From Desulfovibrio ferrophilus (GTDB lineage: Bacteria; Desulfobacterota; Desulfovibrionia; Desulfovibrionales; Desulfovibrionaceae), in the NCBI RefSeq assembly GCF_003966735.1, contig NZ_AP017378.1:2872905-2936904 (forward strand): a stretch of 64,000 nucleotides of DNA. The letters run 5' to 3'. Below the pieces are notes generated by a model. The model saw only the letters and a list, made by a program, of their open reading frames with translations, ran no database searches and was not told where the DNA came from. Shown piece by piece: positions 1-64,000 of this stretch (its first letter is position 1; each line of letters begins with the position of its first letter). The position numbers were made by a program, and so were the translations under genes.

Positions 1-47
1 CTGATGGCCTGTTCAGCGACCTCGTCAATGATTTTCAAAAAGCCCAT
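1..47 (-). CDS. 5' end of an unidentified gene running off the left edge
   Basis: An ATG at 47-45 on the minus strand opens a reading frame (MGFLKIIDEVAEQAI) that stays open to the window edge. A GGAAG ribosome binding site sits six bases upstream. Another ATG five codons further up (62-60) has no such site. Only 15 codons are visible, so no family can be assigned. It would lie downstream of the heptose kinase on the same strand. Confidence 0.35.
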   Translation of the reverse strand, partial: MGFLKIIDEVAEQAI

Positions 48-232
48 GTCAGACTTCCACATTGATTCTGTGTTGCCCCCCCCGGATACAGCCCAAAAGC
101 CGTGACACGGCCACAGAGCTGCTCAACGGGGTTCAGGGAGGGGTAGGTACGTTTAGACGGAATTAAGGCTCTGAGCAGCAAAATCAGACGACCACTATGC
201 GGAAAATGAACTCTGTAGAAGCCCTCTGCATG

Positions 233-1267
233 CTAATCGGCCTCTCCAAACCAGCTGCTCCGGGGCGGCAACTCGCAACCCTCTTCCAATAGCTGCCGGA
301 TGTCATCCACAGTGGCCGAAGCCGTACCAACCTCGGCAACCACGATTCCGGCTGCAAGGTTGGCCAACTCACAAGCCGTAATCAGATCCAGCCCCCTGGC
401 AACCGCCAAGCCCAACATGGCAATAACCGTATCGCCTGCACCAGTGACATCGAAGACCTTACGTGCCGCCGTGGGGATGTGCGTCACATGTTCCGGTCCC
501 TGGAACAGGGCCATGCCCTTGGGGCCGAGGGTGATCAGCAAATTCGCATTCTTGAGTTTCTTGAATATCTTCAGACCGGTGCGCAGCACTGAATGCTTGT
601 CAGCGGTCTCCAGCTCGATCCCGGCCCCTTCCTGAGCTTCCTTGCTGTTTGGGGTCAGCAGGTCCACGCCCTGATACAGGTCGAAGTTACGGGTCTTGGG
701 ATCCACAAAGACCTGCGGCCTGTTTTCCATGGAATCCAAAAGCTTCCACAGGCGTTCCATAAACGCTGCGGTGACCAGTCCCTTGCCGTAATCAGAAAGG
801 ATGATCACCCCGGCCTCATGCACTTCGTCACGGATATAATCGAACAACTGCTCGGTCACACCGTCGGACATGACATGGGTCTTTTCGTAGTCCACACGGA
901 CCACCTGCTGATTCTGGGCCACGATGCGTGTCTTACGAATCGTAGGACGTTCAGAATCACAAACCGCATGGGCAGTGACCCCGGCCTCACGCAGCAGGCG
1001 TCGCATGCGTTCTCCATCGGTATCCATACCGCAGATACCAACAATGGTGGGCTCGCCACCGAGTGCCTTGATGTTGCGTGCCACGTTGCCCGCACCACCA
1101 AGAATATAGCGTTCCTGCTCCACGTGAACCACGGGCACCGGTGCCTCCGGTGAAATACGCGCCACCTGGCCAACCACATAGTGGTCCAGCACAAGATCGC
1201 CAATGATCAGGACTTTGCCGCCGGCAAGCCTGGGCAGCGCATCGAGCAGTTTTTTTCTATCTGTCAT
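233..1267 (-). CDS. D-glycero-beta-D-manno-heptose-7-phosphate kinase (PfkB family)
   Basis: This PfkB-family sugar kinase is about 344 residues long. It carries the N-terminal GGAGNVARN substrate/nucleotide signature at about residues 57-65 and the C-terminal DVTGAGDT signature that holds the catalytic aspartate. The opening and the ISPEAPVPVV stretch are typical of the kinase half of HldE/RfaE, which phosphorylates heptose-7-phosphate for the ADP-heptose of LPS core. The cytidylyl/adenylyltransferase half of the fused HldE is absent, so this is a kinase-only form. The ATG at 1267 is preferred over a TTG four codons upstream because GAG lies seven bases before it. It follows parB by about 23 bp and may be co-transcribed with it. 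Confidence 0.85.
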   Translation of the reverse strand: MTDRKKLLDALPRLAGGKVLIIGDLVLDHYVVGQVARISPEAPVPVVHVEQERYILGGAGNVARNIKALGGEPTIVGICGMDTDGERMRRLLREAGVTAHAVCDSERPTIRKTRIVAQNQQVVRVDYEKTHVMSDGVTEQLFDYIRDEVHEAGVIILSDYGKGLVTAAFMERLWKLLDSMENRPQVFVDPKTRNFDLYQGVDLLTPNSKEAQEGAGIELETADKHSVLRTGLKIFKKLKNANLLITLGPKGMALFQGPEHVTHIPTAARKVFDVTGAGDTVIAMLGLAVARGLDLITACELANLAAGIVVAEVGTASATVDDIRQLLEEGCELPPRSSWFGEAD

Positions 1268-1290
1268 GTAGTTTCTCAACTCTTGGGTGA

Positions 1291-2256
1291 CTATTTCAGC
1301 ATCTCGGCAATCCCCGGAACCTCGGGCCCATCTTCTTCGGGCACGGCAGGGATTTCTGGTTCGTTCACGCCCAGCAAATTGAGCAGGACATTCAATTCCT
1401 CAGGGCTACCGTATTTCAGGATGATCTGGCCCTTGTTCAGAGCTCCGGAAACCATGGCCTTGGCACCGACCACATGGGTGATGCGCCGGCCAAGTTCCAA
1501 AACCTCATTGGAGACGGGCTTCGGAGCTCCGGGTTTACGCACGATGGTCGGAGTACCATTGTCGCCCGGCAAATCACCGGTGCGCTTCCAGTACGCAGCC
1601 ATGGCCTCGGCCTCGCGCACAGACATGCCCTTGTTCAGGACGCGCATCCGGAACTCTTCCTGGGCCTCTGCATCACTCACCGCCAGCAGGGATCGGCCAT
1701 GACCGGCACTCATGTTGCCGCGCCGGATATCCATCTGAATGGCGTCGGGCAGCTGCGTCAGGCGCAGAGTATTGGCAATGGCAGAGCGGCTCTTGCCCAC
1801 ACGTTCGGCAAGGTCTTCCTGAGTCAGATCAAACTGCTCCTGAAGACGCTTTAAGCCGAGCGCCTCTTCAATGGGGTTCAGATCCTCGCGCTGCAGGTTC
1901 TCGATGAGCGCAATGGCCAGGGTTTCCTGGTCGTCCAAATGGCGGACGATGGCAGGCATCTCCGGCTGCTCTGCAATCTGCGAAGCACGCCAGCGGCGTT
2001 CGCCAGCCACAAGCTCATACAAAAACTCCTCGCCCTGAATCGGGCGCACAAGAATCGGCTGCAGAATGCCACTGGTGCGGATGGAATCCGCCAGCTCATT
2101 CAGAGCCTCCACTTCGAAGTCTCTGCGCGGCTGATTGGGATTTGCCCGAATCTTATCGATGGGGACAAGCACAACCTCGGGAGCTGAGGGGTCATCCCCA
2201 AAGCCCGATAACAAGGCATCAAGCCCTCGTCCCAATCCACGCTGTGCAGAAGCCAT
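1291..2256 (-). CDS. parB: Chromosome partitioning protein ParB
   Basis: ParB/Spo0J family, about 321 residues. The N-terminal GLGRGLDALL segment is the usual ParA-contact region. GERRWRAS at about residues 85-95 is the CTP-binding/hydrolysis box. A helix-turn-helix follows (TQEDLAERVGKSRSAIANTL). The C-terminal part ends in the leucine-rich dimerisation region. The ATG at 2256 has an AAGGAGAG site five bases upstream and removes a six-residue upstream extension. ParB loads on parS and slides as a CTP clamp to drive origin segregation with ParA. parA lies about 600 bp away on the same strand, separated by a convergent small gene, so the two are not one tight operon as in many bacteria. Confidence 0.93.
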   Translation of the reverse strand: MASAQRGLGRGLDALLSGFGDDPSAPEVVLVPIDKIRANPNQPRRDFEVEALNELADSIRTSGILQPILVRPIQGEEFLYELVAGERRWRASQIAEQPEMPAIVRHLDDQETLAIALIENLQREDLNPIEEALGLKRLQEQFDLTQEDLAERVGKSRSAIANTLRLTQLPDAIQMDIRRGNMSAGHGRSLLAVSDAEAQEEFRMRVLNKGMSVREAEAMAAYWKRTGDLPGDNGTPTIVRKPGAPKPVSNEVLELGRRITHVVGAKAMVSGALNKGQIILKYGSPEELNVLLNLLGVNEPEIPAVPEEDGPEVPGIAEMLK

Positions 2257-2346
2257 ACGCACTCTCCTTGACAAAAAGGTTGTCGCTTCTGTCTAATCGC
2301 CCACGCCTGCGTCGCATGATGCAAGCGCTATCCCATAGGAGGCGAC

Positions 2347-2757
2347 ATGTTATCTGAAAAACCCTACCTGACCCTGTTCGATGACAACGGCGACTGTGCC
2401 GGCGTCTGGATTTCCCCAGAACTCTGGGAGCAGGCCAAGGACCAATTACAACCTATACTTTCCGAACTCTGCGACGAACCCGCCGCTGCGCCCGACGTCT
2501 TTCCCGAACCCATGGAAGATTGGCAGTGCTTCATTGACTACTGGGACTTGCCCTACCCTCTGACCATGGACGTGGACTGCGACCACTGTGGTGCACATAC
2601 CGACGACTGGCAGAAAGACGCCCCCCGGCTCTTTCGCTTAAAAGCTGCCAGCCTTGGCGGATTGACGACTTTTGAATGTCAAACCTGCCAGGCCCGCATC
2701 ATGAAAAAACATTTCAAAGACGGCCTGAAAAGCGAAACCGTTCCTTACACCGAATAG
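2347..2757 (+). CDS. Uncharacterised protein with two CxxC pairs
   Basis: A 136-residue soluble protein of unknown function. Two CxxC knuckles, CDHCG near residue 79 and CQTCQ near residue 111, could together bind one zinc ion as a zinc ribbon. The N-terminal 70 residues are acidic and rich in Trp, Glu and Asp. The start has the AGGAGG-like site TAGGAGGCGAC just upstream. It is divergent from parB and convergent with parA, so it interrupts the parAB locus. A hairpin follows its stop. I do not recognise a named family. Confidence 0.75.
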   Translation: MLSEKPYLTLFDDNGDCAGVWISPELWEQAKDQLQPILSELCDEPAAAPDVFPEPMEDWQCFIDYWDLPYPLTMDVDCDHCGAHTDDWQKDAPRLFRLKAASLGGLTTFECQTCQARIMKKHFKDGLKSETVPYTE

Positions 2758-2789
2758 TTCTGCCCATCCGGTCATCATGATTTCGTTCT

Positions 2790-2821
2790 CGCAGGAGGGA
2801 CCCCAAGGGGTTTCTCCTGCG
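2790..2821. terminator. Hairpin between convergent genes
   Basis: Inverted repeat CGCAGGAG / CTCCTGCG encloses a second pairing of CCCC and GGGG. It lies between the stop of the zinc-ribbon gene and the stop of parA. No run of T follows on either strand, so it is a possible rather than a classical intrinsic terminator. Confidence 0.45.
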
Positions 2822-2853
2822 CTGTCATCACATCGTATGACGACATCAAAAAA

Positions 2854-3621
2854 CTAACTGGCTTTCCGGTTGACCACTTCCTTGGCCAACTGCAAATAGG
2901 CCAGAGCACCCGCAGACTTGATATCGTACCCGATCACCGGCTTGCCGAAACTTGGCGCTTCGGACAGACGCACATTACGCGGCACAATGGTCTCCATCAG
3001 ATAATCCGGGAAGGTCCTGCGAATCTCATTTTTCACCTGATGAGCCAGACGGTTGCGACCATCAAACATGGTCAGCACCACCCCCAGCAACCTGATGTTC
3101 GGATTCAGACGCTTACGCACCAAACCATAAGTCTGCAGGAGCTTGGCGATACCCTCCAGGGCATAGTACTCGCACTGCAGGGGCACCAGAACCTCGCGCG
3201 CCGCACACAGGGCGTTCAAGGTGATGAGCCCCAGTGACGGCGGGCAATCCATGATGATGAACTCGTAATCACCATTCAAGGGAGCCAGCAGATTCTTCAA
3301 AAAGAATTCTCTGCGGGACTGATTCACCAGATCCAGATCCGCAGCCACAAGATCCTGATGCGAGGGCAAGAGTGAAAGATAAGGGATCTTTGTCTTGTAG
3401 ATCGCATCATGCACACGGCCAGGATCACCCAGCACGGTATACAGATTCTCTTTCACATTCTCGGGGAAAATACCGAACCCGCTCGAAGCGTTGGCCTGCG
3501 GATCGCAGTCCACCACCAGCACGTTCTTTTCCATGACCGCCAAGCTGGCAGCCAGATTCACCGCAGTGGTTGTCTTACCAACTCCGCCCTTCTGGTTAGC
3601 GATAACAATCACTCGCGCCAC
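2854..3621 (-). CDS. parA: Chromosome partitioning ATPase ParA (Soj)
   Basis: A 255-residue ParA/MinD-type ATPase. The deviant Walker A motif KGGVGKTT lies at residues 11-18 with its signature lysine. VVDCDPQANAS is the switch I/Walker A' region, and IIMDCPPSLG is Walker B. It lacks an N-terminal HTH, as expected for chromosomal Soj rather than plasmid ParA. The protein binds DNA nonspecifically as an ATP dimer and is stimulated by ParB. A parS-like site lies 27 bp upstream of the start, so ParB may influence its expression as well as segregation. Confidence 0.95.
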   Translation of the reverse strand: MARVIVIANQKGGVGKTTTAVNLAASLAVMEKNVLVVDCDPQANASSGFGIFPENVKENLYTVLGDPGRVHDAIYKTKIPYLSLLPSHQDLVAADLDLVNQSRREFFLKNLLAPLNGDYEFIIMDCPPSLGLITLNALCAAREVLVPLQCEYYALEGIAKLLQTYGLVRKRLNPNIRLLGVVLTMFDGRNRLAHQVKNEIRRTFPDYLMETIVPRNVRLSEAPSFGKPVIGYDIKSAGALAYLQLAKEVVNRKAS

Positions 3622-3647
3622 GTCGCACTCTCCTGGGTCTCGGAAAT

Positions 3648-3663
3648 TGTTTCACGGGAAACA
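3648..3663. promoter_or_regulatory. parS-like site upstream of parA
   Basis: TGTTTCACGGGAAACA matches the universal parS palindrome TGTTTCACGTGAAACA at 15 of 16 positions. It lies just upstream of parA and is the first of three such sites within 4.3 kb. Confidence 0.8.
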
Positions 3664-3870
3664 TTAACTGTAACTTTCCAGCCAGTGGTTCATCTCTCCC
3701 CGATCACAGCCTTTGCCAAGGGCACAAGACTGACTCAACCGCTACAGCCGAGGCTCAGCGGTGAATTCAACAAGCAAACTTGATGCAATGATTTGAAAGC
3801 GGCCAGTGAAGAAAACGAAACCAGATGTTTGCAAATGCTGACTGCATGACCGCTCACGAAAATTGAAGTT

Positions 3871-3915
3871 AAAAAAACCAGGGTTCGAGATAGAAGCATC
3901 CATACCGAACCCTGG
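3871..3915 (-). terminator. Intrinsic terminator of the epimerase gene
   Basis: On the minus strand a perfect ten-base-pair stem CCAGGGTTCG / CGAACCCTGG is followed directly by seven T residues. It lies just past the stop of the epimerase gene and is a textbook rho-independent terminator. Confidence 0.9.
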
Positions 3916-3932
3916 CGAGTAGTGTCAATGCG

Positions 3933-4940
3933 TTAGACCTTATAATAGTCTCTGTACCAATCAACAAAATTGCCGATGCCCTCTTCAATGGAGGTATTAG
4001 GCTTGAAGTCAACATCTTCGACCAGGTCGTCAACATTGGCGTAAGTAGCTGGAACATCACCAGGTTGCATATCCATGTAATTCTTTTCAGCTTTCATGCC
4101 GAGCTTGTCTTCAAGCACTTCAATGTAGCGCCCAAGCTCCTCAACATTATTATTGCCGATGTTGTAGATCTTGTATGGAGAGGGAGAAGAACTGGGATCG
4201 GGATTGGCACCATCCCACTCGGGGTTGGCCCGAGCAGTTCTCTTGGTCACACGCACCACGCCCTCGACGATGTCATCAATGTAGGTAAAGTCGCGGCGCA
4301 TCTTGCCGTGGTTGAAGACATTGATGGGTTTGCCCTCGAGGATGGCCTTGGTGAACAGGAAAAGCGCCATGTCCGGCCTGCCCCAAGGTCCGTAGACCGT
4401 GAAAAATCTGAGACCAGTACAGGGCAGATTGTAGAGATAGCTATAGGAGTGAGCCATCAGTTCGTTGCTCTTCTTCGTGGCAGCGTACAGGCTGATGGGG
4501 TGATCCACATTGTCGTGAACCGAGAACGGCATGTCCGTATTCAGGCCATAGACAGAACTGGATGAAGCAAACACACAGTGCTGTACCCCATGATGGCGGC
4601 AGCCTTCGAGGATATTCAAAAAGCCCACGGAATTGGACTGAATGTAGGAACGAGGATTCTCGATGCTGTAGCGCACACCTGCCTGGGCAGCCAGGTTCAC
4701 GACATGGGTGAACTTATGCTCGGCAAACATCTTGTCCATGGCGGCATCGTCTTGCAGTTCGATATTGACATGGGTGAATCCGGGCTCGGATTCTATCCGT
4801 GCCAAACGAGCCATTTTCAGTTCCACCGAATAGTAGTCATTCAGGCAATCGAGACCGACAACCTCATGACCTTCACTCAAGAAGCGCTTGGAAAGGTGAG
4901 AACCGATGAACCCGGCAGCTCCGGTGACGAGAATTTTCAT
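3933..4940 (-). CDS. NAD-dependent epimerase, UDP-glucuronate 4-epimerase type
   Basis: An extended short-chain dehydrogenase of 335 residues, the usual length for UDP-glucuronate 4-epimerases (CapI/LpsL type). The NAD-binding TGAAGFIGSHL loop is at residues 6-16. The catalytic SSSSVYG serine segment and YAATKKSNE (Tyr-x-x-x-Lys) follow at about 127 and 150. LDCLNDYYSVELK, typical of this subgroup, is at about 32-44. It would supply UDP-galacturonate for surface polysaccharide. The ATG at 4940 has AAGGA five bases upstream, so a 14-residue upstream extension was dropped. It is followed by a strong terminator. The exact sugar specificity is inferred from family resemblance. Confidence 0.88.
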   Translation of the reverse strand: MKILVTGAAGFIGSHLSKRFLSEGHEVVGLDCLNDYYSVELKMARLARIESEPGFTHVNIELQDDAAMDKMFAEHKFTHVVNLAAQAGVRYSIENPRSYIQSNSVGFLNILEGCRHHGVQHCVFASSSSVYGLNTDMPFSVHDNVDHPISLYAATKKSNELMAHSYSYLYNLPCTGLRFFTVYGPWGRPDMALFLFTKAILEGKPINVFNHGKMRRDFTYIDDIVEGVVRVTKRTARANPEWDGANPDPSSSPSPYKIYNIGNNNVEELGRYIEVLEDKLGMKAEKNYMDMQPGDVPATYANVDDLVEDVDFKPNTSIEEGIGNFVDWYRDYYKV

Positions 4941-5002
4941 GTTCATCCTTGATCGGTTAAAATATTTCAGAAAAAAGGTCATGCTTCATGGAAAGCTCTT
5001 AT

Positions 5003-5018
5003 TGTTTCACATGAAACA
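5003..5018. promoter_or_regulatory. parS-like site between slipin and epimerase genes
   Basis: TGTTTCACATGAAACA differs from the consensus parS palindrome at one of 16 positions. It occupies the short gap between the slipin gene and the epimerase gene. Confidence 0.8.
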
Positions 5019-5031
5019 TTCACTCATATCA

Positions 5032-5784
5032 TTATTCTTTGGAAACGGGAGCCTTCCAGTTCATGCCTAAAAAATCAAGAGGAATGGGCAAAACAGTCGA
5101 ATTTTGGCTTTCTGCCGCCATCTCTCGCATGGTCTGTAGATATCGGAGTTGCAATGCTCCCGGTGACTTGCCGATAATATCTGCAGCCTGAGCCAGCTTA
5201 TCCGCTGCCTGGAATTCTCCTTCAGCATTGATGACCTTGGCCCGGCGTTCACGTTCCGCCTCTGCCTGCTTGGCCATTGCTCTCTGCATTTCCTGCGGAA
5301 GATCGATATACTTGACCTCGACGGTCCCCACCTTGATGCCCCAGGGGTCCGTATGCTGATCGAGAATCTCCTGAATACGATTGTTGACCTTATCGCGATG
5401 AGCAAGGATTTCATCCAGCTCCACCCCACCGCAGACACTGCGCAGTGTCGTCTGCGCAAGCTGTGAGGTCGCGTACATATAGTCCTCAACATCGATTATG
5501 GACCGGACAGGGTCCACCACCCGAAAATAGACAACAGCATTGACCTTGATACTCACGTTGTCCTTGGTGATGACATCCTGATTCGGCACATCCAGAGTAA
5601 TGACCCGCAGGCTGACGCGGACCATGCGATCGACAACGGGAATCAGAATGATCAGACCAGGCCCCTTGGCCTTGATGATGCGCCCCAAACGGAAGATGAC
5701 TCCGCGTTCGTACTCATTCAAAACACGAAGGGAGGCAGCTAGAAATAGTATGATCAACACGGCTGCAGGTAGAAATGTGAACAT
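5032..5784 (-). CDS. Slipin / SPFH (band 7) membrane protein
   Basis: A 250-residue stomatin-like protein. A single N-terminal membrane segment covers residues 2-18. The SPFH domain begins at [14 protein letters not shown] charged helical stretch rich in Ala, Glu and Arg ([18 protein letters not shown]) follows near 170-190. Bacterial slipins form ring oligomers in the inner membrane and are usually encoded with an NfeD protein. That is the case here, with the NfeD gene 17 bp upstream. The proposed role is membrane microdomain organisation or protease regulation; the substrate is unknown. Confidence 0.9.
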
Positions 5785-5801
5785 GATCTCCTCCGGAATT
5801 T

Positions 5802-7130
5802 CTAATCTGTTTCATAAAGCTCAACGCTGAGCGTCAAGCCCTTCACGCTAACGATGCGAACCCTGTCACCAACCCTCAATGAATCCGGTCCTGCCGCCTT
5901 CCAGGATTCGCCACGCACGAAAACCCGGCCCCGGCCTGAACTCCATACCCGGACAGTCGCCACTTCTTCAGTCATGGCCTCAGTTCCACCCTGAGAACGG
6001 CTGCGTTGAACCTTCACGATCAACACCATACATACTCCCATCAGTATGGCCACAGAGGCAACCGTGGACGCAATGAGCGACAAGGGCAAAGGCGAAACGC
6101 CGTGGCCGGGGCTGAACAGGATCGTTGATCCAAAGAACAGGGCCACCAGCGCGGAAATACCGAGCATGCCGAAGCTGGTCACATAGACCTCAAGCACAAG
6201 CAGGATCAGGGCAAACAGTATCAGCAGTACGCCGGCGACATTGGTGGGTAAAACGGACATGGCATACAAACCCAACAACAGGCACATCCCTCCGAAAACG
6301 CCGGGAAAAACAGCTCCAGGAGTGGTAAACTCAAAGAACAGTCCGGCAATGCCACCCAACAATAGCAGATAGGCAATCTGAGGTTGCAGCAGCCATGAAA
6401 GAACATGATGCCTGAAGCCTGGATCGAAACTCTTGAACTTGAGGTTGGCGCCCTCAAAAGGGACCCGTGAACCATTGAACGCAATGCCTCCGGTTGCGGC
6501 AATCTGAGTCATGAAATCATTAGAATCCGATGCAATATACTCCACAACACCGCTCATCACAGCTTCCTGAGCAGTGATACTCACGGCATCCTCAACGGAC
6601 TCTTCATACCAGCGGGCATTACGATTTCTGGATTCAGCCAGACTTCTTACAAGACTGGCCAGATCATTCACGACCTTGGTCTTGATGGTGGATTCAATCT
6701 CCTTGCCCCCCATCCCCACGGGACTGGCTGCACCCATGGTGGACTGCGGAGACATGGCTGCCACATGGGATGCCGCAACAAGAAACACTCCGGCAGAGGC
6801 AGCCCGTGCACCTCCAGGGCCAACCCAGACCACGACAGGCACCCTGCTGCTCAGAATACGCTGAACCATGCTGCGCATGGAGTCCACAAGTCCTCCAGGA
6901 GTGTCCAACTCGATCAGCAAGCAAACCGAGGCTTCTGATTCAGCGAGAGTAATGGCTGCGTCAAGAGCATCCACCGTTGCTGGTGTAATGCCACCGCCGA
7001 GTTCAAAGACCAACACAGTCTGAGAAGGTAGTGGAAGTACCTCCTGCTCTTGCGCCCGTCCACGGTCAAAGAAACCTAGGATCAGTAAAATCATCAACAA
7101 AATGAGGGAAATCCGCTGCATATTCACCAT
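5802..7130 (-). CDS. NfeD-family membrane serine protease (long form)
   Basis: About 442 residues. A signal/anchor peptide covers the first 25 residues. A ClpP-like serine protease domain follows, with [10 protein letters not shown] carrying the presumed catalytic serine. Several transmembrane helices lie at about 240-370, and a C-terminal OB-fold NfeD domain ends the protein. This is the long NfeD (1b) type that pairs with slipins; the archaeal homologue cleaves the slipin C terminus. The gene precedes the slipin gene by 17 bp in one operon. The ATG at 7130 has GGAG seven bases upstream; an ATG three codons downstream is the alternative. Confidence 0.88.
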
Positions 7131-7229
7131 CACCCGTCTCCGTGTACAGAGATGAATTCAAGCACAGAAGAAAACGTCGAGCAGCAAGTATAAAGGAATT
7201 AATACAGAAGGGATAGGGAGGGTTGTAAA

Positions 7230-7985
7230 TCAGAACTGGTAAGCTTTGAGGGTATTCCAAACCAAACGCTTGGCATCCATGTCACCAGCAAGCATTTCTA
7301 CTGGCCCAGGCAACACGGTAATCTTTCGACCATTATGATCAAAGCTGGAATAATGGAAACTTTCACGGGGGAACAGGGTCTTGAAGGCCTGCTGACCAAA
7401 CACGACAACACCACTAGCCTGTGCTTCGCGCACGCCTTTCCAAAACTGTCCGGGCTGGGCAATCAAGGCCTTGTCATGCTCAAAACTATGGGGCCAGAAA
7501 GTGACGCTTCCGGTTGGCCACTTCAGAAAATGCAGGATCTTACGGAACAGTTCACGACGTTCGTCCATGGGGTTGTCTCCAAAATCCTGCCCGAGCTCCC
7601 AGTAGGTCCACACGGTCCGACTCGGCACACGCAGGCGCGATCTGAATTGCTCATAGGGAAACACAGTCAGATCACTGCTATCGCCGCTGGGCACTTGAAC
7701 AGGAGAACTTGAAGGCTTCAGCGTCGGGGCCGGTGTGGTCACCGCATGTGGGGCCCGGGGCTGCTTAGCAGGAGCCTTCCAAGACCTGGTCGGGGCTGAC
7801 TTTTGTGGGGACGGCGCACGGGGTGGTTCAGCCGAGGAAGAGGCCACGGGAGCAGAGGAAGACTCTGTTTCACGTGAAACTTTTAAAGCGGAAACATCCT
7901 GTTCGCACAAGATGGAACGCAGTCCCTGGTTTCCCCAGCAGCGGAGATCTTCAGAGAGATCTAAAGACCAAGCATCCAATCCCAT
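7230..7985 (-). CDS. Uncharacterised protein with proline/serine-rich linker, possibly uracil-DNA-glycosylase fold
   Basis: 251 residues in three parts: a short N-terminal segment (1-40), a low-complexity Pro/Ser/Ala linker (about 42-105) and a folded C-terminal domain (about 106-251). The C-terminal domain ends in LPGPVEMLAGDMDAKRLVW, and its order of motifs faintly recalls uracil-DNA-glycosylase-like folds, but I cannot place it in a family. The start overlaps the end of coaBC by 25 bp, so the two are translationally coupled. Codons at the start of the linker contain a parS-like site (VSRET). The function is unknown. Confidence 0.7.
   Translation of the reverse strand: MGLDAWSLDLSEDLRCWGNQGLRSILCEQDVSALKVSRETESSSAPVASSSAEPPRAPSPQKSAPTRSWKAPAKQPRAPHAVTTPAPTLKPSSSPVQVPSGDSSDLTVFPYEQFRSRLRVPSRTVWTYWELGQDFGDNPMDERRELFRKILHFLKWPTGSVTFWPHSFEHDKALIAQPGQFWKGVREAQASGVVVFGQQAFKTLFPRESFHYSSFDHNGRKITVLPGPVEMLAGDMDAKRLVWNTLKAYQF
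7866..7881. promoter_or_regulatory. parS-like site inside a coding sequence
   Basis: TGTTTCACGTGAAACT matches the parS consensus at 15 of 16 positions, with a perfect central 14-base palindrome. It falls inside the gene downstream of coaBC, where it encodes part of a disordered linker that can tolerate the fixed DNA sequence. Confidence 0.82.
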
Positions 7986-9169
7986 ATCCTCCAGCCAACC
8001 TCTGACTTGGGCAACACAGGCCAGCTCTCCGAGCGGCCCTTGGCGTCAACAACGGTCACTCCGTTGGTCGCTTTTCCAAACCCGCAGCCCTCGGCCGTCA
8101 CATCATTGCCCACGATGAGATCGAGATTTTTAGCGCTGAGCTTCTTATGGCAGTTGCCTTCGATGTCGGAAGATTCAGCCGCAAAGCCGATCAGGAATTG
8201 TCGGTCGGTTTTCTGGCTCCCCAGTGTCTTCAGGATATCGGGATTGGCCTTGAATTCGACGTTCAACCCACCCTGTTCCTTCTTGAATTTGTCTTGCTGC
8301 GGGTTGGCGGGTCGGTAGTCGGCCACCGCAGCGGTAAAGCAGGCGGCATCGACACTGGGGAAATTTTCAGAAGCGGCATCGAACATTTCACGGGCAGTGG
8401 TCACATCGATGCGGTTTATGCCCTCGGGCAACCAGAGGTTCACAGGGCCACAAACCGCAGTCACCTCAGCCCCACGCAACCAGGCCGCAACGGCAATGGC
8501 AGCACCCATGGTGCCGGATGAAGGATTGCTCCAGAAACGCACGCAATCAAAAGCCTCGCGAGTCGGGCCCAAAGTAATCAGGACCTTGCGCCCGGCCATG
8601 TCCTGCTTGGTCACGGCCTTCAGGGCTTGCAGGTAGATGCTCTCCAGTTGCGGGAACCGGCCCCGGCCCTCTTCGCCACAGGCCATGTCGCCACATTCCG
8701 GTTCGATGCAGACGTGCCCACGCTCTTTCAACTTGGCCAAGTTTTCCTGGGTTGCCGCAGCGTTCCAGAGGCGTGGATTCATGGCCGGGGCAATGACCAA
8801 AGAGCCGGGGAAAGCCAGCGCCTGGCAGGACAACATATCATCCGCCAGTCCACAGGCCAGTTTGGCAAGGGCATTGGCCGTTGCCGGGGCAACCACAAAG
8901 CCATCCGCGTCCTGACCGGGGTCCAGATGCCCGAACACAGCATCGCGATGGTCGAACATATCCCCATAGACAGGAGCGGCTCCAAGGGCCTCGAAGGACA
9001 AGGCCGTGACAAACCGCGCGGCTGAAGGCGTCACTGTGGCGCTCAGATGCGCACCCGTTCGCTGGAGCATACGCAAGAGCTCCAGCGATTTGAACGCAGA
9101 TATACTCCCGCACACACCCAGATGGATGCGCTTGCCGAGAAAGTTGGTGAACGCCAGATGCGGTTGCAT
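7961..9169 (-). CDS. coaBC: Bifunctional phosphopantothenoylcysteine decarboxylase / phosphopantothenate-cysteine ligase
   Basis: 402 residues, the usual length for CoaBC. The N-terminal flavoprotein half (about 1-185) contains GSISAFKSLE and the active-site PAMNPRLW segment. The C-terminal CoaB half begins at VLITLGPTREAFD and has SNPSSGTMG. The enzyme joins cysteine to 4'-phosphopantothenate and decarboxylates the product, two steps of coenzyme A synthesis. GAGGGATC precedes the ATG. It lies 9 bp after the lipoprotein gene and overlaps the next gene, so all three are probably one transcript. Confidence 0.93.
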   Translation of the reverse strand: MQPHLAFTNFLGKRIHLGVCGSISAFKSLELLRMLQRTGAHLSATVTPSAARFVTALSFEALGAAPVYGDMFDHRDAVFGHLDPGQDADGFVVAPATANALAKLACGLADDMLSCQALAFPGSLVIAPAMNPRLWNAAATQENLAKLKERGHVCIEPECGDMACGEEGRGRFPQLESIYLQALKAVTKQDMAGRKVLITLGPTREAFDCVRFWSNPSSGTMGAAIAVAAWLRGAEVTAVCGPVNLWLPEGINRIDVTTAREMFDAASENFPSVDAACFTAAVADYRPANPQQDKFKKEQGGLNVEFKANPDILKTLGSQKTDRQFLIGFAAESSDIEGNCHKKLSAKNLDLIVGNDVTAEGCGFGKATNGVTVVDAKGRSESWPVLPKSEVGWRIWDWMLGL

Positions 9170-9178
9170 GATCCCTCG

Positions 9179-9676
9179 CTATTGCGGCAGGTTCTCTTCC
9201 ATGGGGGCAGTGCGTACTTCCTGAGGAACAGCACCGGAATCCTGCCTGGGGGCGACCATGATTTCAACGATGGTATTGAAGGTCTCGTCGATGATATTGA
9301 TGATGCAATCACGATCAGGCTTTTCGAAAACCATGATGGTGCGGTTGTACTTCATCTTGCTGCGCAGGCGCCAGTTGTCCTTGGGCAGTTCCTTCTCGAA
9401 GAAGTTCGCCAGAGACACGGCGTCCACACGGCCCTTGTAGGTCACGATGCCGGTCTTGAACTGCGGGGTCTCGAAGACAAAGGAAGCCTTGTTATCCAGG
9501 TCCATGTCGTTGGGAATCAGCACATCATCAAATTCCTGATACATGCCAACAGGTTTGCTCATGGACTGCGTGGATTTTGCCGGGGCGTTCTCGCCGTGGC
9601 TTTGCAGTGCGGACTCGCAACCACCAAGGACTAACAAGGAAACCATTGCCAGGGTGATCATAAAAATTTTATGCAT
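9179..9676 (-). CDS. Predicted lipoprotein of unknown function
   Basis: 165 residues with a lipoprotein signal peptide. Hydrophobic residues 4-17 end in LGGC, making Cys20 the lipidation site. The mature part has a globular segment (about 60-145) with YKGRVDAVSLANFFEKELP, resembling small periplasmic domains of unknown function. The ATG at 9676 follows an excellent AAGGAGGAGAC site; an upstream start would spoil the signal peptide. It is the first gene of the coaBC transcript. I do not recognise a named family. Confidence 0.8.
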   Translation of the reverse strand: MHKIFMITLAMVSLLVLGGCESALQSHGENAPAKSTQSMSKPVGMYQEFDDVLIPNDMDLDNKASFVFETPQFKTGIVTYKGRVDAVSLANFFEKELPKDNWRLRSKMKYNRTIMVFEKPDRDCIINIIDETFNTIVEIMVAPRQDSGAVPQEVRTAPMEENLPQ

Positions 9677-9868
9677 GTCTCCTCCTTCAGGATGACTTTT
9701 GCCCGCCGTTTCGACGGTCACGGCGTATTGTCTGTAATTGAGCGAGTTAGCTTACCCGAGCTTGGCGCAAACTGCAATTTTCCCTGAGGCGAGAAATCAC
9801 AGGACGCAGGCCCGTTGAATATGCGCCCCAGCACCAGACAACACAACAACTAATTTCATGAAATCAAG

Positions 9869-10963
9869 ATGGTTACTGTGAACGAACAAGATTATCTCCT
9901 GAAATCCTACCGCTATGAGTTGCCCGAGGAATCCATTGCCCAATCCCCGGCCCAGAAAAGGGACCTTTCTAAATTGCTGGTGGTCAACCGCGAAAGCGGT
10001 GAACTTGAAATCAGCACTTTCGCGAAACTTGCCGATCTCATTCCAGACAACGCACTGCTCGTGGCCAATAACTCAAAAGTCCTCCCGGCGCGCATCTACG
10101 GCTCCAAGGAGACCGGCGGCAAGGTGGAATTCCTGCTGCTGACCCCGCTACCGCTGCTCATGGAAACCGCTGAAACCCAAGGCGATTGGTCCAGTGCCGA
10201 GGTCGAAGGCCTGCTCCGAGCCAGCAAGCCCCCAAAGACCGGACAGAACATCGTCTTCTCAGATCAGTTCAGGCTCGAAGTCATCACCCGTGGCGATTTT
10301 GGCAAAAGCCGGGTGCGGCTGTACTGGCAAGGTGAACTGGCCGGCCTGTTCTGCGAACTCGGGCATTACCCCCTGCCGCCCTACATCAAGCGCCCGGATA
10401 CCGCCGAGGATGCCAAGCGCTACCAGACCATCTACGCCGAAGACGACAAACTGGGCTCCGTGGCCGCCCCCACCGCCGGACTGCACTTCACTCCCGAGGT
10501 TCGCCAGTCTCTGGCTGAACGAGGCATTGAATGGGCCGAGGTGACCCTCTATGTAGGGTATGGGACCTTCTCGCCCGTGCGCGAGGCGGACATCCGCAAC
10601 CATTCCATGCACAAGGAATATATCGAAATCTCAGCCGACACTGCCCTGGCTGTGGCCAATGCCAAGGCCCAGGGTCGGCCCGTGCTGGCCGTGGGCACCA
10701 CCAGCGTGCGTACCCTGGAAGGCGCCTATGCCGCCGTGGGAGATATCGCCCCCTATGCAGGCTGGACGGAGATTTACATCACCCCCGGCTACGAATTCAA
10801 GGTTGCGGATAAACTGCTGACCAATTTCCATTTGCCAGAATCATCGCTCCTTATTATGGTTTCCGCTCTCATCGGACGTGAGGCTACTCTTTCGGCGTAC
10901 AAAACAGCTCTGGAAAACGACTTCCGCTTCTTCTCCTACGGCGACGCCATGCTCATCCTCTAG
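9869..10963 (+). CDS. queA: S-adenosylmethionine:tRNA ribosyltransferase-isomerase QueA
   Basis: 364 residues, in the normal range. The N-terminal YELPEESIAQSPAQKRDLSKLLV segment and the later APTAGLHF and VTLYVGYGTF motifs are diagnostic. QueA transfers the ribosyl group of SAM to 7-aminomethyl-7-deazaguanine in tRNA during queuosine synthesis. The ribosome binding site before ATG 9869 is weak; an overlapping ATG at 9858 runs quickly into a stop. It is the first plus-strand gene after the divergent lipoprotein, followed 67 bp later by the oxidoreductase operon. Confidence 0.93.
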   Translation: MVTVNEQDYLLKSYRYELPEESIAQSPAQKRDLSKLLVVNRESGELEISTFAKLADLIPDNALLVANNSKVLPARIYGSKETGGKVEFLLLTPLPLLMETAETQGDWSSAEVEGLLRASKPPKTGQNIVFSDQFRLEVITRGDFGKSRVRLYWQGELAGLFCELGHYPLPPYIKRPDTAEDAKRYQTIYAEDDKLGSVAAPTAGLHFTPEVRQSLAERGIEWAEVTLYVGYGTFSPVREADIRNHSMHKEYIEISADTALAVANAKAQGRPVLAVGTTSVRTLEGAYAAVGDIAPYAGWTEIYITPGYEFKVADKLLTNFHLPESSLLIMVSALIGREATLSAYKTALENDFRFFSYGDAMLIL

Positions 10964-11030
10964 GGACCACACCGTCCCATTCCGTGAGATCGACTATTGA
11001 ACTCCGGCAACGAATTTCAAGGAGATTTCT

Positions 11031-11258
11031 ATGTCACGAATCGTCATCCGGGAAGACCGCTGCAAGGGCTGCCTGCTCTGCACCACGGTCTGTCCTCAGG
11101 AGATCATTGTCCAGTCGGACAGATTCAACCAGCAGGGCTACAAGGTCGTGGAAGTCACCAATATGGATGACTGTATCGGCTGTGCCTCCTGCGGGAAGAT
11201 GTGCCCCGACTTCTGCATCACCGTCTACAAGACGAAAAAAACCAAGGCGAAGGAGTAA
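11031..11258 (+). CDS. korD: 2-oxoacid:ferredoxin oxidoreductase, delta (ferredoxin) subunit
   Basis: A 75-residue ferredoxin with two [4Fe-4S] motifs: CKGCLLCTTVCP and CIGCASCGKMCP. It opens a four-gene operon whose members abut within a few bases. It passes electrons from the TPP-dependent oxidation of a 2-oxoacid to soluble ferredoxin. AAGGAG lies upstream of the ATG. The spacing to the alpha gene is 3 bp. Confidence 0.9.
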   Translation: MSRIVIREDRCKGCLLCTTVCPQEIIVQSDRFNQQGYKVVEVTNMDDCIGCASCGKMCPDFCITVYKTKKTKAKE

Positions 11259-11261
11259 GCC

Positions 11262-12326
11262 ATGTCCAGCAAGACTCCTGAACGCAAATTCATCAAGGGC
11301 AACGAGGCCATCGGCTACGGCGCCATCGCCGCTGGCTGCAAGTGCTTCTTCGGCTACCCCATCACCCCCCAGAACGACATCCCCGAGATGATGTCCAAGG
11401 CCATGTTCGAGTGTGGCGGTGATTTCGTGCAGGCCGAGAGCGAAGTGGCCGCTGCAAACATGCTGCTTGGCGCTGCCGCAGCAGGCGTGCGCTGCCTGAC
11501 CTCTTCATCCAGCCCGGGCATGTCGCTCAAGCAGGAAGCCATCTCCTACATGGCCGGCTCCGAACTGCCTGCCGTGCTGGTCAACATGAACCGTGGCGGC
11601 CCGGGCCTGGGCGACATCGGCCCGGCACAGGGCGACTACTACCAGTCCACCCGTGGTGGTGGTCATGGCGACTATCGCCTGCTGGTGCTGGCCCCGGCCA
11701 CCTGTCAGGAAGCCTATGACCTGACCATGGAAGCCTTTGACCTGGCCTTCAAATACCGCAACCCGGTCATGATTCTGGGCGATGCGATCCTGGGCCAGAT
11801 GAAGGAACCCATCATCCCGCACGAGGGCAAGAAGGTCGACGACAACGCCGAGACCTGGTGCCTGACCGGCAACAAGGGCCGCGAAAAGCGCCTGATCAAA
11901 TCCCTGTTCCTGGAAGAAGGCGCCCTGGCCGACCAGAACCGGAACCTGATGGCCAAGTACGAGCGCATGAAGGCTGAAATCCGCTACGAGTCCTTTGAGA
12001 CCGAAGATGCGGATCTGGTCATCTGTGCTTATGGCTCCATCGCCCGCATCGCCAAATCCGCTGTGCGCAAACTGCGCGCCCAGGGTAAGAAGGTTGGCCT
12101 GTTCAGGCCCATTACCCTCTACCCCTTCCCGGATGAGCCGTTGGTCAAACTGGCCGAACAGGGCAAGCGTTTCCTGACCATCGAGCACAACTGCGGCCAG
12201 ATGGTCGATGATGTGCGCCTTGCACTTCGTACCAAGGTCGACTCCGACTTCTTCGGCGTCATGCCCGGCGAACTGCCCAACCCCGACGATTTCGAGGAGC
12301 CCATCCTCAAGAGCCTGGAGGGTTAA
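11262..12326 (+). CDS. korA: 2-oxoacid:ferredoxin oxidoreductase, alpha subunit
   Basis: 354 residues of the KorA/VorB type. GNEAIGYGAIAAGCKCFFGYPITPQNDI is the N-terminal core containing the conserved YPITP loop. RGGPGLGDIGPAQGDYYQS follows at about 105-123. The subunit pairs with the TPP-binding beta subunit. Sequence reading alone cannot tell 2-oxoglutarate from branched-chain 2-oxoacid specificity. Co-operonic with delta, beta and gamma. Confidence 0.9.
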   Translation: MSSKTPERKFIKGNEAIGYGAIAAGCKCFFGYPITPQNDIPEMMSKAMFECGGDFVQAESEVAAANMLLGAAAAGVRCLTSSSSPGMSLKQEAISYMAGSELPAVLVNMNRGGPGLGDIGPAQGDYYQSTRGGGHGDYRLLVLAPATCQEAYDLTMEAFDLAFKYRNPVMILGDAILGQMKEPIIPHEGKKVDDNAETWCLTGNKGREKRLIKSLFLEEGALADQNRNLMAKYERMKAEIRYESFETEDADLVICAYGSIARIAKSAVRKLRAQGKKVGLFRPITLYPFPDEPLVKLAEQGKRFLTIEHNCGQMVDDVRLALRTKVDSDFFGVMPGELPNPDDFEEPILKSLEG

Positions 12327-12329
12327 CTC

Positions 12330-13094
12330 ATGGCCGAAGAAAAACTCGTATTCGAACCGTCCGAGGTCCTCATCGACCGACCGACGCACTACTGTCCCGG
12401 TTGTCAGCACGGCACCGCCCACCGCATCGTGGCCGAGGTCATCGATGAGCTGGGTCTGGCCGAAAACACCATCGCCATCGGTTCCATCGGTTGCTCGGTG
12501 TTCCTCTACAACTATATCAATGTGGACGCTGTCGAGGCCCCGCATGGCCGCGCCCCGGCGGTGGCCACCGGCGTCAAACGCGCCCGTCCCGACAAGATCG
12601 TGTTCTCCTATCAGGGCGACGGCGACCTGGCCTCCATCGGCATGGCCGAAATCATGCACGCCGCCAACCGTGGCGAGAACATCACCGTGATCTTCGTCAA
12701 CAACACGGTCTATGGCATGACCGGCGGCCAAATGGCCCCGACCACCATGATCGGTCAGGCCACCACCACCTGCCCGGGCGGCCGCTGCGAAGAACGCGAA
12801 GGCATGCCCATCAAGATGAGTGAAATCATCGGCATGCTCGGTGGCGTGACCTACTGCGAACGCGTAGCCGTGAACAACGTCAAGAACATCAACAAGGCCA
12901 AGAAGGCAGTCAAGAAAGCCTTCCAGTGCCAGGTGGACGGCAACGGCTTCAGCTTCGTGGAGTTCGTGGCCACCTGCCCCACCAACTGGAAGATGACTCC
13001 CATCGCCGCCAACGAGCGTGTGGAAGAAGAGCTGCTGCCCTACTTCCCACTGGGCGTGTACGCCGACAAGCTCGCCGAAAAGGAGGGCAAATAG
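12330..13094 (+). CDS. korB: 2-oxoacid:ferredoxin oxidoreductase, beta (TPP-binding) subunit
   Basis: 254 residues. CPGCQHG near residue 22 and CSVFLY near 57 are typical of the beta subunit. The TPP/Mg motif GDGDLASIG at about 96-104 ends near VNNTVYGMTGGQMAPT. It binds thiamine diphosphate and decarboxylates the 2-oxoacid to acyl-CoA. It lies 3 bp after alpha, and the gamma gene follows immediately. Confidence 0.92.
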   Translation: MAEEKLVFEPSEVLIDRPTHYCPGCQHGTAHRIVAEVIDELGLAENTIAIGSIGCSVFLYNYINVDAVEAPHGRAPAVATGVKRARPDKIVFSYQGDGDLASIGMAEIMHAANRGENITVIFVNNTVYGMTGGQMAPTTMIGQATTTCPGGRCEEREGMPIKMSEIIGMLGGVTYCERVAVNNVKNINKAKKAVKKAFQCQVDGNGFSFVEFVATCPTNWKMTPIAANERVEEELLPYFPLGVYADKLAEKEGK

Positions 13095-13649
13095 ATGTTG
13101 TACCAAGACGTCATCATTGCCGGATTCGGCGGACAGGGCGTGATGCTCATCGGCAATCTGCTGGCCTATGCCGGTATGAACCAGGGCCTGTCCGTGACCT
13201 ATATCCCCGTTTACGGCCCCGAGATGCGTGGCGGCACCGCCAACTGCACCGTGGTCGTCTCCGAGGATGAGATCGGCTCCCCCATCATCCGCACGCCCAT
13301 GAGCCTGGTCCTCATGAACCGCCCGTCTCTGGACAAGTTCCAGCCGCGTATGGCGGACGGAGGCATCTCCATCGTCAACTCCTCGCTCATCGAGCCGGAA
13401 CTGGCCGAGACCGAACGCATCAAGTCCATCTTCGTGCCCTGTAACGAAACAGCGGACAAGCTGGGCAACACCCGCATGGCCAACATGGTTGCCATCGGTG
13501 CCTATGTGCAGGCCACGGGCGTGATGCCGGTGCAGGCCGTGAAGGACGCACTGACAAACGTCATCTCCCCGCGCTATGCCAAACTCATCCCCGCCAATGG
13601 CAATGCCATTGATGCCGGGGCCGAGATCGCTGCCAAGGCCATGGCGTAG
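13095..13649 (+). CDS. korC: 2-oxoacid:ferredoxin oxidoreductase, gamma subunit
   Basis: 184 residues. The start [19 protein letters not shown] and [12 protein letters not shown] near 40 are signatures of gamma subunits, which bind the CoA end of the reaction. It is the last gene of the operon, followed by two hairpins, the second a strong terminator. Confidence 0.9.
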
Positions 13650-13681
13650 AGAAAGGGACACAAGAGAATTCAGGGAGAGAG

Positions 13682-13749
13682 ACAACCTTCTTGGGAAAGA
13701 AGGTTATTCCCTCTCCCCGAACCCCTCTCCCTTTCCAAGAACCTTTATA
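13682..13749. repeat. Inverted-repeat spacer before the operon terminator
   Basis: AACCTTCTT and AAGAAGGTT form a short hairpin around GGGA, followed by a C-rich stretch and AAGAACCTTT. It precedes the strong terminator of the oxidoreductase operon and resembles the pyrimidine-rich post-operon spacers common in this group. No coding potential is seen. Confidence 0.4.
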
Positions 13750-13750
13750 A

Positions 13751-13790
13751 AAAAGCCCCCCGAACGGAGATTCCGTTCGGGGGGCTTTAA
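13751..13790. terminator. Strong bidirectional terminator
   Basis: The long stem CCCCCCGAACGGA / TCCGTTCGGGGGG is flanked by A-rich sequence on the left and CTTTAA on the right. It sits between the plus-strand oxidoreductase operon and the convergent aroE and could serve both. Confidence 0.9.
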
Positions 13791-13850
13791 CATGTAATAA
13801 TCGGAAGACAGAAAAGGAGTGGGGGAAATGTATGTACTCCACCTGACGAA

Positions 13851-14696
13851 TTATGATTGGGCGAGCATCCCGGTGATGAGCTTGCGGGCTTCACCCAGAT
13901 CAAAGGTCTGTCCGGTCCAGAGTCGGAACTGCTCCACCGCCTGATGCACGAACATGGTCAGGCCATCGATGGTGCGACAGCCATTTTCTTCGCCCTGCTG
14001 CAAAAATTTTGTGCGCGTCGGATTATAGACCAAATCGTAAAGCGTCTGATTGTGTGACAGGCACAATTCATGAGGCAGGGGATTCTGGTCCACACGCTCG
14101 CCCTTCATCCCAAGCGGCGTGGTGTTGACGATGAGCTCGGCTTGTACGCTTTGGCGGTCGGTCCAGTCGTGAGTATTCACCGAAAACTCCGCAGCAAGGT
14201 CGGTTGCCTTATCCGCACTGCGATTGCTGACCACGATCTCGGACACCCCGATTTCGAGCAGTCCGGCTATCACGGCACGGGCTGCACCGCCCGCTCCGAG
14301 CACCAGAGCCGATTTGGGCCGGGTGGCGAGTTGAGTCAAAGGTGCCATGAAGCCGTAAACGTCCGTATTCTCGCCCAGGAGGCGTTTTCCACTCCAATAG
14401 AGGGTGTTAGTCGCCCCAACCGCTAAAACTCGCTCAGACAGACCATCCAAAAACGGCTGAACAGCCACCTTGTGAGGAATGGTTACGGATAAGCCGGAGA
14501 TGGGCAGTGAGCGCACCTGCTCCATGAACGCTGGCAACTCGTCCGGCGTTGTGGGGAAGGCGCGATACTCGCCCTCGAACCCGATGGTCTCGAATCCCCA
14601 ATTGTGCAAAGGCGGACTCATCGTGTGCCCCAATGGATGCCCGATGATCCCGAATAACTTCTTCCCACCCTCGGGCATGACGATCTTCTGACTCAT
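13851..14696 (-). CDS. aroE: Shikimate dehydrogenase
   Basis: 281 residues from the ATG at 14696, which has GGAG six bases upstream; a longer upstream extension is discarded. GIIGHPLGHTMSPPLHN at about 13-29 is the shikimate-binding segment. TIPHK holds the catalytic lysine and NTDVYGF the catalytic aspartate. GAGGAARAVIAGL at about 135 is the NADP loop. It reduces 3-dehydroshikimate to shikimate in aromatic amino-acid synthesis. It stands alone and faces the oxidoreductase terminator. Confidence 0.92.
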   Translation of the reverse strand: MSQKIVMPEGGKKLFGIIGHPLGHTMSPPLHNWGFETIGFEGEYRAFPTTPDELPAFMEQVRSLPISGLSVTIPHKVAVQPFLDGLSERVLAVGATNTLYWSGKRLLGENTDVYGFMAPLTQLATRPKSALVLGAGGAARAVIAGLLEIGVSEIVVSNRSADKATDLAAEFSVNTHDWTDRQSVQAELIVNTTPLGMKGERVDQNPLPHELCLSHNQTLYDLVYNPTRTKFLQQGEENGCRTIDGLTMFVHQAVEQFRLWTGQTFDLGEARKLITGMLAQS

Positions 14697-14819
14697 TCCT
14701 CTCTCCAGTCTTGCGAAGTGAATAGATCGATTATCACGCGCACACCAAAGGGGCAAAATGGAAAAGAGAGCAACACAAACGAGGTTGATCAAATACTTAA
14801 AAAACTATAAACACGTAGC

Positions 14820-15413
14820 ATGCTGAAACTAATGACTAACATATATTACAATTGTTACGGGTTCATCCTAAACCAATACTATAGAGGACCACTGAGAAAG
14901 CTGTATATTAGTTGTCATTGGCCAATCTACTATGCATTGAATTATGGTAAAATCTCAATAAACGCAAAAACACAATACAAAAAAATATTTACATATTACA
15001 ATGATGAATTCAAAAAGGAAGACGATTCCTTCTCCATACACATCAGCAGCGATCTAGACACGCCTGAAAATTTAATAAACCATTACTATAGATATTTAGG
15101 ATATGAAGGTGACACAATTAATTGGGAAGCTTTTGATGATAACGTAACCGGTATAGAATTCACAGAATCAAAATATACGTACTATATACATGATCAACTA
15201 CCAAAATTAAAAAAACGAGACCTTGAAATATATATTAGTATATTATTTACAGCTATATGCTCACGACATAGTCGTTACGACATCATTGGAACAGATTTAA
15301 TCGTTGCCTTCCATAAGCAACACGAAAATAAGATAAATAAAATAATTAAAAAATACATAACAAGTAGACAGATTTCGCCTTACTACGAATCACATCCTTG
15401 GGGATATTATTAA
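14820..15413 (+). CDS. AT-rich orphan protein
   Basis: 197 residues, rich in Tyr, Ile, Lys and Asn. Its base composition (roughly one third GC) is far below that of every neighbour, and its codons end mostly in A or T. No motif, signal peptide or clear membrane segment is recognised; HDQLPKLKKRDLEIYISILFTAICSRH reads as a helical core. The ribosome binding site is weak, and an ATG four codons in is an alternative start. The composition suggests recent transfer, possibly as a single-gene cargo. The function is unknown. Confidence 0.6.
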   Translation: MLKLMTNIYYNCYGFILNQYYRGPLRKLYISCHWPIYYALNYGKISINAKTQYKKIFTYYNDEFKKEDDSFSIHISSDLDTPENLINHYYRYLGYEGDTINWEAFDDNVTGIEFTESKYTYYIHDQLPKLKKRDLEIYISILFTAICSRHSRYDIIGTDLIVAFHKQHENKINKIIKKYITSRQISPYYESHPWGYY

Positions 15414-15518
15414 GCTGTGCAAAGAGTGTACAGAGATAGTATTTACCTGACGCTTGACGCAGCCGGTACACTTATTCCTGAATGGCATCATCACCCCTTA
15501 CGCACGATACCGATCTCG

Positions 15519-15581
15519 TCGGGGCATCAAGCCGCGAGAAGGTCGGACCATGGCCGACCGCACGAAGCGCCCAGCCCCGGC
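15519..15581 (+). repeat. P2A hairpin element, copy 1
   Basis: An outer pairing of CGGGGC with GCCCCG encloses a hairpin GGTCGG-ACCAT-GGCCGACC. The same framework recurs at 26110, 26258, 31298 and 38887 with different but still complementary stem bases. It lies in the 760-bp gap between the orphan gene and fliQ. Confidence 0.65.
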
Positions 15582-15661
15582 AACATGCCCATCAACACCC
15601 TGCTCCATCATAAGCTTAACCATTGTGCTGCAAGGTCCGATAGCCATTCGTCCTAACTGAC

Positions 15662-15757
15662 AGGGGGGAGGGTGGAGTCCAGAGGAGGTTCCGGGGGGAG
15701 AGGTCGCTTTGCGACCGTCCACCCACATCTCCTCTGGTCCGAGCGAAGCGGACACCT
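15662..15757 (+). repeat. P2B structured repeat, copy 1
   Basis: Begins GGGGGGAGGGTGGAGTCC. It contains CCAGAGGAGGT, then the small hairpin GGTCGC-TTT-GCGACC, then ATCTCCTCTGG pairing back to the first arm, and ends with the mini-hairpin GTCCGAGCGAAGCGGAC. Related copies are at 26406, 31441, 36657 (reversed) and 39031. Confidence 0.7.
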
Positions 15758-15939
15758 GCGGTAGCGCCCCCATCGCGAATCCGCGAGAGCGGGTAACTAG
15801 CGAGTCACGCGAAGCAGGACACCTTCATAAAGACCTCCATCGCCTACCCGCGCAGGCGGCCCCAGCCCACTTTCACAAATTGCCCCAATACGACCTGATC
15901 ACCCCCCCCATCACTCTTGCAAAGCACTGAAAATGCTCA

Positions 15940-16024
15940 GCTGGTGGCGTTGTTTCAGCACAAACAAACCCTCGCGTATTAAACATATACGCTTCGGTCT
16001 TGTTTGCATTTCACGCCTAGCCAA
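15940..16024 (-). repeat. P1 palindromic element, copy a
   Basis: The core reads CTCGCGTATT-AAACAT-ATACGCTTCGG, flanked by CAAACAAAC / TTGTTTG pairing. Outer arms GCTGGTGGCG / CGCCTAGCC are short and imperfect. It lies downstream of the flagellar operon terminator. Confidence 0.65.
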
Positions 16025-16070
16025 CAAAAATTTTGAACACTTTGCAGAAGAACATTCGCCAAAAACACGG

Positions 16071-16101
16071 CGCCCCTGCATGGACCATCCATGCAGGGGC
16101 G
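16071..16101 (-). terminator. Terminator of the flagellar operon
   Basis: Fourteen-base-pair stem CGCCCCTGCATGGA / TCCATGCAGGGGCG. On the minus strand it is followed after a few bases by GTTTTTGG. It lies 77 bp after the fliQ stop. Confidence 0.8.
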
Positions 16102-16177
16102 TAGGGAAACCACTATCAATCTCTCAGGACCCGGCGCAACAACTCACCGCATCCCGCAAGGGTCATCTCAATTCATC

Positions 16178-16453
16178 TTATCCACCATGAATGTAATTTG
16201 GCAGATTCAAAAACAATTCACGGGTGTAAGTCACCATCTTGTCCATGATCCAGGGGAACGCCACAAGCAGCGCCAGAAAGATCGCGACGATCTTTGGAAT
16301 AAACGTCAGCGTCATCTCCTGAATCTGGGTGGCTGCCTGCAGCACGGAGATCGTAATACCCACGGTTAGGCCCACACCAAGCATGGGCAGCGCGATCATC
16401 AGCGCCATCTCAATGGCCTGCTTGGCAAAGCCGATAACGAATTCGGGGGTCAT
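16178..16453 (-). CDS. fliQ: Flagellar export apparatus protein FliQ
   Basis: 91 residues with two transmembrane helices (about 14-38 and 52-74), as in all FliQ/SctS proteins. MTPEFVIGFAKQAIEMALM and QAATQIQEMTLTFIPKI are conserved positions. FliQ forms part of the FliPQR export gate of the flagellar type III secretion system. It is the last gene of this operon; fliR and flhB are not in the window. Confidence 0.93.
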   Translation of the reverse strand: MTPEFVIGFAKQAIEMALMIALPMLGVGLTVGITISVLQAATQIQEMTLTFIPKIVAIFLALLVAFPWIMDKMVTYTRELFLNLPNYIHGG

Positions 16454-16478
16454 AACTAAGGCTCCTGTAAATCTGCGG

Positions 16479-17276
16479 TCAAAGGGCGAAACTGTTCACC
16501 AAAGCACCGGTGAGCAGGTTCCAGCCATCCACCATGACGAATAACAACAACTTGAACGGCATCGATATCATGACCGGTGGCAGCATCATCATACCCATGG
16601 CGAGCAGGATGGAGGCGACCACCATATCCAGAATCAGAAATGGTATGTAGATCAGGAACCCAATGGTAAAGCCAGTCTTCAGCTCGCTGATCACAAAGGA
16701 AGCGATGAGCAGCGGCGTCGGGACTTCGGATTTGTCATGGGGGCGATCCAGCTTGGTGATGGTGTAGAAAATCGACAGGTCCTTCTCGCGGGTGTGCTTG
16801 AACAGAAAACCCCGCAGGGGCTGCTCGGCATTGCTGATGGCCTGCCTGAAGCCGATTTCCTCATTCAGATACGGCTGCAACGCAGTATCATTGATGGCCG
16901 TACCCACAGGCAGCATGATGATCCCCGTCATGAAAATGGCAAGGGCCGCCAGGACCTGGGTCGGGGGCATCTGGTTGGTGCCCATGGCCTGCCTGAGGAA
17001 GGAAAAGACGATGATGATGCGTGTGAATGATGTGGCCGTCAGTACGATGGCAGGAGCCACCGAAAGCACGGTCATCAGGAACAGGATCTCCAGCAGGATC
17101 GAAATCTTCTCGGGCTCGGTCTCACCGCCGGAGAGCGTCAGCTGCAGATTTGGAATGGTATCCTGGGCAAAGGCAAGGCCCGCAAACAGGGCCAGCAGCC
17201 CTAGGCTAAGGAGTACGGTCCTTGGAGCGAGCCTCTTCCAGGCTCTGGGTGAAGTCAGTTTCTGAGTCATCGTCAT
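16479..17276 (-). CDS. fliP: Flagellar export apparatus protein FliP
   Basis: About 265 residues with an N-terminal signal sequence (about 20-40) and several transmembrane helices. TSFTRIIIVFSFLRQAMGTNQMPPTQVL and PFLILDMVVASILLAMGMMMLPP are strongly conserved FliP segments. It forms the core of the export gate with FliQ and FliR. The start is uncertain between 17285, 17276 and 17270; all overlap the 3' end of fliO, which implies translational coupling. Confidence 0.93.
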   Translation of the reverse strand: MTMTQKLTSPRAWKRLAPRTVLLSLGLLALFAGLAFAQDTIPNLQLTLSGGETEPEKISILLEILFLMTVLSVAPAIVLTATSFTRIIIVFSFLRQAMGTNQMPPTQVLAALAIFMTGIIMLPVGTAINDTALQPYLNEEIGFRQAISNAEQPLRGFLFKHTREKDLSIFYTITKLDRPHDKSEVPTPLLIASFVISELKTGFTIGFLIYIPFLILDMVVASILLAMGMMMLPPVMISMPFKLLLFVMVDGWNLLTGALVNSFAL

Positions 17277-17661
17277 GTCCGGCATCCATCTCGGTCAGCA
17301 GGTTGATGTGAGAGTCGGTCACTCCCAACACCATCCGCTTATTCAAGAAGCGGACCACGACGACATACTTTTTGGGTCCCAGGGCCAATTGGCCTTCCAT
17401 CTTCAAATCGTTTTGGGACAAAAGCCCAAGCCCTGCGCGGTGTCCGTAGCGTTTCAGCAACCAGAACCCGGCGAAGATGAAGGCCAGCATCAGGCACAAG
17501 ATGCCCGCCACTTTCAGGGCCTCGCCACCCAGACTGGGGGTGGTTGGCAGATCATTGACGGTGGCCGCAGCCTTCTCGGCCATGCAGATGGCAGGCGTCA
17601 GCAGAACGACAGCGACAGCACCCCAGACACGGGTGGCCCGAACAACGTGACGGAAGTTCAT
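17206..17661 (-). CDS. fliO: Flagellar biosynthesis protein FliO
   Basis: About 151 residues. A signal peptide (1-29) is followed by one transmembrane helix (about 50-67) and a cytoplasmic domain with LALGPKKYVVVVRFLNKRMVLGVTDSHINLL, the usual FliO/FliZ pattern. FliO assists assembly of the FliP ring. The ATG at 17661 has GAGG upstream. It sits between fliN and fliP, the conserved order, and overlaps fliP by about 70 bp. Confidence 0.88.
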   Translation of the reverse strand: MNFRHVVRATRVWGAVAVVLLTPAICMAEKAAATVNDLPTTPSLGGEALKVAGILCLMLAFIFAGFWLLKRYGHRAGLGLLSQNDLKMEGQLALGPKKYVVVVRFLNKRMVLGVTDSHINLLTEMDAGHDDDSETDFTQSLEEARSKDRTP

Positions 17662-17669
17662 GACCACCT

Positions 17670-18236
17670 CTAGGCGAGTTGCTTGACGCGTTCGATGGGG
17701 CTGATGATATCCGTCAGACGCACACCGAACTTCTCGTTGATGACCACGGCCTCGCCGCGAGCCACCAACTTGCCGTTGACGTAGATCTCCAGCGGTTCAC
17801 CTGCCAGCTTGTTCAATTCGATGACCGACCCCTGACCCAACTGCAACAGTTCGTTGATCAGCAGCTTGGTGCGGCCCAGCTCGGCGGAGACATCCAGCGG
17901 GATATCCAGAATGAAATCCAGATCACGCTTGGTGCCGTCGGGCCTGGGGGCCTTGGCCTCGTCAGTCAGGTCCTTGAACATGGCGTCCGTGCTCTGGGCC
18001 GCCAGGGCGCCCTGAGACTTCTCCTTCTGGATGGACTCCTCTTCCTCGGTGGCCAGGGCGGCAGCCCATTCATCAGCCAGGGCGTCGTCATCGACCCCAC
18101 CGGCGTCGGCGGGAGCAGCTCCACCACCGTCGGACATCATAGCCATGGCATCTGCCGCAGCGTCGTCATCCCCACTTTCCTCAAGTGCAGAAGCCCACTC
18201 TTCAGCCAAAGCATCCTGATCTTTATCATCGGACAT
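17670..18236 (-). CDS. fliN: Flagellar motor switch protein FliN
   Basis: 188 residues. The C-terminal 85 residues (from about 100) are the SpoA/FliN domain: DIPLDVSAELGRTKLLINELLQLGQGSVIEL and GKLVARGEAVVINEKFGVRLTDII. The long acidic N-terminal region carries two copies of one short motif, DALAEEWASAL at 8-18 and DALADEWAAAL at 51-61, separated by a flexible Asp/Ala/Gly stretch. FliN builds the C-ring, controls rotation direction and helps dock export substrates. Part of the flagellar operon. Confidence 0.92.
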   Translation of the reverse strand: MSDDKDQDALAEEWASALEESGDDDAAADAMAMMSDGGGAAPADAGGVDDDALADEWAAALATEEEESIQKEKSQGALAAQSTDAMFKDLTDEAKAPRPDGTKRDLDFILDIPLDVSAELGRTKLLINELLQLGQGSVIELNKLAGEPLEIYVNGKLVARGEAVVINEKFGVRLTDIISPIERVKQLA

Positions 18237-18279
18237 TATCGATCCCCTTTCGTTAGGGTTCTCTTGCTAACAAATCCGT

Positions 18280-18810
18280 CTACTGGACGACCAATTCCGT
18301 AAAATAGACCCTGAGCACATTGGAGCCGCCCACGATCTGGTTCAAACGTTTGACGATTTCATCCTTCAACCCGAGCTTGTTCTCGATGGACGACAAATCC
18401 GCAAAGGTCTTGCTCGAAAGCAGCAGAATCACGGCGTCGCGCACCTTGGGCTCGTTCTTGGCCAGCTTGTCCGCAGCTTCCTGGTTGCGCAGTTCCACAT
18501 CCAGGGTCAGCTTCAGATAGCGCCGCCCCAAGGGGTCGGCCAGGTTGACCACAAACGTCGGCAGGGAAACCAGCACGGTATCCTGAGGGTCCATCTCGCC
18601 TTCGGCCAGGGGGTCCTGCTGTTCACCATTCTCGCCAGCCGCCTGTTCGGTCTTGTCCGGTCCCATGCCGATCATGCCCATGATCTTGTCCTTGAACATG
18701 AATCCGCCACCGCCGAGCAGGGCCAGAATCACCACGGCGATTATGATCCACTTCAGCTTGCCGCTTTTCTTCTGTTCTTCCTTGGGGGCTTCCATTTGTT
18801 CATCGGCCAC
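18280..18810 (-). CDS. fliL: Flagellar basal-body-associated protein FliL
   Basis: 176 residues. A short Lys/Glu-rich cytoplasmic tail is followed by one transmembrane helix (about 19-40), a glutamate-rich linker and the periplasmic FliL domain, which ends KLGLKDEIVKRLNQIVGGSNVLRVYFTELVVQ. FliL encircles and stabilises stator units. Its place between the stator genes and fliN fits that role. Confidence 0.9.
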   Translation of the reverse strand: MADEQMEAPKEEQKKSGKLKWIIIAVVILALLGGGGFMFKDKIMGMIGMGPDKTEQAAGENGEQQDPLAEGEMDPQDTVLVSLPTFVVNLADPLGRRYLKLTLDVELRNQEAADKLAKNEPKVRDAVILLLSSKTFADLSSIENKLGLKDEIVKRLNQIVGGSNVLRVYFTELVVQ

Positions 18811-18835
18811 GATCGACTCCTTGAGGGTTGGTAAT

Positions 18836-19567
18836 CTATCTGACGTAAGCCCCGAGCCACGGGGTCGTCTTCAGCAAAATTTCCACTCGTCTGTTCTGGC
18901 TGCGTCCCAGTTCGGTGGTATTGTCGGCCAGAGCCCAGTTGGGGCCGTAGCCGGATACCGAGAACCGTTCATTGCGCAGGCCCAGTTCCAGAAAAAATTC
19001 CATCACGGACAGTGCCCGTTCCCCGGAGAGGCGATAATTGGCCTCCGAGTCTCCGCCCACGGCGTCACTGTAGCCGGAGACATTGACCGGCGCATCCATA
19101 AATCCCATGACCTCGCCCACCACCGAGAGCAATTGCTTGGCTGCCGGGTTCAGCTCTGAACCTCCGGAGGGGAACAGCAGCTTGTCGGTCAGCACCAGGG
19201 CCACGCCCTCGGGCCGCTGCATGATCTCCAGATTCTCCATCAGCGTACTGCGGCTGATCTCCGGCGGAATCACGTCGTCAGGGAAAAACATATCCTTCAG
19301 ACGTTCCTTTTTTTCAAGGATCTCCCAGGGCTTTTCCAGAGCCTGGACAATCATCTTGATCCGCTGGGGGATGCGTCCGGCACTTCGCACGGAGAGTTGC
19401 CCCAGGTCATCCGAAAAAAACGTGATCTTGGTCAGGACGCTCTTGTCCATGGATGACATACTGAGCAGCAGCACGAAAAACGTCAACAAGAGCGTCACCA
19501 GATCCCCGAAGGTCACCAGCCAGGCGTCTCCCGCCACTCCTGCGCTTTTCTTCTTCTTGCGTGCCAC
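18836..19567 (-). CDS. MotB-type stator protein, second copy
   Basis: 243 residues. One N-terminal transmembrane helix, AWLVTFGDLVTLLLTFFVLLLSM, has the ion-binding aspartate at Asp22. A plug/linker follows, then an OmpA peptidoglycan-binding domain (VSGYSDAVGGDSEANYRLSGERA, near 160-185; NRRVEILL near 230). It lies 12 bp after another MotB-type gene and may form a mixed stator with it and MotA. The coupling ion (proton or sodium) cannot be told from sequence. Confidence 0.88.
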   Translation of the reverse strand: MARKKKKSAGVAGDAWLVTFGDLVTLLLTFFVLLLSMSSMDKSVLTKITFFSDDLGQLSVRSAGRIPQRIKMIVQALEKPWEILEKKERLKDMFFPDDVIPPEISRSTLMENLEIMQRPEGVALVLTDKLLFPSGGSELNPAAKQLLSVVGEVMGFMDAPVNVSGYSDAVGGDSEANYRLSGERALSVMEFFLELGLRNERFSVSGYGPNWALADNTTELGRSQNRRVEILLKTTPWLGAYVR

Positions 19568-19579
19568 GGCTCCGGCCTC

Positions 19580-20413
19580 CTACTGCCCCTGCGGCTTCTC
19601 CCGGTCCTCAAACCGGAAGATGAAGTCCTTGTACTTGAAATCCTCATCCTTTTCGCGCTGACGCAACATGCCCAGACGGTCGATCCACTGCGCGTTGCGC
19701 TTGTCCAGGATGATATCCACCCGGCGATTGCGGCGACGGTTCTTGGCGGTCAGCGCCCCGTAGCGGGGGTGGAACCGCCCGAAGGCCTCGACCCGCAGCA
19801 GACCGGGGTCCATGCCCGCATCAACCAGCAGCTTGTAGACCTTCATCACTCGATGGAAAGACAATCTCCAGGACGAATCCATGGTGTCCTTCATGTCCTC
19901 CACCCGGAATGCGGTGCCTTCCTCGTCGCGCAGGCTGGAGGTGTGTCCGGCCAGCAAGAGCGGCACCTGAACCTGCAGAAACACGGGCAGGGCGGCTTCC
20001 AGAATCTGTCGTCCACCGGGGCTGATCTCATAACCACCGGGCTCGAAGAGCACATCATCGGGGATGGAAAAGACCTGCACGAACTTGTTGGAGGCAAAAT
20101 TCAGATCCTCGTCCACGTCCTCCCAAATCATCTCCTTGAGCGGCTCCAGATCGTTGATACTGTCCAGCTCCATGGGACCGGGCTCCACGGTGAGCTTGCG
20201 ATCTTTCTGAGAAAGAACCTCGAAGCTGTTCTTGCCGACGCCAAAGGTTCCGATGATGGATCCGATGACCACCAGCTTGCGGCGCTCATCCATGACGCTC
20301 ATGGAGACCAAAAGCACGAAGAAGGTCAGCATCAGGGTCATCATATCCGAGAAGGTGACCAGCCATGCAGGCTGCCCCTCAGGCTCTTTGACCTTTTCCT
20401 TCCTAGCACCCAT
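19580..20413 (-). CDS. MotB-type stator protein, first copy
   Basis: 277 residues. The transmembrane helix AWLVTFSDMMTLMLTFFVLLVSM holds the ion-binding Asp23. The OmpA-like domain covers the C-terminal half, ending in RNRRVDIILDK. It is 24 bp after motA and directly before the second MotB-like gene. Having both with an intact aspartate argues that neither is degenerate. Confidence 0.9.
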   Translation of the reverse strand: MGARKEKVKEPEGQPAWLVTFSDMMTLMLTFFVLLVSMSVMDERRKLVVIGSIIGTFGVGKNSFEVLSQKDRKLTVEPGPMELDSINDLEPLKEMIWEDVDEDLNFASNKFVQVFSIPDDVLFEPGGYEISPGGRQILEAALPVFLQVQVPLLLAGHTSSLRDEEGTAFRVEDMKDTMDSSWRLSFHRVMKVYKLLVDAGMDPGLLRVEAFGRFHPRYGALTAKNRRRNRRVDIILDKRNAQWIDRLGMLRQREKDEDFKYKDFIFRFEDREKPQGQ

Positions 20414-20437
20414 GCGTGTATCCCCGCGCCCCGGCGC

Positions 20438-21202
20438 CTAGCCGACTTCCTGTTTCCTGTCTCTGGGCGGCAGGAAGCTGGACAGCTTCTCTTCAATGAT
20501 CCGGGGGTTTTCACCCTTGGAGATGGACAGGATACCCTGCATCACCATCTCCTTCAAAAGCACCTCTTCCTTGCTTCTTGTCTTCAATTTTCCCGCCATG
20601 GGGTTGAAGACAAGGTTCGCCAGGACAGCGCCATAAAATGTCGTGATCAGCGCCACGGCCATGGCCGGGCCAATGGAACTGGGGTCATCCATGGTCTGGA
20701 GCATCTGCACCAGCCCGATAACCGTACCGATCATGCCCATGGCCGGGGCAAACATGCCAAGGGTTGCGGATATTTCCGCACCGACCTCATGGCGTGCCTC
20801 CAGATAGGCGATCTCGGTTTCCAGAATCTCCTGGATGGTCTGCGGTTCCAGGCCGTCCACAGTCAATTGCAGGCCCTTGCGCAGATAGAAGTCGTCCAGC
20901 TGCTTGATCACCGGCTCCAGGGACAGGATGCCTTCGCGGCGGGCGCGGTTGGCGTAGTCCATGAACTTTTCGATGATGTCGGCTGGGCTCTCCAGGGAGG
21001 AGAAGAAGGTCTTTTTCAGCACGCCCACGGTGCCCAGGATCTTATCCAGAGGATAGTTGACCATGGTCGCGCCGATGGTGCCACCCACAACAATCAGCAG
21101 GGAAGGCACGGAAATGAACACCACAGGGCTGCCGCCGGTCACGATTGCCGCGGCCACCAGCCCCAGGGAGAGCACTAATCCGATAACGGTTGCTAAATCC
21201 AT
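20438..21202 (-). CDS. motA: Flagellar motor stator protein MotA/PomA
   Basis: 254 residues with four transmembrane helices (about 2-20, 27-48, 150-172, 182-205). The conserved GTIGATMVNYP and PAMGMIGTVIGLVQML segments and the C-terminal cytoplasmic tail are as in PomA. The ATG at 21202 follows GAGGGATC and drops a 22-residue extension. It lies 22 bp after the YggS-type gene, so the flagellar genes may be read from a promoter upstream of that gene. Confidence 0.92.
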   Translation of the reverse strand: MDLATVIGLVLSLGLVAAAIVTGGSPVVFISVPSLLIVVGGTIGATMVNYPLDKILGTVGVLKKTFFSSLESPADIIEKFMDYANRARREGILSLEPVIKQLDDFYLRKGLQLTVDGLEPQTIQEILETEIAYLEARHEVGAEISATLGMFAPAMGMIGTVIGLVQMLQTMDDPSSIGPAMAVALITTFYGAVLANLVFNPMAGKLKTRSKEEVLLKEMVMQGILSISKGENPRIIEEKLSSFLPPRDRKQEVG

Positions 21203-21224
21203 GGAAGATCCCTCAAAGCTCCTG

Positions 21225-21941
21225 TTAGGTGCGTACGGGCCTTGTGCCGAAGATGCGTGTACCCACACGCACCAGACTGGCCCCTTCCCTCACTGCCTGT
21301 GTAAAGTCGTCGGTCATGCCCATGGACAGGACCGGCAGTTTCATCCCCAGGCGGACTTCAAGCCCGTCTCGCAGTTCGCGCAAACGGGCGAACAACGGGC
21401 GGCGCTCTTCAGGATCGAGATCGAACGGCGGGAGGAGCATCAACCCGGTAAGGTTCATACTCCCCATCCGGAGAAGCTCTTCGGCCAACTCCGGAAGGTC
21501 TTGTTCGGCGACTCCTGCCTTCTGGCTTTCCAGTGCCAGATTGACCTCGATCAACACGTCCTGTCTGGGGGCGCAGGCTGCCGAGAGCTTTTTATGCAAA
21601 GCCTGGGCCAATTTAAGCTTGTCGATGGTATGCAACAGGTCGAAACGACCGGGCACAAACTTGGCCTTGTTGCTCTGCAACTTGCCCGTGAAATGCCAGG
21701 ACAGGTCAAGATGGGCCAGCTCATCCTGCTTGGCCAGGGCCTCCTGAATATAGTTCTCGCCAAAGTGGCGCTGTCCGGCCAAAGCCGCTTCTGCCACGGC
21801 CTGCGCGGGATGCAGCTTGGAGATGGCGACCAGGGTCACGTCTTCGGGAGAGCGCCCCGAGGCCTTGGCAGCATCGTCGATCATACCCCTGGTTTCAACC
21901 AGCCGGTCACGAATGGCCTGTCCGTCTACGTTGTGTTCCAT
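21225..21941 (-). CDS. YggS/PROSC-family pyridoxal phosphate homeostasis protein
   Basis: 238 residues, the standard length. VAISKLHPAQ near 35 contains the PLP-binding lysine, HFGENYIQEA is the family signature, and LSMGMTDDFTQAVREGASLVRVGTRIFG is the conserved phosphate-binding end. These proteins buffer free PLP and affect amino-acid pools. The ATG at 21941 has AAGGA seven bases upstream. It is the first gene on this strand before motA. Confidence 0.92.
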   Translation of the reverse strand: MEHNVDGQAIRDRLVETRGMIDDAAKASGRSPEDVTLVAISKLHPAQAVAEAALAGQRHFGENYIQEALAKQDELAHLDLSWHFTGKLQSNKAKFVPGRFDLLHTIDKLKLAQALHKKLSAACAPRQDVLIEVNLALESQKAGVAEQDLPELAEELLRMGSMNLTGLMLLPPFDLDPEERRPLFARLRELRDGLEVRLGMKLPVLSMGMTDDFTQAVREGASLVRVGTRIFGTRPVRT

Positions 21942-22188
21942 CACCTGTTCCTTGTGAGCCTGAAAACGAACCGAACCATCCAGCCAACGGCAGATTGCAC
22001 CCTTCGGGCCTGGGGTCGGCGTCAAAAAACCAGCATTTCCGGGCACATCCTGCCGCCCGGGGCGCTAAGCACCAATATAAGCAATTATTTATGCACGTTA
22101 CAGCTAAAAGAAAAGTGTCAGGCCAGCGTAACCCCAATAATCCACAGACGAATTCATCCGGCCCTCAACTCCAATACCCGGCCCCGGA

Positions 22189-23112
22189 TTATTCACCCAG
22201 GCCTATGGTACGCAGGAAGTTGGAATCCTCGGTCCAGTCGCGCCGGACCTTGACCCACATCTCAAGATGCACCTTGCCGCCCAGCAACTGCTTCAGCTCC
22301 AGACGCGAGGCCCTGCCGATTTCCTTCAGATTCTGACCACCCTTGCCGATGACCATGGCCTTGTGGTTGTCGCGGGCCACCCAGATCAGCGCCCCGATAC
22401 GAATCAGCCCGTTCTCGTCCTCGTCCCACTGTTCGATCTCAACGGCCGTGGAGTAGGGCAGTTCCTGCTTCAGACTCATGAACAGTTTCTCGCGGATGGT
22501 CTCCGCCGCCATGAAGCGCAGGGGAACGGTGGACAACTGATCCTCGGGGAACATGGGCGGACCTTCGGGCAGGTGTTTCTTGACCGTGGCCAGCAATTCG
22601 TCCAGGCCTTTGCCCTTGGATGCGGAAATGGGGAGGATTCCGGCCTCGGGCCACATCTCGCCCAGGACCTGCATCAACGGCAGCAAGGCGGCCTTGTCCC
22701 TGACCAGATCGATCTTGTTCAAGGCCACATACACGGGCTGATGCGCGCGCTGCACGCCCTTGACGATGGGGTCCAGCTCACGCGCCAACAGCTGCGGCTT
22801 GCGCGAGTAGAGGTCCGCATCGGCCATGATCACAATGCAGTCGGCAGCTTCCACCCCGGCCCAGGCCGATTGCAGCAGAAAACGGTTCATGCGCCCGCGC
22901 ATGCGGTGCACGCCCGGGGTATCCAGAAAGATGATCTGGCTGTCGTCGTCGGTCAGGATGCCCGTAATCTGATTACGGGTTGTCTGCGGCTTGGGGGTGA
23001 CAATGGCCAATTTCTGACCAAGGAAAGTATTGAGCAATGTGGATTTTCCCGCGTTGGGAGGTCCCAAAAGCACAACAGTCCCGCACCTGTAAAGGCCTTC
23101 ACTCGTGTCCAT
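22189..23112 (-). CDS. era: GTPase Era
   Basis: About 307 residues. G1 GPPNAGKS near residue 16, G3 DTPG, G4 NKID and the C-terminal KH domain with VIGKGGQNLKEIG. Era binds the 3' end of 16S rRNA during 30S assembly. The start is ambiguous: the ATG at 23112 has ATGGA seven bases upstream and is preferred over an ATG four codons further out with no usable site. It is divergent from topA. Confidence 0.93.
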   Translation of the reverse strand: MDTSEGLYRCGTVVLLGPPNAGKSTLLNTFLGQKLAIVTPKPQTTRNQITGILTDDDSQIIFLDTPGVHRMRGRMNRFLLQSAWAGVEAADCIVIMADADLYSRKPQLLARELDPIVKGVQRAHQPVYVALNKIDLVRDKAALLPLMQVLGEMWPEAGILPISASKGKGLDELLATVKKHLPEGPPMFPEDQLSTVPLRFMAAETIREKLFMSLKQELPYSTAVEIEQWDEDENGLIRIGALIWVARDNHKAMVIGKGGQNLKEIGRASRLELKQLLGGKVHLEMWVKVRRDWTEDSNFLRTIGLGE

Positions 23113-23292
23113 ATGATTATCCATTTCCGTAATGATCAATCCCTGTTATACACCCACTGAACGCGTCGGGTTGACGCGCCTCCCGGATGCTATATCCTAT
23201 ACATTCGTGTCTCGGCACGGAAAAGTCCACCAATTCATCCCGAAAAGCAAGGCTTGCCTTGAAGCCACCCATCAGCTACGGACCGACACGTT

Positions 23293-25548
23293 ATGAGTAA
23301 AAACCTAATTATCGTTGAGTCACCCGCCAAGGTGAAGACCATCAAGAAGTTCCTGGGCCGCGATTATGCGGTCGAGGCTTCCGTAGGCCACGTCCGCGAC
23401 CTGCCGCCCAAAGCACTGGGTGTGGACGAAGACAGCTTCGAGCCTGAATACCGCGTCATCGGCGGCAAGGAGAAGATCGTCAATCGGCTGCTCGATGCAG
23501 CGGCCAAGGCGGAATCTGTCTACCTGGCGCCTGACCCGGACCGCGAGGGCGAGGCGATTGCCTGGCACGTGGCCGAGCTGATCAAGGACAAGAACCAGGA
23601 TATCCACCGTATCCAGTTCAACGAAATCACGGCGCGAGCCGTGCGCGAAGCACTGGAACACCCGCGTGAGCTGAACGAAAATCTGTTCAATTCACAGCAG
23701 GCACGGCGCATTCTGGACAGGCTGGTGGGCTACAAGGTCTCGCCCCTGCTCTGGAAGAAGGTCAAGAGCGGCATCTCCGCCGGGCGCGTGCAGTCCGTGG
23801 CGCTACGGCTCATCGTGGACCGCGAAAAGGAACGTCTGGCCTTCATCCCCGAGGAATACTGGGTGCTCAAGGCCTCCCTGGAGGGTGAGAACCCGCCTCC
23901 ATTCATGTCCGACCTGGCCAAGATCGGCGGCAAGAAGGCCGCCGTGGGCTCTGCTGACGAGGCCGAAGCCGTGGAGACCACGGTCAAATCCAACCCCTTT
24001 GTGGTGCAGAAGGTGGCCGAGAAGGAGCGCAAGCGCAGCCCTGCGCCGCCCTATATCACCTCCACCCTGCAGCAGGACGCCAACCGCCGTCTGGGCTATT
24101 CCGCCAAGAAGACCATGAGCGCGGCCCAGCGCCTGTACGAAGGTGTTGAGCTGGGCATCCGGGGCACTACCGCACTGATCACCTACATGCGTACCGACTC
24201 CGTTCGCATTGCCGACGATGCCCGCGACAGCGCCCGGGAATTCATCCTGGAGCAGTACGGCGAGGATTTCTATCCGCCCAAGGCCAGGGTCTTCAAGACC
24301 AAGTCTTCGGCACAGGACGCGCACGAAGCCATCCGGCCCGTTGACGTGACCATCACCCCCGAGGAAGTGCAAGGCAGCCTGCCTGCCGACCAGTTCCAAC
24401 TGTACAAAATCATCTGGCGACGATTCGTGGCCTCGCAGATGGCCATGGCCAAGTTCTGGGATACCACCGTGGACGTTGCCGCAGGCAATACCATGTGGCG
24501 CGCCAAGGGCGAACGCATGCTGTTCCCCGGCTTCCTGAAGGTCTTTGGTCAGAGCCCGGATGACGAGACCAACGAACTGCCCAAACTGACCGAGGGCCAG
24601 GAACTGAAGCTGGCCGAGTTCACCAAGGAACAGAAGTTCACCCAGCCGCCGCCGCGCTACTCCGAAGCCTCGCTGGTCAAGGAACTGGAAGAGAAAGGCA
24701 TCGGGCGTCCGTCCACCTATGCCTCCATTATCTCTACCATCGTGGGCCGCGAGTACGTGGAACTCACGAACAAGCGCTTTGGCCCCACGGACCTGGGCAC
24801 CACGGTCAGCGACCAGCTGACCGAGCACTTCATCACTCTGATGGACGTGGGCTTTACCGCGACCATGGAGGAAGGCCTGGACGCCGTGGCCGAAGGCAAG
24901 CAGGACTGGATCAAGCTGCTGAGCGGATTCACCAAGGATTTCTACCCCACTCTGGAAGAGGCGCGCACCAACATGAAGCGCGTCAAGGCCGGGCTGGAAA
25001 CGGATATCGTCTGCGAAGTCTGCAGCAAGCCCATGGTCATCAAGTTTGGCCGGGCCGGAACGTTTTTGGCCTGCTCGGGCTATCCGGACTGCAAAAACAC
25101 CAAGAACTTCAAGCGCGACGAGCAGGGCCAGATCGAGATCGTGGAGCATACCCGCGCCGAGCCCGAAAAAACCGGACGCTCCTGCCCGGACTGCGGCGGG
25201 GATCTGGTCATCAAGCACGCCCGCACGGGCAGCCGCTTCATCGCCTGCAACAACTACCCGGACTGCACCTATGCCGAGCCGTTCTCCACGGGAGTCAAAT
25301 GCCCCAAGTGCGAGCAGGGCGAGCTGGTGGAAAAATCCTCGCGCCGGGGCAAGGTCTTCTATTCCTGCAACCGCTACCCGGATTGCGACTACGCCCTGTG
25401 GAACAAGCCCGTGGAAAAGCCGTGCCCGGAATGCGATTCACCCATCCTGGAGCTGAAGACCACCCGCGCCAAGGGCAAGCACCTGGGCTGTCCGAACAAG
25501 AAGTGCAAGTATACTGAAGATATGGATATGAGTGACGGCGAGGAGTAG
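23293..25548 (+). CDS. topA: DNA topoisomerase I
   Basis: 751 residues. The Toprim domain begins LIIVESPAKVKTIKKFLG and has APDPDREGEAIAWH. The catalytic tyrosine is in ITYMRTDS. Four C-terminal Cys4 zinc modules follow (starting CEVCSKP, CPDCGGD, CPKCEQG and CPECDSP), each with the YPDC or related second half. It relaxes negative supercoils. The ribosome binding site is weak. A P1 palindrome starts 3 bp after its stop. Confidence 0.95.
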   Translation: MSKNLIIVESPAKVKTIKKFLGRDYAVEASVGHVRDLPPKALGVDEDSFEPEYRVIGGKEKIVNRLLDAAAKAESVYLAPDPDREGEAIAWHVAELIKDKNQDIHRIQFNEITARAVREALEHPRELNENLFNSQQARRILDRLVGYKVSPLLWKKVKSGISAGRVQSVALRLIVDREKERLAFIPEEYWVLKASLEGENPPPFMSDLAKIGGKKAAVGSADEAEAVETTVKSNPFVVQKVAEKERKRSPAPPYITSTLQQDANRRLGYSAKKTMSAAQRLYEGVELGIRGTTALITYMRTDSVRIADDARDSAREFILEQYGEDFYPPKARVFKTKSSAQDAHEAIRPVDVTITPEEVQGSLPADQFQLYKIIWRRFVASQMAMAKFWDTTVDVAAGNTMWRAKGERMLFPGFLKVFGQSPDDETNELPKLTEGQELKLAEFTKEQKFTQPPPRYSEASLVKELEEKGIGRPSTYASIISTIVGREYVELTNKRFGPTDLGTTVSDQLTEHFITLMDVGFTATMEEGLDAVAEGKQDWIKLLSGFTKDFYPTLEEARTNMKRVKAGLETDIVCEVCSKPMVIKFGRAGTFLACSGYPDCKNTKNFKRDEQGQIEIVEHTRAEPEKTGRSCPDCGGDLVIKHARTGSRFIACNNYPDCTYAEPFSTGVKCPKCEQGELVEKSSRRGKVFYSCNRYPDCDYALWNKPVEKPCPECDSPILELKTTRAKGKHLGCPNKKCKYTEDMDMSDGEE

Positions 25549-25550
25549 GG

Positions 25551-25673
25551 AAGGGCATTGAAATTCCCGCGATGGCGGTGTTGCTGCGGCAAAACCAAAC
25601 TCTCGCGTATTATTCATACGCATCGATCTTGGTTTACCCTTGCGCCTACCCCTCGCGGTTTTTGAACGCCCTT
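25551..25673 (-). repeat. P1 palindromic element, copy b, after topA
   Basis: Outer arms AAGGGCATTGAAATTCCCGCG-like (25551-25571) and its near reverse complement at 25654-25673 enclose the core CTCGCGTATT-ATTC-ATACGCATCG with AAACCAA / TTGGTTT. It begins three bases after the topA stop codon and could act as its terminator. Confidence 0.75.
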
Positions 25674-25738
25674 CAAAAGGCATAAAGAGAACAGCGCCTG
25701 AACACCCCTTCGGCAAAGGTCGAAGCAATAAAGAATCA

Positions 25739-25772
25739 AAAGGGCTGATGCTTACGCGTCAGCCCTTTTCGT
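25739..25772 (+). terminator. Intrinsic terminator downstream of topA
   Basis: Ten-base-pair stem AAAGGGCTGA / TCAGCCCTTT followed by TTCGTTGTG. It lies about 190 bp after topA, behind the P1 palindrome. Confidence 0.7.
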
Positions 25773-25794
25773 TGTGTCACTAAGCACTCGACTC

Positions 25795-26100
25795 ATGCCG
25801 TTGACATTCCATCACCACAAAAGAAAATCCATATATTTCTGCTTGGCCATATCCATCATTTCGGCCACATCATGGATCGCATCGTACTACCTTCACGCGG
25901 ACAAAAACTGGTTCGACATTCGGCAGACGATGATCACTTCCACGGCACTCTATATTGTCCAGTTTATCATACTCAAGCGGTCATCCTACTTCAGCAACAT
26001 TCCAAAGATACTCTTCACAGCATCAACCCTCTACCTGCCTGCATACATCGCAGGCGCGGCCGCCATCTTCTTCGGTATACTTGGAGCCGCAGGAGTATAA
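25795..26100 (+). CDS. Small predicted membrane protein
   Basis: 101 residues from the ATG at 25795; a GTG seven codons upstream is possible. Three hydrophobic segments (about 15-33, 47-62, 75-98) suggest an integral membrane protein with a basic His/Lys-rich N terminus. There is no clear ribosome binding site, and it starts 22 bp after a terminator, so it needs its own promoter. No family is recognised. Confidence 0.4.
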   Translation: MPLTFHHHKRKSIYFCLAISIISATSWIASYYLHADKNWFDIRQTMITSTALYIVQFIILKRSSYFSNIPKILFTASTLYLPAYIAGAAAIFFGILGAAGV

Positions 26101-26109
26101 CCGTTCCAA

Positions 26110-26183
26110 CGCCCCGTTTCGGGGCATCAGGCCGCTTGCCGCGGACGGACCATGGCCGCCCGCGGCAAGCGCGCCAGCCCCGC
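26110..26183 (+). repeat. P2A hairpin element, copy 2
   Basis: CGGGGC at one end and GCCCCG at the other enclose an 11-base-pair stem GCTTGCCGCGG / CCGCGGCAAGC around ACGGACCATGGCCGC. The gap 26101-26638 holds this, a further P2A copy and one P2B copy, and no gene. Confidence 0.65.
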
Positions 26184-26257
26184 CCTGGATTCATCCCCCG
26201 GCTTGCTCCCTCCCTACTCTTCCACCCCCATTCTTCGCGCACGCATCTGCACCCCAC

Positions 26258-26326
26258 CTCATCGGGCCATTAGCCACGGCGAAGGGCGGACCAAGACCGC
26301 CCGAAGCAAGTGGCGAGGCCCGTCGA
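26258..26326 (+). repeat. P2A hairpin element, copy 3
   Basis: Inner hairpin GGGCGG-ACCAAGA-CCGCCC within a flanking CGGGCC/GGCCCG pairing. It retains the GGACCA loop of copy 2 but has a different stem. Confidence 0.55.
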
Positions 26327-26405
26327 CGCGGGGAACAATCAGGGAGAAGAAAGTTAAGCGAAATCTAGACCTGATGCGGCCTGATAGGCATTCCAACCAA
26401 ACTCA

Positions 26406-26500
26406 AGGGGGGAGGGCGGAGTCCAGAGGGTGTTCCGGGGGGAAAGCGAGCTTTGCTCGCGCCCCCCACACACCCTTTGGTCCGAGCGAAGCGGACACCT
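26406..26500 (+). repeat. P2B structured repeat, copy 2
   Basis: Same order as copy 1: GGGGGGAGGGCGGAGTCC, then CCAGAGGGTGT, the inner hairpin GCGAGC-TTT-GCTCGC, ACACCCTTTGG and GTCCGAGCGAAGCGGAC. Both the inner stem and the long stem differ from copy 1 yet remain paired. Confidence 0.7.
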
Positions 26501-26638
26501 AAAAGCTATCCCACCGGCGCGCCTCCGCGAAGGCGGACCAAACAGAATACAACACAAATAGTCTCAGGATTTGATTCGACCAGAAACTCTGATCAACTCA
26601 AACCCAAGGCCATTTGATGCTGGACCAAAAGGGTTTGC

Positions 26639-26899
26639 CTACTGCTTTTTCTTCCCTCTTTCCGGAGGATTGTCGGGCCGCAGGACCATTTTCCCATTCT
26701 GTTCAACACAGATACCTGTGACTTCGTCGCCCCGGGGGGATGTGAAGGAGGCCGTATCGCCAGCGCTCTTCCCTTCACACGCCGTAAACGCTTCTGGAGG
26801 CGGCCCCTTACGCTTACCACCGCCACCAGGCTGAGCCAGGGCCGAGGTGGCACAAATAGCCAATACGCAAAGCGCGAGCAGGATGTTTTTCACGGACAT
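26639..26899 (-). CDS. Small secreted protein
   Basis: 86 residues with a clear signal peptide (about 1-22, ending ALA). The mature part has a glycine/proline-rich start, then PPPEAFTACEGKSAGDTASF and SPRGDEVTGIC with two cysteines that could form a disulfide, and a basic tail. Short periplasmic proteins with this PPPEA...C-GKSAGD pattern occur in several proteobacteria without known function. GGAGACATG gives a good ribosome binding site. Confidence 0.7.
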   Translation of the reverse strand: MSVKNILLALCVLAICATSALAQPGGGGKRKGPPPEAFTACEGKSAGDTASFTSPRGDEVTGICVEQNGKMVLRPDNPPERGKKKQ

Positions 26900-27001
26900 G
26901 TCTCCTGTGTAATTGAATCAAACTCATCGTTTGATATCGAAAATCACAGGCCACGACTCAACAAACGCGGTGCTTTTACAATTCTATAGAAACGCTCGGC
27001 A

Positions 27002-27160
27002 CTACTTGCGCACCAGCAACCAGATCACATGCACCAACCCCGGCACATAACCGCACAGGGTCAGAATCAGGTTGATCCAGAAATGCAGGCCCAGGCCAAC
27101 CTTGAGAAAGGCACCCACAGGGGGAATGAGTACAGAGATGATGATGCGAATGAGTTCCAT
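27002..27160 (-). CDS. YqaE/Pmp3-family small membrane protein
   Basis: 52 residues made of two transmembrane helices around the family signature PPVGAFLKVGLGLHFWINLILT. Members are stress-induced membrane proteins, and plant and yeast Pmp3 affect membrane potential. The ATG at 27160 has AGGAG seven bases upstream, so a ten-residue upstream extension is dropped. Confidence 0.88.
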   Translation of the reverse strand: MELIRIIISVLIPPVGAFLKVGLGLHFWINLILTLCGYVPGLVHVIWLLVRK

Positions 27161-27512
27161 GTCGTGCTCCTGAAGAAGGTTTTGAACCATTGATTCTGAT
27201 TTCGATCTCTACGATAGCCCGTTTTCAAAGATATTGAAACAATCACAGTTTATTAGCTGCTCATTTTACCATCACTCTTTCAGGCAGGCACATCAAGCGT
27301 ACTCTTCATCAGCTGCCCCTTCCCATCTCTCCGGGCTTGCCCGGAACCCAGACACCACAAGGCCCGGTAGCCTTTCGACCACCGGACCTGTGGCAACCAG
27401 ACGTGTGGCAATCGATCCCGTTTCACGGGAAATCCGATTCCAAGAGCTCTGGCAATCCCCGCCGCTGCACGGCAGCGACAGAGCATGTGTTGTTCCCGTC
27501 AGAAAAGCCGAA
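27161..27512. other. Intergenic region without recognised gene
   Basis: No supported reading frame. It contains GTTTCACGGGAAA at 27420-27432, which resembles the parS core but matches the full consensus at only about 12 of 16 positions, and a short GGGCTTGCCC hairpin. It separates the Pmp3-like gene from the end of the cooC transcript. Confidence 0.5.
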
Positions 27513-28286
27513 CTATGCGGCCTGGGCCTTGGCTCCGCTGGCGAGGGCTGTCAGTAAATTCATGACCAATGCATCCACCTGAGCGATCTCAGGCAGCCCC
27601 AGCACCGAGGCATCCGTCAATTGCTTGGCGGCAAGCCCCTGAAAATAGGGAAGATTAAAAACGGTCTCGGGCAAACCCGGCAGGGCCGGAATCTCGCCCC
27701 CGGAGAAACGGTTCAGGGCCAGAATCTGGTTTTCCAGCCCCAGATCACCAGCCATGCGCCCAATGGAGGCAGCGGTCTCCAGCCCACGGTGGCTGGGCTC
27801 GCTGACCACCACCAGAGCGTCCACGCCCTGAATGGTCCCGCGTCCCAGGTGTTCCACTCCGGCTTCCAGGTCCACCAGCACCCATTCATCACGGTCCAGC
27901 ACGATATGCGACAGGAGAGCCTTGAGTAGGGCATTGGCCCCGCAGGCGCAGCCGCCGCCCGCACCCGTGACCGTACCCATCACGAGCAGCCGCTTGCGGC
28001 CCGGACCATCACCGGGCACGTCCACGCAGAGCTTCTCGGGCAGATCATCCACCGCCGGGTTCAGGTCGATGATGCCGGAGCCGATGCGCTCGCGCACCAG
28101 ATCCTCGCGCAGAATCAGCGGCTGTGGCAAAGCCCCGGCAGCCAGACCGGAAGCCTGACCCAACGACAGGGCCGTATCCGCATCCACCATCCACACGTTC
28201 TTGCCCTGCCGGGCCAGCAGATCGGCGGTCCAGGCGGCCAGCGTGGTTTTGCCCACGCCGCCCTTGCCTGCAAATGCAATCTTCAC
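27513..28286 (-). CDS. cooC: CO dehydrogenase maturation ATPase CooC
   Basis: 257 residues from a GTG at 28286, chosen because AAGGAGGACAAC directly precedes it. Walker A GKGGVGKTT at 7-15 carries the signature lysine. Cys113 and Cys115 in GGCACGAN form the CxC metal motif known from CooC dimers. Walker B-like WVLVDLEAGVEHLGRG follows. CooC inserts nickel into the C-cluster of CooS, encoded 68 bp upstream. Confidence 0.92.
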   Translation of the reverse strand: MKIAFAGKGGVGKTTLAAWTADLLARQGKNVWMVDADTALSLGQASGLAAGALPQPLILREDLVRERIGSGIIDLNPAVDDLPEKLCVDVPGDGPGRKRLLVMGTVTGAGGGCACGANALLKALLSHIVLDRDEWVLVDLEAGVEHLGRGTIQGVDALVVVSEPSHRGLETAASIGRMAGDLGLENQILALNRFSGGEIPALPGLPETVFNLPYFQGLAAKQLTDASVLGLPEIAQVDALVMNLLTALASGAKAQAA

Positions 28287-28317
28287 GTTGTCCTCCTTGG
28301 CTAAGCGCCAGAGAACA

Positions 28318-28341
28318 GGGCCGGGAGTCTCCCCCCGGCCC
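28318..28341 (-). other. Hairpin between cooS and cooC
   Basis: Stem GGGCCGGG / CCCGGCCC in the 68-bp spacer between the cooS stop and the cooC start, without a T-run. It may stabilise the upstream mRNA or attenuate cooC. Confidence 0.5.
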
Positions 28342-28354
28342 CGGAGGTTCTTCG

Positions 28355-30244
28355 CTATTCGGACAGGCCCAGGGCCTTGCGCTTGGCCTTGATGCGCTCG
28401 TCCATGATGTCTGCGGCCTTCTCGGGATCGGCTTCCACCAGGAAGGCTGCGCCCACAAGGTCTTCCAGCCCGGACAGGGCCAGATTGGTGACCACGTCGG
28501 AGCCGGTGATGTGCGGCGGGGTACCGATCTGCACCGGGATACCCGAGGCCACACAATACAGACCGATGGCCACGGCCTTCTCGGAGTACCATTCCGGCGA
28601 GGCACCCCAGACCGGCAGGTCCGAGATATCCACGCCCAGAGCATTGGCGATGGCCGCGCAGAGCTGGATCACGCGCGAGTTGTCCACGCAGGAGCCCATG
28701 TGCAGCACGGGCGGGATGCCAAGCGCGCCACAGACTTCCTGCAAGCCCGGACCGGCCATGGACGCGCCTTCAGGCATCAGCAGCCCGGCCTTGCCCGCAG
28801 CGGTGGTCACACAGCCCGTGGCCAGGACCAGGATGTCCTTCTTGATCAGGGCCTTGGCCAGCCCGACATTGGCGGAGTCGTGCTTGATGCGCGGGTTGTT
28901 GCAACCCACGATGGCGGTGAAACCACGAATCTTGCCGGCTTTGACGGCATCCAGCACCGGGTCCAGGGTCCCGCCCAAGGCAGAGAGCAGGGCCTCGATG
29001 GAGAAACCGGTGGTGATGTCCACTGGCTCACAGGGGATCTCGACCCGGCCCTGATCGCGGCGCTCATAGGCCTCAATGGCCATCTCCACGACAACCCGGG
29101 CCTGTTTAACAGCATTGTCCGGATGGAAACTGACGTGGGTGGCTCCGGTGAATTTGGCCTTGTCCGCAGTGGTGATGAACTTGGTGTGATAACAGGCAGC
29201 GGTCTGCACCAGGCTGGGCATGATGCACTGGTAATCGACCACCATGGCGTCCACCGCACCAGTGACAATGGCCAATTCGGTCATCAGATGGTTGCCCGCC
29301 ATGGGGATGCCCTGACGCATGAGCAATTCGTTACCGGTACAGCACAGGCCACCGATATTGATGCCCGCCGCGCCGGCGGCCTTGGCCTTGGCGATCATTT
29401 CCGGCTCGCGCGCGGCAGCCAGCACCATCTCGGAGACAACGGGGTTGTGGCCGTGCACCAGCAGGTTGACATGATCGGCCTTGAGCACGCCGAGATTGGC
29501 GCGTGATGCCGAAGGAGCGGGGGTGCCGAAGATGATGTCAGACAGTTCGGTGCCGATCATGGACCCGGCCCAGCCGTCGGCCAGGGAGGTCCGGGCCGCA
29601 TGGAGCAGGGTGTTGGGGGCGTCGTTGTCGCAACCCATGTGTGTGCGGTGCATCATCTCCGCGATTTCGCGGTCCACACCACGGGGCATGATGCCCAGTT
29701 TGCGCCAGATTTCCTTGCGCTTTTCGGGGACGCGGCAGGTGAATCCCACCTCTTTCTTGCGGCTGCCAAAATCGGCATAGCAGATATCCATCAAATCCCG
29801 AGCCACGTCCATAACGTCCCGGCCATCGACGTTGATGCCCAGTTCCGCAGAAACCCGCCTGAGCTTGGCTTCATCACTGATCTGGTAGCCCGGAGCCTTG
29901 CCCTCGACGATGGCCTCCAGAACCTCGATCAGGTCCCGGCCATGGTCCGAATGTCCGGCTGCTCCACCAGCCACAAACCGACCAAAGTTGCGGGCCACAA
30001 TCACATGGGCGTCGGCTCCGCACACACCGCGCTGCATCTTGCCACCCTCTTTGGGACTGATGCGGCAGGGGCCCATGTTGCAATTCTTGCAGGTCAGGCC
30101 CAACTCGCAGAATGTACAGTGCGGGCTCTGCTGCTCATAACGGTCCCAGACGGTTTCAACGCCGTCCCGACGCGCCTTTTCGATCATTTTTTGAGCGTCT
30201 TCCCAGATGGAAAGCTCTTGGGGTGGCTTCAATTCTTTTGCCAT
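28355..30244 (-). CDS. cooS: Carbon monoxide dehydrogenase catalytic subunit CooS
   Basis: 629 residues, the expected size of monofunctional Ni-CODH. Near the N terminus, Cys43, 46, 52, 55 and 60 (in CTFCELGL, TCKNC and MGPC) supply the D- and B-cluster ligands. CCTGNELLMRQGIPMAGNHL and the C-terminal MGSCVDNSR belong to the C-cluster region. It oxidises CO to CO2, passing electrons to ferredoxin. No cooF ferredoxin or CO-linked hydrogenase is adjacent. A CooA-type box lies 110 bp upstream. Confidence 0.96.
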   Translation of the reverse strand: MAKELKPPQELSIWEDAQKMIEKARRDGVETVWDRYEQQSPHCTFCELGLTCKNCNMGPCRISPKEGGKMQRGVCGADAHVIVARNFGRFVAGGAAGHSDHGRDLIEVLEAIVEGKAPGYQISDEAKLRRVSAELGINVDGRDVMDVARDLMDICYADFGSRKKEVGFTCRVPEKRKEIWRKLGIMPRGVDREIAEMMHRTHMGCDNDAPNTLLHAARTSLADGWAGSMIGTELSDIIFGTPAPSASRANLGVLKADHVNLLVHGHNPVVSEMVLAAAREPEMIAKAKAAGAAGINIGGLCCTGNELLMRQGIPMAGNHLMTELAIVTGAVDAMVVDYQCIMPSLVQTAACYHTKFITTADKAKFTGATHVSFHPDNAVKQARVVVEMAIEAYERRDQGRVEIPCEPVDITTGFSIEALLSALGGTLDPVLDAVKAGKIRGFTAIVGCNNPRIKHDSANVGLAKALIKKDILVLATGCVTTAAGKAGLLMPEGASMAGPGLQEVCGALGIPPVLHMGSCVDNSRVIQLCAAIANALGVDISDLPVWGASPEWYSEKAVAIGLYCVASGIPVQIGTPPHITGSDVVTNLALSGLEDLVGAAFLVEADPEKAADIMDERIKAKRKALGLSE

Positions 30245-30326
30245 GGTCGTGGCCTCCTGCTGAAGGTCGATACTTCATCCCGGAACCGGACACTCCGAAC
30301 CACCGGGAAATCCCTGTCTTGCACGG

Positions 30327-30369
30327 AATATAGCCCACCAAAATGATCACGTATGTCAGCCAGCCGACA
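30327..30369 (-). promoter_or_regulatory. CooA-type operator and -10 box of the cooS promoter
   Basis: TGTCAGCCAGCCGACA (30354-30369) is a near-perfect CRP-family palindrome of the TGTC-N8-GACA type known for CooA. On the minus strand TATATT at 30332-30327 lies 21 bases further down, placing the box centre near -41, as in class II activated promoters. Confidence 0.8.
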
Positions 30370-30423
30370 AACGAGGTTCTTCACTCAAGAATTGACAGGA
30401 ATCAGCAGGAATAATGCGGAAAA

Positions 30424-31092
30424 TCAGCGGCAGGAGGCACCCTCAGCCGAAGCATCCAGCGCCTCGACATCAGGGATCAGGTATTGGCCCCGGGAGAGCT
30501 TGCAGATCAGCCCGGCTCGCACCAGATCGTTGAGCAGGGTAGAGACGGTCTGGCGGGTGGCCCCGATCAGGCGCGCCAGCTGTTCCACGGGCAGGTCGAG
30601 GTCCACACGCACCCCGTCCTCTGCGATGATGCCGTGGCGACGGGCCTCGGTCACCAGCAGAGCAATGAGGCGGCAGTTGGCGTCCTTGAAGACCAGACCA
30701 TCGATAATGGAAAAGGAGGCTCGCAGGATGTTGCCCAGTACGCGCACCATGGCCTTGGTGACCTCCGGGTCACCCACCATGCGCCGCCGAAAGACCTTGA
30801 CGTCGATAACCTGCAATTCGACGTCATCCAGAGCCTGAACAAAGGTTTCAGTATGCGAGCTGTAGATATCGCCATGGCCCAGAATGCCCAGATTGAATTC
30901 CTTGTCCTCGTAAGCCAGATAAACGCGTACTCGACCCGTGGAGACAATGAAAACCAGATTCTCTTTTTCACCCGGGCTGTAGATGATGCTGCCCTTGGCG
31001 TAGGTACGGGTGTGAAAGGCCTCGCGCAGCTCAGCGAATTCGGGACGCCGTAGATAATGAAGGAGATTTTCCTCAAGGAATTTCATACCCAT
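30424..31092 (-). CDS. cooA: CO-sensing transcription activator CooA (CRP/FNR family)
   Basis: 222 residues. A cyclic-nucleotide-binding-like sensor domain (about 1-120) is followed by a long dimer helix and a C-terminal HTH (LPVEQLARLIGATRQTVSTLLNDL). His80 aligns with the proximal haem ligand of CooA. The position of the oxidised-state ligand Cys75 of Rhodospirillum rubrum is a serine (Ser78). Neighbouring cooS/cooC and palindromic boxes upstream of cooS and cooA support the assignment. AGGAG precedes the ATG. Confidence 0.87.
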   Translation of the reverse strand: MGMKFLEENLLHYLRRPEFAELREAFHTRTYAKGSIIYSPGEKENLVFIVSTGRVRVYLAYEDKEFNLGILGHGDIYSSHTETFVQALDDVELQVIDVKVFRRRMVGDPEVTKAMVRVLGNILRASFSIIDGLVFKDANCRLIALLVTEARRHGIIAEDGVRVDLDLPVEQLARLIGATRQTVSTLLNDLVRAGLICKLSRGQYLIPDVEALDASAEGASCR

Positions 31093-31158
31093 AATGTGCT
31101 CCTATCCTTACTTATCCACTTCCATACACGGAGCTACCAATGAGGGGAAGCCCCTGAC

Positions 31159-31174
31159 TGTCGGCTAGCCGACA
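31159..31174. promoter_or_regulatory. Perfect CooA-type palindrome upstream of cooA
   Basis: TGTCGGCTAGCCGACA is a perfect 16-base palindrome of the same class as the cooS box, 67 bp upstream of the cooA start. No good -10 sits 21 bases away, so it may be an autoregulatory site. Confidence 0.75.
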
Positions 31175-31297
31175 CTTATGCGCAGTGCCTCCCCATTTCC
31201 GTACTGACTGCGTTGTAACCTCTGACACCTCTTCTGTTGCCGCATCTCTAACTGCTACGAGAGCAGGACCAAACCACATACAGCATTCTCCCTGCCT

Positions 31298-31358
31298 ATC
31301 GGGCATTGGACGTAGACCGTGCAGACCAAGGCCGCTCCAAACAGACGGTCAGCCCCGG
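31298..31358 (+). repeat. P2A hairpin element, copy 4 (degenerate)
   Basis: Starts TCGGGCATTGG, contains GACCAAGGCC and ends TCAGCCCCGG like the other copies, but the inner stem is weak. The 669-bp gap 31093-31761 holds the CooA box, this copy, a P2B copy and a truncated P1 copy, and no gene. Confidence 0.45.
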
Positions 31359-31440
31359 CAGCAAGCAAGAACACCCCCTGCTACAATCGAGTCAAAACCC
31401 TTATCCCACATGGCCTGATAAGCAACCGTCATCGACTCAA

Positions 31441-31517
31441 GGGGGGAGGGCGGAGTCCAGAGAGGGTTCCGGTCCAATGCGCCCCCCAACCTCCTCTGAT
31501 CACGCCGAAGGCGAGCA
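31441..31517 (+). repeat. P2B structured repeat, copy 3 (shortened)
   Basis: GGGGGGAGGGCGGAGTCC and CCAGAGAGGGT pair with ACCTCCTCTG-like sequence, but the inner GNTCGC hairpin is deleted. Confidence 0.6.
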
Positions 31518-31560
31518 AAGGGTTGAAAACACACCGCCGGCGGCCCCCACCAGCAATCAA

Positions 31561-31648
31561 AGCGTTAAAAAGCACCGCTGGCTAGGCGCGAGAAGCAACC
31601 AAGACCGACGCCTATCTAGACACCGCCAGCGGGGCATTTTCAACGCTC
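31561..31648 (+). repeat. P1 palindromic element, copy j (core truncated)
   Basis: Outer arms AGCGTTAAAAAGCACCGCTGGC-like and GCCAGCGGGGCATTTTCAACGCT-like pair over about 20 bases. The second half of the central hairpin is missing, while the first half (CAACCAAGACCGACG) is kept. Confidence 0.65.
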
Positions 31649-31761
31649 CCACGTCACTGACCGCCCCAACGATGCCGTTCACCTGAAAATCTTCCGTACC
31701 GCTTTGAATCCTGATACATATTGACGGCTGAAAACGACTTTTGCCGATAAAAGGATACGAT

Positions 31762-33453
31762 ATGCTGCTTGGAATCGATGTTGGTGGCACCCATACCGAC
31801 ACGGTCATTCTGGACGATGGCCGGGTAGTGGCCGAAGCCAAGATCCCCACGGATCACGACGATCTGCTCTCCTCCATTCAGGGCGCACTGGACGCCGTGC
31901 TCACCGGTATGGACCCGGCGCAGATCCGCTCGGTCAACCTGTCCACGACCCTGTCCACCAACGCCATCGTCGAAAACAAAATCGAAGACGTGGGCGTGCT
32001 GGTCTCCACCGGTCCGGGCATCGACCCGGAAAACTACCGCGTGGGCGGGCACTATCACGTGGTGGCCGGAGCCGTGGACCATCGCGGAACCGAGGTCATG
32101 GCCCCGGATGAACAACAGTTGGAGGAAGTGGCCCTGTCCATGGAACAGGCGGGCATCAAGGTCTTTGCGGCGGTGGGCAAATTCTCCACCCGCAACCCGG
32201 ACCACGAACGCGCCATGGCCGGAGCCGTGGGCCACGCTGCGGACTTCGTGACCATGGGCCACGGCGTGTCCGGGGTGCTCAATTTTCCACGCCGGGTAGC
32301 CACAGCCTATTTCAACAGCGCGGTCTGGCGAACCTACAATGACTTTGCCTGGGCCATGCAAGAAAGCCTTACAGGGCGTGGCCTGAAAGCCGAAATCAAC
32401 ATCCTCAAGGCCGATGGTGGCACTCTGCCTCTGGCCGTGTCGCGTCGCCGCCCCATCGAGACGATTCTCTCAGGACCAGCCGCCAGCGTGATGGGCATGA
32501 TCGCCCTGTGCGATCCGCGTGACGACAGCGTGCTGCTGGATATCGGCGGCACCACCACTGACATTGCCGTGTTTGCCGATGGCTCGCCCGTGATCGAGGA
32601 TCAGGGCATGACCGTTGGTTCCTACCCCACCCTTGTCAAATCCTTGAAGATCCGCTCCATCGGCGTGGGTGGCGATTCGGTCATTCGCGTCAATTCCGAA
32701 GGTATGGTCACCGTGGGACCGGACCGCAAGGGCCCGGCACTGGCCACCTGCGGCAACAGCAAGATCGCCAAAGGACAAGCCTGTTCCCCGGCCCTGACCG
32801 ATGCTCTGAACACGCTGGGGCTGTCCGCCTTCGGCGATGTGGAGGCCTCGCGCCGTGGTATCCGCAAGCTGGCAGAGCTGTCCGACCTGGCACCCGAGGT
32901 GCTGGCCCGGCGCGCCGTGGACAACGCCCGCGACAAGATTGTGGCTGCGGCCAATGATCTGGTGGACGAACTCAACGACCGCCCCGTGTACACCATTCTG
33001 GAACTCCTGAAGGGTAAAACCGTGCGCCCCAAGCGCTATTCTCTGATGGGCGGCCCGGCACAGGCCATGGGACCGCAACTGGAAGAGGTGTTGGGCGTGC
33101 CCGTGACCCTGCCCGCACACTTTGCCGTGGCCAACGCCATTGGCGCGGCCCTGACCAGGACCACCATGGATGTGGAGCTGTTTGCAGATACCCAGAAAAA
33201 ACGGATGTTCATCCCTGGCCTGGGCATCGCCACGGATATCCCGGCCAGCTACACGCTGGAACAGGCCGAGCGCGACGCCGAGAAAGCCCTCAAGGATTAC
33301 CTGGTCGGCATGGGAGGAGGGGAAACCGCAGCGGAACCGGAGATTTCCGAATCCGGCTCCTTCAACATGGTGGATGACCACGGCACAGTGGGCCGCAACA
33401 TCCGCGTCAAATGCCAGATCCAACCCGGCATCGTGACCCGGGCCCGGGTCTAG
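31762..33453 (+). CDS. Hydantoinase/oxoprolinase family protein
   Basis: 563 residues. LGIDVGGTHTDTVILDDG at 3-20 and the second LLDIGGTTTDIAVFADG near 263 are the two phosphate-binding segments of the ASKHA fold in HyuA-type ATPases. RRPIETILSGPAASVMG is another family signature. These enzymes use ATP to open cyclic amides or carboxylate ketones; the substrate here is unknown. No HyuB partner is adjacent. The ATG at 31762 has AAAGGA six bases upstream. Confidence 0.87.
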   Translation: MLLGIDVGGTHTDTVILDDGRVVAEAKIPTDHDDLLSSIQGALDAVLTGMDPAQIRSVNLSTTLSTNAIVENKIEDVGVLVSTGPGIDPENYRVGGHYHVVAGAVDHRGTEVMAPDEQQLEEVALSMEQAGIKVFAAVGKFSTRNPDHERAMAGAVGHAADFVTMGHGVSGVLNFPRRVATAYFNSAVWRTYNDFAWAMQESLTGRGLKAEINILKADGGTLPLAVSRRRPIETILSGPAASVMGMIALCDPRDDSVLLDIGGTTTDIAVFADGSPVIEDQGMTVGSYPTLVKSLKIRSIGVGGDSVIRVNSEGMVTVGPDRKGPALATCGNSKIAKGQACSPALTDALNTLGLSAFGDVEASRRGIRKLAELSDLAPEVLARRAVDNARDKIVAAANDLVDELNDRPVYTILELLKGKTVRPKRYSLMGGPAQAMGPQLEEVLGVPVTLPAHFAVANAIGAALTRTTMDVELFADTQKKRMFIPGLGIATDIPASYTLEQAERDAEKALKDYLVGMGGGETAAEPEISESGSFNMVDDHGTVGRNIRVKCQIQPGIVTRARV

Positions 33454-33496
33454 CACACAATATATTAGAAGATTCAGTGCTCTTTATAACACAACA

Positions 33497-33525
33497 AAGC
33501 CCCCGAAATTCGGGGGGCTTTTTGC
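33497..33525 (+). terminator. Intrinsic terminator after the oxoprolinase gene
   Basis: Stem GCCCCCGAA / TTCGGGGGGC followed by TTTTTG, about 45 bp past the stop codon. Confidence 0.9.
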
Positions 33526-33573
33526 ATTTCCAACGCATCAACCAAATCAATCAGACTCTCCCCCCGAGCCGGT

Positions 33574-36054
33574 CTATCCGGACACCCCCATGACGGAGCG
33601 TGACAGCACCCGCAGGATGGTCATGACCAGATCATCGCGCTCCATGGGCTTGGCCACATAACCATCCATCCCAGCCTGCATGAACCGCTCGCGGTCGCCC
33701 TTCATGGCGTGGGCGGTCATGGCCACGATAGGCACCTTGGGATCGAGAATGCCGTTGCTGCTTTCGCGAATCAGTTGGGTCGCCTCCAGGCCATCCATCT
33801 CGGGCATGGAAATGTCCATGAACACCAGATCAAAGCGCTCCTGGCTCAAGGCCTGTACCGCCTCGCGCCCGTTGGAAACACTCGAGACTGTGTGGCCCAT
33901 CTCCGCCAGCACCCGCTCCGCATAGATACGGTTCACGGTGTTGTCTTCGGCCACCAGCACCCTGAGTCTGGGCAGATCGTTGATCATAAGCTGGCCCTGC
34001 GGCACCATGGGCTCCTCGCGAGCCGGGGTCACGGGCAAACTGAAATACACACTGGTACCCTGGCCCTCGGCACTATCCACGGTCACCGAGCCTTCCATCA
34101 GCGTCACCAGGCGCTTGACGATGCCCAGCCCCAACCCCGTGCCCTGATACTTGCGGGTAAACGACCCGTCAGCCTGGGTGAAAGGCTCAAAGACCACATG
34201 CTGGAATTCATCCGAGATGCCGATGCCCGTGTCTTCGACGCAGAACAATAGCCGCAGCGCCCCGTCCGAGGCCGAGGTGTCCAACCGGTCAACCCGGACG
34301 ATGATGCTCCCTTCGTCGGTAAATTTCAGGGAATTGCCCACCAGATTGAACAGCACCTGCCGGATGCGGACATCATCCCCCAGCAGGGCATCCGGGGCGT
34401 CGGGATCGCGCTGGATGTCAAACTCAAGTCCCTGGCGCGCGGCCTGAGTCCCGAAATGTGTCTGGACCTGTCGCAATACATCGGACAGGGAGAATTCGCG
34501 CTTTTCGGTTTCCAGCCGGCCGGCCTCGATCTTCGAGATATCCAACAGATCGTTGAGGATCGCCAACAGATTGCGCCCGGACTCACGAATCATCTCGATG
34601 CTTTCGAGTTGATCCTCGTCCAGCTCGCCCAGCATTACCAGTTCGGCCATACCCAGAATACCGTTGAGCGGGGTGCGCACCTCGTGGCTCATATTGGCCA
34701 GAAATTCGTTCTTGATGCGGTTGGCCTGCTCGGCCACGTCGCGCGCACGGCGCAATTCTTCCTCGGTCCGCACGCGCTGGGTAATGTCCACCACCGAGAC
34801 AATGGTCTGCCCGGATTCGGGCAACAACCCCACCTGCACAAAGGCGTGGATGACCTGACCATCCTTGGACAGCAGGTCCAGCTCGTATTCCGAGGGCACG
34901 TCCTCGCCCATCTGACGCCGCTGATGGTTGGTACCGGCAAACGTCCTGTGCTCCGGGGCCACGTATTGCAGAAAGTTGGTGCCTGCCACCGTCTCGTTGG
35001 TCCAGCCGCAGATCTCCTTGAACTTGCTGTTGATCTTGATGATTGTTCCATCCGAGCCGATGCTGGCCATGCCCGTGCCAGTGTTCTCGAACATCACCCG
35101 GTACAGGGTCTCGCGCTCGCGGTGCAGCTGCTCCGCACGGCGGGCCTCGGTCACGTCCCGGGCCATGCCCTGGGTCCCGGCAAAGGCCTCGGGCACGGGC
35201 GTGACTCCCTCGTACACTCCCTCGGCATCAAACAGCAGGATCGGTTCGGGCTGCAGGCGGTCGGTACGCAACTCCATGTCCACCAGAGTTCCGGCCTTGG
35301 TCATCAGCCTGAGTTCAAGGCTGCTGGTCCGCCTGTCTCCGGTGCGGCGTTCGTCCACCCTATGCATGGCCTGCTTGCGGTCTTCGGGATGTACAAGCTC
35401 CAGAATATGCCTGCCCACAACCTCTTCGGGAGTGTAGCCGTAGTTGACGATGGCCTTGTTGACGAAGGTGACGCGTCCTTCGTTGTCCAGGCGGTAGATC
35501 AGGTCGGGGATGGTGTCGACGATGGACTTGAAGCGTCGCTCCTGAAGCTGCAAGGCATCCTTGGTCAACTTCCATTGGGTCATGTCATGAGAGATAACCG
35601 CCACATGAGTGATCTCGCCACTGTCGGAGACGTAGGGAGAATAGGTGACGCTGAAATATCCGCGCCCCCGGGCGTGAAAATCGAACCAGGTCTCGTATCC
35701 GGTGTGCTCACCGGCAAAGGCCTTGTCCAGACAGGGCTTGATGGTCTCCTCGAATATTGCGGCCCCGCCCCAGACCTCCGCCACGCTGCGGCCCACAAGC
35801 TGTTCCACGGAGAAACCTGCGGCTTCGAGATAGGCGGCGTTGGCGGCTTCATATTCGTAGTCCGCATTGATCAGGGTCATGAAATCGCGCGATGAATCGG
35901 CGATAAATCGGAATTTTCTGGCGGCCTCGTCCGGGGACATGCCCGAAGCGCTGGCCACAGCCGCCTGCGCCTCGGCATCTTCAAGGCGTTCCTGCAAATC
36001 CTCAATTTTCGCAAGTAGTGCAGAAACGTCATTATCCTTGCTGTCAATCGCCAT
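33574..36054 (-). CDS. Hybrid sensor histidine kinase with PAS domains and receiver
   Basis: About 826 residues, with no transmembrane segment, so probably cytoplasmic. A coiled coil lies at about 10-35, then three PAS domains (starting near [28 protein letters not shown] and [15 protein letters not shown]). The HisKA box [15 protein letters not shown] carries the phospho-accepting histidine. A HATPase domain with [13 protein letters not shown] follows, and a C-terminal receiver with [10 protein letters not shown] ends the protein. The ATG at 36054 is chosen over an upstream start without a site. No partner regulator is adjacent; the signal is unknown. Confidence 0.9.
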
Positions 36055-36212
36055 TCCTATAATCCACCATGTCTGATATTCTATGCCCAACTCAAACAAG
36101 TGGCCCAACATATCAGAGAATTGACTTTTGAGTAAAGCGGAGTCATTAACCCGCCTTGTGCATCGGAGTTTTGATTGATTGCACAAACAATAATCTTATC
36201 GGAGACGAAATT

Positions 36213-36605
36213 ATGGATATCACCCTGACGACCCCAGCAATCATGTTCCCGGCCATCACTCTGATGATGCTGGTTTACACCAACCGTTTTCTGGGTCTGG
36301 CCTCGCTGATTCGCGGCCTGCACCAACGCTACGAGGCAGACAATGACCCACGCGTGCGTGAACAGATCGATAATCTGAACCGCCGGGTGGAGTTGCTCCG
36401 ATCCATGCAGGGATTCTCCATGGGTGCGCTGCTGTGCTTTGTACTGTGCATTTTTGCCCTGTTCCTGGGCTGGCAGATTCCGGGCAAAGCGCTGTTCACC
36501 GTGGGCCTGGTGCTGCTGACGGCATCATTGTCGCAGTCCCTCAGGGAGATTCGCATCTCCTGCAACGCCCTGAAGATTCAGTTGGGGGATATGGCGAAGA
36601 AATAG
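36213..36605 (+). CDS. DUF2721 family membrane protein
   Basis: 130 residues. An N-terminal transmembrane helix (about 7-25), a charged loop (RGLHQRYEADNDPRVREQID) and two further helices (about 65-85 and 88-105) match the DUF2721 pattern. The ATG at 36213 has GGAG eight bases upstream. The function is unknown. It is divergent from the hybrid kinase. Confidence 0.8.
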   Translation: MDITLTTPAIMFPAITLMMLVYTNRFLGLASLIRGLHQRYEADNDPRVREQIDNLNRRVELLRSMQGFSMGALLCFVLCIFALFLGWQIPGKALFTVGLVLLTASLSQSLREIRISCNALKIQLGDMAKK

Positions 36606-36656
36606 GGCTTTCGCCCTCGTTATTAATTGGGGGCCGCCTGCGCGGATTTACCTTGG

Positions 36657-36900
36657 TGGAGATGCCTCAAGGCGTCCGCCTTCAGCGGGACCAGAGAAGG
36701 TTGGGGGGGAGATGGCCGCAAAGCCTCCGGCATCCGCAATACGTTCCAAAACTGGACTGGCCCGGCGCGAGGCAAGCTCAAGCTCGAGGGATAGTCGATC
36801 TATCCGAGAGTTTGAACGACCCGAAGCAACACCATCAGTACGGGAATTGGGACGTATTGCACCGGAACCTCCTCTGAACTTCGCCGCCCTCCCCCCTGGA
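36657..36900 (-). repeat. P2B structured repeat, copy 4, interrupted by a P1 element
   Basis: Read on the minus strand, GGGGGGAGGGCGGCG and CAGAGGAGGTTCCGG (36900-36862) are followed, after an intervening P1 copy, by AACCTTCTCTGGTCCCGC...CGGACGCC (36690-36657). The two halves of P2B are therefore separated by the P1 palindrome at 36733-36864. Confidence 0.55.
36733..36864 (+). repeat. P1 palindromic element, copy f
   Basis: Outer arms CGCAATACGTTCCAA-like / TTGGGACGTATTGC. The core is TCGAGGGATAG-TCGAT-CTATCCGAGAG, in which the stem bases differ from other copies but still pair. It sits inside a P2B copy. Confidence 0.65.
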
Positions 36901-36920
36901 GTTCAGCCCAAAAGACTATC

Positions 36921-36954
36921 AAGCCTCGCCAACTCTCGTTTGGCGAGGCTTTTT
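36921..36954 (+). terminator. Intrinsic terminator downstream of the DUF2721 gene
   Basis: AAGCCTCGCCAA / TTTGGCGAGGCT stem followed by TTTTTC. It lies about 315 bp past the DUF2721 stop, after the repeats. Confidence 0.8.
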
Positions 36955-37185
36955 CTATCTAAAGTTGCGGGGCGTGTTGCCGGGGCTGGCTGCTTCACTC
37001 GTGCGGCTCCAATCCGCACGGCTCATGCCTTATGCCCCGAGTGTCCAAATCCAAAGACTATATCAACACAACACCCATTCAAGCCATTCACCCATCGGTT
37101 CTAACCACTCACATATCAGAGTGTTGACTTCCGTGGCACTTTGCCGTGGAATCCGGGTTCAATAGCAACGCAAACCGATTCTTCA

Positions 37186-37307
37186 AGGGGCGTTCAAAAA
37201 TCACGCTGGCACGGCGCTTCGTTGCTTTCAAGCCGCAGCATAGTAAACCTATGTGAGGATTTGAAAGTGACGGAGCAACAAAGTCAGCGGGAGAGTTTCA
37301 ACGCCCC
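37186..37307 (+). repeat. P1 palindromic element, copy e
   Basis: Arms AGGGGCGTTCAAAAATCACGCTG-like and its near reverse complement at 37284-37307. The core is CCGCAGCATAGT-AAA-CCTATGTGAGG. It ends 13 bp before the start of the deacetylase-family gene, so it lies in that gene's leader. The rest of 36606-37319 shows no gene. Confidence 0.65.
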
Positions 37308-37319
37308 ACCGGAGTATAG

Positions 37320-38639
37320 ATGCTAGAAGCCAAGAACAGATTAGGAATAGTCTTCTTCCCTGCCTATGACTGGGCCATCAGCCCCACGCACCCCGAGCGC
37401 GAGGAACGCCTGCTCTACACGCAGGATCAATTGCGTGAGGAAGGGCTGTTCGATATCGACGGCATCACCGAATACAAGCCCGAGGTTGCCAGCCACGAGG
37501 ATGTGGAGCGCACCCATTTCTGCCTGCCAGACGTTGCCAGCATTGCCACCAAGTCGCATTTGATCTCGGCTGGCGGGGCCATCAAGGCCGCACGGCTGGT
37601 CATGGAAAAAGAAGAGGAAAAGGCCTTTGCCCTGGTGCGCCCCCCCGGCCACCACGCCATGAAATTCGTGCACGGCAACCGCGGCTTCTGCAACATGAAC
37701 ATCGAAGCCATCATGCTGGAGTGGATCCGCGAGACCTACGGCCAAAAGCGGGTCGCCATCATCGATACGGACTGCCACCACGGCGACGGTACACAGGACA
37801 TCTACTGGCACGACCCCAACACCCTGTTCATTTCCCTGCATCAGGACGGGCGCACCATCTATCCGGGCACGGGCTTCCCCAAGGATCTGGGCGGACCCGG
37901 CGCGCTGGGCAAGACCATCAATATCCCGCTGCCTCCGGGCACCAGTGACGAGGGCTTTCTGCATGTGGTGGATCACACCATCCTGCCCATCCTGGAGCAT
38001 TTCAAACCCGACCTGATCATCAACTCCGCCGGGCAGGACAATCACTACACCGACCCCATCACCAACATGAACTTCTCGGCTCAGGGCTATGCCTTGCTCA
38101 ACCAGAAGCTCAACCCGGACCTGGCGGTGCTGGAAGGTGGCTACGCCATCCAAGGCGCGCTGCCCTATGTGAATCTGGGAATCTGTCTGGCCATGGCCGG
38201 GGTGGATTATTCCGGGGTGCGCGAGCCGAACTTCAATGCCGAGGCCCTGCGTCAGCCGCAAAAGGTCACGGACTACATCAAACGCCTCTCTGCCGAAACC
38301 CGCGAACTGTACTTCAACCCGCCGCGGGACAAGATGAAGGGCGAGGTCTCCGAAGGCTTTTTCGTGCGCCACAAAGACATCTTCTACGACACCGACGGCA
38401 TCAGTGAATCGCAGGTGGAATCGGTGATGATGTGCGACAACTGCCCGGGCGTGCTGAAGATCGAATCGTGGTCCACGGTGAATCCGCTGTCCGTGGGCAT
38501 CGAGATTCCCATCGACGCCTGCGAGCGCTGCCACGGCAAGGGTTTGCAGCTGTTCGAGGAAGCGCAGGTCAAGGGCAACTACCGCTATATGCAGCTCATA
38601 AACCGCCGCGACCGGCAGTATCAACAGTACGGCTTCTAA
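37320..38639 (+). CDS. Histone deacetylase / acetoin-utilisation family hydrolase with C-terminal zinc ribbon
   Basis: 439 residues. RPPGHHA (107-113) holds the active-site histidines. DTDCHHGDGTQ supplies zinc ligands Asp151 and His153, and AGQDNH supplies Asp240. After the catalytic domain a C-terminal extension (about 345-439) has Cys372, Cys375, Cys401 and Cys404, likely a second zinc site. The family removes acyl groups from lysines, polyamines or other amides; the substrate is unknown. No good ribosome binding site is seen before the ATG. Confidence 0.9.
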   Translation: MLEAKNRLGIVFFPAYDWAISPTHPEREERLLYTQDQLREEGLFDIDGITEYKPEVASHEDVERTHFCLPDVASIATKSHLISAGGAIKAARLVMEKEEEKAFALVRPPGHHAMKFVHGNRGFCNMNIEAIMLEWIRETYGQKRVAIIDTDCHHGDGTQDIYWHDPNTLFISLHQDGRTIYPGTGFPKDLGGPGALGKTINIPLPPGTSDEGFLHVVDHTILPILEHFKPDLIINSAGQDNHYTDPITNMNFSAQGYALLNQKLNPDLAVLEGGYAIQGALPYVNLGICLAMAGVDYSGVREPNFNAEALRQPQKVTDYIKRLSAETRELYFNPPRDKMKGEVSEGFFVRHKDIFYDTDGISESQVESVMMCDNCPGVLKIESWSTVNPLSVGIEIPIDACERCHGKGLQLFEEAQVKGNYRYMQLINRRDRQYQQYGF

Positions 38640-39030
38640 GGCAGGCTGCCCGGAACAATCATTCCTCATCACGCTTGCCACCAGCCCTCTCTGAACTTCC
38701 GTAATTCAAGAATCATCTCAAGATTCTTCATACAATCTAAGGACAATCATCTGCGCATCGTCGATTGCCGGGGCGGACCATGACCGCCCCACAGCAAACG
38801 ACAGCGCAGCCTCAATCCTTCTCTCACAGGTCACTCAACCTTCCTCAACTCCCCAATCAAGTATCCGCCTACTCAATCCCGCCACCTCGTCGGGGCATTG
38901 GGCGTGATGAGAGCGGATTACAGCCGCCCGAGATGAACGCCTAGCCCCGGCTATGAGGTTGTCGCCACCCTGTTGCTGATGCTGCAAAACCACCAGCCAC
39001 CAAGGCCTGAAAGGCCACATCAACAACTAT
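38640..39030. other. Intergenic region with P2A-type hairpins
   Basis: No gene is supported. At 38773-38793 the hairpin GGGGCGG-ACCATGA-CCGCCCC resembles the P2A inner stem, and a fuller P2A copy lies at 38887-38953. Confidence 0.5.
38887..38953 (+). repeat. P2A hairpin element, copy 5
   Basis: Starts CGTCGGGGCATTGGG, inner hairpin GAGCGG-ATTACAG-CCGCCC, ends CTAGCCCCGG. It retains the framework but not the GGACCA loop. Confidence 0.6.
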
Positions 39031-39125
39031 CGGGGGGAGGGGAGGAGTCCAGAGGAGGTTCCGGGGGGAAAGGGAGCAACGCGACCGTCCACCCACACCT
39101 CCTCTGGTTCCGCCGAAGGCGATCA
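39031..39125 (+). repeat. P2B structured repeat, copy 5
   Basis: GGGGGGAGGGGAGGAGTCC, CCAGAGGAGGT...ACCTCCTCTGG (perfect 11-base stem), and a final hairpin TTCCGCCGAAGGCGA in place of TCCGAGCGAAGCGGA. Confidence 0.7.
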
Positions 39126-39190
39126 GGGCATTGAGTGCGAGGCCGTGGCCAGCCACGTGAAAACAAAAAGCCCAACGAAACGACTCCAAT

Positions 39191-39320
39191 TCGGCGGTGC
39201 GCTCCAAAACCGGGCTGAGCAGGCGCAAAAGGCGACCAAGCCCGACGCGTATTCAAATACGCGAGGATTTGAGTCGGCTTGAAGAAACGAACTCAGCGCG
39301 GGAATTGGGGCGTACCGCCC
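39191..39320 (+). repeat. P1 palindromic element, copy g, at the HD-GYP gene end
   Basis: Left arm TCGGCGGTGCGCTCCAAAACC-like pairs with GGGAATTGGGGCGTACCGCCC-like, which ends three bases from the stop codon of the HD-GYP gene. A second arm segment GGGCTGAG / CTCAGCGC also pairs. The core GACGCGTATT-CAA-ATACGCGAGG is near perfect. Confidence 0.75.
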
Positions 39321-39323
39321 ACC

Positions 39324-40676
39324 TTATTGTTCGATGAACTTCAGAAACACATCGACGCAGTTGGGGCACAGATGCCCGACCCGGGCGTCGTCGATGATCT
39401 GCAACACGCGCTCCTCGGGCATGGGATCGCGGTAAGGGCGATTGCTCGTCAGAGCATGATAAATATCTCCCACGGCAATGATCCGCGCCCAGAGCGGAAT
39501 CTTGTCTCCCTTGATGCCATAGGGGTAGCCCTTGCCGTCCATGCGCTCGTGGTGCGAGAGCACGGCGGGAATCAGCTGCTCCATGCTCGGGATGGGCTTC
39601 AGGATTTCGGCACCGATGGTGGGGTGGGTCTTGATGACCTCGTATTCCTTGACCGTAAGCTTGCCGGGTTTCAGGAGCACGCTGTCGGGAATGCCGATCT
39701 TGCCCAGGTCGTGCAGCCTGGCGGCGATCTCCAGGCTTTCCAACTCATCCGGGGCAAAGCCCATGACCGATCCCATGCCCACGGCGATCTCGGCAACGGC
39801 CTCGGAATGGCCGCGGGTATACACGTCGCGCGCTTCCAAAGCCTGAATCAGGCTGGTGATGGAGCTGAGCATCATGCTATGTTCGTGGCGCAGGCGTTCC
39901 TTTTCCAGCAACAGATTCTGGAAATGGTCGGAGAGCAACTTTTCCACGGAATGCTGCAACTGCTCCATGCTGAAGGGCTTGACCATATAGGCCGATGCAC
40001 CCAGCTGGTACATGCGCCGAATCATGGCCCGATCATCCTGGGAACTCATGATGAGCAGAGGCAGCATTTTCAGGTGCGGTTGAGACTGGAGTTCCTTGGC
40101 GAATTGCAAGCCATCCATGACCGGCATGTCGATGTCGCTGATGATCAGATCGATCTTGGTATCGGAATTAAGGATATCCAAAGCCTGGCGACCATTCTCA
40201 GCCTCCATGACCTTGTAGCCCACCTTCTTCAGGCTGCCACAGACTTTCTTGCGGATCAGCGGCGAATCATCCACCACCAGCATGCGCCGATCGCGAATGA
40301 TGTCCATCTTGTCCAGAAAATCGCGCACATTGTTCAGAAACTGGCCGGGCCCGCCGGACTTGGTCAGATATCCGTCTGCCCCCACACGGAAACCGCGTTC
40401 GATATCCTCGTCGCGGTCTCGGGAGCTCAGAATAAGGACGGGCATGGTGCCGGTCTTGGGATCGGACTTGATCTTCTGGCACATGTCGAAGCCGTTCATG
40501 TTCGGCATATCCACATCGGAAATGATGAGGTCGAACTCTCCGGCATTGGCAGCTTCCAAGCCCTTGACTCCGTCCACGGCCTGAGTGACCTCGGCATCGA
40601 GGTTCTTGAGCTGCTTCAGGAGCGCTTTGCGGATGGTGACGCTGTCGTCAACAATGAGAATCCGGGGTTTCGACAT
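39324..40676 (-). CDS. Response regulator with two receiver domains and HD-GYP phosphodiesterase domain
   Basis: 450 residues. REC1 (about 1-120) has VDDS and the phospho-acceptor in ISDVDMPNMNG. REC2 (about 130-250) has VVDDS and ISDIDMPVMDG. A C-terminal HD-GYP domain follows, with HSEAVAEIA, HDLGKIGIP and HHERMDGKGYPYGIKGDKIP, all metal and GYP residues present. It probably hydrolyses cyclic di-GMP in response to phosphorylation. No kinase is adjacent. The ATG at 40676 has GGA six bases upstream. Confidence 0.92.
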   Translation of the reverse strand: MSKPRILIVDDSVTIRKALLKQLKNLDAEVTQAVDGVKGLEAANAGEFDLIISDVDMPNMNGFDMCQKIKSDPKTGTMPVLILSSRDRDEDIERGFRVGADGYLTKSGGPGQFLNNVRDFLDKMDIIRDRRMLVVDDSPLIRKKVCGSLKKVGYKVMEAENGRQALDILNSDTKIDLIISDIDMPVMDGLQFAKELQSQPHLKMLPLLIMSSQDDRAMIRRMYQLGASAYMVKPFSMEQLQHSVEKLLSDHFQNLLLEKERLRHEHSMMLSSITSLIQALEARDVYTRGHSEAVAEIAVGMGSVMGFAPDELESLEIAARLHDLGKIGIPDSVLLKPGKLTVKEYEVIKTHPTIGAEILKPIPSMEQLIPAVLSHHERMDGKGYPYGIKGDKIPLWARIIAVGDIYHALTSNRPYRDPMPEERVLQIIDDARVGHLCPNCVDVFLKFIEQ

Positions 40677-40801
40677 GCAAAGTCCATAAATCGTTTTCAA
40701 AAGTTACGCAAACACCCTGTAACAATTCACACAAAAAACACACTGTTAATCCGCGCTTCGCTAGCGAGTGAAGGTACTGCGCAGGTCTTGAAGTGGCCCA
40801 G

Positions 40802-41434
40802 TTAAAGCGTTCCGGCCGTCAACAGTCTCCATCCGTCCCTGAAGAACATCAGTGCAAACAGCAGCAGCACCGCAGCCATGAAGCGTAAAACCAGGGTATA
40901 AGTCCGCCCCTGTAGAAAATTGCGGGACCGCCCCACCAGCAGAGCCACGGAAATCTTGGCTCCCACCAGACAGAGATAAAATCCTGCCAGAAGCAGAAAG
41001 GGCGCTGCTGGCTCTCGGGACCAGCCCTTGAGCAGCAAGGGGGAACCTACAGTCATCCAGAACAGGTACGGGTGCGGACTCAGAAAATTAGTGATCACTC
41101 CCTTTCTCAAGGAACGGGACAGATCGGACTGCTGCATGGGCTGCGGCGGTCTGGCCTTCCAGGTCTCCCAGGCCAGGAGCAGGATGAAACACCCACCAGC
41201 CAGAGACACGGCACCAAGCACTCCGGCCATGTGCGCCATCTGCGCCAGCACGAATACAGAAAGCGCCACAATGGGGAAATCCGTAATCAGCGGCGCGGCG
41301 GCCACGCGCAGACCGGCACGGGCACCACCCCTGACGGCCTCGGTCACCACCAATGTCATCAAAGGCCCGGGTGACATCCCCGCCCAAAAGCCCAAAACAC
41401 AGCCTGTAATGAAATCAGTCCAGAGAGAATCCAT
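40802..41434 (-). CDS. LysE/RhtB-family translocator
   Basis: 210 residues with about six transmembrane helices. The N-terminal GFWAGMSPGPLMTLVVTEAVRGGARAGLRVA matches the conserved LysE/RhtB opening, and NFLSPHPYLFW matches the mid-protein N-x-x-x-P-x-x-x-x-F/W signature. It probably exports an amino acid or small metabolite; the substrate is unknown. The ATG at 41434 is preferred over a TTG 15 codons upstream, though its ribosome binding site is weak. Confidence 0.82.
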   Translation of the reverse strand: MDSLWTDFITGCVLGFWAGMSPGPLMTLVVTEAVRGGARAGLRVAAAPLITDFPIVALSVFVLAQMAHMAGVLGAVSLAGGCFILLLAWETWKARPPQPMQQSDLSRSLRKGVITNFLSPHPYLFWMTVGSPLLLKGWSREPAAPFLLLAGFYLCLVGAKISVALLVGRSRNFLQGRTYTLVLRFMAAVLLLFALMFFRDGWRLLTAGTL

Positions 41435-41667
41435 GCGCAAAGTTCTGCACGGCTCCCCATGGAAAAGCAAGTATTTCAAAGTCGTTCAGGCAATCCATTA
41501 TCCGATGCATCGCGCTGAAAACCTCGGCGCACAATAGAACCGGAAACAGGCGGGAGCGGGGAGGGCCTCAAAAGTACAGCGGCGGCCAACCAGCCCCTTG
41601 ACCATAGATAACGATGAGAATATCGTTAAGCACTAACCCTCATCACAAAGGCTTCTTGGCGATATCG

Positions 41668-42657
41668 ATGAATACCGATTATAATACTTATAAAGACCTC
41701 GCTTCCGCGCTTGGCGTCTCTGTTCCCACCATCAAAAGCTGGCGTCGGAAGTTCCCCGCAAGCCTGCCCCTCTTGAGCCGGGGCAAGCCCCTGCGCTTCG
41801 CACCCGAAGCTCTGGAGGCCTGCCGAATCATTCGTGATGGCTACAGCAAAGGGCTCTCGTCCGCTGAAATTCGAGAGTTGCTTGAAGAAACCCTGCCCTG
41901 GACGGGCCGAAGCGCAGCACAGCTGCCCACAGGCGCGGACAGCGAAACCCTGACCGAACTGACCCGTAGCGTACATGAATTGCTGCAAACCCAACGCCGC
42001 ACTGCCGACCGACTTGAACGGCTTGAGCAACGCCTGGGCCAACAATTGGGTCAAATGCATGGGCACCCCAAGCTGCTGGAAGAGTTGCGCGCCCTGAAAC
42101 GGCAGAACGGACAGACAGCCTCCAACCCCGCTGAACAACCATTCCCTGACACTCTCCGAGAACAGACTGCACAGCCATCAAAGGCCACAGCCGAGACCAA
42201 CCAGAAATCGGATACGCCTCCGAGCATTGAATTGCAGAAGCCATCCCTCGAGCGCCCCCAGCGCGTGGTGCGCATCCGCACCCGATCCGGGGAATACGAG
42301 CGCTATGCCCTGCAACCATTGGGACCGGAACCAAAACCTGGTGCACGCCCAGTGCCTGCCGAAGATTTTCTGGAACTGCCCGTGGTCACGCAAAACGCTC
42401 AGGGCGAATATCTCGGAGTGCCGGGACTGACCGTTGGGATGCTAGCCGCACGCCTTGGTCCCGGTGGCGACTGGATCCAGCGCGGAGGACTTTGGCTACT
42501 CACAGTGCAGACCCTGCCCGCACAAACCCTGACCCTGACCCCCACGGTCACACCACGCGGCAACAACGTCGCCGCCCTGACACGGCTGGCCACGCCCACT
42601 ACCGAACTTGGCGACGAAGCGCGCATCGCGTTCCTGCGCGGCCTGCGCAGGGGGTAA
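41668..42657 (+). CDS. HTH-domain protein of unknown function
   Basis: About 329 residues. An N-terminal helix-turn-helix of MerR-like type (YKDLASALGVSVPTIKSWRRKFP, about 8-30) is followed by helices typical of a winged MerR fold, a coiled coil (about 105-145), a disordered Pro/Gln-rich linker, and a C-terminal region (about 210-329) with no family I know. It looks like a DNA-binding regulator. An ATG 18 codons upstream at 41614 is an alternative start; neither has a strong site. Confidence 0.7.
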   Translation: MNTDYNTYKDLASALGVSVPTIKSWRRKFPASLPLLSRGKPLRFAPEALEACRIIRDGYSKGLSSAEIRELLEETLPWTGRSAAQLPTGADSETLTELTRSVHELLQTQRRTADRLERLEQRLGQQLGQMHGHPKLLEELRALKRQNGQTASNPAEQPFPDTLREQTAQPSKATAETNQKSDTPPSIELQKPSLERPQRVVRIRTRSGEYERYALQPLGPEPKPGARPVPAEDFLELPVVTQNAQGEYLGVPGLTVGMLAARLGPGGDWIQRGGLWLLTVQTLPAQTLTLTPTVTPRGNNVAALTRLATPTTELGDEARIAFLRGLRRG

Positions 42658-42861
42658 CCGGAGTCGATCCAACCAAAGATAGCCGCCGCAACTTGCGGAC
42701 ATCAACCGTCACACTCCTGGCTTCTACTCAAGAAGTTCGGCCCCATTCATGACCCCACCAAACCTGCACCCATGGCAAACAGTCAAATTCTTGCATGGAA
42801 ACTGCAATCCGTGCATATTTATTTTGAGCATTGATCACCCTCGCCAAGGAGTGTCTGCGCC

Positions 42862-43263
42862 ATGCCAACAATCATCTGGAACGACCTGCTGGCTACAGGA
42901 GAGCCCAAGATTGACCACCAGCACATGAGTCTGATCGGAATCATCAATGATTTTACGGAGGCCATGAAAGCCGGAAAAGGAGCGGAGGTGATTGACGAAT
43001 GCCTGCGTGGGCTACGCGACTACGCTGACACCCACTTCGAATGCGAAGAGGCCTACATGGCGCGCATCCATTTCCCCCACCTTGAAGACCACAAACGGGA
43101 ACACCAACGGCTGCTTGCCGAGATTGAGGGACGCCTGGACGAACTCCTGAACAGGCAGCCTCCCGCCCGTGAGGTTCACGTCTTTCTCAAGACCTGGTTG
43201 GTGGACCATATCCTCGGCTGGGACTTCAATATCATTCAGCATGCAAAGGAAACGAGAGAATAG
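42862..43263 (+). CDS. Bacteriohemerythrin
   Basis: 133 residues, the standard single-domain length. The di-iron ligands all appear present: His21 (DHQH), His58 and Glu62 (HFECEE), His77 and His81 (HKREH), His116 and Asp121 (HILGWD). It binds O2 reversibly and may store, deliver or detoxify oxygen in an otherwise anaerobic cell. It stands alone with its own leader. Confidence 0.92.
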   Translation: MPTIIWNDLLATGEPKIDHQHMSLIGIINDFTEAMKAGKGAEVIDECLRGLRDYADTHFECEEAYMARIHFPHLEDHKREHQRLLAEIEGRLDELLNRQPPAREVHVFLKTWLVDHILGWDFNIIQHAKETRE

Positions 43264-43284
43264 CGTCGCATCCACAAGGTGAAC

Positions 43285-43370
43285 CATCAAGTCATACGGA
43301 TAAATGGCGCGAGACTATCACCTGATATCTATGTGGATTTGAATCACGCGAAGCAACAAAGTATACGACA
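43285..43370 (+). repeat. P1 palindromic element, copy h1 (degenerate)
   Basis: Contains GGCGCGAGA, CTATGTGGATTTGAATCACGCGAAGCAACAAAG and short GTCATAC / GTATACGAC arms. It is the first of three tandem P1 copies that fill the whole gap 43264-43635. Confidence 0.5.
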
Positions 43371-43389
43371 GCCCAAGGCGTGAAGCAGA

Positions 43390-43506
43390 TCGCTCAAAAA
43401 GGATTGAATACAAGGCACGAGAGGGCTTAAAGATCGACGCATATAAGAACATATGCAAGATTTTGAAGAACGAGAAGTAACGCCGCAGACACCCCTTTTT
43501 CAGCGA
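43390..43506 (+). repeat. P1 palindromic element, copy h2
   Basis: Arms TCGCTCAAAAAGG / CCCCTTTTTCAGCGA. The core is GACGCATAT-AAGAAC-ATATGCAAG, followed by AGTAACGCCGCAGA. Confidence 0.65.
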
Positions 43507-43521
43507 CACACCACTAGCCTT

Positions 43522-43651
43522 GCAAATCGCTTAAAAGGGGTCGGATACGCGGCGCAAGCGTGATCCAAGGCCGACGCATAGTGAGCGCTATGCGAGGATT
43601 TGAATCATGCGAAGCAACAAAGTAGACGACTCGTTCTAAGCGATTTGCATG
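43522..43651 (+). repeat. P1 palindromic element, copy h3, overlapping the thiF-like gene end
   Basis: Left arm GCAAATCGCTTA is an exact reverse complement of TAAGCGATTTGC, which contains the last codons and stop of the thiF-like gene on the minus strand; weaker pairing continues inward for about 15 more bases. The core GACGCATAG-TGAG-CGCTATGCGAGG is typical. Confidence 0.75.
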
Positions 43652-44484
43652 GTTTCGAAGGTCATGTCGACGAGATCGAAGACAAGCATCTTCCCCGCCA
43701 GCACCGGCTTATCTCCACCCAATATGCGCAGGGCCTCGGCGCATTGCAGATTGGCGGCTATGGCCACGGCCGGGGCAGGGCTGCCCAGGGTGTCCTCGGC
43801 GGCGGCGCCAGTGCCAATCAGGGCTGTGGGACCTGCTTCACCGGGCAATACTGTGGCGACATACCCGGAATGGCCGGCAATGGCCGCCGTGACCAGTGGC
43901 ACTCCGGCTCCTGTGGCCGCCCGCGCCAAGGCCGGACGGTCGTCCAATCCACCCAGGGCATCCACCACGATATCGGCACCCGTCAGGATGGATTCCATGG
44001 CCCGCTCGTCCCAAAAGACCTGCTCGGCGTGCAGCTCCACTGCGGGGTTGATCTGTGCAGCGCGCTCCAACGCGGCCTGAGCCTTGGGTTGCCCCAGAGT
44101 CGCAGCAGACGACAACAACTGGCGATTCAGATTGCTCTGCTCGAACGAGTCCCCATCCGCGGCAGCAATCCGCCCCACGCCCATGCGACACAGAGTGTCC
44201 AGCACGTGGCCCCCAAGGCCACCCAGCCCTACCACCACGGCCCGGCTGCGCAGCAGGCGCGCCTGCTGCGGCATGGAATGGGCATTCAGGTTGCGCGCAT
44301 AGCGCTCGGGCACGATCCCGGCATCCAGACACAGGGCCTGAATCTCACGCAGGGGCAGACCCAGCTCGCTGGCCAGCACCTTGCCCACGTCCTCGGGCAG
44401 GCTGCGATACGCGGTCCCATCCGGCCTGCGGGCATCCACGACACGCCCCGCAGCGCGCCGCACAAGCTCCTCTGGTCCAGGCAT
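43636..44484 (-). CDS. ThiF/MoeB/HesA-family adenylyltransferase
   Basis: 282 residues. An N-terminal extension of about 80 residues precedes the E1-like Rossmann domain: VVVGLGGLGGHVLDTLCRMGVGRI, then DGDSFEQSNLNRQ with the ATP-contacting Arg/Gln. The two CxxC zinc pairs of MoeB are absent. It should adenylate the C-terminal glycine of the MoaD-like protein encoded 2 bp upstream, in a molybdenum/tungsten cofactor or other sulfur-transfer pathway. Its last codons form one arm of a P1 palindrome. Confidence 0.87.
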   Translation of the reverse strand: MPGPEELVRRAAGRVVDARRPDGTAYRSLPEDVGKVLASELGLPLREIQALCLDAGIVPERYARNLNAHSMPQQARLLRSRAVVVGLGGLGGHVLDTLCRMGVGRIAAADGDSFEQSNLNRQLLSSAATLGQPKAQAALERAAQINPAVELHAEQVFWDERAMESILTGADIVVDALGGLDDRPALARAATGAGVPLVTAAIAGHSGYVATVLPGEAGPTALIGTGAAAEDTLGSPAPAVAIAANLQCAEALRILGGDKPVLAGKMLVFDLVDMTFETMQIA

Positions 44485-44486
44485 GA

Positions 44487-44714
44487 TCAGCCCCCGCCCA
44501 CGGCGGGGAACAGGCCCACCCGGTCACCCGGGGCAATGACCACCTCGGGCGCGCTGTGCTTCCCGTTCAAAAAGATGATCTTCACCTCTGCGGGGTCGAT
44601 GCCAAGGACATCGATCAGCTCGGCAATGGTGGCCCCATCCTTGGCTTCATAGCCATCGGAAACCTCGGGCTGGAACTTGGCCAGTGTGGCAAAACATTTC
44701 ACGTCGATTTTCAT
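44487..44714 (-). CDS. MoaD/ThiS-family sulfur carrier protein
   Basis: 75 residues with a beta-grasp pattern and a C-terminal VGGG tail whose terminal glycine would be adenylated and thiocarboxylated. It is paired with the ThiF-like gene 2 bp downstream. In related bacteria such pairs often accompany tungsten aldehyde:ferredoxin oxidoreductase, but none is adjacent here. The pathway is therefore uncertain. Confidence 0.87.
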   Translation of the reverse strand: MKIDVKCFATLAKFQPEVSDGYEAKDGATIAELIDVLGIDPAEVKIIFLNGKHSAPEVVIAPGDRVGLFPAVGGG

Positions 44715-44785
44715 GATCTTACTGTCTCAAAAATCACCTGCCCTGAAAAGCACGTGATTCCTGCCATTGAAAACAAGTAGAACGA

Positions 44786-44806
44786 AAATATATTGACAAT
44801 ATATTT
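44786..44806. promoter_or_regulatory. Perfect 21-bp palindrome containing a -35-like TTGACA
   Basis: AAATATATTG and CAATATATTT flank a single A. TTGACA (44793-44798) lies inside it and a TAGAAA-like -10 follows 18 bases on. It sits between the divergent MoaD-like and Lrp-family genes and is a good candidate operator, perhaps for the Lrp-family protein itself. Confidence 0.6.
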
Positions 44807-44880
44807 CTCGTTTAGATAGAAATAGACATTGGTTTTTTCAAATTAGATAATTTAGGCCGACAACCTCACTAGGACAAGGC

Positions 44881-45375
44881 ATGAAAAAGAACCAACTCCT
44901 CGACCTCAGCACCCAGGACAGCAAGCTCCTCTCGGTGCTTGCCGAAGACGGCCAGCTCTCTGCTGGCAAAGTTTCCGAACGCCTGGGCGTGACCAGCCCC
45001 ACCGTACGCACCCGCATGAAAAACCTGATCAGCGCCGGAGTCCTGAAGATCGTCGGGCTTGTTGACCCCTTTAAGGTCAAAGGTCTGGAGATCGCTCTGG
45101 TGGGCATCAACGTCCAGACCCACAGCAAGATGGACGACATGATGGAACGCATCGCGGATCTGGACCGGGTCAACTGGGTGGCCGTGGTCACGGGCCGCTA
45201 CGACATCGTGGCCGAAGTCGTGCTGACTCAGGGCACCGACGACCTCTATACATTCATCAATGAAGACCTCTCCGACATGGGCGGAGTCAGTTCCTCGGAA
45301 TCCTTTGTGGTCATGAAGGCCAAACGCAAATGGGTTCCGCTGCCCAGCGCTGTGCGCGAGCATTTGTTCAAATAG
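44881..45375 (+). CDS. Lrp/AsnC-family transcription regulator
   Basis: 164 residues. The N-terminal winged HTH (LLSVLAEDGQLSAGKVSERLGVTSPTVRTRMKNLISAGVLKIVGLVDP, about 15-62) is followed by the RAM ligand-binding domain (from about 70; VNWVAVVTGRYDIVAEVVL is its core). It probably senses an amino acid and, by position, regulates the alanine dehydrogenase gene 85 bp downstream. AGGA lies upstream of the ATG. Confidence 0.9.
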   Translation: MKKNQLLDLSTQDSKLLSVLAEDGQLSAGKVSERLGVTSPTVRTRMKNLISAGVLKIVGLVDPFKVKGLEIALVGINVQTHSKMDDMMERIADLDRVNWVAVVTGRYDIVAEVVLTQGTDDLYTFINEDLSDMGGVSSSESFVVMKAKRKWVPLPSAVREHLFK

Positions 45376-45460
45376 CCGTCAACGGCGGCCGGGGCGTGCC
45401 CCAAGTCGTAAAACGTAGTATACTTTTTCTTAAAAAATTCAGAAGAGCGAGGATGCAGCC

Positions 45461-46564
45461 ATGATTATCGGAGTCCCCAAAGAAATCAAAACTCTGGAAA
45501 ACCGTGTTGCCATGACCCCCGGTGGCGCAGAAACCCTGGTCCGCCGCGGCCACGAAGTACTGATCGAGGCCGGTGCCGGCCTGGGCAGCGGCCTGAAGGA
45601 CGAGGAATACACCGCAGCCGGTGCCAAGCTCGTCTCCCGCGAAGAGGCCTGGGGCGCCGAAATGGTGGTCAAGGTCAAGGAACCCATTGCCGAGGAATAC
45701 GGATTCCTGCGCAAGGATCTGCTGCTGTTTACCTACCTGCACCTGGCCGCTGAGGATGCCCTGACCAAGGCCCTGCTGGGCGCCGGTACCACCTCCGTTG
45801 CCTACGAGACCGTGCAGCTGCCCGACGGCTCCCTGCCGCTTCTGACCCCCATGTCCGAGGTTGCAGGCCGCATGGCCACCCAGGAAGGCGCACGCTTCCT
45901 GGAAAAACCCCAGGGTGGACGCGGCGTACTGCTGGGTGGCGTTCCCGGTGTGGCCCCTGCCTCCGTGGTTGTGCTGGGCGCTGGCGTGGTCGGTACCAAT
46001 GCCGCCAAAATGGCCATGGGCCTTGGCGCACAGGTCACCATGATCGATATCAATCACCGTCGCCTGCAGTACCTGGACGATGTCTTTGCCGGCCGCATCA
46101 TGACCATCACCTCCACCGAGCCCAACATCCGCAAGGCCGTGGCCTACGCCGACCTCCTGGTGGGCGCGGTGCTCATCCCCGGTGCCAAGGCCCCCAAGCT
46201 GGTCACCGCCGACATGATCAAGACCATGAAGGAAGGTTCCGTGGTCGTGGACGTTGCCATTGACCAGGGCGGTTGCATCGAGACCATCAAGCCCACCACC
46301 CACAAGGACCCCACCTATGTGGTGGATGGCGTTGTGCACTACGGCGTGACCAACATGCCCGGCGCTGTGCCCCGCACCTCGACTTTTGCCCTGACCAACC
46401 AGACTCTGCCCTACGCCATCAAGCTGGCAGACAAGGGCGTGGACGCCCTGAAACTTGACGGCGCTCTGCTGCGCGGCCTGAGCACCAAGGACGGCGTCCT
46501 GACCTGTCCGGCCGTGGGCGAGGCCCTGGGCATCGACAGCATTACCCCGGAACAGGCCCTCTAA
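45461..46564 (+). CDS. ald: Alanine dehydrogenase
   Basis: 367 residues. IGVPKEIKTLENRVAMTPGG opens the protein. VVLGAGVVGTNAAKMAMGLGAQVTMIDI (about 168-195) is the NAD-binding fold, and VDVAIDQGGCIET and NMPGAVPRTST are diagnostic. It interconverts alanine with pyruvate and ammonia. GAGGATGCAGCC precedes the ATG. TATACT at 45419-45424 is a possible -10, without a good -35, consistent with activation by the adjacent Lrp-type regulator. A strong terminator follows. Confidence 0.95.
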   Translation: MIIGVPKEIKTLENRVAMTPGGAETLVRRGHEVLIEAGAGLGSGLKDEEYTAAGAKLVSREEAWGAEMVVKVKEPIAEEYGFLRKDLLLFTYLHLAAEDALTKALLGAGTTSVAYETVQLPDGSLPLLTPMSEVAGRMATQEGARFLEKPQGGRGVLLGGVPGVAPASVVVLGAGVVGTNAAKMAMGLGAQVTMIDINHRRLQYLDDVFAGRIMTITSTEPNIRKAVAYADLLVGAVLIPGAKAPKLVTADMIKTMKEGSVVVDVAIDQGGCIETIKPTTHKDPTYVVDGVVHYGVTNMPGAVPRTSTFALTNQTLPYAIKLADKGVDALKLDGALLRGLSTKDGVLTCPAVGEALGIDSITPEQAL

Positions 46565-46591
46565 AGCCTGCCCCGGTTTTCCACACTCCTG

Positions 46592-46624
46592 CCCCCGTCT
46601 TCAACGTGAAGACGGGGGTTTTTC
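46592..46624 (+). terminator. Intrinsic terminator of ald
   Basis: CCCCCGTCTTC / GAAGACGGGGG stem followed by TTTTTCC, 28 bp after the ald stop. Confidence 0.93.
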
Positions 46625-46734
46625 CTTTTGCGGTCCAATCTCCGGGCTCAGCCAATACTCTTTTCTCGCAAAACTGTTTTCCTCGGGCTCAACTTCCTAT
46701 ACAAATGGGGTTATTCATCAAGGGAGTCTGAACC

Positions 46735-47844
46735 ATGGGAAATCTCGTACTCATTGGCGGCGGCCACGCCCACGCTGGCGTGCTGTTCGATATCGGCAAG
46801 ATCGTGGAGCAGGGGCACAAGGTCACCCTCATCAACCCCACCCCGCAGCATTATTACTCGGGCATGGGCCCCGGTGTGCTGGGCGGTGCTTACAGCCCCA
46901 AGGAAATCCGCTTTCCGGTCAAGGCCATGGTCACGGCCCGGGGCGGCACGTTCATCGAGGACCGCATGGTCTCCGTGGATGCGAACACCCGCACCGTGCA
47001 TCTGGCCTCCGGGGACAGCGTGAACTATGACGTGCTGTCCTTCAACGCGGGCAGCGTGATCCCCACCCCCGAGGACAGCGCCGAACAGAGCAAGGACGTG
47101 TTCACGGTCAAACCCATCCAGAACCTGTGGATCGGGCGCGAACGCATCGAGGAACTTCTGGCCAAGGGGCCTGTGCGTGTGGCCGTGGTGGGTGGTGGTC
47201 CCGCAGCTCTGGAGGTTGCCGGGAACGCCCGTTCCGTAAGGGTTGATAACCGAATCCCCGAAGTCACAGTCTTTGCCGGAAAGAAATTCCTGCGCAACCT
47301 GCCCGAACGCATCCGGGGCATGGTTCTGGGCAACTTCGCCAAACGCGGCATCAAGGTTCTGGAGTCCGGTTACGCCCAAAAGACAGAGACCGGAAAGGTG
47401 ATCCTGCAATCAGGCGAAGAGCATGAAACCGACGTCATCTTCCTGGCGCTGGGCGTTCGCCCACCAACCCTGTTTGCGGACAGCAATCTGCCCACCGGCC
47501 CCGATGGCGGCCTTACTGTAAACCGCTCCCTGCAATGCGTGGATCATCCCGAAATCTTCGGCGGGGGTGACTGCATCCACTTCGCGGATCAGCCTCTGGA
47601 CAAGGTCGGGGTCTATGCCGTGCGTCAGCACCCGGTGCTGGTCCACAACCTTGCCGCGCAACTGGAAGGGCGGGAGCTGATTCCCTTTGATACAGGGGGC
47701 AAGTACCTGCTGGTCTTCAACCTGGGTGACGGCACCGGCATCTTCGTCAAATGGGGGCTTGTCTTTGGTGGAAAGCCGGCCTTCTGGATCAAGGATTACA
47801 TTGACCGCAAGTTCATGAGTCTCTTTGACGCCGACAATGGCTAG
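46735..47844 (+). CDS. FAD-dependent pyridine nucleotide-disulfide oxidoreductase, SelD-associated type
   Basis: 369 residues. The FAD loop is LIGGGHAHAGVL at 5-16, and the second dinucleotide fold is VAVVGGGPAALEVAG near 149. The GGGHAH loop and overall layout match the NDH-2-like domain that in many organisms is fused to or encoded beside selenophosphate synthetase. IFGGGDCIHF near 275 is the FAD-ribityl motif. No selD is nearby. The electron acceptor is unknown; a membrane quinone is possible. A P1 palindrome starts at its stop codon. Confidence 0.82.
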   Translation: MGNLVLIGGGHAHAGVLFDIGKIVEQGHKVTLINPTPQHYYSGMGPGVLGGAYSPKEIRFPVKAMVTARGGTFIEDRMVSVDANTRTVHLASGDSVNYDVLSFNAGSVIPTPEDSAEQSKDVFTVKPIQNLWIGRERIEELLAKGPVRVAVVGGGPAALEVAGNARSVRVDNRIPEVTVFAGKKFLRNLPERIRGMVLGNFAKRGIKVLESGYAQKTETGKVILQSGEEHETDVIFLALGVRPPTLFADSNLPTGPDGGLTVNRSLQCVDHPEIFGGGDCIHFADQPLDKVGVYAVRQHPVLVHNLAAQLEGRELIPFDTGGKYLLVFNLGDGTGIFVKWGLVFGGKPAFWIKDYIDRKFMSLFDADNG

Positions 47845-47963
47845 CGGCCCAAAAGGGCACATCTGCTTCGTTCCTGCGAAAACGCCAAACCCTCACGTAC
47901 CTGGAGTACGCATCGGTCTTGGCGTTTTCTTGCGCCTCGCATCTGTGCCCTTTTGGACCGCTA
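47843..47963 (-). repeat. P1 palindromic element, copy c, at the oxidoreductase stop
   Basis: Arms AGCGGCCCAAAAGGGCACA / TGTGCCCTTTTGGACCGCT pair at 18 of 19 positions; the left arm begins at the TAG stop codon. The core CTCACGTAC-CTGGA-GTACGCATCGG is flanked by AACGCCAAA / TTGGCGTT. Confidence 0.8.
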
Positions 47964-47983
47964 TCAGCACTAGACTATCCCAC

Positions 47984-48028
47984 TATTGAAAACAGGTATT
48001 ACCGCACCGTTTCAAATATCTTAAAGGA
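47984..48028 (+). repeat. Direct repeat, left copy
   Basis: Begins TATTGAAAACAGGTATTACC. A second copy at 48123-48163 matches most positions over about 40 bases. The two bracket P1 copy d. Confidence 0.65.
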
Positions 48029-48100
48029 GCCAAACTCACGTACGTGGAGTACGCAGCGATCTTGATGGTTCCTTACGCCTTGCACCTGCATTCCTTTGAA
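48011..48100 (-). repeat. P1 palindromic element, copy d
   Basis: Arms TTCAAATATCTTAAAGGA and TCCTTTGAA pair with a bulge. The core is CTCACGTACG-TGG-AGTACGCAGCG. It follows copy c in tandem and lies between two direct repeats. Confidence 0.65.
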
Positions 48101-48122
48101 GCCGTTAGAGACTCGGTCGCTT

Positions 48123-48163
48123 TATTGAAAACAGATATTGCCGCACGGTCTCAAACGCCTTTA
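48123..48163 (+). repeat. Direct repeat, right copy
   Basis: Begins TATTGAAAACAGATATTGCC; partner of the repeat at 47984. The gap 47845-48295 contains only these repeats and no supported gene. Confidence 0.65.
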
Positions 48164-48295
48164 ATCCCCCTCAGCACAAATCAATATTCAAAGGCGCTGC
48201 ATGCCCCACCAGACTTGACAAACCGGGTTGGGGTGAGCATCCCTCTTTGCAGTCCGGTTGTTTGTTTCCGGGCACAGTTTCCGGAGCCACCACCC

Positions 48296-49003
48296 ATGCG
48301 CCATATCCTTTCCCTACTCATCCTTGCACTATGCGTGCTATACGCTTCCGCACCGGCTCAGGCCTTCAGCGGCCAATCCGTTCGCCTGATGTACGAGGAA
48401 CGGACCGGGGATGTGACAAGCACCAAGGAATATCTGGTGGAGAAGACACCCAGTGGCTACCGCATCGTGCTCTTCAATCAGGGCATCAAGCGCGTCATCG
48501 TGACCGATGACGACCTGGACACACAGGTCGAGGACTTTGACAACCCCGCCACTGGAGATCATTTGACCTTCCGACGTGAAGACGGCGGACTGCGACTGAC
48601 GGGAACACTGGACAACAAGCCCATGGACAAGAGCTTTGAAGCTGACGGGCTGTGGTATGGATCGGTGCTCCTGTTGCGGGATGCTGTGCTGGCAGGGAAG
48701 GAAAAAAGCGCATTCATCGTGACCAAACCCGAGGAAGAGCGGGTGATCACCCTTGTGGCGATTCGACAGGAGACCGAGACTCTGATGATTGGCGGAAAGC
48801 CCTGCGAGACCGTAAAATACAAATACACGGTACCGGGGTTTCAGGGCCTGTTCTGGAAATCCTATTACTGGTACCGCACCTCGGACGGACTCCTGGTCAA
48901 GACCGAGGAGACCCGCGGCATGCCGGGCACCGCCAAGGTCTATTCGGAACTTAAGGCCGAGGCAGTGCTGCCCCAGATGCCTGCCGTGGCTCAATTGCCA
49001 TAA
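48296..49003 (+). CDS. Secreted protein of unknown function (DUF3108-like)
   Basis: 235 residues. A signal peptide (about 1-23, ending AQA) is followed by an all-beta-like mature part with alternating charged and hydrophobic residues. GGKPCETVKYKYTVPGFQGLFWKSYYWYRTSDGLLVKTEE near the end recalls DUF3108-type periplasmic proteins, though the match is by pattern only. The ATG at 48296 has GGAG nine bases upstream; an in-frame start at 48044 lies inside a repeat and is rejected. Confidence 0.75.
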   Translation: MRHILSLLILALCVLYASAPAQAFSGQSVRLMYEERTGDVTSTKEYLVEKTPSGYRIVLFNQGIKRVIVTDDDLDTQVEDFDNPATGDHLTFRREDGGLRLTGTLDNKPMDKSFEADGLWYGSVLLLRDAVLAGKEKSAFIVTKPEEERVITLVAIRQETETLMIGGKPCETVKYKYTVPGFQGLFWKSYYWYRTSDGLLVKTEETRGMPGTAKVYSELKAEAVLPQMPAVAQLP

Positions 49004-49081
49004 CGGACAGGACACAAAGCACGAATCCGCCTTGTTGCTTCATGAACAGCCTGATCTTTTAATGAACTGAAGGACGAAGGA

Positions 49082-49339
49082 CTAATCAGAGCTGCTCCCG
49101 GCGCGGCGTTTTTCGCCATAGGCCACCCGAGCCTCCCAGACCTTGAGCCCGACCTTGCGGCCCAGATCGGCCCGGCGGGTCTTGATCAACGCTTCTGCGG
49201 CCTCCTGATTTCCTTCCATTTTCAGGAGTGTGGCACTTTCCAGATCACGCAGATAGCGCTCGCATTCGTGAACGATCCCTGACAGGTCAAGCTTCTCCAG
49301 TTCTTCGGGAACCCTCACTGATCGGACCTTGCGTGGCAT
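49082..49339 (-). CDS. Small protein of unknown function
   Basis: 85 residues, highly charged. SVRVPEELEKLDLSGIVHECERYLRDLE resembles the start of a ribbon-helix-helix protein, with a helical, basic remainder. GGAGG lies upstream of the ATG. It is divergent from the DEAD-box helicase. It may be DNA binding, but no family is recognised. Confidence 0.65.
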   Translation of the reverse strand: MPRKVRSVRVPEELEKLDLSGIVHECERYLRDLESATLLKMEGNQEAAEALIKTRRADLGRKVGLKVWEARVAYGEKRRAGSSSD

Positions 49340-49530
49340 GTGGAACCTCCTTCAAATCGAAATACAAGCTGATGACGATTTGTCAACGTACCACTAGTTA
49401 CGCATCACTTCGATGAAATGCAAAGCAGCTTTATGCGACCCGGCACTGTCAGCTGTGACTAGCCAAAGCATGAGAACCGTGGCAGATAGGGAGTTGCAGT
49501 GCCCAAACGTCCAAGGAGGAAAAAGGACAG

Positions 49531-51810
49531 ATGACAGAAAAAGGCAGTATTTTTGGGTTGAGCCCCAAGAAGGCGGGATCCCCGAAAAAGCCCCAGCGTC
49601 CGCAGAAAGACGCCTCGAGAGAAACGCAGGAGCCCCGGTCTGACGAGGCCGTGCGGGCCGCGGACAACGCCGAGGCCCCCCGCTCCCAGGACGAACAGAC
49701 CCCTGCTCCGGAAAAAAAGAAGCGCCCACCGCGCAAAAGACGCCCACGGTCCAAGGCCAAGCCAATGACCGAAGAGCGCCCCGCAAGCGAGGCTCAGACT
49801 TCTGCTGATGGGACACCGGCTCCTGCCGAGACACCCGAAAACAGAGAAGCGAAGGCTCCCTCACGCCCGGCCGCGAAACCGAAGCCCGCCCCCAGGCGTG
49901 CCCCTGCCAAGCCAAGACCCACTCCCAAGGCCCCTGTGACCGACGACAAACCGGAGATGGAGTTCACCTTCGAGGAAGTACCTGAAGAGACCCCGGTCGC
50001 AGTGGAGCCTGCTGCCGAGCGAGCTTCCTATACCCAGCAATTTGCAGAGACCCGCCCCGACGAGGTGATGGAGCCCGACAATGCTCTGCCCGAAATGACG
50101 TTGGAGCAACTGCCCGAACGCCTGCGCGAAGCCTGCGTGCATGCCGGATGGGACAAATTGATGCCCGTGCAGGCCCTGTCCATGCCGTACCTGATGGCTC
50201 GGCGCGACCTGATGATTCAGTCACGCACCGGCAGCGGCAAGACGGGTTCGTTCCTGCTACCCATTCTGGACCGCGTGGATACCAGCCTGGCCCAATGCCA
50301 GGCCCTGGTGCTTGTCCCCACCCGCGAACTGGCCCAGCAGGTTGCCCGCGAGGCCCAGCTCCTGACCGGTGATGCCGGGATGCGCGTGGCTTCGGTCTAC
50401 GGCGGAACGGGTTACGGACCGCAGCTGGATGCCCTGCGCGAAGGCGCACACCTGGTGGTGGGAACCCCGGGCCGTGTGCTGGACCACCTGCTGCGTCGCT
50501 CCCTGACTCTGGATGACATTCAAATTCTGGTCTTTGACGAAGCCGACCGCATGCTGTCCATCGGGTTCTATCAGGACATGAAGCAGGTCCAGAGCTATAT
50601 GCCGGGGCGCAAGGTCAACATGTTCATGACCTCAGCCACCTATCCGCCGCACGTGATGCGACTGGCCGGTGACTTCATGGACAATCCCCAGCTGCTCAGT
50701 CTGTCGCACTCCAATGTGCATATCGCCGAGACCCCGCATTCCTATTACGAGGTCAAACCCATGGAGAAAGACCGCGCCCTGGTGCGGATCATCGAAATGG
50801 AAAACCCGACCTCGGCCTTCATCTTCTGCAATACCAAGCAGAATGTGCATTACATTACCGCCGTGCTGCAGCGCTTCGGCTACGATGCCGACGAACTGTC
50901 CGGTGATCTGGCCCAGAACAAGCGCGAGCATGTTCTGAACCGCATCCGCCAGGGCAATCTGCGCTTCCTGGTGGTCACGGACGTGGCCGCTCGCGGCATC
51001 GACATCCCGGACCTCTCCCACGTTTTCCTGTACGAGCCTCCCGAAGACCACGAGGTCTATATCCACCGCGCCGGACGCACTGGACGCGCCGGAGCCTCGG
51101 GCGAGGTCATCTCGCTGGTGGACGTCATGGAGAAGTTTGCGCTGGAACGCATCGGCAAGATGTACAAGATCAACTTCGACAAACGTGAGCTGCCCACGGA
51201 CGAAGACGTTCAGGGCATCATCACCGAGCGCATGACAGCCCTGCTCGAGGCCCGCCTGCGTGGCCTGGACAACGTGCAGCGCGAACGTCTGGTGCGCACC
51301 GTGGGACTGGCAAAAATCCTGGGCGAATCCGAGGACGGCCTGGCACTGATTGCCATGCTCCTGGACGACATCTACCAGGGTACCCTGACCACCGCACCAG
51401 TGACTCCCCCCAGTCCTGCCCCTGCTCGCACCACCCCTCCCCGAACCGAGCGTTCATCCGGTCAGGACAGGGAACGGGATGGCAGTGCCAAGCGCAGCCG
51501 TGGCCGCAGGCGACCGGGCAAACCCGCTGCACGGGGTGACCAGCCTCGCCAACGCCGTGAACAGTCCGACGATCAGGGTTCCAGGCAAAACACGCGCAGG
51601 CAACCCGCCCAGGCCAAGCAGCCTGTGCAGGGCAAACAGCCCGCGCAAGACAAATCCGCCGCCCCCGAGGGCGAAGATAAGCCAAAGCCCAAACGGCGCC
51701 GCAGGCGCCGCCCCAGACGTCGTGGTCCCAGACCCGACGGCGGTGGCGGTGACAGCGGTGCCAACGGCAACAGCATCCCGCCGATCAAGGATGTGAATGG
51801 CAACAAGTAA
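49531..51810 (+). CDS. DEAD-box RNA helicase with long basic tails
   Basis: 759 residues. The N-terminal 180 are low-complexity, rich in Pro, Ala, Lys and Glu. The helicase core (about 185-560) has the motif I SRTGSGKT at 231-238, PTRELAQQ, VFDEADRM, SAT, and HRAGRTGRAG. The C-terminal 150 residues are Arg/Lys/Gln/Pro-rich and end in RRRRRRPRRRGPRP. Such tails usually bind RNA nonspecifically and promote condensation. The core resembles RhlE/RhlB-type helicases. AAGGAGG lies upstream, and a terminator follows. Confidence 0.92.
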   Translation: MTEKGSIFGLSPKKAGSPKKPQRPQKDASRETQEPRSDEAVRAADNAEAPRSQDEQTPAPEKKKRPPRKRRPRSKAKPMTEERPASEAQTSADGTPAPAETPENREAKAPSRPAAKPKPAPRRAPAKPRPTPKAPVTDDKPEMEFTFEEVPEETPVAVEPAAERASYTQQFAETRPDEVMEPDNALPEMTLEQLPERLREACVHAGWDKLMPVQALSMPYLMARRDLMIQSRTGSGKTGSFLLPILDRVDTSLAQCQALVLVPTRELAQQVAREAQLLTGDAGMRVASVYGGTGYGPQLDALREGAHLVVGTPGRVLDHLLRRSLTLDDIQILVFDEADRMLSIGFYQDMKQVQSYMPGRKVNMFMTSATYPPHVMRLAGDFMDNPQLLSLSHSNVHIAETPHSYYEVKPMEKDRALVRIIEMENPTSAFIFCNTKQNVHYITAVLQRFGYDADELSGDLAQNKREHVLNRIRQGNLRFLVVTDVAARGIDIPDLSHVFLYEPPEDHEVYIHRAGRTGRAGASGEVISLVDVMEKFALERIGKMYKINFDKRELPTDEDVQGIITERMTALLEARLRGLDNVQRERLVRTVGLAKILGESEDGLALIAMLLDDIYQGTLTTAPVTPPSPAPARTTPPRTERSSGQDRERDGSAKRSRGRRRPGKPAARGDQPRQRREQSDDQGSRQNTRRQPAQAKQPVQGKQPAQDKSAAPEGEDKPKPKRRRRRRPRRRGPRPDGGGGDSGANGNSIPPIKDVNGNK

Positions 51811-51814
51811 CTAT

Positions 51815-51844
51815 AAAGCCCCTGTGAAAGCAGGGGCTTTTTTC
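51815..51844 (+). terminator. Intrinsic terminator of the helicase gene
   Basis: AAAGCCCCTG-TGAAAG-CAGGGGCTTT followed by TTTTC, immediately after the stop codon. Confidence 0.93.
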
Positions 51845-51998
51845 ATGTTCAACACCTTAACTATAAAAAACAGACAGCCCAATTCCACCCACCTAATGTG
51901 ATATCAACATGGTTATCAAACCATACAAATCATAGGTTCTGACATAGGCCGAGCAAGGCATTTATATCCCAAAAGACTTACCCTAGACAGAGAAAAGG

Positions 51999-52145
51999 GT
52001 CCGAGATCGTGGTCAACAGTGGGGAGATGCCAGGCGCAAAAACGGCCCCGGCTCGAAGCGTATCCACACATACGTGAGAGTCGGGGGACGCTTGCAGTAA
52101 CGCCGCAGATGCCCGCTGCTCATCACGGCGGTCAGCGATCCGACC
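51999..52145 (+). repeat. P1 palindromic element, copy i, at the methyltransferase gene end
   Basis: Core AAGCGTAT-CCACAC-ATACGTGAG with CCCCGGCTC / GAGTCGGGG and GGCGCAAA upstream. The right arm runs through the stop and last codons of the RNA methyltransferase gene; the left arm at 51999-52031 is a loose match to it. Confidence 0.6.
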
Positions 52146-53406
52146 ACAGGACGCGGGCCCCCTTGATGGTGAGACGAGCGAGTGGAGCGCCTTTGAACGC
52201 TAATACCGCGAATTTGCCCTTGCCCGGTGCAGGAAGGCTCTGCCCAGATAACAAGCGTTCGATCTCGGCCACCTCGGAGGTATCGAGCACCGGAGCGCCT
52301 GAGGTGGGCAGCAGAGCGCGCACGCGGGGATGGGGGCGGAAGCGGGGTCCCGTGAATTTACCCAGCAGATAGCCCTGCCAGCGCAAGGCCGCAGGCAACA
52401 GGGCTCGGGCGTGGTCGTGCACGAAAAAGACGTTGTCCTTGAAGCGCATCATCAGGCCCGGGGGCAGAGTTTCGGCCTGAACCCCAGCCTCGGCACAAGC
52501 CTGTTGCTCGGCGCTGGACAGGGCACGGCCCGGAAGCTCTGCGGTTTCTGGACGGACGGCATCATCGGGATTGCCCGGCTTGATGAAGCGGGACAGGAAA
52601 AATCCCTGACTGCCTGAGGCCTGACCATCCACCCGGAACACGCCCTCGGTGCCGGGAATACTTGTGGGATCGGCGCCAAAGCCTTCGGGCGGGGTGATGG
52701 GATCGAGCACAAGCCCCAGTTCATCCATGGCGTAACGGGCCTGTTCCTCGTTCTCACGCGGATTGGTGGTGCAGGTGGAATACATCAGCACACCGCCGGG
52801 GACCAATAAGTCGGCGGCATGAGCCAGAAGCTCGCGCTGCAGACGGACCAGGGGCTCGGTTTTTTCTTCACGCCAGATGGTCATCACGCCCGGATTCTTG
52901 TCCACCGTGCCCCAGCCCGAGCAGGGAGGGTCCAGCAGGATGGCGGGCCATGATTCAGACACCAGAGGCATCTTCTCGCCTGATTCACAGCAAGTGGCAC
53001 TGCAAACGGAATTCATGCGATGCAGGTTGCGACGAAGGGTTTCCAGGCGGGAACGGTTGGGCTCATTGCCCAGCACAAACCCCTCGCGTCCGGCAAGCAG
53101 GCCCAGCAGACTGGTCTTGCCACCAGGGCTGGCACACATGTCCAATACCGGCTGCCCGGGAGTCGGGTTCAACAGCAGCGGGGGCAGCATGGAGGACTTG
53201 TCCTGAATATAAATCAGGCCAAAGGAGGCCGCCAGGCTGGAGCCCAAGGGAACAGGCTCGTCAACCACACGCCGGGCCAGAGGCGAAAACGGCTCGGAGG
53301 CCCAGGAATAGCCCTGAGCCCTGAGCAATTCGTCTGCCAGATCGGCCTCTTGTGGCAGACAGGCCAAGCGGAATGTCCGCCCTTGATGTATTGCAGAATC
53401 GTTCAT
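52132..53406 (-). CDS. RNA 5-methylcytosine methyltransferase (RsmF/NOL1-NOP2 family)
   Basis: 424 residues. The SAM-binding LDMCASPGGKTSLL is near 84-97. Motif IV DPPCSGWG and motif VI STCTTNPRENEEQ each contain a catalytic cysteine. The C-terminal extension resembles the RsmF PUA-like region. It probably methylates a cytosine in 16S rRNA. The ATG at 53406 is preferred, though its ribosome binding site is weak and distant. Confidence 0.88.
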   Translation of the reverse strand: MNDSAIHQGRTFRLACLPQEADLADELLRAQGYSWASEPFSPLARRVVDEPVPLGSSLAASFGLIYIQDKSSMLPPLLLNPTPGQPVLDMCASPGGKTSLLGLLAGREGFVLGNEPNRSRLETLRRNLHRMNSVCSATCCESGEKMPLVSESWPAILLDPPCSGWGTVDKNPGVMTIWREEKTEPLVRLQRELLAHAADLLVPGGVLMYSTCTTNPRENEEQARYAMDELGLVLDPITPPEGFGADPTSIPGTEGVFRVDGQASGSQGFFLSRFIKPGNPDDAVRPETAELPGRALSSAEQQACAEAGVQAETLPPGLMMRFKDNVFFVHDHARALLPAALRWQGYLLGKFTGPRFRPHPRVRALLPTSGAPVLDTSEVAEIERLLSGQSLPAPGKGKFAVLAFKGAPLARLTIKGARVLWSDR

Positions 53407-53685
53407 GATTGTTTTGATTATCCTTCTGGCCAATGATCCCGGCCAGCGGCAAAGGTAGCCTCGAATGCCACGGAGCACAACGCTTTTGCCCCCCATCCGC
53501 TGGGTCAGGATTACTTTGCGTCCCGATGAAGAAGGTGCTACACAGGGTCTTCATTTTATATGGAATGAACCGGACCGACCCCCGGAACATCACATTTATT
53601 TACATTTTGGACATATCTTTTCACAAACGCCTTGGATTATGAAGTGAACAGACGTTCACCAATCCATCGACAAGGAGCTGCATAC

Positions 53686-55329
53686 ATGGCTTGTTTCCGC
53701 ATCCTGGCCGCGGTTTTCACGGCTCTCATCCTGATGACCCCCATGAGTGTCCGGGCCCAGGAGCCCGCCAAATCCTTTGCCGTCACGCCGTTTACCATCA
53801 ACGGCCCGGACAAGTACGCCTACCTGTCCCGCGGTATTCAGGACATGATGATTTCCAGGCTGACCTGGGAGGATCACTTCCAGCATATCGGCAAGGACAA
53901 GCTGGAAACCACCACGGCTCCGACCTCCGACAGCCAGGCCGTGGCCGCCCGCTCCAGCGTGGGCAGCGACTATCTGGTCTGGGGCAGCGTAACCATCATG
54001 GGCGACCAGTGCAGCGTGGATGTGCGCACCACCGGACCTGACGGTAGCACCTGGCCCGCAAGCGACCAGACCTCCATCAGTGGCTTGATCCCCAGCCTGG
54101 AAAAGACCGCCAAGGCCATCAGCGCCAGGGTCTTCAAACGCCCCGAGCCCGAAGCCCAGGCCGATTCCGAACAGATCAACCGCATGAATCCGGACCTGAT
54201 CCATAACGAGACCAGTCCGACCCAGGAATTCTACATCAACCCGCAGTTCCGCTACCAGGGTGGCACCGACTCTCCTGGCCGCTGGCGCAGCCCGTCCCTG
54301 CCCTTTGTCTCGCGCGGCATGATCGTGGGCGACCCTGACGGCGACGGCGTGAACGAGTTGATCTTCATCTCCAAGCATGCGGTCTATGTTTACCGCGTGG
54401 CCGACGAAAAATTCGTGAAGCTTGACGAAGTCAGACCCGGAGGCCGGACCGAGTTGCTGAATATCAGCCTGCTGGACATCAATCATGATGGCAAGCAGGA
54501 GATCATCATCTCCGGTTACTACAGCGAGAAGGCCGATTCCTTTATCCTGAATTTCGAAAACGACAAGCTTGTCGTCACCGAAGCCCATCTTCCGCTGTTC
54601 CTGCGTGTTGCCAAGCTGCCACCCCTGTTCCAGCCCACACTGGTGGGACAGAAGGTCACCGAGACCAACGTCCTGGTGGGTGATGTGTACGAAGTCACCA
54701 AGATCGGCGGCAAGTTCACTCTGGGTACCCGCGTGCCCCTGCCCGAAGACTCCAATGTCTTCAACTTCACCTATCTGCCCACCAAGGGTGATGAGTACAA
54801 GGTGCTGCAGGTCAACAACGAGGACCGCATCGAAGTCTACACCCCGCGTTTCGACCTCCAGACTGTGACCTACGATCAATATGCCGGATCTGCCATCGGC
54901 TTCGAGATCCCTGACACCATCAAGGGCTTCAGCACCAACAAGGACCAGTTCACCAACTGGTACTACATCCCGCTGCGCCTGATCATCAGCGACCTGGATG
55001 GCGACGGCGTGAATGAGATTCTGGTCAACAAGAATATCTCCACCGCAGCCCAATTCTTCAAGAGCTATCGCTTCTTCCCCAACGGCGAAATTCACTCCCT
55101 GTTCTGGGATGGCGTGGGCATGTCCCTGGCCTGGAAGACCCGCCGCATCAAGGGCAGCGTGGTTGACTACGGTCTGGGTGACCTCAATAACGATGGCGTG
55201 CAAGACATGTACGTCTGTCTGAATACGCACCCCGGTGCCACGGGCATCAAGGCCCGCAGGACCACGGTCACGGCCTATCCGCTGGATATGTCCAAGACCA
55301 ACACGAAGCTCGACAGAGAAGCCGAGTAA
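53686..55329 (+). CDS. Exported FG-GAP/VCBS-like repeat protein
   Basis: 547 residues. A signal peptide (about 1-24) is followed by a domain (about 28-150) resembling periplasmic FlgO/LpoB-type folds (VTPFTINGPDKYAYLSRGIQDMMISRL). A beta-propeller-like region then carries four calcium-type loops: DPDGDGVNEL near 216, DINHDGKQEI near 264, DLDGDGVNEI near 447 and DLNNDGVQDM near 510. AAGGAG lies eight bases before the ATG. The gene ends 39 bp before dctP, suggesting co-transcription with the transporter. Confidence 0.8.
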   Translation: MACFRILAAVFTALILMTPMSVRAQEPAKSFAVTPFTINGPDKYAYLSRGIQDMMISRLTWEDHFQHIGKDKLETTTAPTSDSQAVAARSSVGSDYLVWGSVTIMGDQCSVDVRTTGPDGSTWPASDQTSISGLIPSLEKTAKAISARVFKRPEPEAQADSEQINRMNPDLIHNETSPTQEFYINPQFRYQGGTDSPGRWRSPSLPFVSRGMIVGDPDGDGVNELIFISKHAVYVYRVADEKFVKLDEVRPGGRTELLNISLLDINHDGKQEIIISGYYSEKADSFILNFENDKLVVTEAHLPLFLRVAKLPPLFQPTLVGQKVTETNVLVGDVYEVTKIGGKFTLGTRVPLPEDSNVFNFTYLPTKGDEYKVLQVNNEDRIEVYTPRFDLQTVTYDQYAGSAIGFEIPDTIKGFSTNKDQFTNWYYIPLRLIISDLDGDGVNEILVNKNISTAAQFFKSYRFFPNGEIHSLFWDGVGMSLAWKTRRIKGSVVDYGLGDLNNDGVQDMYVCLNTHPGATGIKARRTTVTAYPLDMSKTNTKLDREAE

Positions 55330-55368
55330 CCCAATTAACCTGAACACGACGAAACCAGGAGAACCACC

Positions 55369-56415
55369 ATGCAGGCCACGACCCTCACAGCCATGAGCCC
55401 CGTCAGGACATTGTCCCTGATGCTTACTGCCATTGCTTTGACAGCCATTGCCTGTTGGTGGCCGACTCCTGCTGCTGCCGCCGAGGTCAGCCTGTCCTAC
55501 GCCAATTTCCCGCCCGCACCCACCTTCCCCTGCATCCAGATGGAACGCTGGGCCAAGGAAGTTGAAACGCGCACGGCAGGCAAGGTGGACATCCAGACCT
55601 ATCCCGGTTCCACCCTGTTGGGTGCCAAGAACATGTGGAGTGGTGTGATTCAGGGCCAGGCCGACATCGGTTGCATCAGCCTGGCCTATCAGCCCGGCGT
55701 GTTCCCCATGATGAGCGTCTTCGAACAGCCCGTGGGCTTCACCAGCGCCACCGCGGCCAGTGTCTCCCAGTGGGAACTGTACGCCAAGCGCCAGCCCAAG
55801 GAATTCGCCCGGGTCAAGGTGCTGACCATGTTCACCTCGGCTCCGTCCAACATCATGTGCAAGAAGCCCATCTCATCCCTGGATGATCTGAAGGGTTTGG
55901 AAATACGTGCCTCAGGCGGCGCGTCCAAGGTCCTTGAACTGCTCGGAGCCACCCCTGTCTCCATGCCTGCCTCCGAGGCCCCCGAGGCCCTGCAGAAAGG
56001 TCTGATCAAGGGTATCCTGTCCTCCTTCGACATGCTCAAGGACTTCAACTTCGCCGAGCACCTCAAGTACCAGACCGTGACCAACTTCGTGGTCTACCCC
56101 TTTGCGGTGATCATGAATCTGGACAGCTACAACGCCCTGTCCCCCGACGTGAAGAAAGTACTGGACGAGCTTGGTGCCGAACAGGCCGAATGGACCGGTA
56201 AATACCTGGACGCCCATGTGCGCGAGTCCATCGAATGGTCCAAAAACAAGTACGGCATCGAAGTTGCCCAGTTGCCCGCAGCAGAAGCCGCCAAGGCCAA
56301 GCAGAAGCTGACCGTGATGATCGACGGCTGGAAGACAAAGGCCGAAGCCAAGGGCATTGCCGCCGATGACGTACTGGCCGAAGTCCTGGCGCTGAAGGCC
56401 AAATACGACCACTAG
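55369..56415 (+). CDS. dctP: TRAP transporter substrate-binding protein DctP
   Basis: 348 residues with a signal peptide (about 1-38, ending AAAA). The TTSYANFPPAPTF-like N terminus and QGQADIGCISLAYQPGVFPMMSVFEQP are typical of DctP family proteins. KYQTVTNFVVYPFAVIMN is the later conserved segment. It delivers a carboxylate-type ligand to the DctQM permease encoded next. CAGGAGAACCACC precedes the ATG. Confidence 0.92.
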   Translation: MQATTLTAMSPVRTLSLMLTAIALTAIACWWPTPAAAAEVSLSYANFPPAPTFPCIQMERWAKEVETRTAGKVDIQTYPGSTLLGAKNMWSGVIQGQADIGCISLAYQPGVFPMMSVFEQPVGFTSATAASVSQWELYAKRQPKEFARVKVLTMFTSAPSNIMCKKPISSLDDLKGLEIRASGGASKVLELLGATPVSMPASEAPEALQKGLIKGILSSFDMLKDFNFAEHLKYQTVTNFVVYPFAVIMNLDSYNALSPDVKKVLDELGAEQAEWTGKYLDAHVRESIEWSKNKYGIEVAQLPAAEAAKAKQKLTVMIDGWKTKAEAKGIAADDVLAEVLALKAKYDH

Positions 56416-56438
56416 CCTTCTCGTTAAACGAATCCCCC

Positions 56439-56472
56439 GCGCCGGAGGACGCAAGTCCTCCGGCGCTTTTTT
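56439..56472 (+). terminator. Terminator-like hairpin between dctP and dctQ
   Basis: GCGCCGGAGGAC-GCAA-GTCCTCCGGCGC followed by six T. It stands between the binding protein and permease genes, so partial termination would make more DctP than permease. Confidence 0.88.
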
Positions 56473-56490
56473 CCATCCACTAAGGCTCCC

Positions 56491-57006
56491 ATGAACACCC
56501 CCATGAGCACAGTCATCCAACTCCTCGACGCCCTGGGCCGGTTCCTTTCCAGGTTCCTGCTCATTGCCGGCGGGGTCATGCTCACGGCCATGGTCGCTTT
56601 GGCCTGCGCCAACATGTTCATGCGTGGGGCCATGAGTGCACCCATCCGCGGCACCTATGAACTGATGGGATTCTTCGGGGCCATTGTCAGTGCCTTTGCC
56701 CTGGCCGCCACACAGATGAGAAAAGGGCACATCGCCCTGACCATGCTTGCAGGCAAATTTCCCCCGGTCGTGGATCGATACATCGATGCCTTCACCAATC
56801 TGGCCTGTGCCGCATTCTTCAGCCTCATCGCATGGAAGACCTGCGCCTACGCCTCCTCACTCATCGAATTCGGGGAGTTGTCCTCGGACCTGAACATTCC
56901 GTTTCATGGTTTCGTCTATGCCGTGGCCTTTGGCAGTGCCGTGCTTGCCTTGAACCTGCTCACCGATTGTCTGAAAGCCCTGGCCGACTGGAAGGAACCC
57001 ACATGA
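56491..57006 (+). CDS. dctQ: TRAP transporter small permease DctQ
   Basis: 171 residues with four transmembrane helices (about 16-38, 48-68, 88-108, 130-150). GTYELMGFFGAIVSAFALAATQMRKGHIALTML is the conserved DctQ core. It stabilises the large permease subunit. Its stop overlaps the dctM start by four bases (ATGA). Confidence 0.92.
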   Translation: MNTPMSTVIQLLDALGRFLSRFLLIAGGVMLTAMVALACANMFMRGAMSAPIRGTYELMGFFGAIVSAFALAATQMRKGHIALTMLAGKFPPVVDRYIDAFTNLACAAFFSLIAWKTCAYASSLIEFGELSSDLNIPFHGFVYAVAFGSAVLALNLLTDCLKALADWKEPT

Positions 57007-58307
57007 GCCTCGTGACCGTCGGCATCCTGGGCATCCTGGCCCTGTTGGCCATCCTTTTTCTGCTGCGCATGCCCGTGGGTTTTGCCATGGGCATCGTCGG
57101 CTTCATCGGTTTTGCCCACGTCATCAACACCAAAGCCGCCATGGGCATGCTGGGTACGGAACTCTGGCAGGTCTTCTCTTCATACGGGCTGACCGTGATC
57201 CCGCTGTTCATCTTCATGGGCCAGATCTGTTTCCAATGTGGGGTCAATAAGCGGTTGTACAAGGCAGCCTACACCTGGACCGGACAGGTGCAGGGCGGAC
57301 TGGCCATGTCCACCATCCTGGCCTGCGCCGGATTCTCGGCCATCTCCGGGTCCAATACGGCCACCGCCGCCACCATGAGCACCGTGGCCCTGCCGGAGAT
57401 GAAGAAGTACAATTACAACGACACGCTTTCCACCGGAGCCGTGTCCGTGGGCGCAACACTGGGCGTCGTCATTCCTCCGTCCGTGGTGCTGATCATCATC
57501 GGCCTGCAGACCGGACAATCCATCGCCAAACTGTTCTGGGCCAGCATCATCCCGGGCATGCTGCTGATGCTCCTGTTCCTGCTTACGGTCCATGTCATCT
57601 GCCGCCGCCATCCGGATTGGGCCCCTGCCGGCCCTCGGACGACCTGGGGAGAAAAGATCCGGTCATTGCCCGGATCCATCGAAATGCTGGTGCTGTTCGG
57701 CCTGGTCATGGGCGGGCTGTTTGCCGGACTATTCACTCCGTCCGAAGCCGGTGCCGCCGGGTCGGCCATTGCCCTCTTCATCAGCCTTGTTTCCCGGCAA
57801 CTGACCTGGAAGCGCTTTGTGCTAGCCATCAGTGACACCCTGCGCACAGCCTGCATGATCTTCATGATCGTGGCCGGTGCAGTACTCTTCGGACGATTTT
57901 TGGCCGTAACCCGGCTGCCCTTCGAGATGGCAGGCTGGGTCGCCAGCCTCGATATCCCGAATTTCGTCGTCATTCTGGTCATCTGCCTGATCTACATCAT
58001 CGGCGGCGCCATCATGGATGCCCTGGCCCTGTTGCTGATCACCATCCCCATCTTCTTTCCCGTGGCCCAGGCCATGGGCTACGACCCCATGTGGTTTGCC
58101 GTGCTGGTGACCATCGTGACCACCATGGGGGCAGTGACCCCACCCGTGGGAGTGACCGCATTCATCGTCTCGAGCATGGCACCGGGCACGCCCATCCAGC
58201 GCATCTTCAAGGGTATCTCCTACTTCATGGTGGCCTACCTGATCTGCATCGGCCTGCTGATGCTCTTCCCGCAGCTGGTCCTGTTCCTGCCCGCGCACAT
58301 CCATTAA
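57003..58307 (+). CDS. dctM: TRAP transporter large permease DctM
   Basis: 434 residues with about twelve hydrophobic helices. GFSAISGSNTATAATMSTVALPEMKKYNYNDTLSTGAVSVGATLGVVIPPS holds the conserved transport-site region, and a second part, GAVTPPVGVTAFIVSS, mirrors it. It drives ion-coupled substrate uptake with DctQ and DctP. The start overlaps dctQ by four bases. Confidence 0.94.
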   Translation: MSLVTVGILGILALLAILFLLRMPVGFAMGIVGFIGFAHVINTKAAMGMLGTELWQVFSSYGLTVIPLFIFMGQICFQCGVNKRLYKAAYTWTGQVQGGLAMSTILACAGFSAISGSNTATAATMSTVALPEMKKYNYNDTLSTGAVSVGATLGVVIPPSVVLIIIGLQTGQSIAKLFWASIIPGMLLMLLFLLTVHVICRRHPDWAPAGPRTTWGEKIRSLPGSIEMLVLFGLVMGGLFAGLFTPSEAGAAGSAIALFISLVSRQLTWKRFVLAISDTLRTACMIFMIVAGAVLFGRFLAVTRLPFEMAGWVASLDIPNFVVILVICLIYIIGGAIMDALALLLITIPIFFPVAQAMGYDPMWFAVLVTIVTTMGAVTPPVGVTAFIVSSMAPGTPIQRIFKGISYFMVAYLICIGLLMLFPQLVLFLPAHIH

Positions 58308-58483
58308 CTTCAGTCTCCAGCCTGTGCTCCATCCGTACATTTCCGGCACAGCACCCAGTGACTGCCGCACCAGCCTTTGGGTGTGATCTCCCGTTTTTTA
58401 CGCAAAACCATTCTCCATTCCCCCTGTTCACTGGGCATCTGCCAACACTCGACGCCAACCTCGCCCTGCGATAGAAGCAGCAG

Positions 58484-59362
58484 ATGCCCAAGGTCCAACA
58501 CATCATAGTCAGCGCCGACGAGGGCGGGCAGAAGCTTCTGAACTTCCTGCGTCGCAGGCTGGGTCCGGATGTGCCGCAATCACTGCTCATGCGCATCATC
58601 CGCAAAGGTGAAGTTCGGGTGGACAAAGGCCGGGCCAAGCCCTTTGACCGGCTCAGCGCGGGTCAGGATGTACGTATCCCACCCATCCGGGTCCAGGAAC
58701 GCATGCAAACTCCGGCTGGCGTACCTCTTGAAATTATCTTCCGGGAGAAAGGCCTGCTGGCTGTGGCCAAACCCGCAGGCCTGCCCGTACAGCCCGGCAC
58801 CGGACACTCCGACGCCGTTTCCGAGCGCTTGCGAGCTCAGTTTGCCGAGGCCGACTTCACTCCCACACCCGCCCATCGCCTGGACCGCGACACCTCCGGC
58901 ATTCTGCTGTGCGGAGCAAGCTTCGAGGCCCTGCGCAACCTGCAACAGGGCTTTGCCGAACACAGTATCGGCAAGTTCTATCTGGCCTGGGTTCAGGGTA
59001 GCGTGGAACCCGGCACGGTTCTCGAGATGCAGGACGAGATGGACAAAACCGGAGCCCACGGACATGAGCGCATGACGATCGGTTCGGGCAAAACGGCTCT
59101 GGCTCTGGCCCGCTGCCTGACCAGCGATGACGGTCGCTCACTCCTGGAAATCGATTTGCGCACCGGACGCACCCATCAGATCCGCCTTCAGCTCGCCTCA
59201 CGCGGGTTGCCCATCATCGGAGATAGCAAATACGGATTCAAGACACGCACCCAAAAGATGTATCTTCATGCCTGGAAAATAGTACTGGGGTCAGGCGAGA
59301 TAATAACCAATCTCCCCGCATGGAACAGCCCGTATCAATTGGTTAATGACTGGTTCAAATAA
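58484..59362 (+). CDS. RluA-family 23S rRNA pseudouridine synthase
   Basis: 292 residues. An N-terminal S4 RNA-binding domain (EGGQKLLNFLRRRLG...RIIRKGEVRVDKGRAKP) is followed by the RluA catalytic domain with HRLDRDTSGILLCG, where the second aspartate is catalytic. KPAGLPVQPGT and TGRTHQIRLQLAS complete the signature. It is closest to RluC by layout; the target uridines cannot be told. It has its own 176-bp leader. Confidence 0.92.
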   Translation: MPKVQHIIVSADEGGQKLLNFLRRRLGPDVPQSLLMRIIRKGEVRVDKGRAKPFDRLSAGQDVRIPPIRVQERMQTPAGVPLEIIFREKGLLAVAKPAGLPVQPGTGHSDAVSERLRAQFAEADFTPTPAHRLDRDTSGILLCGASFEALRNLQQGFAEHSIGKFYLAWVQGSVEPGTVLEMQDEMDKTGAHGHERMTIGSGKTALALARCLTSDDGRSLLEIDLRTGRTHQIRLQLASRGLPIIGDSKYGFKTRTQKMYLHAWKIVLGSGEIITNLPAWNSPYQLVNDWFK

Positions 59363-59402
59363 CGATTTTGCTTGATCATTGTGGGGTTCCGCCACGCCGT
59401 TT

Positions 59403-60155
59403 CTATCGCTGCTGATCCCAATATCCACTTACTTTCGTGACCCAGTTTACTGCCAGCCCCTGCGGCGGGATTCGCCCCATATTGTCCTCATGGGCAAAGA
59501 GCACGCAGTGCCCATCCACAAGCCGGACCCGAAAGTCCATAAATCCCAACGCACGGCACTCATCTTCAAGACGAGCGATGCGCTCCAGATCTCGCGCCAG
59601 GACTGGTGCATCATAGGGCAGTCGGGTCAACAGACAGGGCGTGGCGGGTTGAACGGGCTGATCAAGGCCGATGAACAGCGCCATGGCCCGAATATCGTCC
59701 TTGGTTATGCTGCTTTCGGCAAAGGGACTCTGTATTCCGAGTTCCTCCAAGGCACGTAGCCCTGGTCTATAGCCCTGCTGATCGGTGGCGTTGCTGCCAT
59801 CCATGAGTGCGGCCCCAGGAAATCGGTCACGAACAGCGGAAAAAAGCAGTCGCTTGCAGTGATAGCAACGATCCCGGCCATTACTCGAAACCGACGGATG
59901 GCTCAGCGGGTCAATGGAGAGTACGGTGAAGGCCAGGCCAAGCTTCCGCAGCCACTGCTCAGCCCACTGTGTTTCGCTCCTGGGGACGTGAGGACCGGAT
60001 AAGTGCACACAATGCATGTCCAAGTCTGCCCGATGCGCCACAAAGGCCAACAGACGACTATCCAGCCCCCCGGATACGGCAATCACACCGCGTTCGATGT
60101 CCGAGAGGGCATATTCCAGCCGATGCAGCTTGTTCTTCTGTTCGGGGGTGATCAT
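59403..60155 (-). CDS. LarE-like ATP-dependent sacrificial sulfur transferase
   Basis: 250 residues. The PP-loop SGGLDS at 28-33 binds ATP. Cys97 and Cys100 (RCYHCK) and Cys174 (ATPCLLTR) are present; Cys174 lies at the position of the sacrificial cysteine of LarE, which makes nickel-pincer cofactor. No larA, larB or larC is nearby, so it may serve another sulfur transfer. The ATG at 60155 has AGGA eight bases upstream. It follows the homocysteine gene, but a terminator lies between. Confidence 0.85.
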   Translation of the reverse strand: MITPEQKNKLHRLEYALSDIERGVIAVSGGLDSRLLAFVAHRADLDMHCVHLSGPHVPRSETQWAEQWLRKLGLAFTVLSIDPLSHPSVSSNGRDRCYHCKRLLFSAVRDRFPGAALMDGSNATDQQGYRPGLRALEELGIQSPFAESSITKDDIRAMALFIGLDQPVQPATPCLLTRLPYDAPVLARDLERIARLEDECRALGFMDFRVRLVDGHCVLFAHEDNMGRIPPQGLAVNWVTKVSGYWDQQR

Positions 60156-60229
60156 GATCAGCATCCTGCCCTGTTTCCCCTGCCTTGACCAATACGATCC
60201 TACCTGACAACCGATTCCTGCGAGATCAA

Positions 60230-60264
60230 TAAAAAAGGGGACCTCCCATGGCGGGGGTCCCCTA
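60230..60264 (-). terminator. Intrinsic terminator of the homocysteine gene
   Basis: On the minus strand AGGGGACC...GGTCCCCT is followed by TTTTTT. It lies 23 bp past the stop codon of the homocysteine biosynthesis gene. Confidence 0.9.
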
Positions 60265-60286
60265 TATCTACGATGTCAGCACCGTC

Positions 60287-61462
60287 TTATTCGGACAGAA
60301 TGGGCTCCTGAGGCTCGCTGAGCAGGAACTTGCCATCCTCGATCCAGGATTTGAGTTCATTGGCGATCTCAAGGGAACGTGCGTAACTGGTAATAGGCAC
60401 GGCATGAACCTGCTGGCCGTTGAGTTCGAACTCACCGGACTTCAGTTCCTCGAAGGTCACATGCTTCAGCGTACGGGGCAGGCCATTGGGGTAGTCATAG
60501 CCGTAATCCTTGACCGGCATCTGAATGTCGGCATCGGACACACCCGTGAACCAGGCCATCTCCTCGTTCAGAATGGGGATGGGAATCCCCACGCCCAGAG
60601 CCAGGGAACAACCGTAACCCACAATGGACACACCGCGCACATAACGGGCGTCCATCTTCTTCATATCACCCTTGAGCATCAGCGTTCCTGCCGGAGACAG
60701 GGGAATGCCGCGTTCGTTGCGCTTGGGCTTGGGATTGTGCTGGGTGCCCTCGCCAAGCACATAACCGATGGCTCCGCCGATGAAAATCCTGGTCCCCAAT
60801 CCGATGGTGGACAGATACGGATCGTTGAACAACGGCGAAATCTGACCGGCCGTGGCAAAGTTGCAGTTACGGGCGTTGGGCTTCAAAGGGCCCATATACG
60901 TATAAATGATGCGGCTGGTCAGGTTCACGGCCGCATTGTAATTCTGGTAACAGTTACGCGGATTCAGAAGCGAGGCATGAGGCAGATCGGCCAGGGTGAT
61001 ATCCTTGTCGATCTCCTTGCGCGGGTAGCAGTCGGTGCCATAGCCATTGGCCTTCAGATGCACGGCCTTGCCTCGGATCAGGTCTTCGATGACATGACCT
61101 CCGCCGTATTTGAACTGGCCGGGATAGACCTTGTTCAGCGGATCGTCTTCGGTGGACTCGGTGGCACCGCAGTACGAATCCACTGCAGCCAGCCCACCAT
61201 AGCAGGGCACACCATTGAGCCAGGCGTTGGAACATTTGATGACCGGCGGATTCTTCTGCCCGATATTGAACAGCATCCCGCTGGAACACATGGGCGAAAA
61301 GGTACCTGTGGTAACAACGTCCACTTCCTGAGCAGCCTTTTCCTTACCGCTCTTGCGCACCATCTCGATCATTTCCTCAGCGTTGAGGACCACGGCTTTG
61401 CCGCTTTTGATCTTCGCGTTGATTTCCTGGATGGTCTTGGTGACAGCGTATGTTTTACCCAT
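60287..61462 (-). CDS. Homocysteine biosynthesis protein (COG1900/DUF39)
   Basis: 391 residues of the family shown in methanogens and Desulfovibrio to form homocysteine from aspartate semialdehyde and sulfide, bypassing O-acylhomoserine. VVTTGTFSPMCSSGMLFNIG, CYGGLAAVDSYCGATE, and GPLKPNARNCNFATAGQ are strongly conserved segments with several cysteines. The usual NIL/ferredoxin partner is not next to it. AGAGGAG precedes the ATG. It is divergent from dnaA. Confidence 0.92.
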   Translation of the reverse strand: MGKTYAVTKTIQEINAKIKSGKAVVLNAEEMIEMVRKSGKEKAAQEVDVVTTGTFSPMCSSGMLFNIGQKNPPVIKCSNAWLNGVPCYGGLAAVDSYCGATESTEDDPLNKVYPGQFKYGGGHVIEDLIRGKAVHLKANGYGTDCYPRKEIDKDITLADLPHASLLNPRNCYQNYNAAVNLTSRIIYTYMGPLKPNARNCNFATAGQISPLFNDPYLSTIGLGTRIFIGGAIGYVLGEGTQHNPKPKRNERGIPLSPAGTLMLKGDMKKMDARYVRGVSIVGYGCSLALGVGIPIPILNEEMAWFTGVSDADIQMPVKDYGYDYPNGLPRTLKHVTFEELKSGEFELNGQQVHAVPITSYARSLEIANELKSWIEDGKFLLSEPQEPILSE

Positions 61463-61725
61463 GTTTTTCTCCTCTGACGGGTTGCCGGATCAGTCCGGAC
61501 CGACAATGGTGAAGAAATTCGATCTCAATGGCAAACGCTTTTTTTTCCCAGCTCATGAAGAGCCTGGGTTTCAGGCGCTTTTCCCTTGGCTTTAGCCCTA
61601 TTCTAAGGTATATACATCGAGTAATTTGGGCATGATTTTTTTACAGCCTATTAGGCTGTTTTTATTATACTTTTAACACACTTTTCAACAGTGGCATCCG
61701 AAATGTCCCGCAGCACCGGAAAATC
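61463..61725. other. dnaA upstream region, possible replication origin
   Basis: 263 bp between divergent genes, AT-rich toward dnaA. It contains a hairpin CCCAGCTCATGAAGAGCCTGGG at 61557-61568 onward and the palindrome ACAGCC-TATTA-GGCTGT at 61643-61659 flanked by T-runs. TTTTCAACA at 61682-61690 is the best DnaA-box-like sequence, with two mismatches to TTATCCACA. No clear box cluster is seen, so origin function is inferred from dnaA-dnaN position only. Confidence 0.4.
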
Positions 61726-63036
61726 ATGAGTCAGACCTTGAAGGATACACTTAGGCAACACCTCCAAAAATCCTACTCAAATCAGGAACTGAAGCAGTGG
61801 TATGATCCGCTTCGCCTTGATCTTAGTGAAGAGGAAAAGCGCCTGAACATCGGATTTCCCCACGCTTTTTTCTCCAAGTGGTTTTCCGATTCAGTCCAGG
61901 GCAGATTCGAGCAGGAGCTTCATCAGTTCCTGGGGTCTGGTTATGTGCTCAATTACGCCCATTCGGGTGCTGCCCAAGGTGAACTTGAGCAGCAGGATAG
62001 ACATTCAAAATCCATCGATTTCCCCTTTGGTCACCAGTTCACCTTCGATGCCTTCATCACCAACAAGAAAAATTTCTTTCCGCTGACCACGGCCAAGGAA
62101 GTGGCCAAGCAGAACGATATCATATTCAACCCGTTCATCGTTAGTGGTGAGGCGGGTTCGGGCAAGACACACCTCTTGAAGGCTGTGGCCAATGAAGTCT
62201 GCAAGAAGTTCAACCCCGAGATGGTCTTTTTCGGCAATATGGAGGACCTCTACAACCTCTATCACGGCCATTTCGGTGGTGATGTCTTTGCAGCGCGCAA
62301 GCACATCTGCAAATTCCGTTTCCTGTTTGTTGATGAATTTCAGCAGATCAGAAAATACAATAATTTCCAGTCCGAGCTGATTACCCTGTTCAACTACTTC
62401 TATGATCACAAGCAGCAGATGATCTTCTGCTGTTCGGATAAATTGCCATCTTATGAATTCCTTGATCCCAAACTCAAGTCGCGCCTGGAGTGGGGACTTA
62501 TCGTTAATCTGAAGCGTCCGGACCTGGATATCCGTGTGCGGACCATTGAGCAGTACTGCCGAGTCAAGAGTATTTCCCTGACCCGCGAGCAGGTCCTCAC
62601 CCTGGCCCAGCGCTTTACGGACCTGCGTTTTCTACAGGGAATTCTCCTTAAATTTTACGCATATAAGGAGTTTGTGAACAAAACGTTCACTGACCGTGAC
62701 TTCGAACAGATCCTGGCGCAGACCGCAGGAACAGCCAAAAAGCACATTAGGCCCGACGTTATTCTGGACACCGTATCCGAACATTTCGAGGTTGATCGCA
62801 AAGACCTGGTCGGCAGCAGGCGGCACCACCAAGTGGTTCAGGCCCGACAGGTTGCCATGTATCTATGCCGCGAATTGATTGGAAGTTCCTATCCGGCACT
62901 GGGCCGCATGTTCGGAAACCGTGACCATTCGACAGCGTTGTATGCCGTTAAAAAAGTTAATAAATTACAGGTATCTAATTCGGAAATGAAAAATCTGCTG
63001 TCCGTACTGAAGAAAAAATGTCTCGCAAAAGCCTAG
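61726..63036 (+). CDS. dnaA: Chromosomal replication initiator protein DnaA
   Basis: 436 residues. Domain I is at 1-75, with a short linker, AAA+ domain at about 105-330, and DNA-binding domain IV at about 335-420. Walker A GEAGSGKT is at 141-148. Walker B reads FLFVDEFQQI at 199-208 instead of the usual DDIQ. The DnaA signature appears as LGRMFGNRDHSTALYAVKK. It is shorter than many DnaA proteins because the linker domain is minimal. dnaN follows after 168 bp. Confidence 0.93.
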   Translation: MSQTLKDTLRQHLQKSYSNQELKQWYDPLRLDLSEEEKRLNIGFPHAFFSKWFSDSVQGRFEQELHQFLGSGYVLNYAHSGAAQGELEQQDRHSKSIDFPFGHQFTFDAFITNKKNFFPLTTAKEVAKQNDIIFNPFIVSGEAGSGKTHLLKAVANEVCKKFNPEMVFFGNMEDLYNLYHGHFGGDVFAARKHICKFRFLFVDEFQQIRKYNNFQSELITLFNYFYDHKQQMIFCCSDKLPSYEFLDPKLKSRLEWGLIVNLKRPDLDIRVRTIEQYCRVKSISLTREQVLTLAQRFTDLRFLQGILLKFYAYKEFVNKTFTDRDFEQILAQTAGTAKKHIRPDVILDTVSEHFEVDRKDLVGSRRHHQVVQARQVAMYLCRELIGSSYPALGRMFGNRDHSTALYAVKKVNKLQVSNSEMKNLLSVLKKKCLAKA

Positions 63037-63204
63037 CCAGAATGAGGGATGTTCCAAACAGCCAGGTTAGCAAAAACGAAACCGACAGCCGTAATCATAA
63101 ATATTACAGTAAAAACAGAAGGTTGAGCCTGTTACGAACAGAAGTAACGAGCTTACTATTACTACAAACTCTTTATATTTCTTAGTAAGAAGAAGGAGTT
63201 GACG

Positions 63205-64000
63205 ATGTTCCTGAAAGTTTTCCGAGATGACATCATTGAGGGGCTCTCCAAATCCGCCAGCATTATTCCGGCAAAAACCGGAGCCGCATTTTTGCGGACC
63301 ATCTGGTTGAAGGTGGAAGGTGGAACCCTGAAAATCATGTCCACGGACTCGAACCTTGAATTCTGCGGGCAATACAATGCCGAGATCGTGGAAGAGGGGT
63401 TGGTGGGTGTCCAGGGTCGTTCTTTCTATGATCTGATTCGCAAGCTGCCTCCCGGACAGATTGTACTCAAGGCAGATCAGGATGGACAGTTTCTGGCCAT
63501 TCAGCAGGGTAGTCGCAAATACAAGCTGCCCACCAATGAAACCAGCTGGTTTCAGGATTTTTCGGAATTTCCCGAAGAGAATTCCGTTTTCTGGTCTGGG
63601 GATCTCATGCAGGAGCTCATCGACAGGACGGCCTACTGCATCAGCGATGAGGATACCATGGAGGCCATTGCCTGCATGAATCTGACGCCTTCCAAGAGCA
63701 CGGAGCATATCGAGACCTGCGGCCTGAATGGTCATCAGTTCGCCATGTCCCGTTTTCTCCATGATGATCTGAAGAATCTGCTGCCCGAAGGTGGGGTCCT
63801 GATTCAGAAGAAGTACATTACCGAGCTCAAGAAATGGCTGACCGCTGATGAGATCGAGTTGAACATCGATGAGAAGCGCCTGTTCTTCCGGACTGCGGAC
63901 AAGAAGGAGTTGTTCAGCCTGCCGCTGTCCTTCTATCAGTACCCGGATTACAACACGTTCCTGTCCAAGATCAACGAGGATGGCATTACCGAGTTGGTAG
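63205..64000 (+). CDS. dnaN: DNA polymerase III beta sliding clamp (5' part)
   Basis: The ATG at 63205 follows AAGGAGTTGACG. The 265 visible codons are open to the right edge, so the C-terminal third is outside. MFLKVFRDDIIEGLSKSASII and PAKTGAAFLRTIWLKV match the N-terminal clamp domain; the second domain is also present. Adjacent to dnaA, as in most bacterial origins. DnaN tethers polymerase III to DNA. Confidence 0.93.
   Translation, partial: MFLKVFRDDIIEGLSKSASIIPAKTGAAFLRTIWLKVEGGTLKIMSTDSNLEFCGQYNAEIVEEGLVGVQGRSFYDLIRKLPPGQIVLKADQDGQFLAIQQGSRKYKLPTNETSWFQDFSEFPEENSVFWSGDLMQELIDRTAYCISDEDTMEAIACMNLTPSKSTEHIETCGLNGHQFAMSRFLHDDLKNLLPEGGVLIQKKYITELKKWLTADEIELNIDEKRLFFRTADKKELFSLPLSFYQYPDYNTFLSKINEDGITELV

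Follow-up and report, generated by a model that had tools for sequence, protein, structure and literature searches.

A dispersed palindromic element behind stop codons in Desulfovibrio ferrophilus, one copy of which has an outer arm that coincides with the end of a ThiF-family gene

The ERIC and NEMIS repeats carry a target duplication around TA, a trait that recurs in the element described below. REP elements measure 20-40 nt, and Liang and others reportedly found in 2015 that REP near stop codons affects translation. The palindromic element described here, which we analysed in a window of 64,000 nucleotides of the D. ferrophilus genome, resembles the REP/BIME sequences with their RAYT transposase in being an extragenic palindrome behind stop codons; in contrast to these, it is ~125 nt long, its presence does not track Y1_Tnp matches, and it shows target duplications in a related genome (G031). 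With ERIC, NEMIS/Correia, Ype and Efa it shares a long imperfect hairpin, a high copy number and a non-autonomous nature, and with Ype and Efa also the clustering at the 3' ends of genes, as far as the available parts of the descriptions go (PMC1590033, PMC2229807). It comes from an unrelated host group and is set apart from these four by description: its outer arms vary copy by copy and stay complementary, its distance to the stop codon is sharp, and the duplication in G031 is one of 4 bp of the type NTAN. Coding palindromes are described for the mitochondria of Nematomorpha in the available part of PMC6649704; there, as in the copy studied here (h3), a perfect inverted repeat has a protein-coding arm, but both arms code, over up to 284 bp, whereas in h3 one arm of ~12 nt codes.

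Both stem-loops and families of repeats have been described at the 3' ends of genes (available part of PMC1590033). No published description of the element was recognised in the searched literature, which had most subscription journals outside its reach. The parts of two Geobacter genome papers within the search report other multicopy families, some of them palindromic, and a match in their supplements, which lay outside it, is possible. The family appears to be new; its kind, the palindromic intergenic repeat, was already known.

The initial annotation had described the left arm of h3 as an exact reverse complement of the end of a thiF-like gene, with looser pairing continuing inward, and direct reading of the letters confirmed both statements. 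The arms GCAAATCGCTTA (43522-43533) and TAAGCGATTTGC (43637-43648) are exact reverse complements of each other, and the minus strand of the latter region reads ..ATG CAA ATC GCT TAG, the end of the ORF at 43636-44484. The gene-proximal arm also supplies the final sense codons of this ThiF-family gene and most of its stop codon (Table 1). Pairing goes on inward with mismatches (GACCCCTTTTAAGC.. / GACTCGTTCTAAGC..), and outward 3/4 bases pair. The arm score of h3, taken over two 24-nt flanks outside the core, is 14 and the highest of all 132 copies in its own genome. It was reached by 0/131 other proximal arms, 0/131 other distal arms and 0/5000 dinucleotide shuffles; a chance match is ruled out by these swaps and shuffles, and the predicted excess of arm pairing over shuffled controls holds.

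Table 1. Features of the h3 locus and further copies of the element in the window.
Feature	Position	Strand	Basis
Distal outer arm of h3, GCAAATCGCTTA	43522..43533	+	Direct reading; score above 131 swaps and 5000 shuffles
Core (101 nt) of palindromic element copy h3	43535..43635	+	R1 match, 100.2 bits, partly by construction (h3 in the source alignment of R1)
Gene-proximal outer arm of h3	43637..43648		Exact reverse complement of 43522-43533
ThiF-family gene	43636..44484	-	PF00899, E 3.7e-46; C-terminus ..TFETMQIA*; stop codon 43636-43638
ThiS-family gene, same strand as thiF and upstream of it	44487..44714	-	PF02597, E 6.2e-10
Hemerythrin-domain gene, convergent with thiF	42862..43263	+	PF01814, E 1.9e-11
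Second element copy, head to tail with h3	43398..43498	+	61.7 bits
Weak third copy, possibly degraded	43290..43374	+	16.7 bits, E 0.041
Element copy	47853..47952	-	89.6 bits
Element copy	25563..25662	-	84.2 bits
Element copy, also in the training alignment	37197..37296	+	72.7 bits
Element copy	52017..52118	+	66.7 bits
Element copy	15932..16033	-	63.8 bits
Element copy	39206..39305	+	63.7 bits
Element copy	36748..36847	+	59.6 bits

First copies of the element were collected from the own genome (G000) by BLAST and by pattern matching, and a model (R1) was built from an alignment (A1) of eleven copies, h3 included, in whose fold 24/32 pairs had changed on both sides. Searches with R1 revealed at least 132 matches at E <= 0.1 in the own genome (among the 150 scored of 1071 candidates) and at least 132 at E <= 1e-6 in a genome of the same genus, G001 (among the 150 scored of more than 1000 candidates), three of which were dropped to leave 129 usable copies. 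The anatomy is a palindromic core of ~101 nt with outer arms of ~12 nt each. A fitted alignment of 118 copies (A2), drawn from 57 of 59 own stretches (L145 and L159 were left out), gave a covariation score of 0.627, compared with 0.235 for shuffles and no more than 0.114 for slid controls, with pairing inflated by the fitting to the model structure. Further afield, R1 matched at E <= 0.01 in 21/39 genomes and, under strict filters, at E <= 1e-6 in 32/297 genomes of a phylum set, mostly with less than 60 bits (own genome included in both counts). Strict element patterns had no match in genome contigs or viral contigs, and a pattern derived from G031 matched 26 stretches, by title 15 from Desulfonatronum, 9 from "Desulfovibrionales bacterium" and 2 from Desulfonatronovibrio. 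The element is present in the genus and among further Desulfovibrionales-like relatives, with weaker matches in other members of the phylum.

Within the window R1 gave 12 matches at E <= 10, nine of them with at least 59 bits. Two additional matches, one of them weak, share the spacer between the convergent genes with h3, in head-to-tail order (43290-43498). A search at the Rfam gathering score gave 0 matches in the window, by which a known Rfam RNA is ruled out there as the identity of the element. A second dispersed repeat family with the motif GGGGGGAGGG..GGAGTCCAGAGG..TTCCGGGGGG was seen at 15655-15748, 26399-26492, 31435-31472 and 39025-39118, and a stretch resembling it sits downstream of thiF in G001.

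Gene calls from a purpose-written codon-score script revealed a close association of the element with stop codons. A gene runs into the element from the same side in 114/132 own copies and 107/129 copies in G001, and stop and core are 8-20 nt apart in 76/132 and 72/129, respectively, with 12 nt as the commonest distance (26 own copies, 23 in G001). The own copies include 45 between convergent genes and 1/132 between divergent genes, and 89 own gene ends have an element at most 30 nt away. The stops of the 76 adjacent own genes are 44 TAG, 21 TAA and 11 TGA; over all called genes the counts are 204, 152 and 106. In 11/132 own copies, h3 among them, and 6/129 in G001 the gene overlaps the element, with the stop inside the core or at most 2 nt from it. 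Loci from other searches showed a stop 10-19 nt from the core in 17 of the 33 counted, on the right side in 7 and on the left in 10, so that there the element is less consistently oriented relative to the gene; the underlying 35 loci (one of insufficient length and one without a gene call were left out of the count) are not independent, as some share a genome and two come from G001, and the codon scores were trained on the own genome. The sense strand of the host gene is the leading strand for 102/132 copies and 67/89 host genes, versus 279/482 genes called in this DNA, with coarse replichore borders, one of them within the window. GC skew sign and element strand both switch at 0.97-1.13 Mb of G000:C1 and near 2.94 Mb. 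These switch points are likely the replication origin and terminus, and the window adjoins one of them.

Pairing between the flanks is limited to offsets 0 to ~12 from the core (132 own and 128 G001 copies). In the own genome it amounts to 0.49-0.80 at offsets 0-11, 0.36 at 12 and 0.25 at 13, compared with 0.41-0.57 and then 0.25 in the swapped control. Mean arm scores were 7.18 in the own genome (swapped 4.14, shuffled 4.13) and 8.22 in G001 (swapped 4.57, shuffled 4.19). At the 76 stop-adjacent own copies the bases from core to stop pair at 0.56-0.78 and those of the stop codon at 0.37, 0.33 and 0.24. The sense codons remain at background, with 0.19-0.33 in these copies and 0.18-0.35 in 71 copies of G001, and gene ends outside the element are therefore not mirrored. 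In h3, too, the mirrored segment stops at the family's own arm boundary. Overlap copies scored 8.18 versus 7.92 for stop-adjacent ones in the own genome and 9.5 versus 9.12 in G001, and copies without a near stop scored lower (5.69 and 6.78). In the 11 own overlap copies, whose stop is in or at the margin of the core, the arm is hence coding; they scored 5 to 17 including 8 nt of core and 3 to 14 outside it, four of them at most 6 (swapped mean 4.05). As a general rule the element, not the gene end, sets the arm, and the overlapping genes end inside the repeat.

Orthologous gene ends retain the element in both species. At least 60 of the 89 own gene ends have a reciprocal-best orthologue in G001 that also carries it (median identity 88%), in a comparison that covered G001 DNA around its element copies and so counts retention, not loss. 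Arm scores were 7.88 and 9.42 within and 6.03 and 6.30 across species; the within-species sum was higher in 43/60 pairs, tied in 14 and lower in 3, and in 25/60 both within-species scores exceeded both cross-species scores. The similarity of proximal arms between orthologous copies correlated with that of distal arms (0.55), and the two arms tend to differ together between the two species. The idea that the arm tracks the gene end across orthologues, raised in the initial annotation, holds in part: distal arms tend to match the proximal arm of their own species, but among the seven orthologous pairs that include an overlap copy this is clear in two or three, the rest being weak, mixed or the same. 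Co-change is seen at 3327743 (9 and 11 within, 7 and 7 across) and 3382077 (12 and 13 within, 6 and 5 across); 3387483 fits it as well (9 and 7 versus 4 and 3), with the G001 stop 27 nt off. The state at 2245751 is identical in both species, and 2418550, 2236189 and 794821 are weak or mixed. In the G001 orthologue of 3382077 the proximal arm that matches is a duplicate of the gene end that no longer codes, with the stop 39 nt away. Near 217505 of G001:C11 (L380), a tandem duplication of ~39 nt takes in the end of a gene with a methyltransferase domain together with the element's first part, and the distal arm pairs well with the second duplication unit and the junction. The thiF gene of G001 has an identical end, followed by what by eye appears to be an element remnant without the distal arm.

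For the thiF sense strand of 43505-43665, RNA folding gives -59.7 kcal/mol (z -4.7) and places the stop codon in the outer stem, a prediction by which the thiF mRNA could, as initially proposed, fold the 3' end of its coding sequence onto the element. A more stable fold is predicted for the opposite strand (-72.1, z -8.0). On the forward strand of the element, which is opposite to the gene, G-U pairs outnumber A-C pairs 378 to 141 over all 32 pairs and 69 to 28 and 40 to 25 in the arms. The balance is 65 to 57 in the long helix without column pair 49-154, 59 to 68 at arm offsets 5-12 and 42 to 23 at offsets 5-10; a small number of column pairs accounts for part of the excess, and R1 favours the forward strand of the element. 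The strand signal of the imperfect pairs is mixed and does not favour the gene's own mRNA. A hairpin selected in that mRNA would be expected to show the reverse, and the G-U excess on the opposite strand counts against it. For the 45 copies in convergent spacers, the strand opposite the host gene is the transcript of the other gene.

As raw counts without shuffle control, TTTT stands at the distal boundary on the gene's strand in 71/132 own and 73/129 G001 copies, and at the proximal boundary on the other strand in 51/132 own copies. In following the stop, in being more frequent in convergent than in divergent spacers, and in the distal T-run of these copies with its proximal A-run counterpart, the element is similar to the 3'-end stem-loops with complementary A- and U-runs (available part of PMC1590033). 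It differs in being far longer, in its conserved motifs around internal loops and in forming a repeated sequence family. A simple terminator scan, confined to loops of 3-8 nt, made no call at h3 and found 5 sites in 42000-48500 versus a shuffle mean of 6.8. From the position after the stop, the near absence from divergent spacers, the T-runs and the orthologous retention, we infer a role as a two-way transcription terminator or 3'-end hairpin.

Recent mobility was found in the relative G031, where 12 of 15 testable copies (20 fetched) have identical 4-bp flanks of the NTAN type, such as GTAA, CTAA, CTAG and ATAG, and thirteen of twenty share the same core by eye. These near-identical copies with 4-bp target duplications make the element MITE-like. 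Their ends CTGAGTGTTGAAAAA.. and ..TTTTTCAACGGACTG contain GTTGAAAAA in corresponding places as an imperfect repeat (by eye). A left-end pattern had 24 matches in G031, and no transposon with the element's ends was recognised in ~240 nt at eight of them or in the ORFs of two. Near 2813896 (L340) and 2825509 (L341) of G031:C1, element copies appear to interrupt RAYT-like genes near the start and at similar places; a Y1_Tnp match adjoins the copy in L341, and the interruption in L340 is by eye only. Copies apparently inside RAYT-like genes suggest that element and RAYT are not a partner pair.

That the copies are REP elements mobilised by a RAYT (Y1) transposase is highly improbable. Target duplications are not expected of HUH enzymes and are present in G031, and G004, G009, G010, G014, G021, G022 and G023, with 63, 36, 41, 18, 11, 9 and 9 matches of the element, lacked any Y1_Tnp match at E <= 1e-5 (not all of these genomes are complete). 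The abundance of extragenic palindromes in each genome and one Y1_Tnp match in the own genome would fit such an origin, but it was rejected as Y1_Tnp matches do not follow element counts. A templated inverted duplication, by which each distal arm would be a reverse copy of the gene's 3' coding end, had been suggested as the source of the arm; as a general origin it was not borne out, the sense codons of the 76 and 71 stop-adjacent copies being unmirrored, and we consider it quite unlikely. It could account for the coding bases in the arm of h3 and 10 other own copies, but mirroring halts at the element's own arm boundary, and four of the 11 overlap copies score close to swapped arms outside the core. 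A local case that would fit gene-to-arm copying is 3382077, where the arms match within but not across species, the mirrored segment holds the codon for the Lys of a G-x-K end, and the matched arm in G001 is the duplicated gene end. This Lys is common to G001 and 3/11 further homologues (..GTKS*, ..GIKKHVT*, ..GKKK*), and no element was seen by eye in the inspected stretch of the homologues with Lys. The C-terminus of ThiF likewise aligns with those of homologues in which no element was noticed by eye (..FETVTL*, ..WERMEIG*), and its QIA may be native. The converse, that thiF lost its native stop and its frame now ends in the element arm with QIA derived from the element, is possible but doubtful. 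Set in register with the family arm CAGGCTGTTGAA, CAAATCGCTTAG is equal at 6/12 bases (by eye), and some overlap copies use as their stop the TGA within a GTTGAA-like motif. The product of 3327743 (..AVCSLGR*) has same-family homologues in G004 and G013 that are two residues shorter (..AVCPA*, ..AVCGS*), but others are equally long or longer, and this variation in length counts against such an extension and slightly in favour of duplication. The identical thiF end in G001 also speaks against the extension, and ThiF is just one residue longer than many homologues, with similar residue types (a further end is ..FTPVRL*; of 30 loci compared, eight lacked an end and at least one was in the wrong frame). 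By its letters, ..FETMQIA* may be native or arm-derived.

Probably, h3 is one copy of a dispersed palindromic element whose build resembles that of MITE-derived repeats such as ERIC, NEMIS and Ype, and its distal arm matches the gene end since the family keeps its arms matched. The element would have entered, or been retained, directly behind stop codons, its outer arms being kept complementary copy by copy through compensatory change and/or template-switch homogenisation. At most stop-adjacent copies the stop codon stands just outside the gene-proximal arm, and at the 11/132 own and 6/129 G001 overlap copies, thiF included, the reading frame ends within it. There the arm has to be coding and palindromic together, and the match of the distal arm would come from family-wide arm matching, not from a duplication of the gene end. 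Replication template switching, in the form of quasi-palindrome correction, is somewhat unlikely to be the main force that maintains pairing while the hairpin is under little selection; the protein would then fix one arm at overlap copies and the switch rewrite the other. The correlated divergence of orthologous arms and the balance of G-U and A-C in the long helix are consistent with it. The available part of PMC8794818 describes template switching as fixing stems, an upkeep known for RNA genes, and that of PMC8604942 describes it as introducing multi-base changes into coding repeats. Placement behind stops and orthologue retention fit selection better, however, and the overall excess of G-U over A-C suggests either a degree of selection on the forward strand or a bias of the model; this excess counts against the family-wide arm matching as well as against template switching. 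Template switching and selection can act together.

With the copy h3 read as a member of the dispersed family, an apparent coincidence becomes a rule: the arm is part of an element that has its outer edge on stop codons. The element offers candidate 3'-end signals for many genes, none of them marked by Rfam in the window. With more than 100 copies per genome in two relatives, many at orthologous gene ends and with coding as well as non-coding arms, the family suits the study of how long-stem complementarity persists while both sides change. It is unlikely that the arms are repeatedly rewritten by replication template switching, the distal arm being a running reverse copy of the last codons where a gene ends inside the element; if this were true, the two species with their ~260 copies would provide a natural archive in which homogenisation by mutation could be told apart from selection acting on RNA structure.
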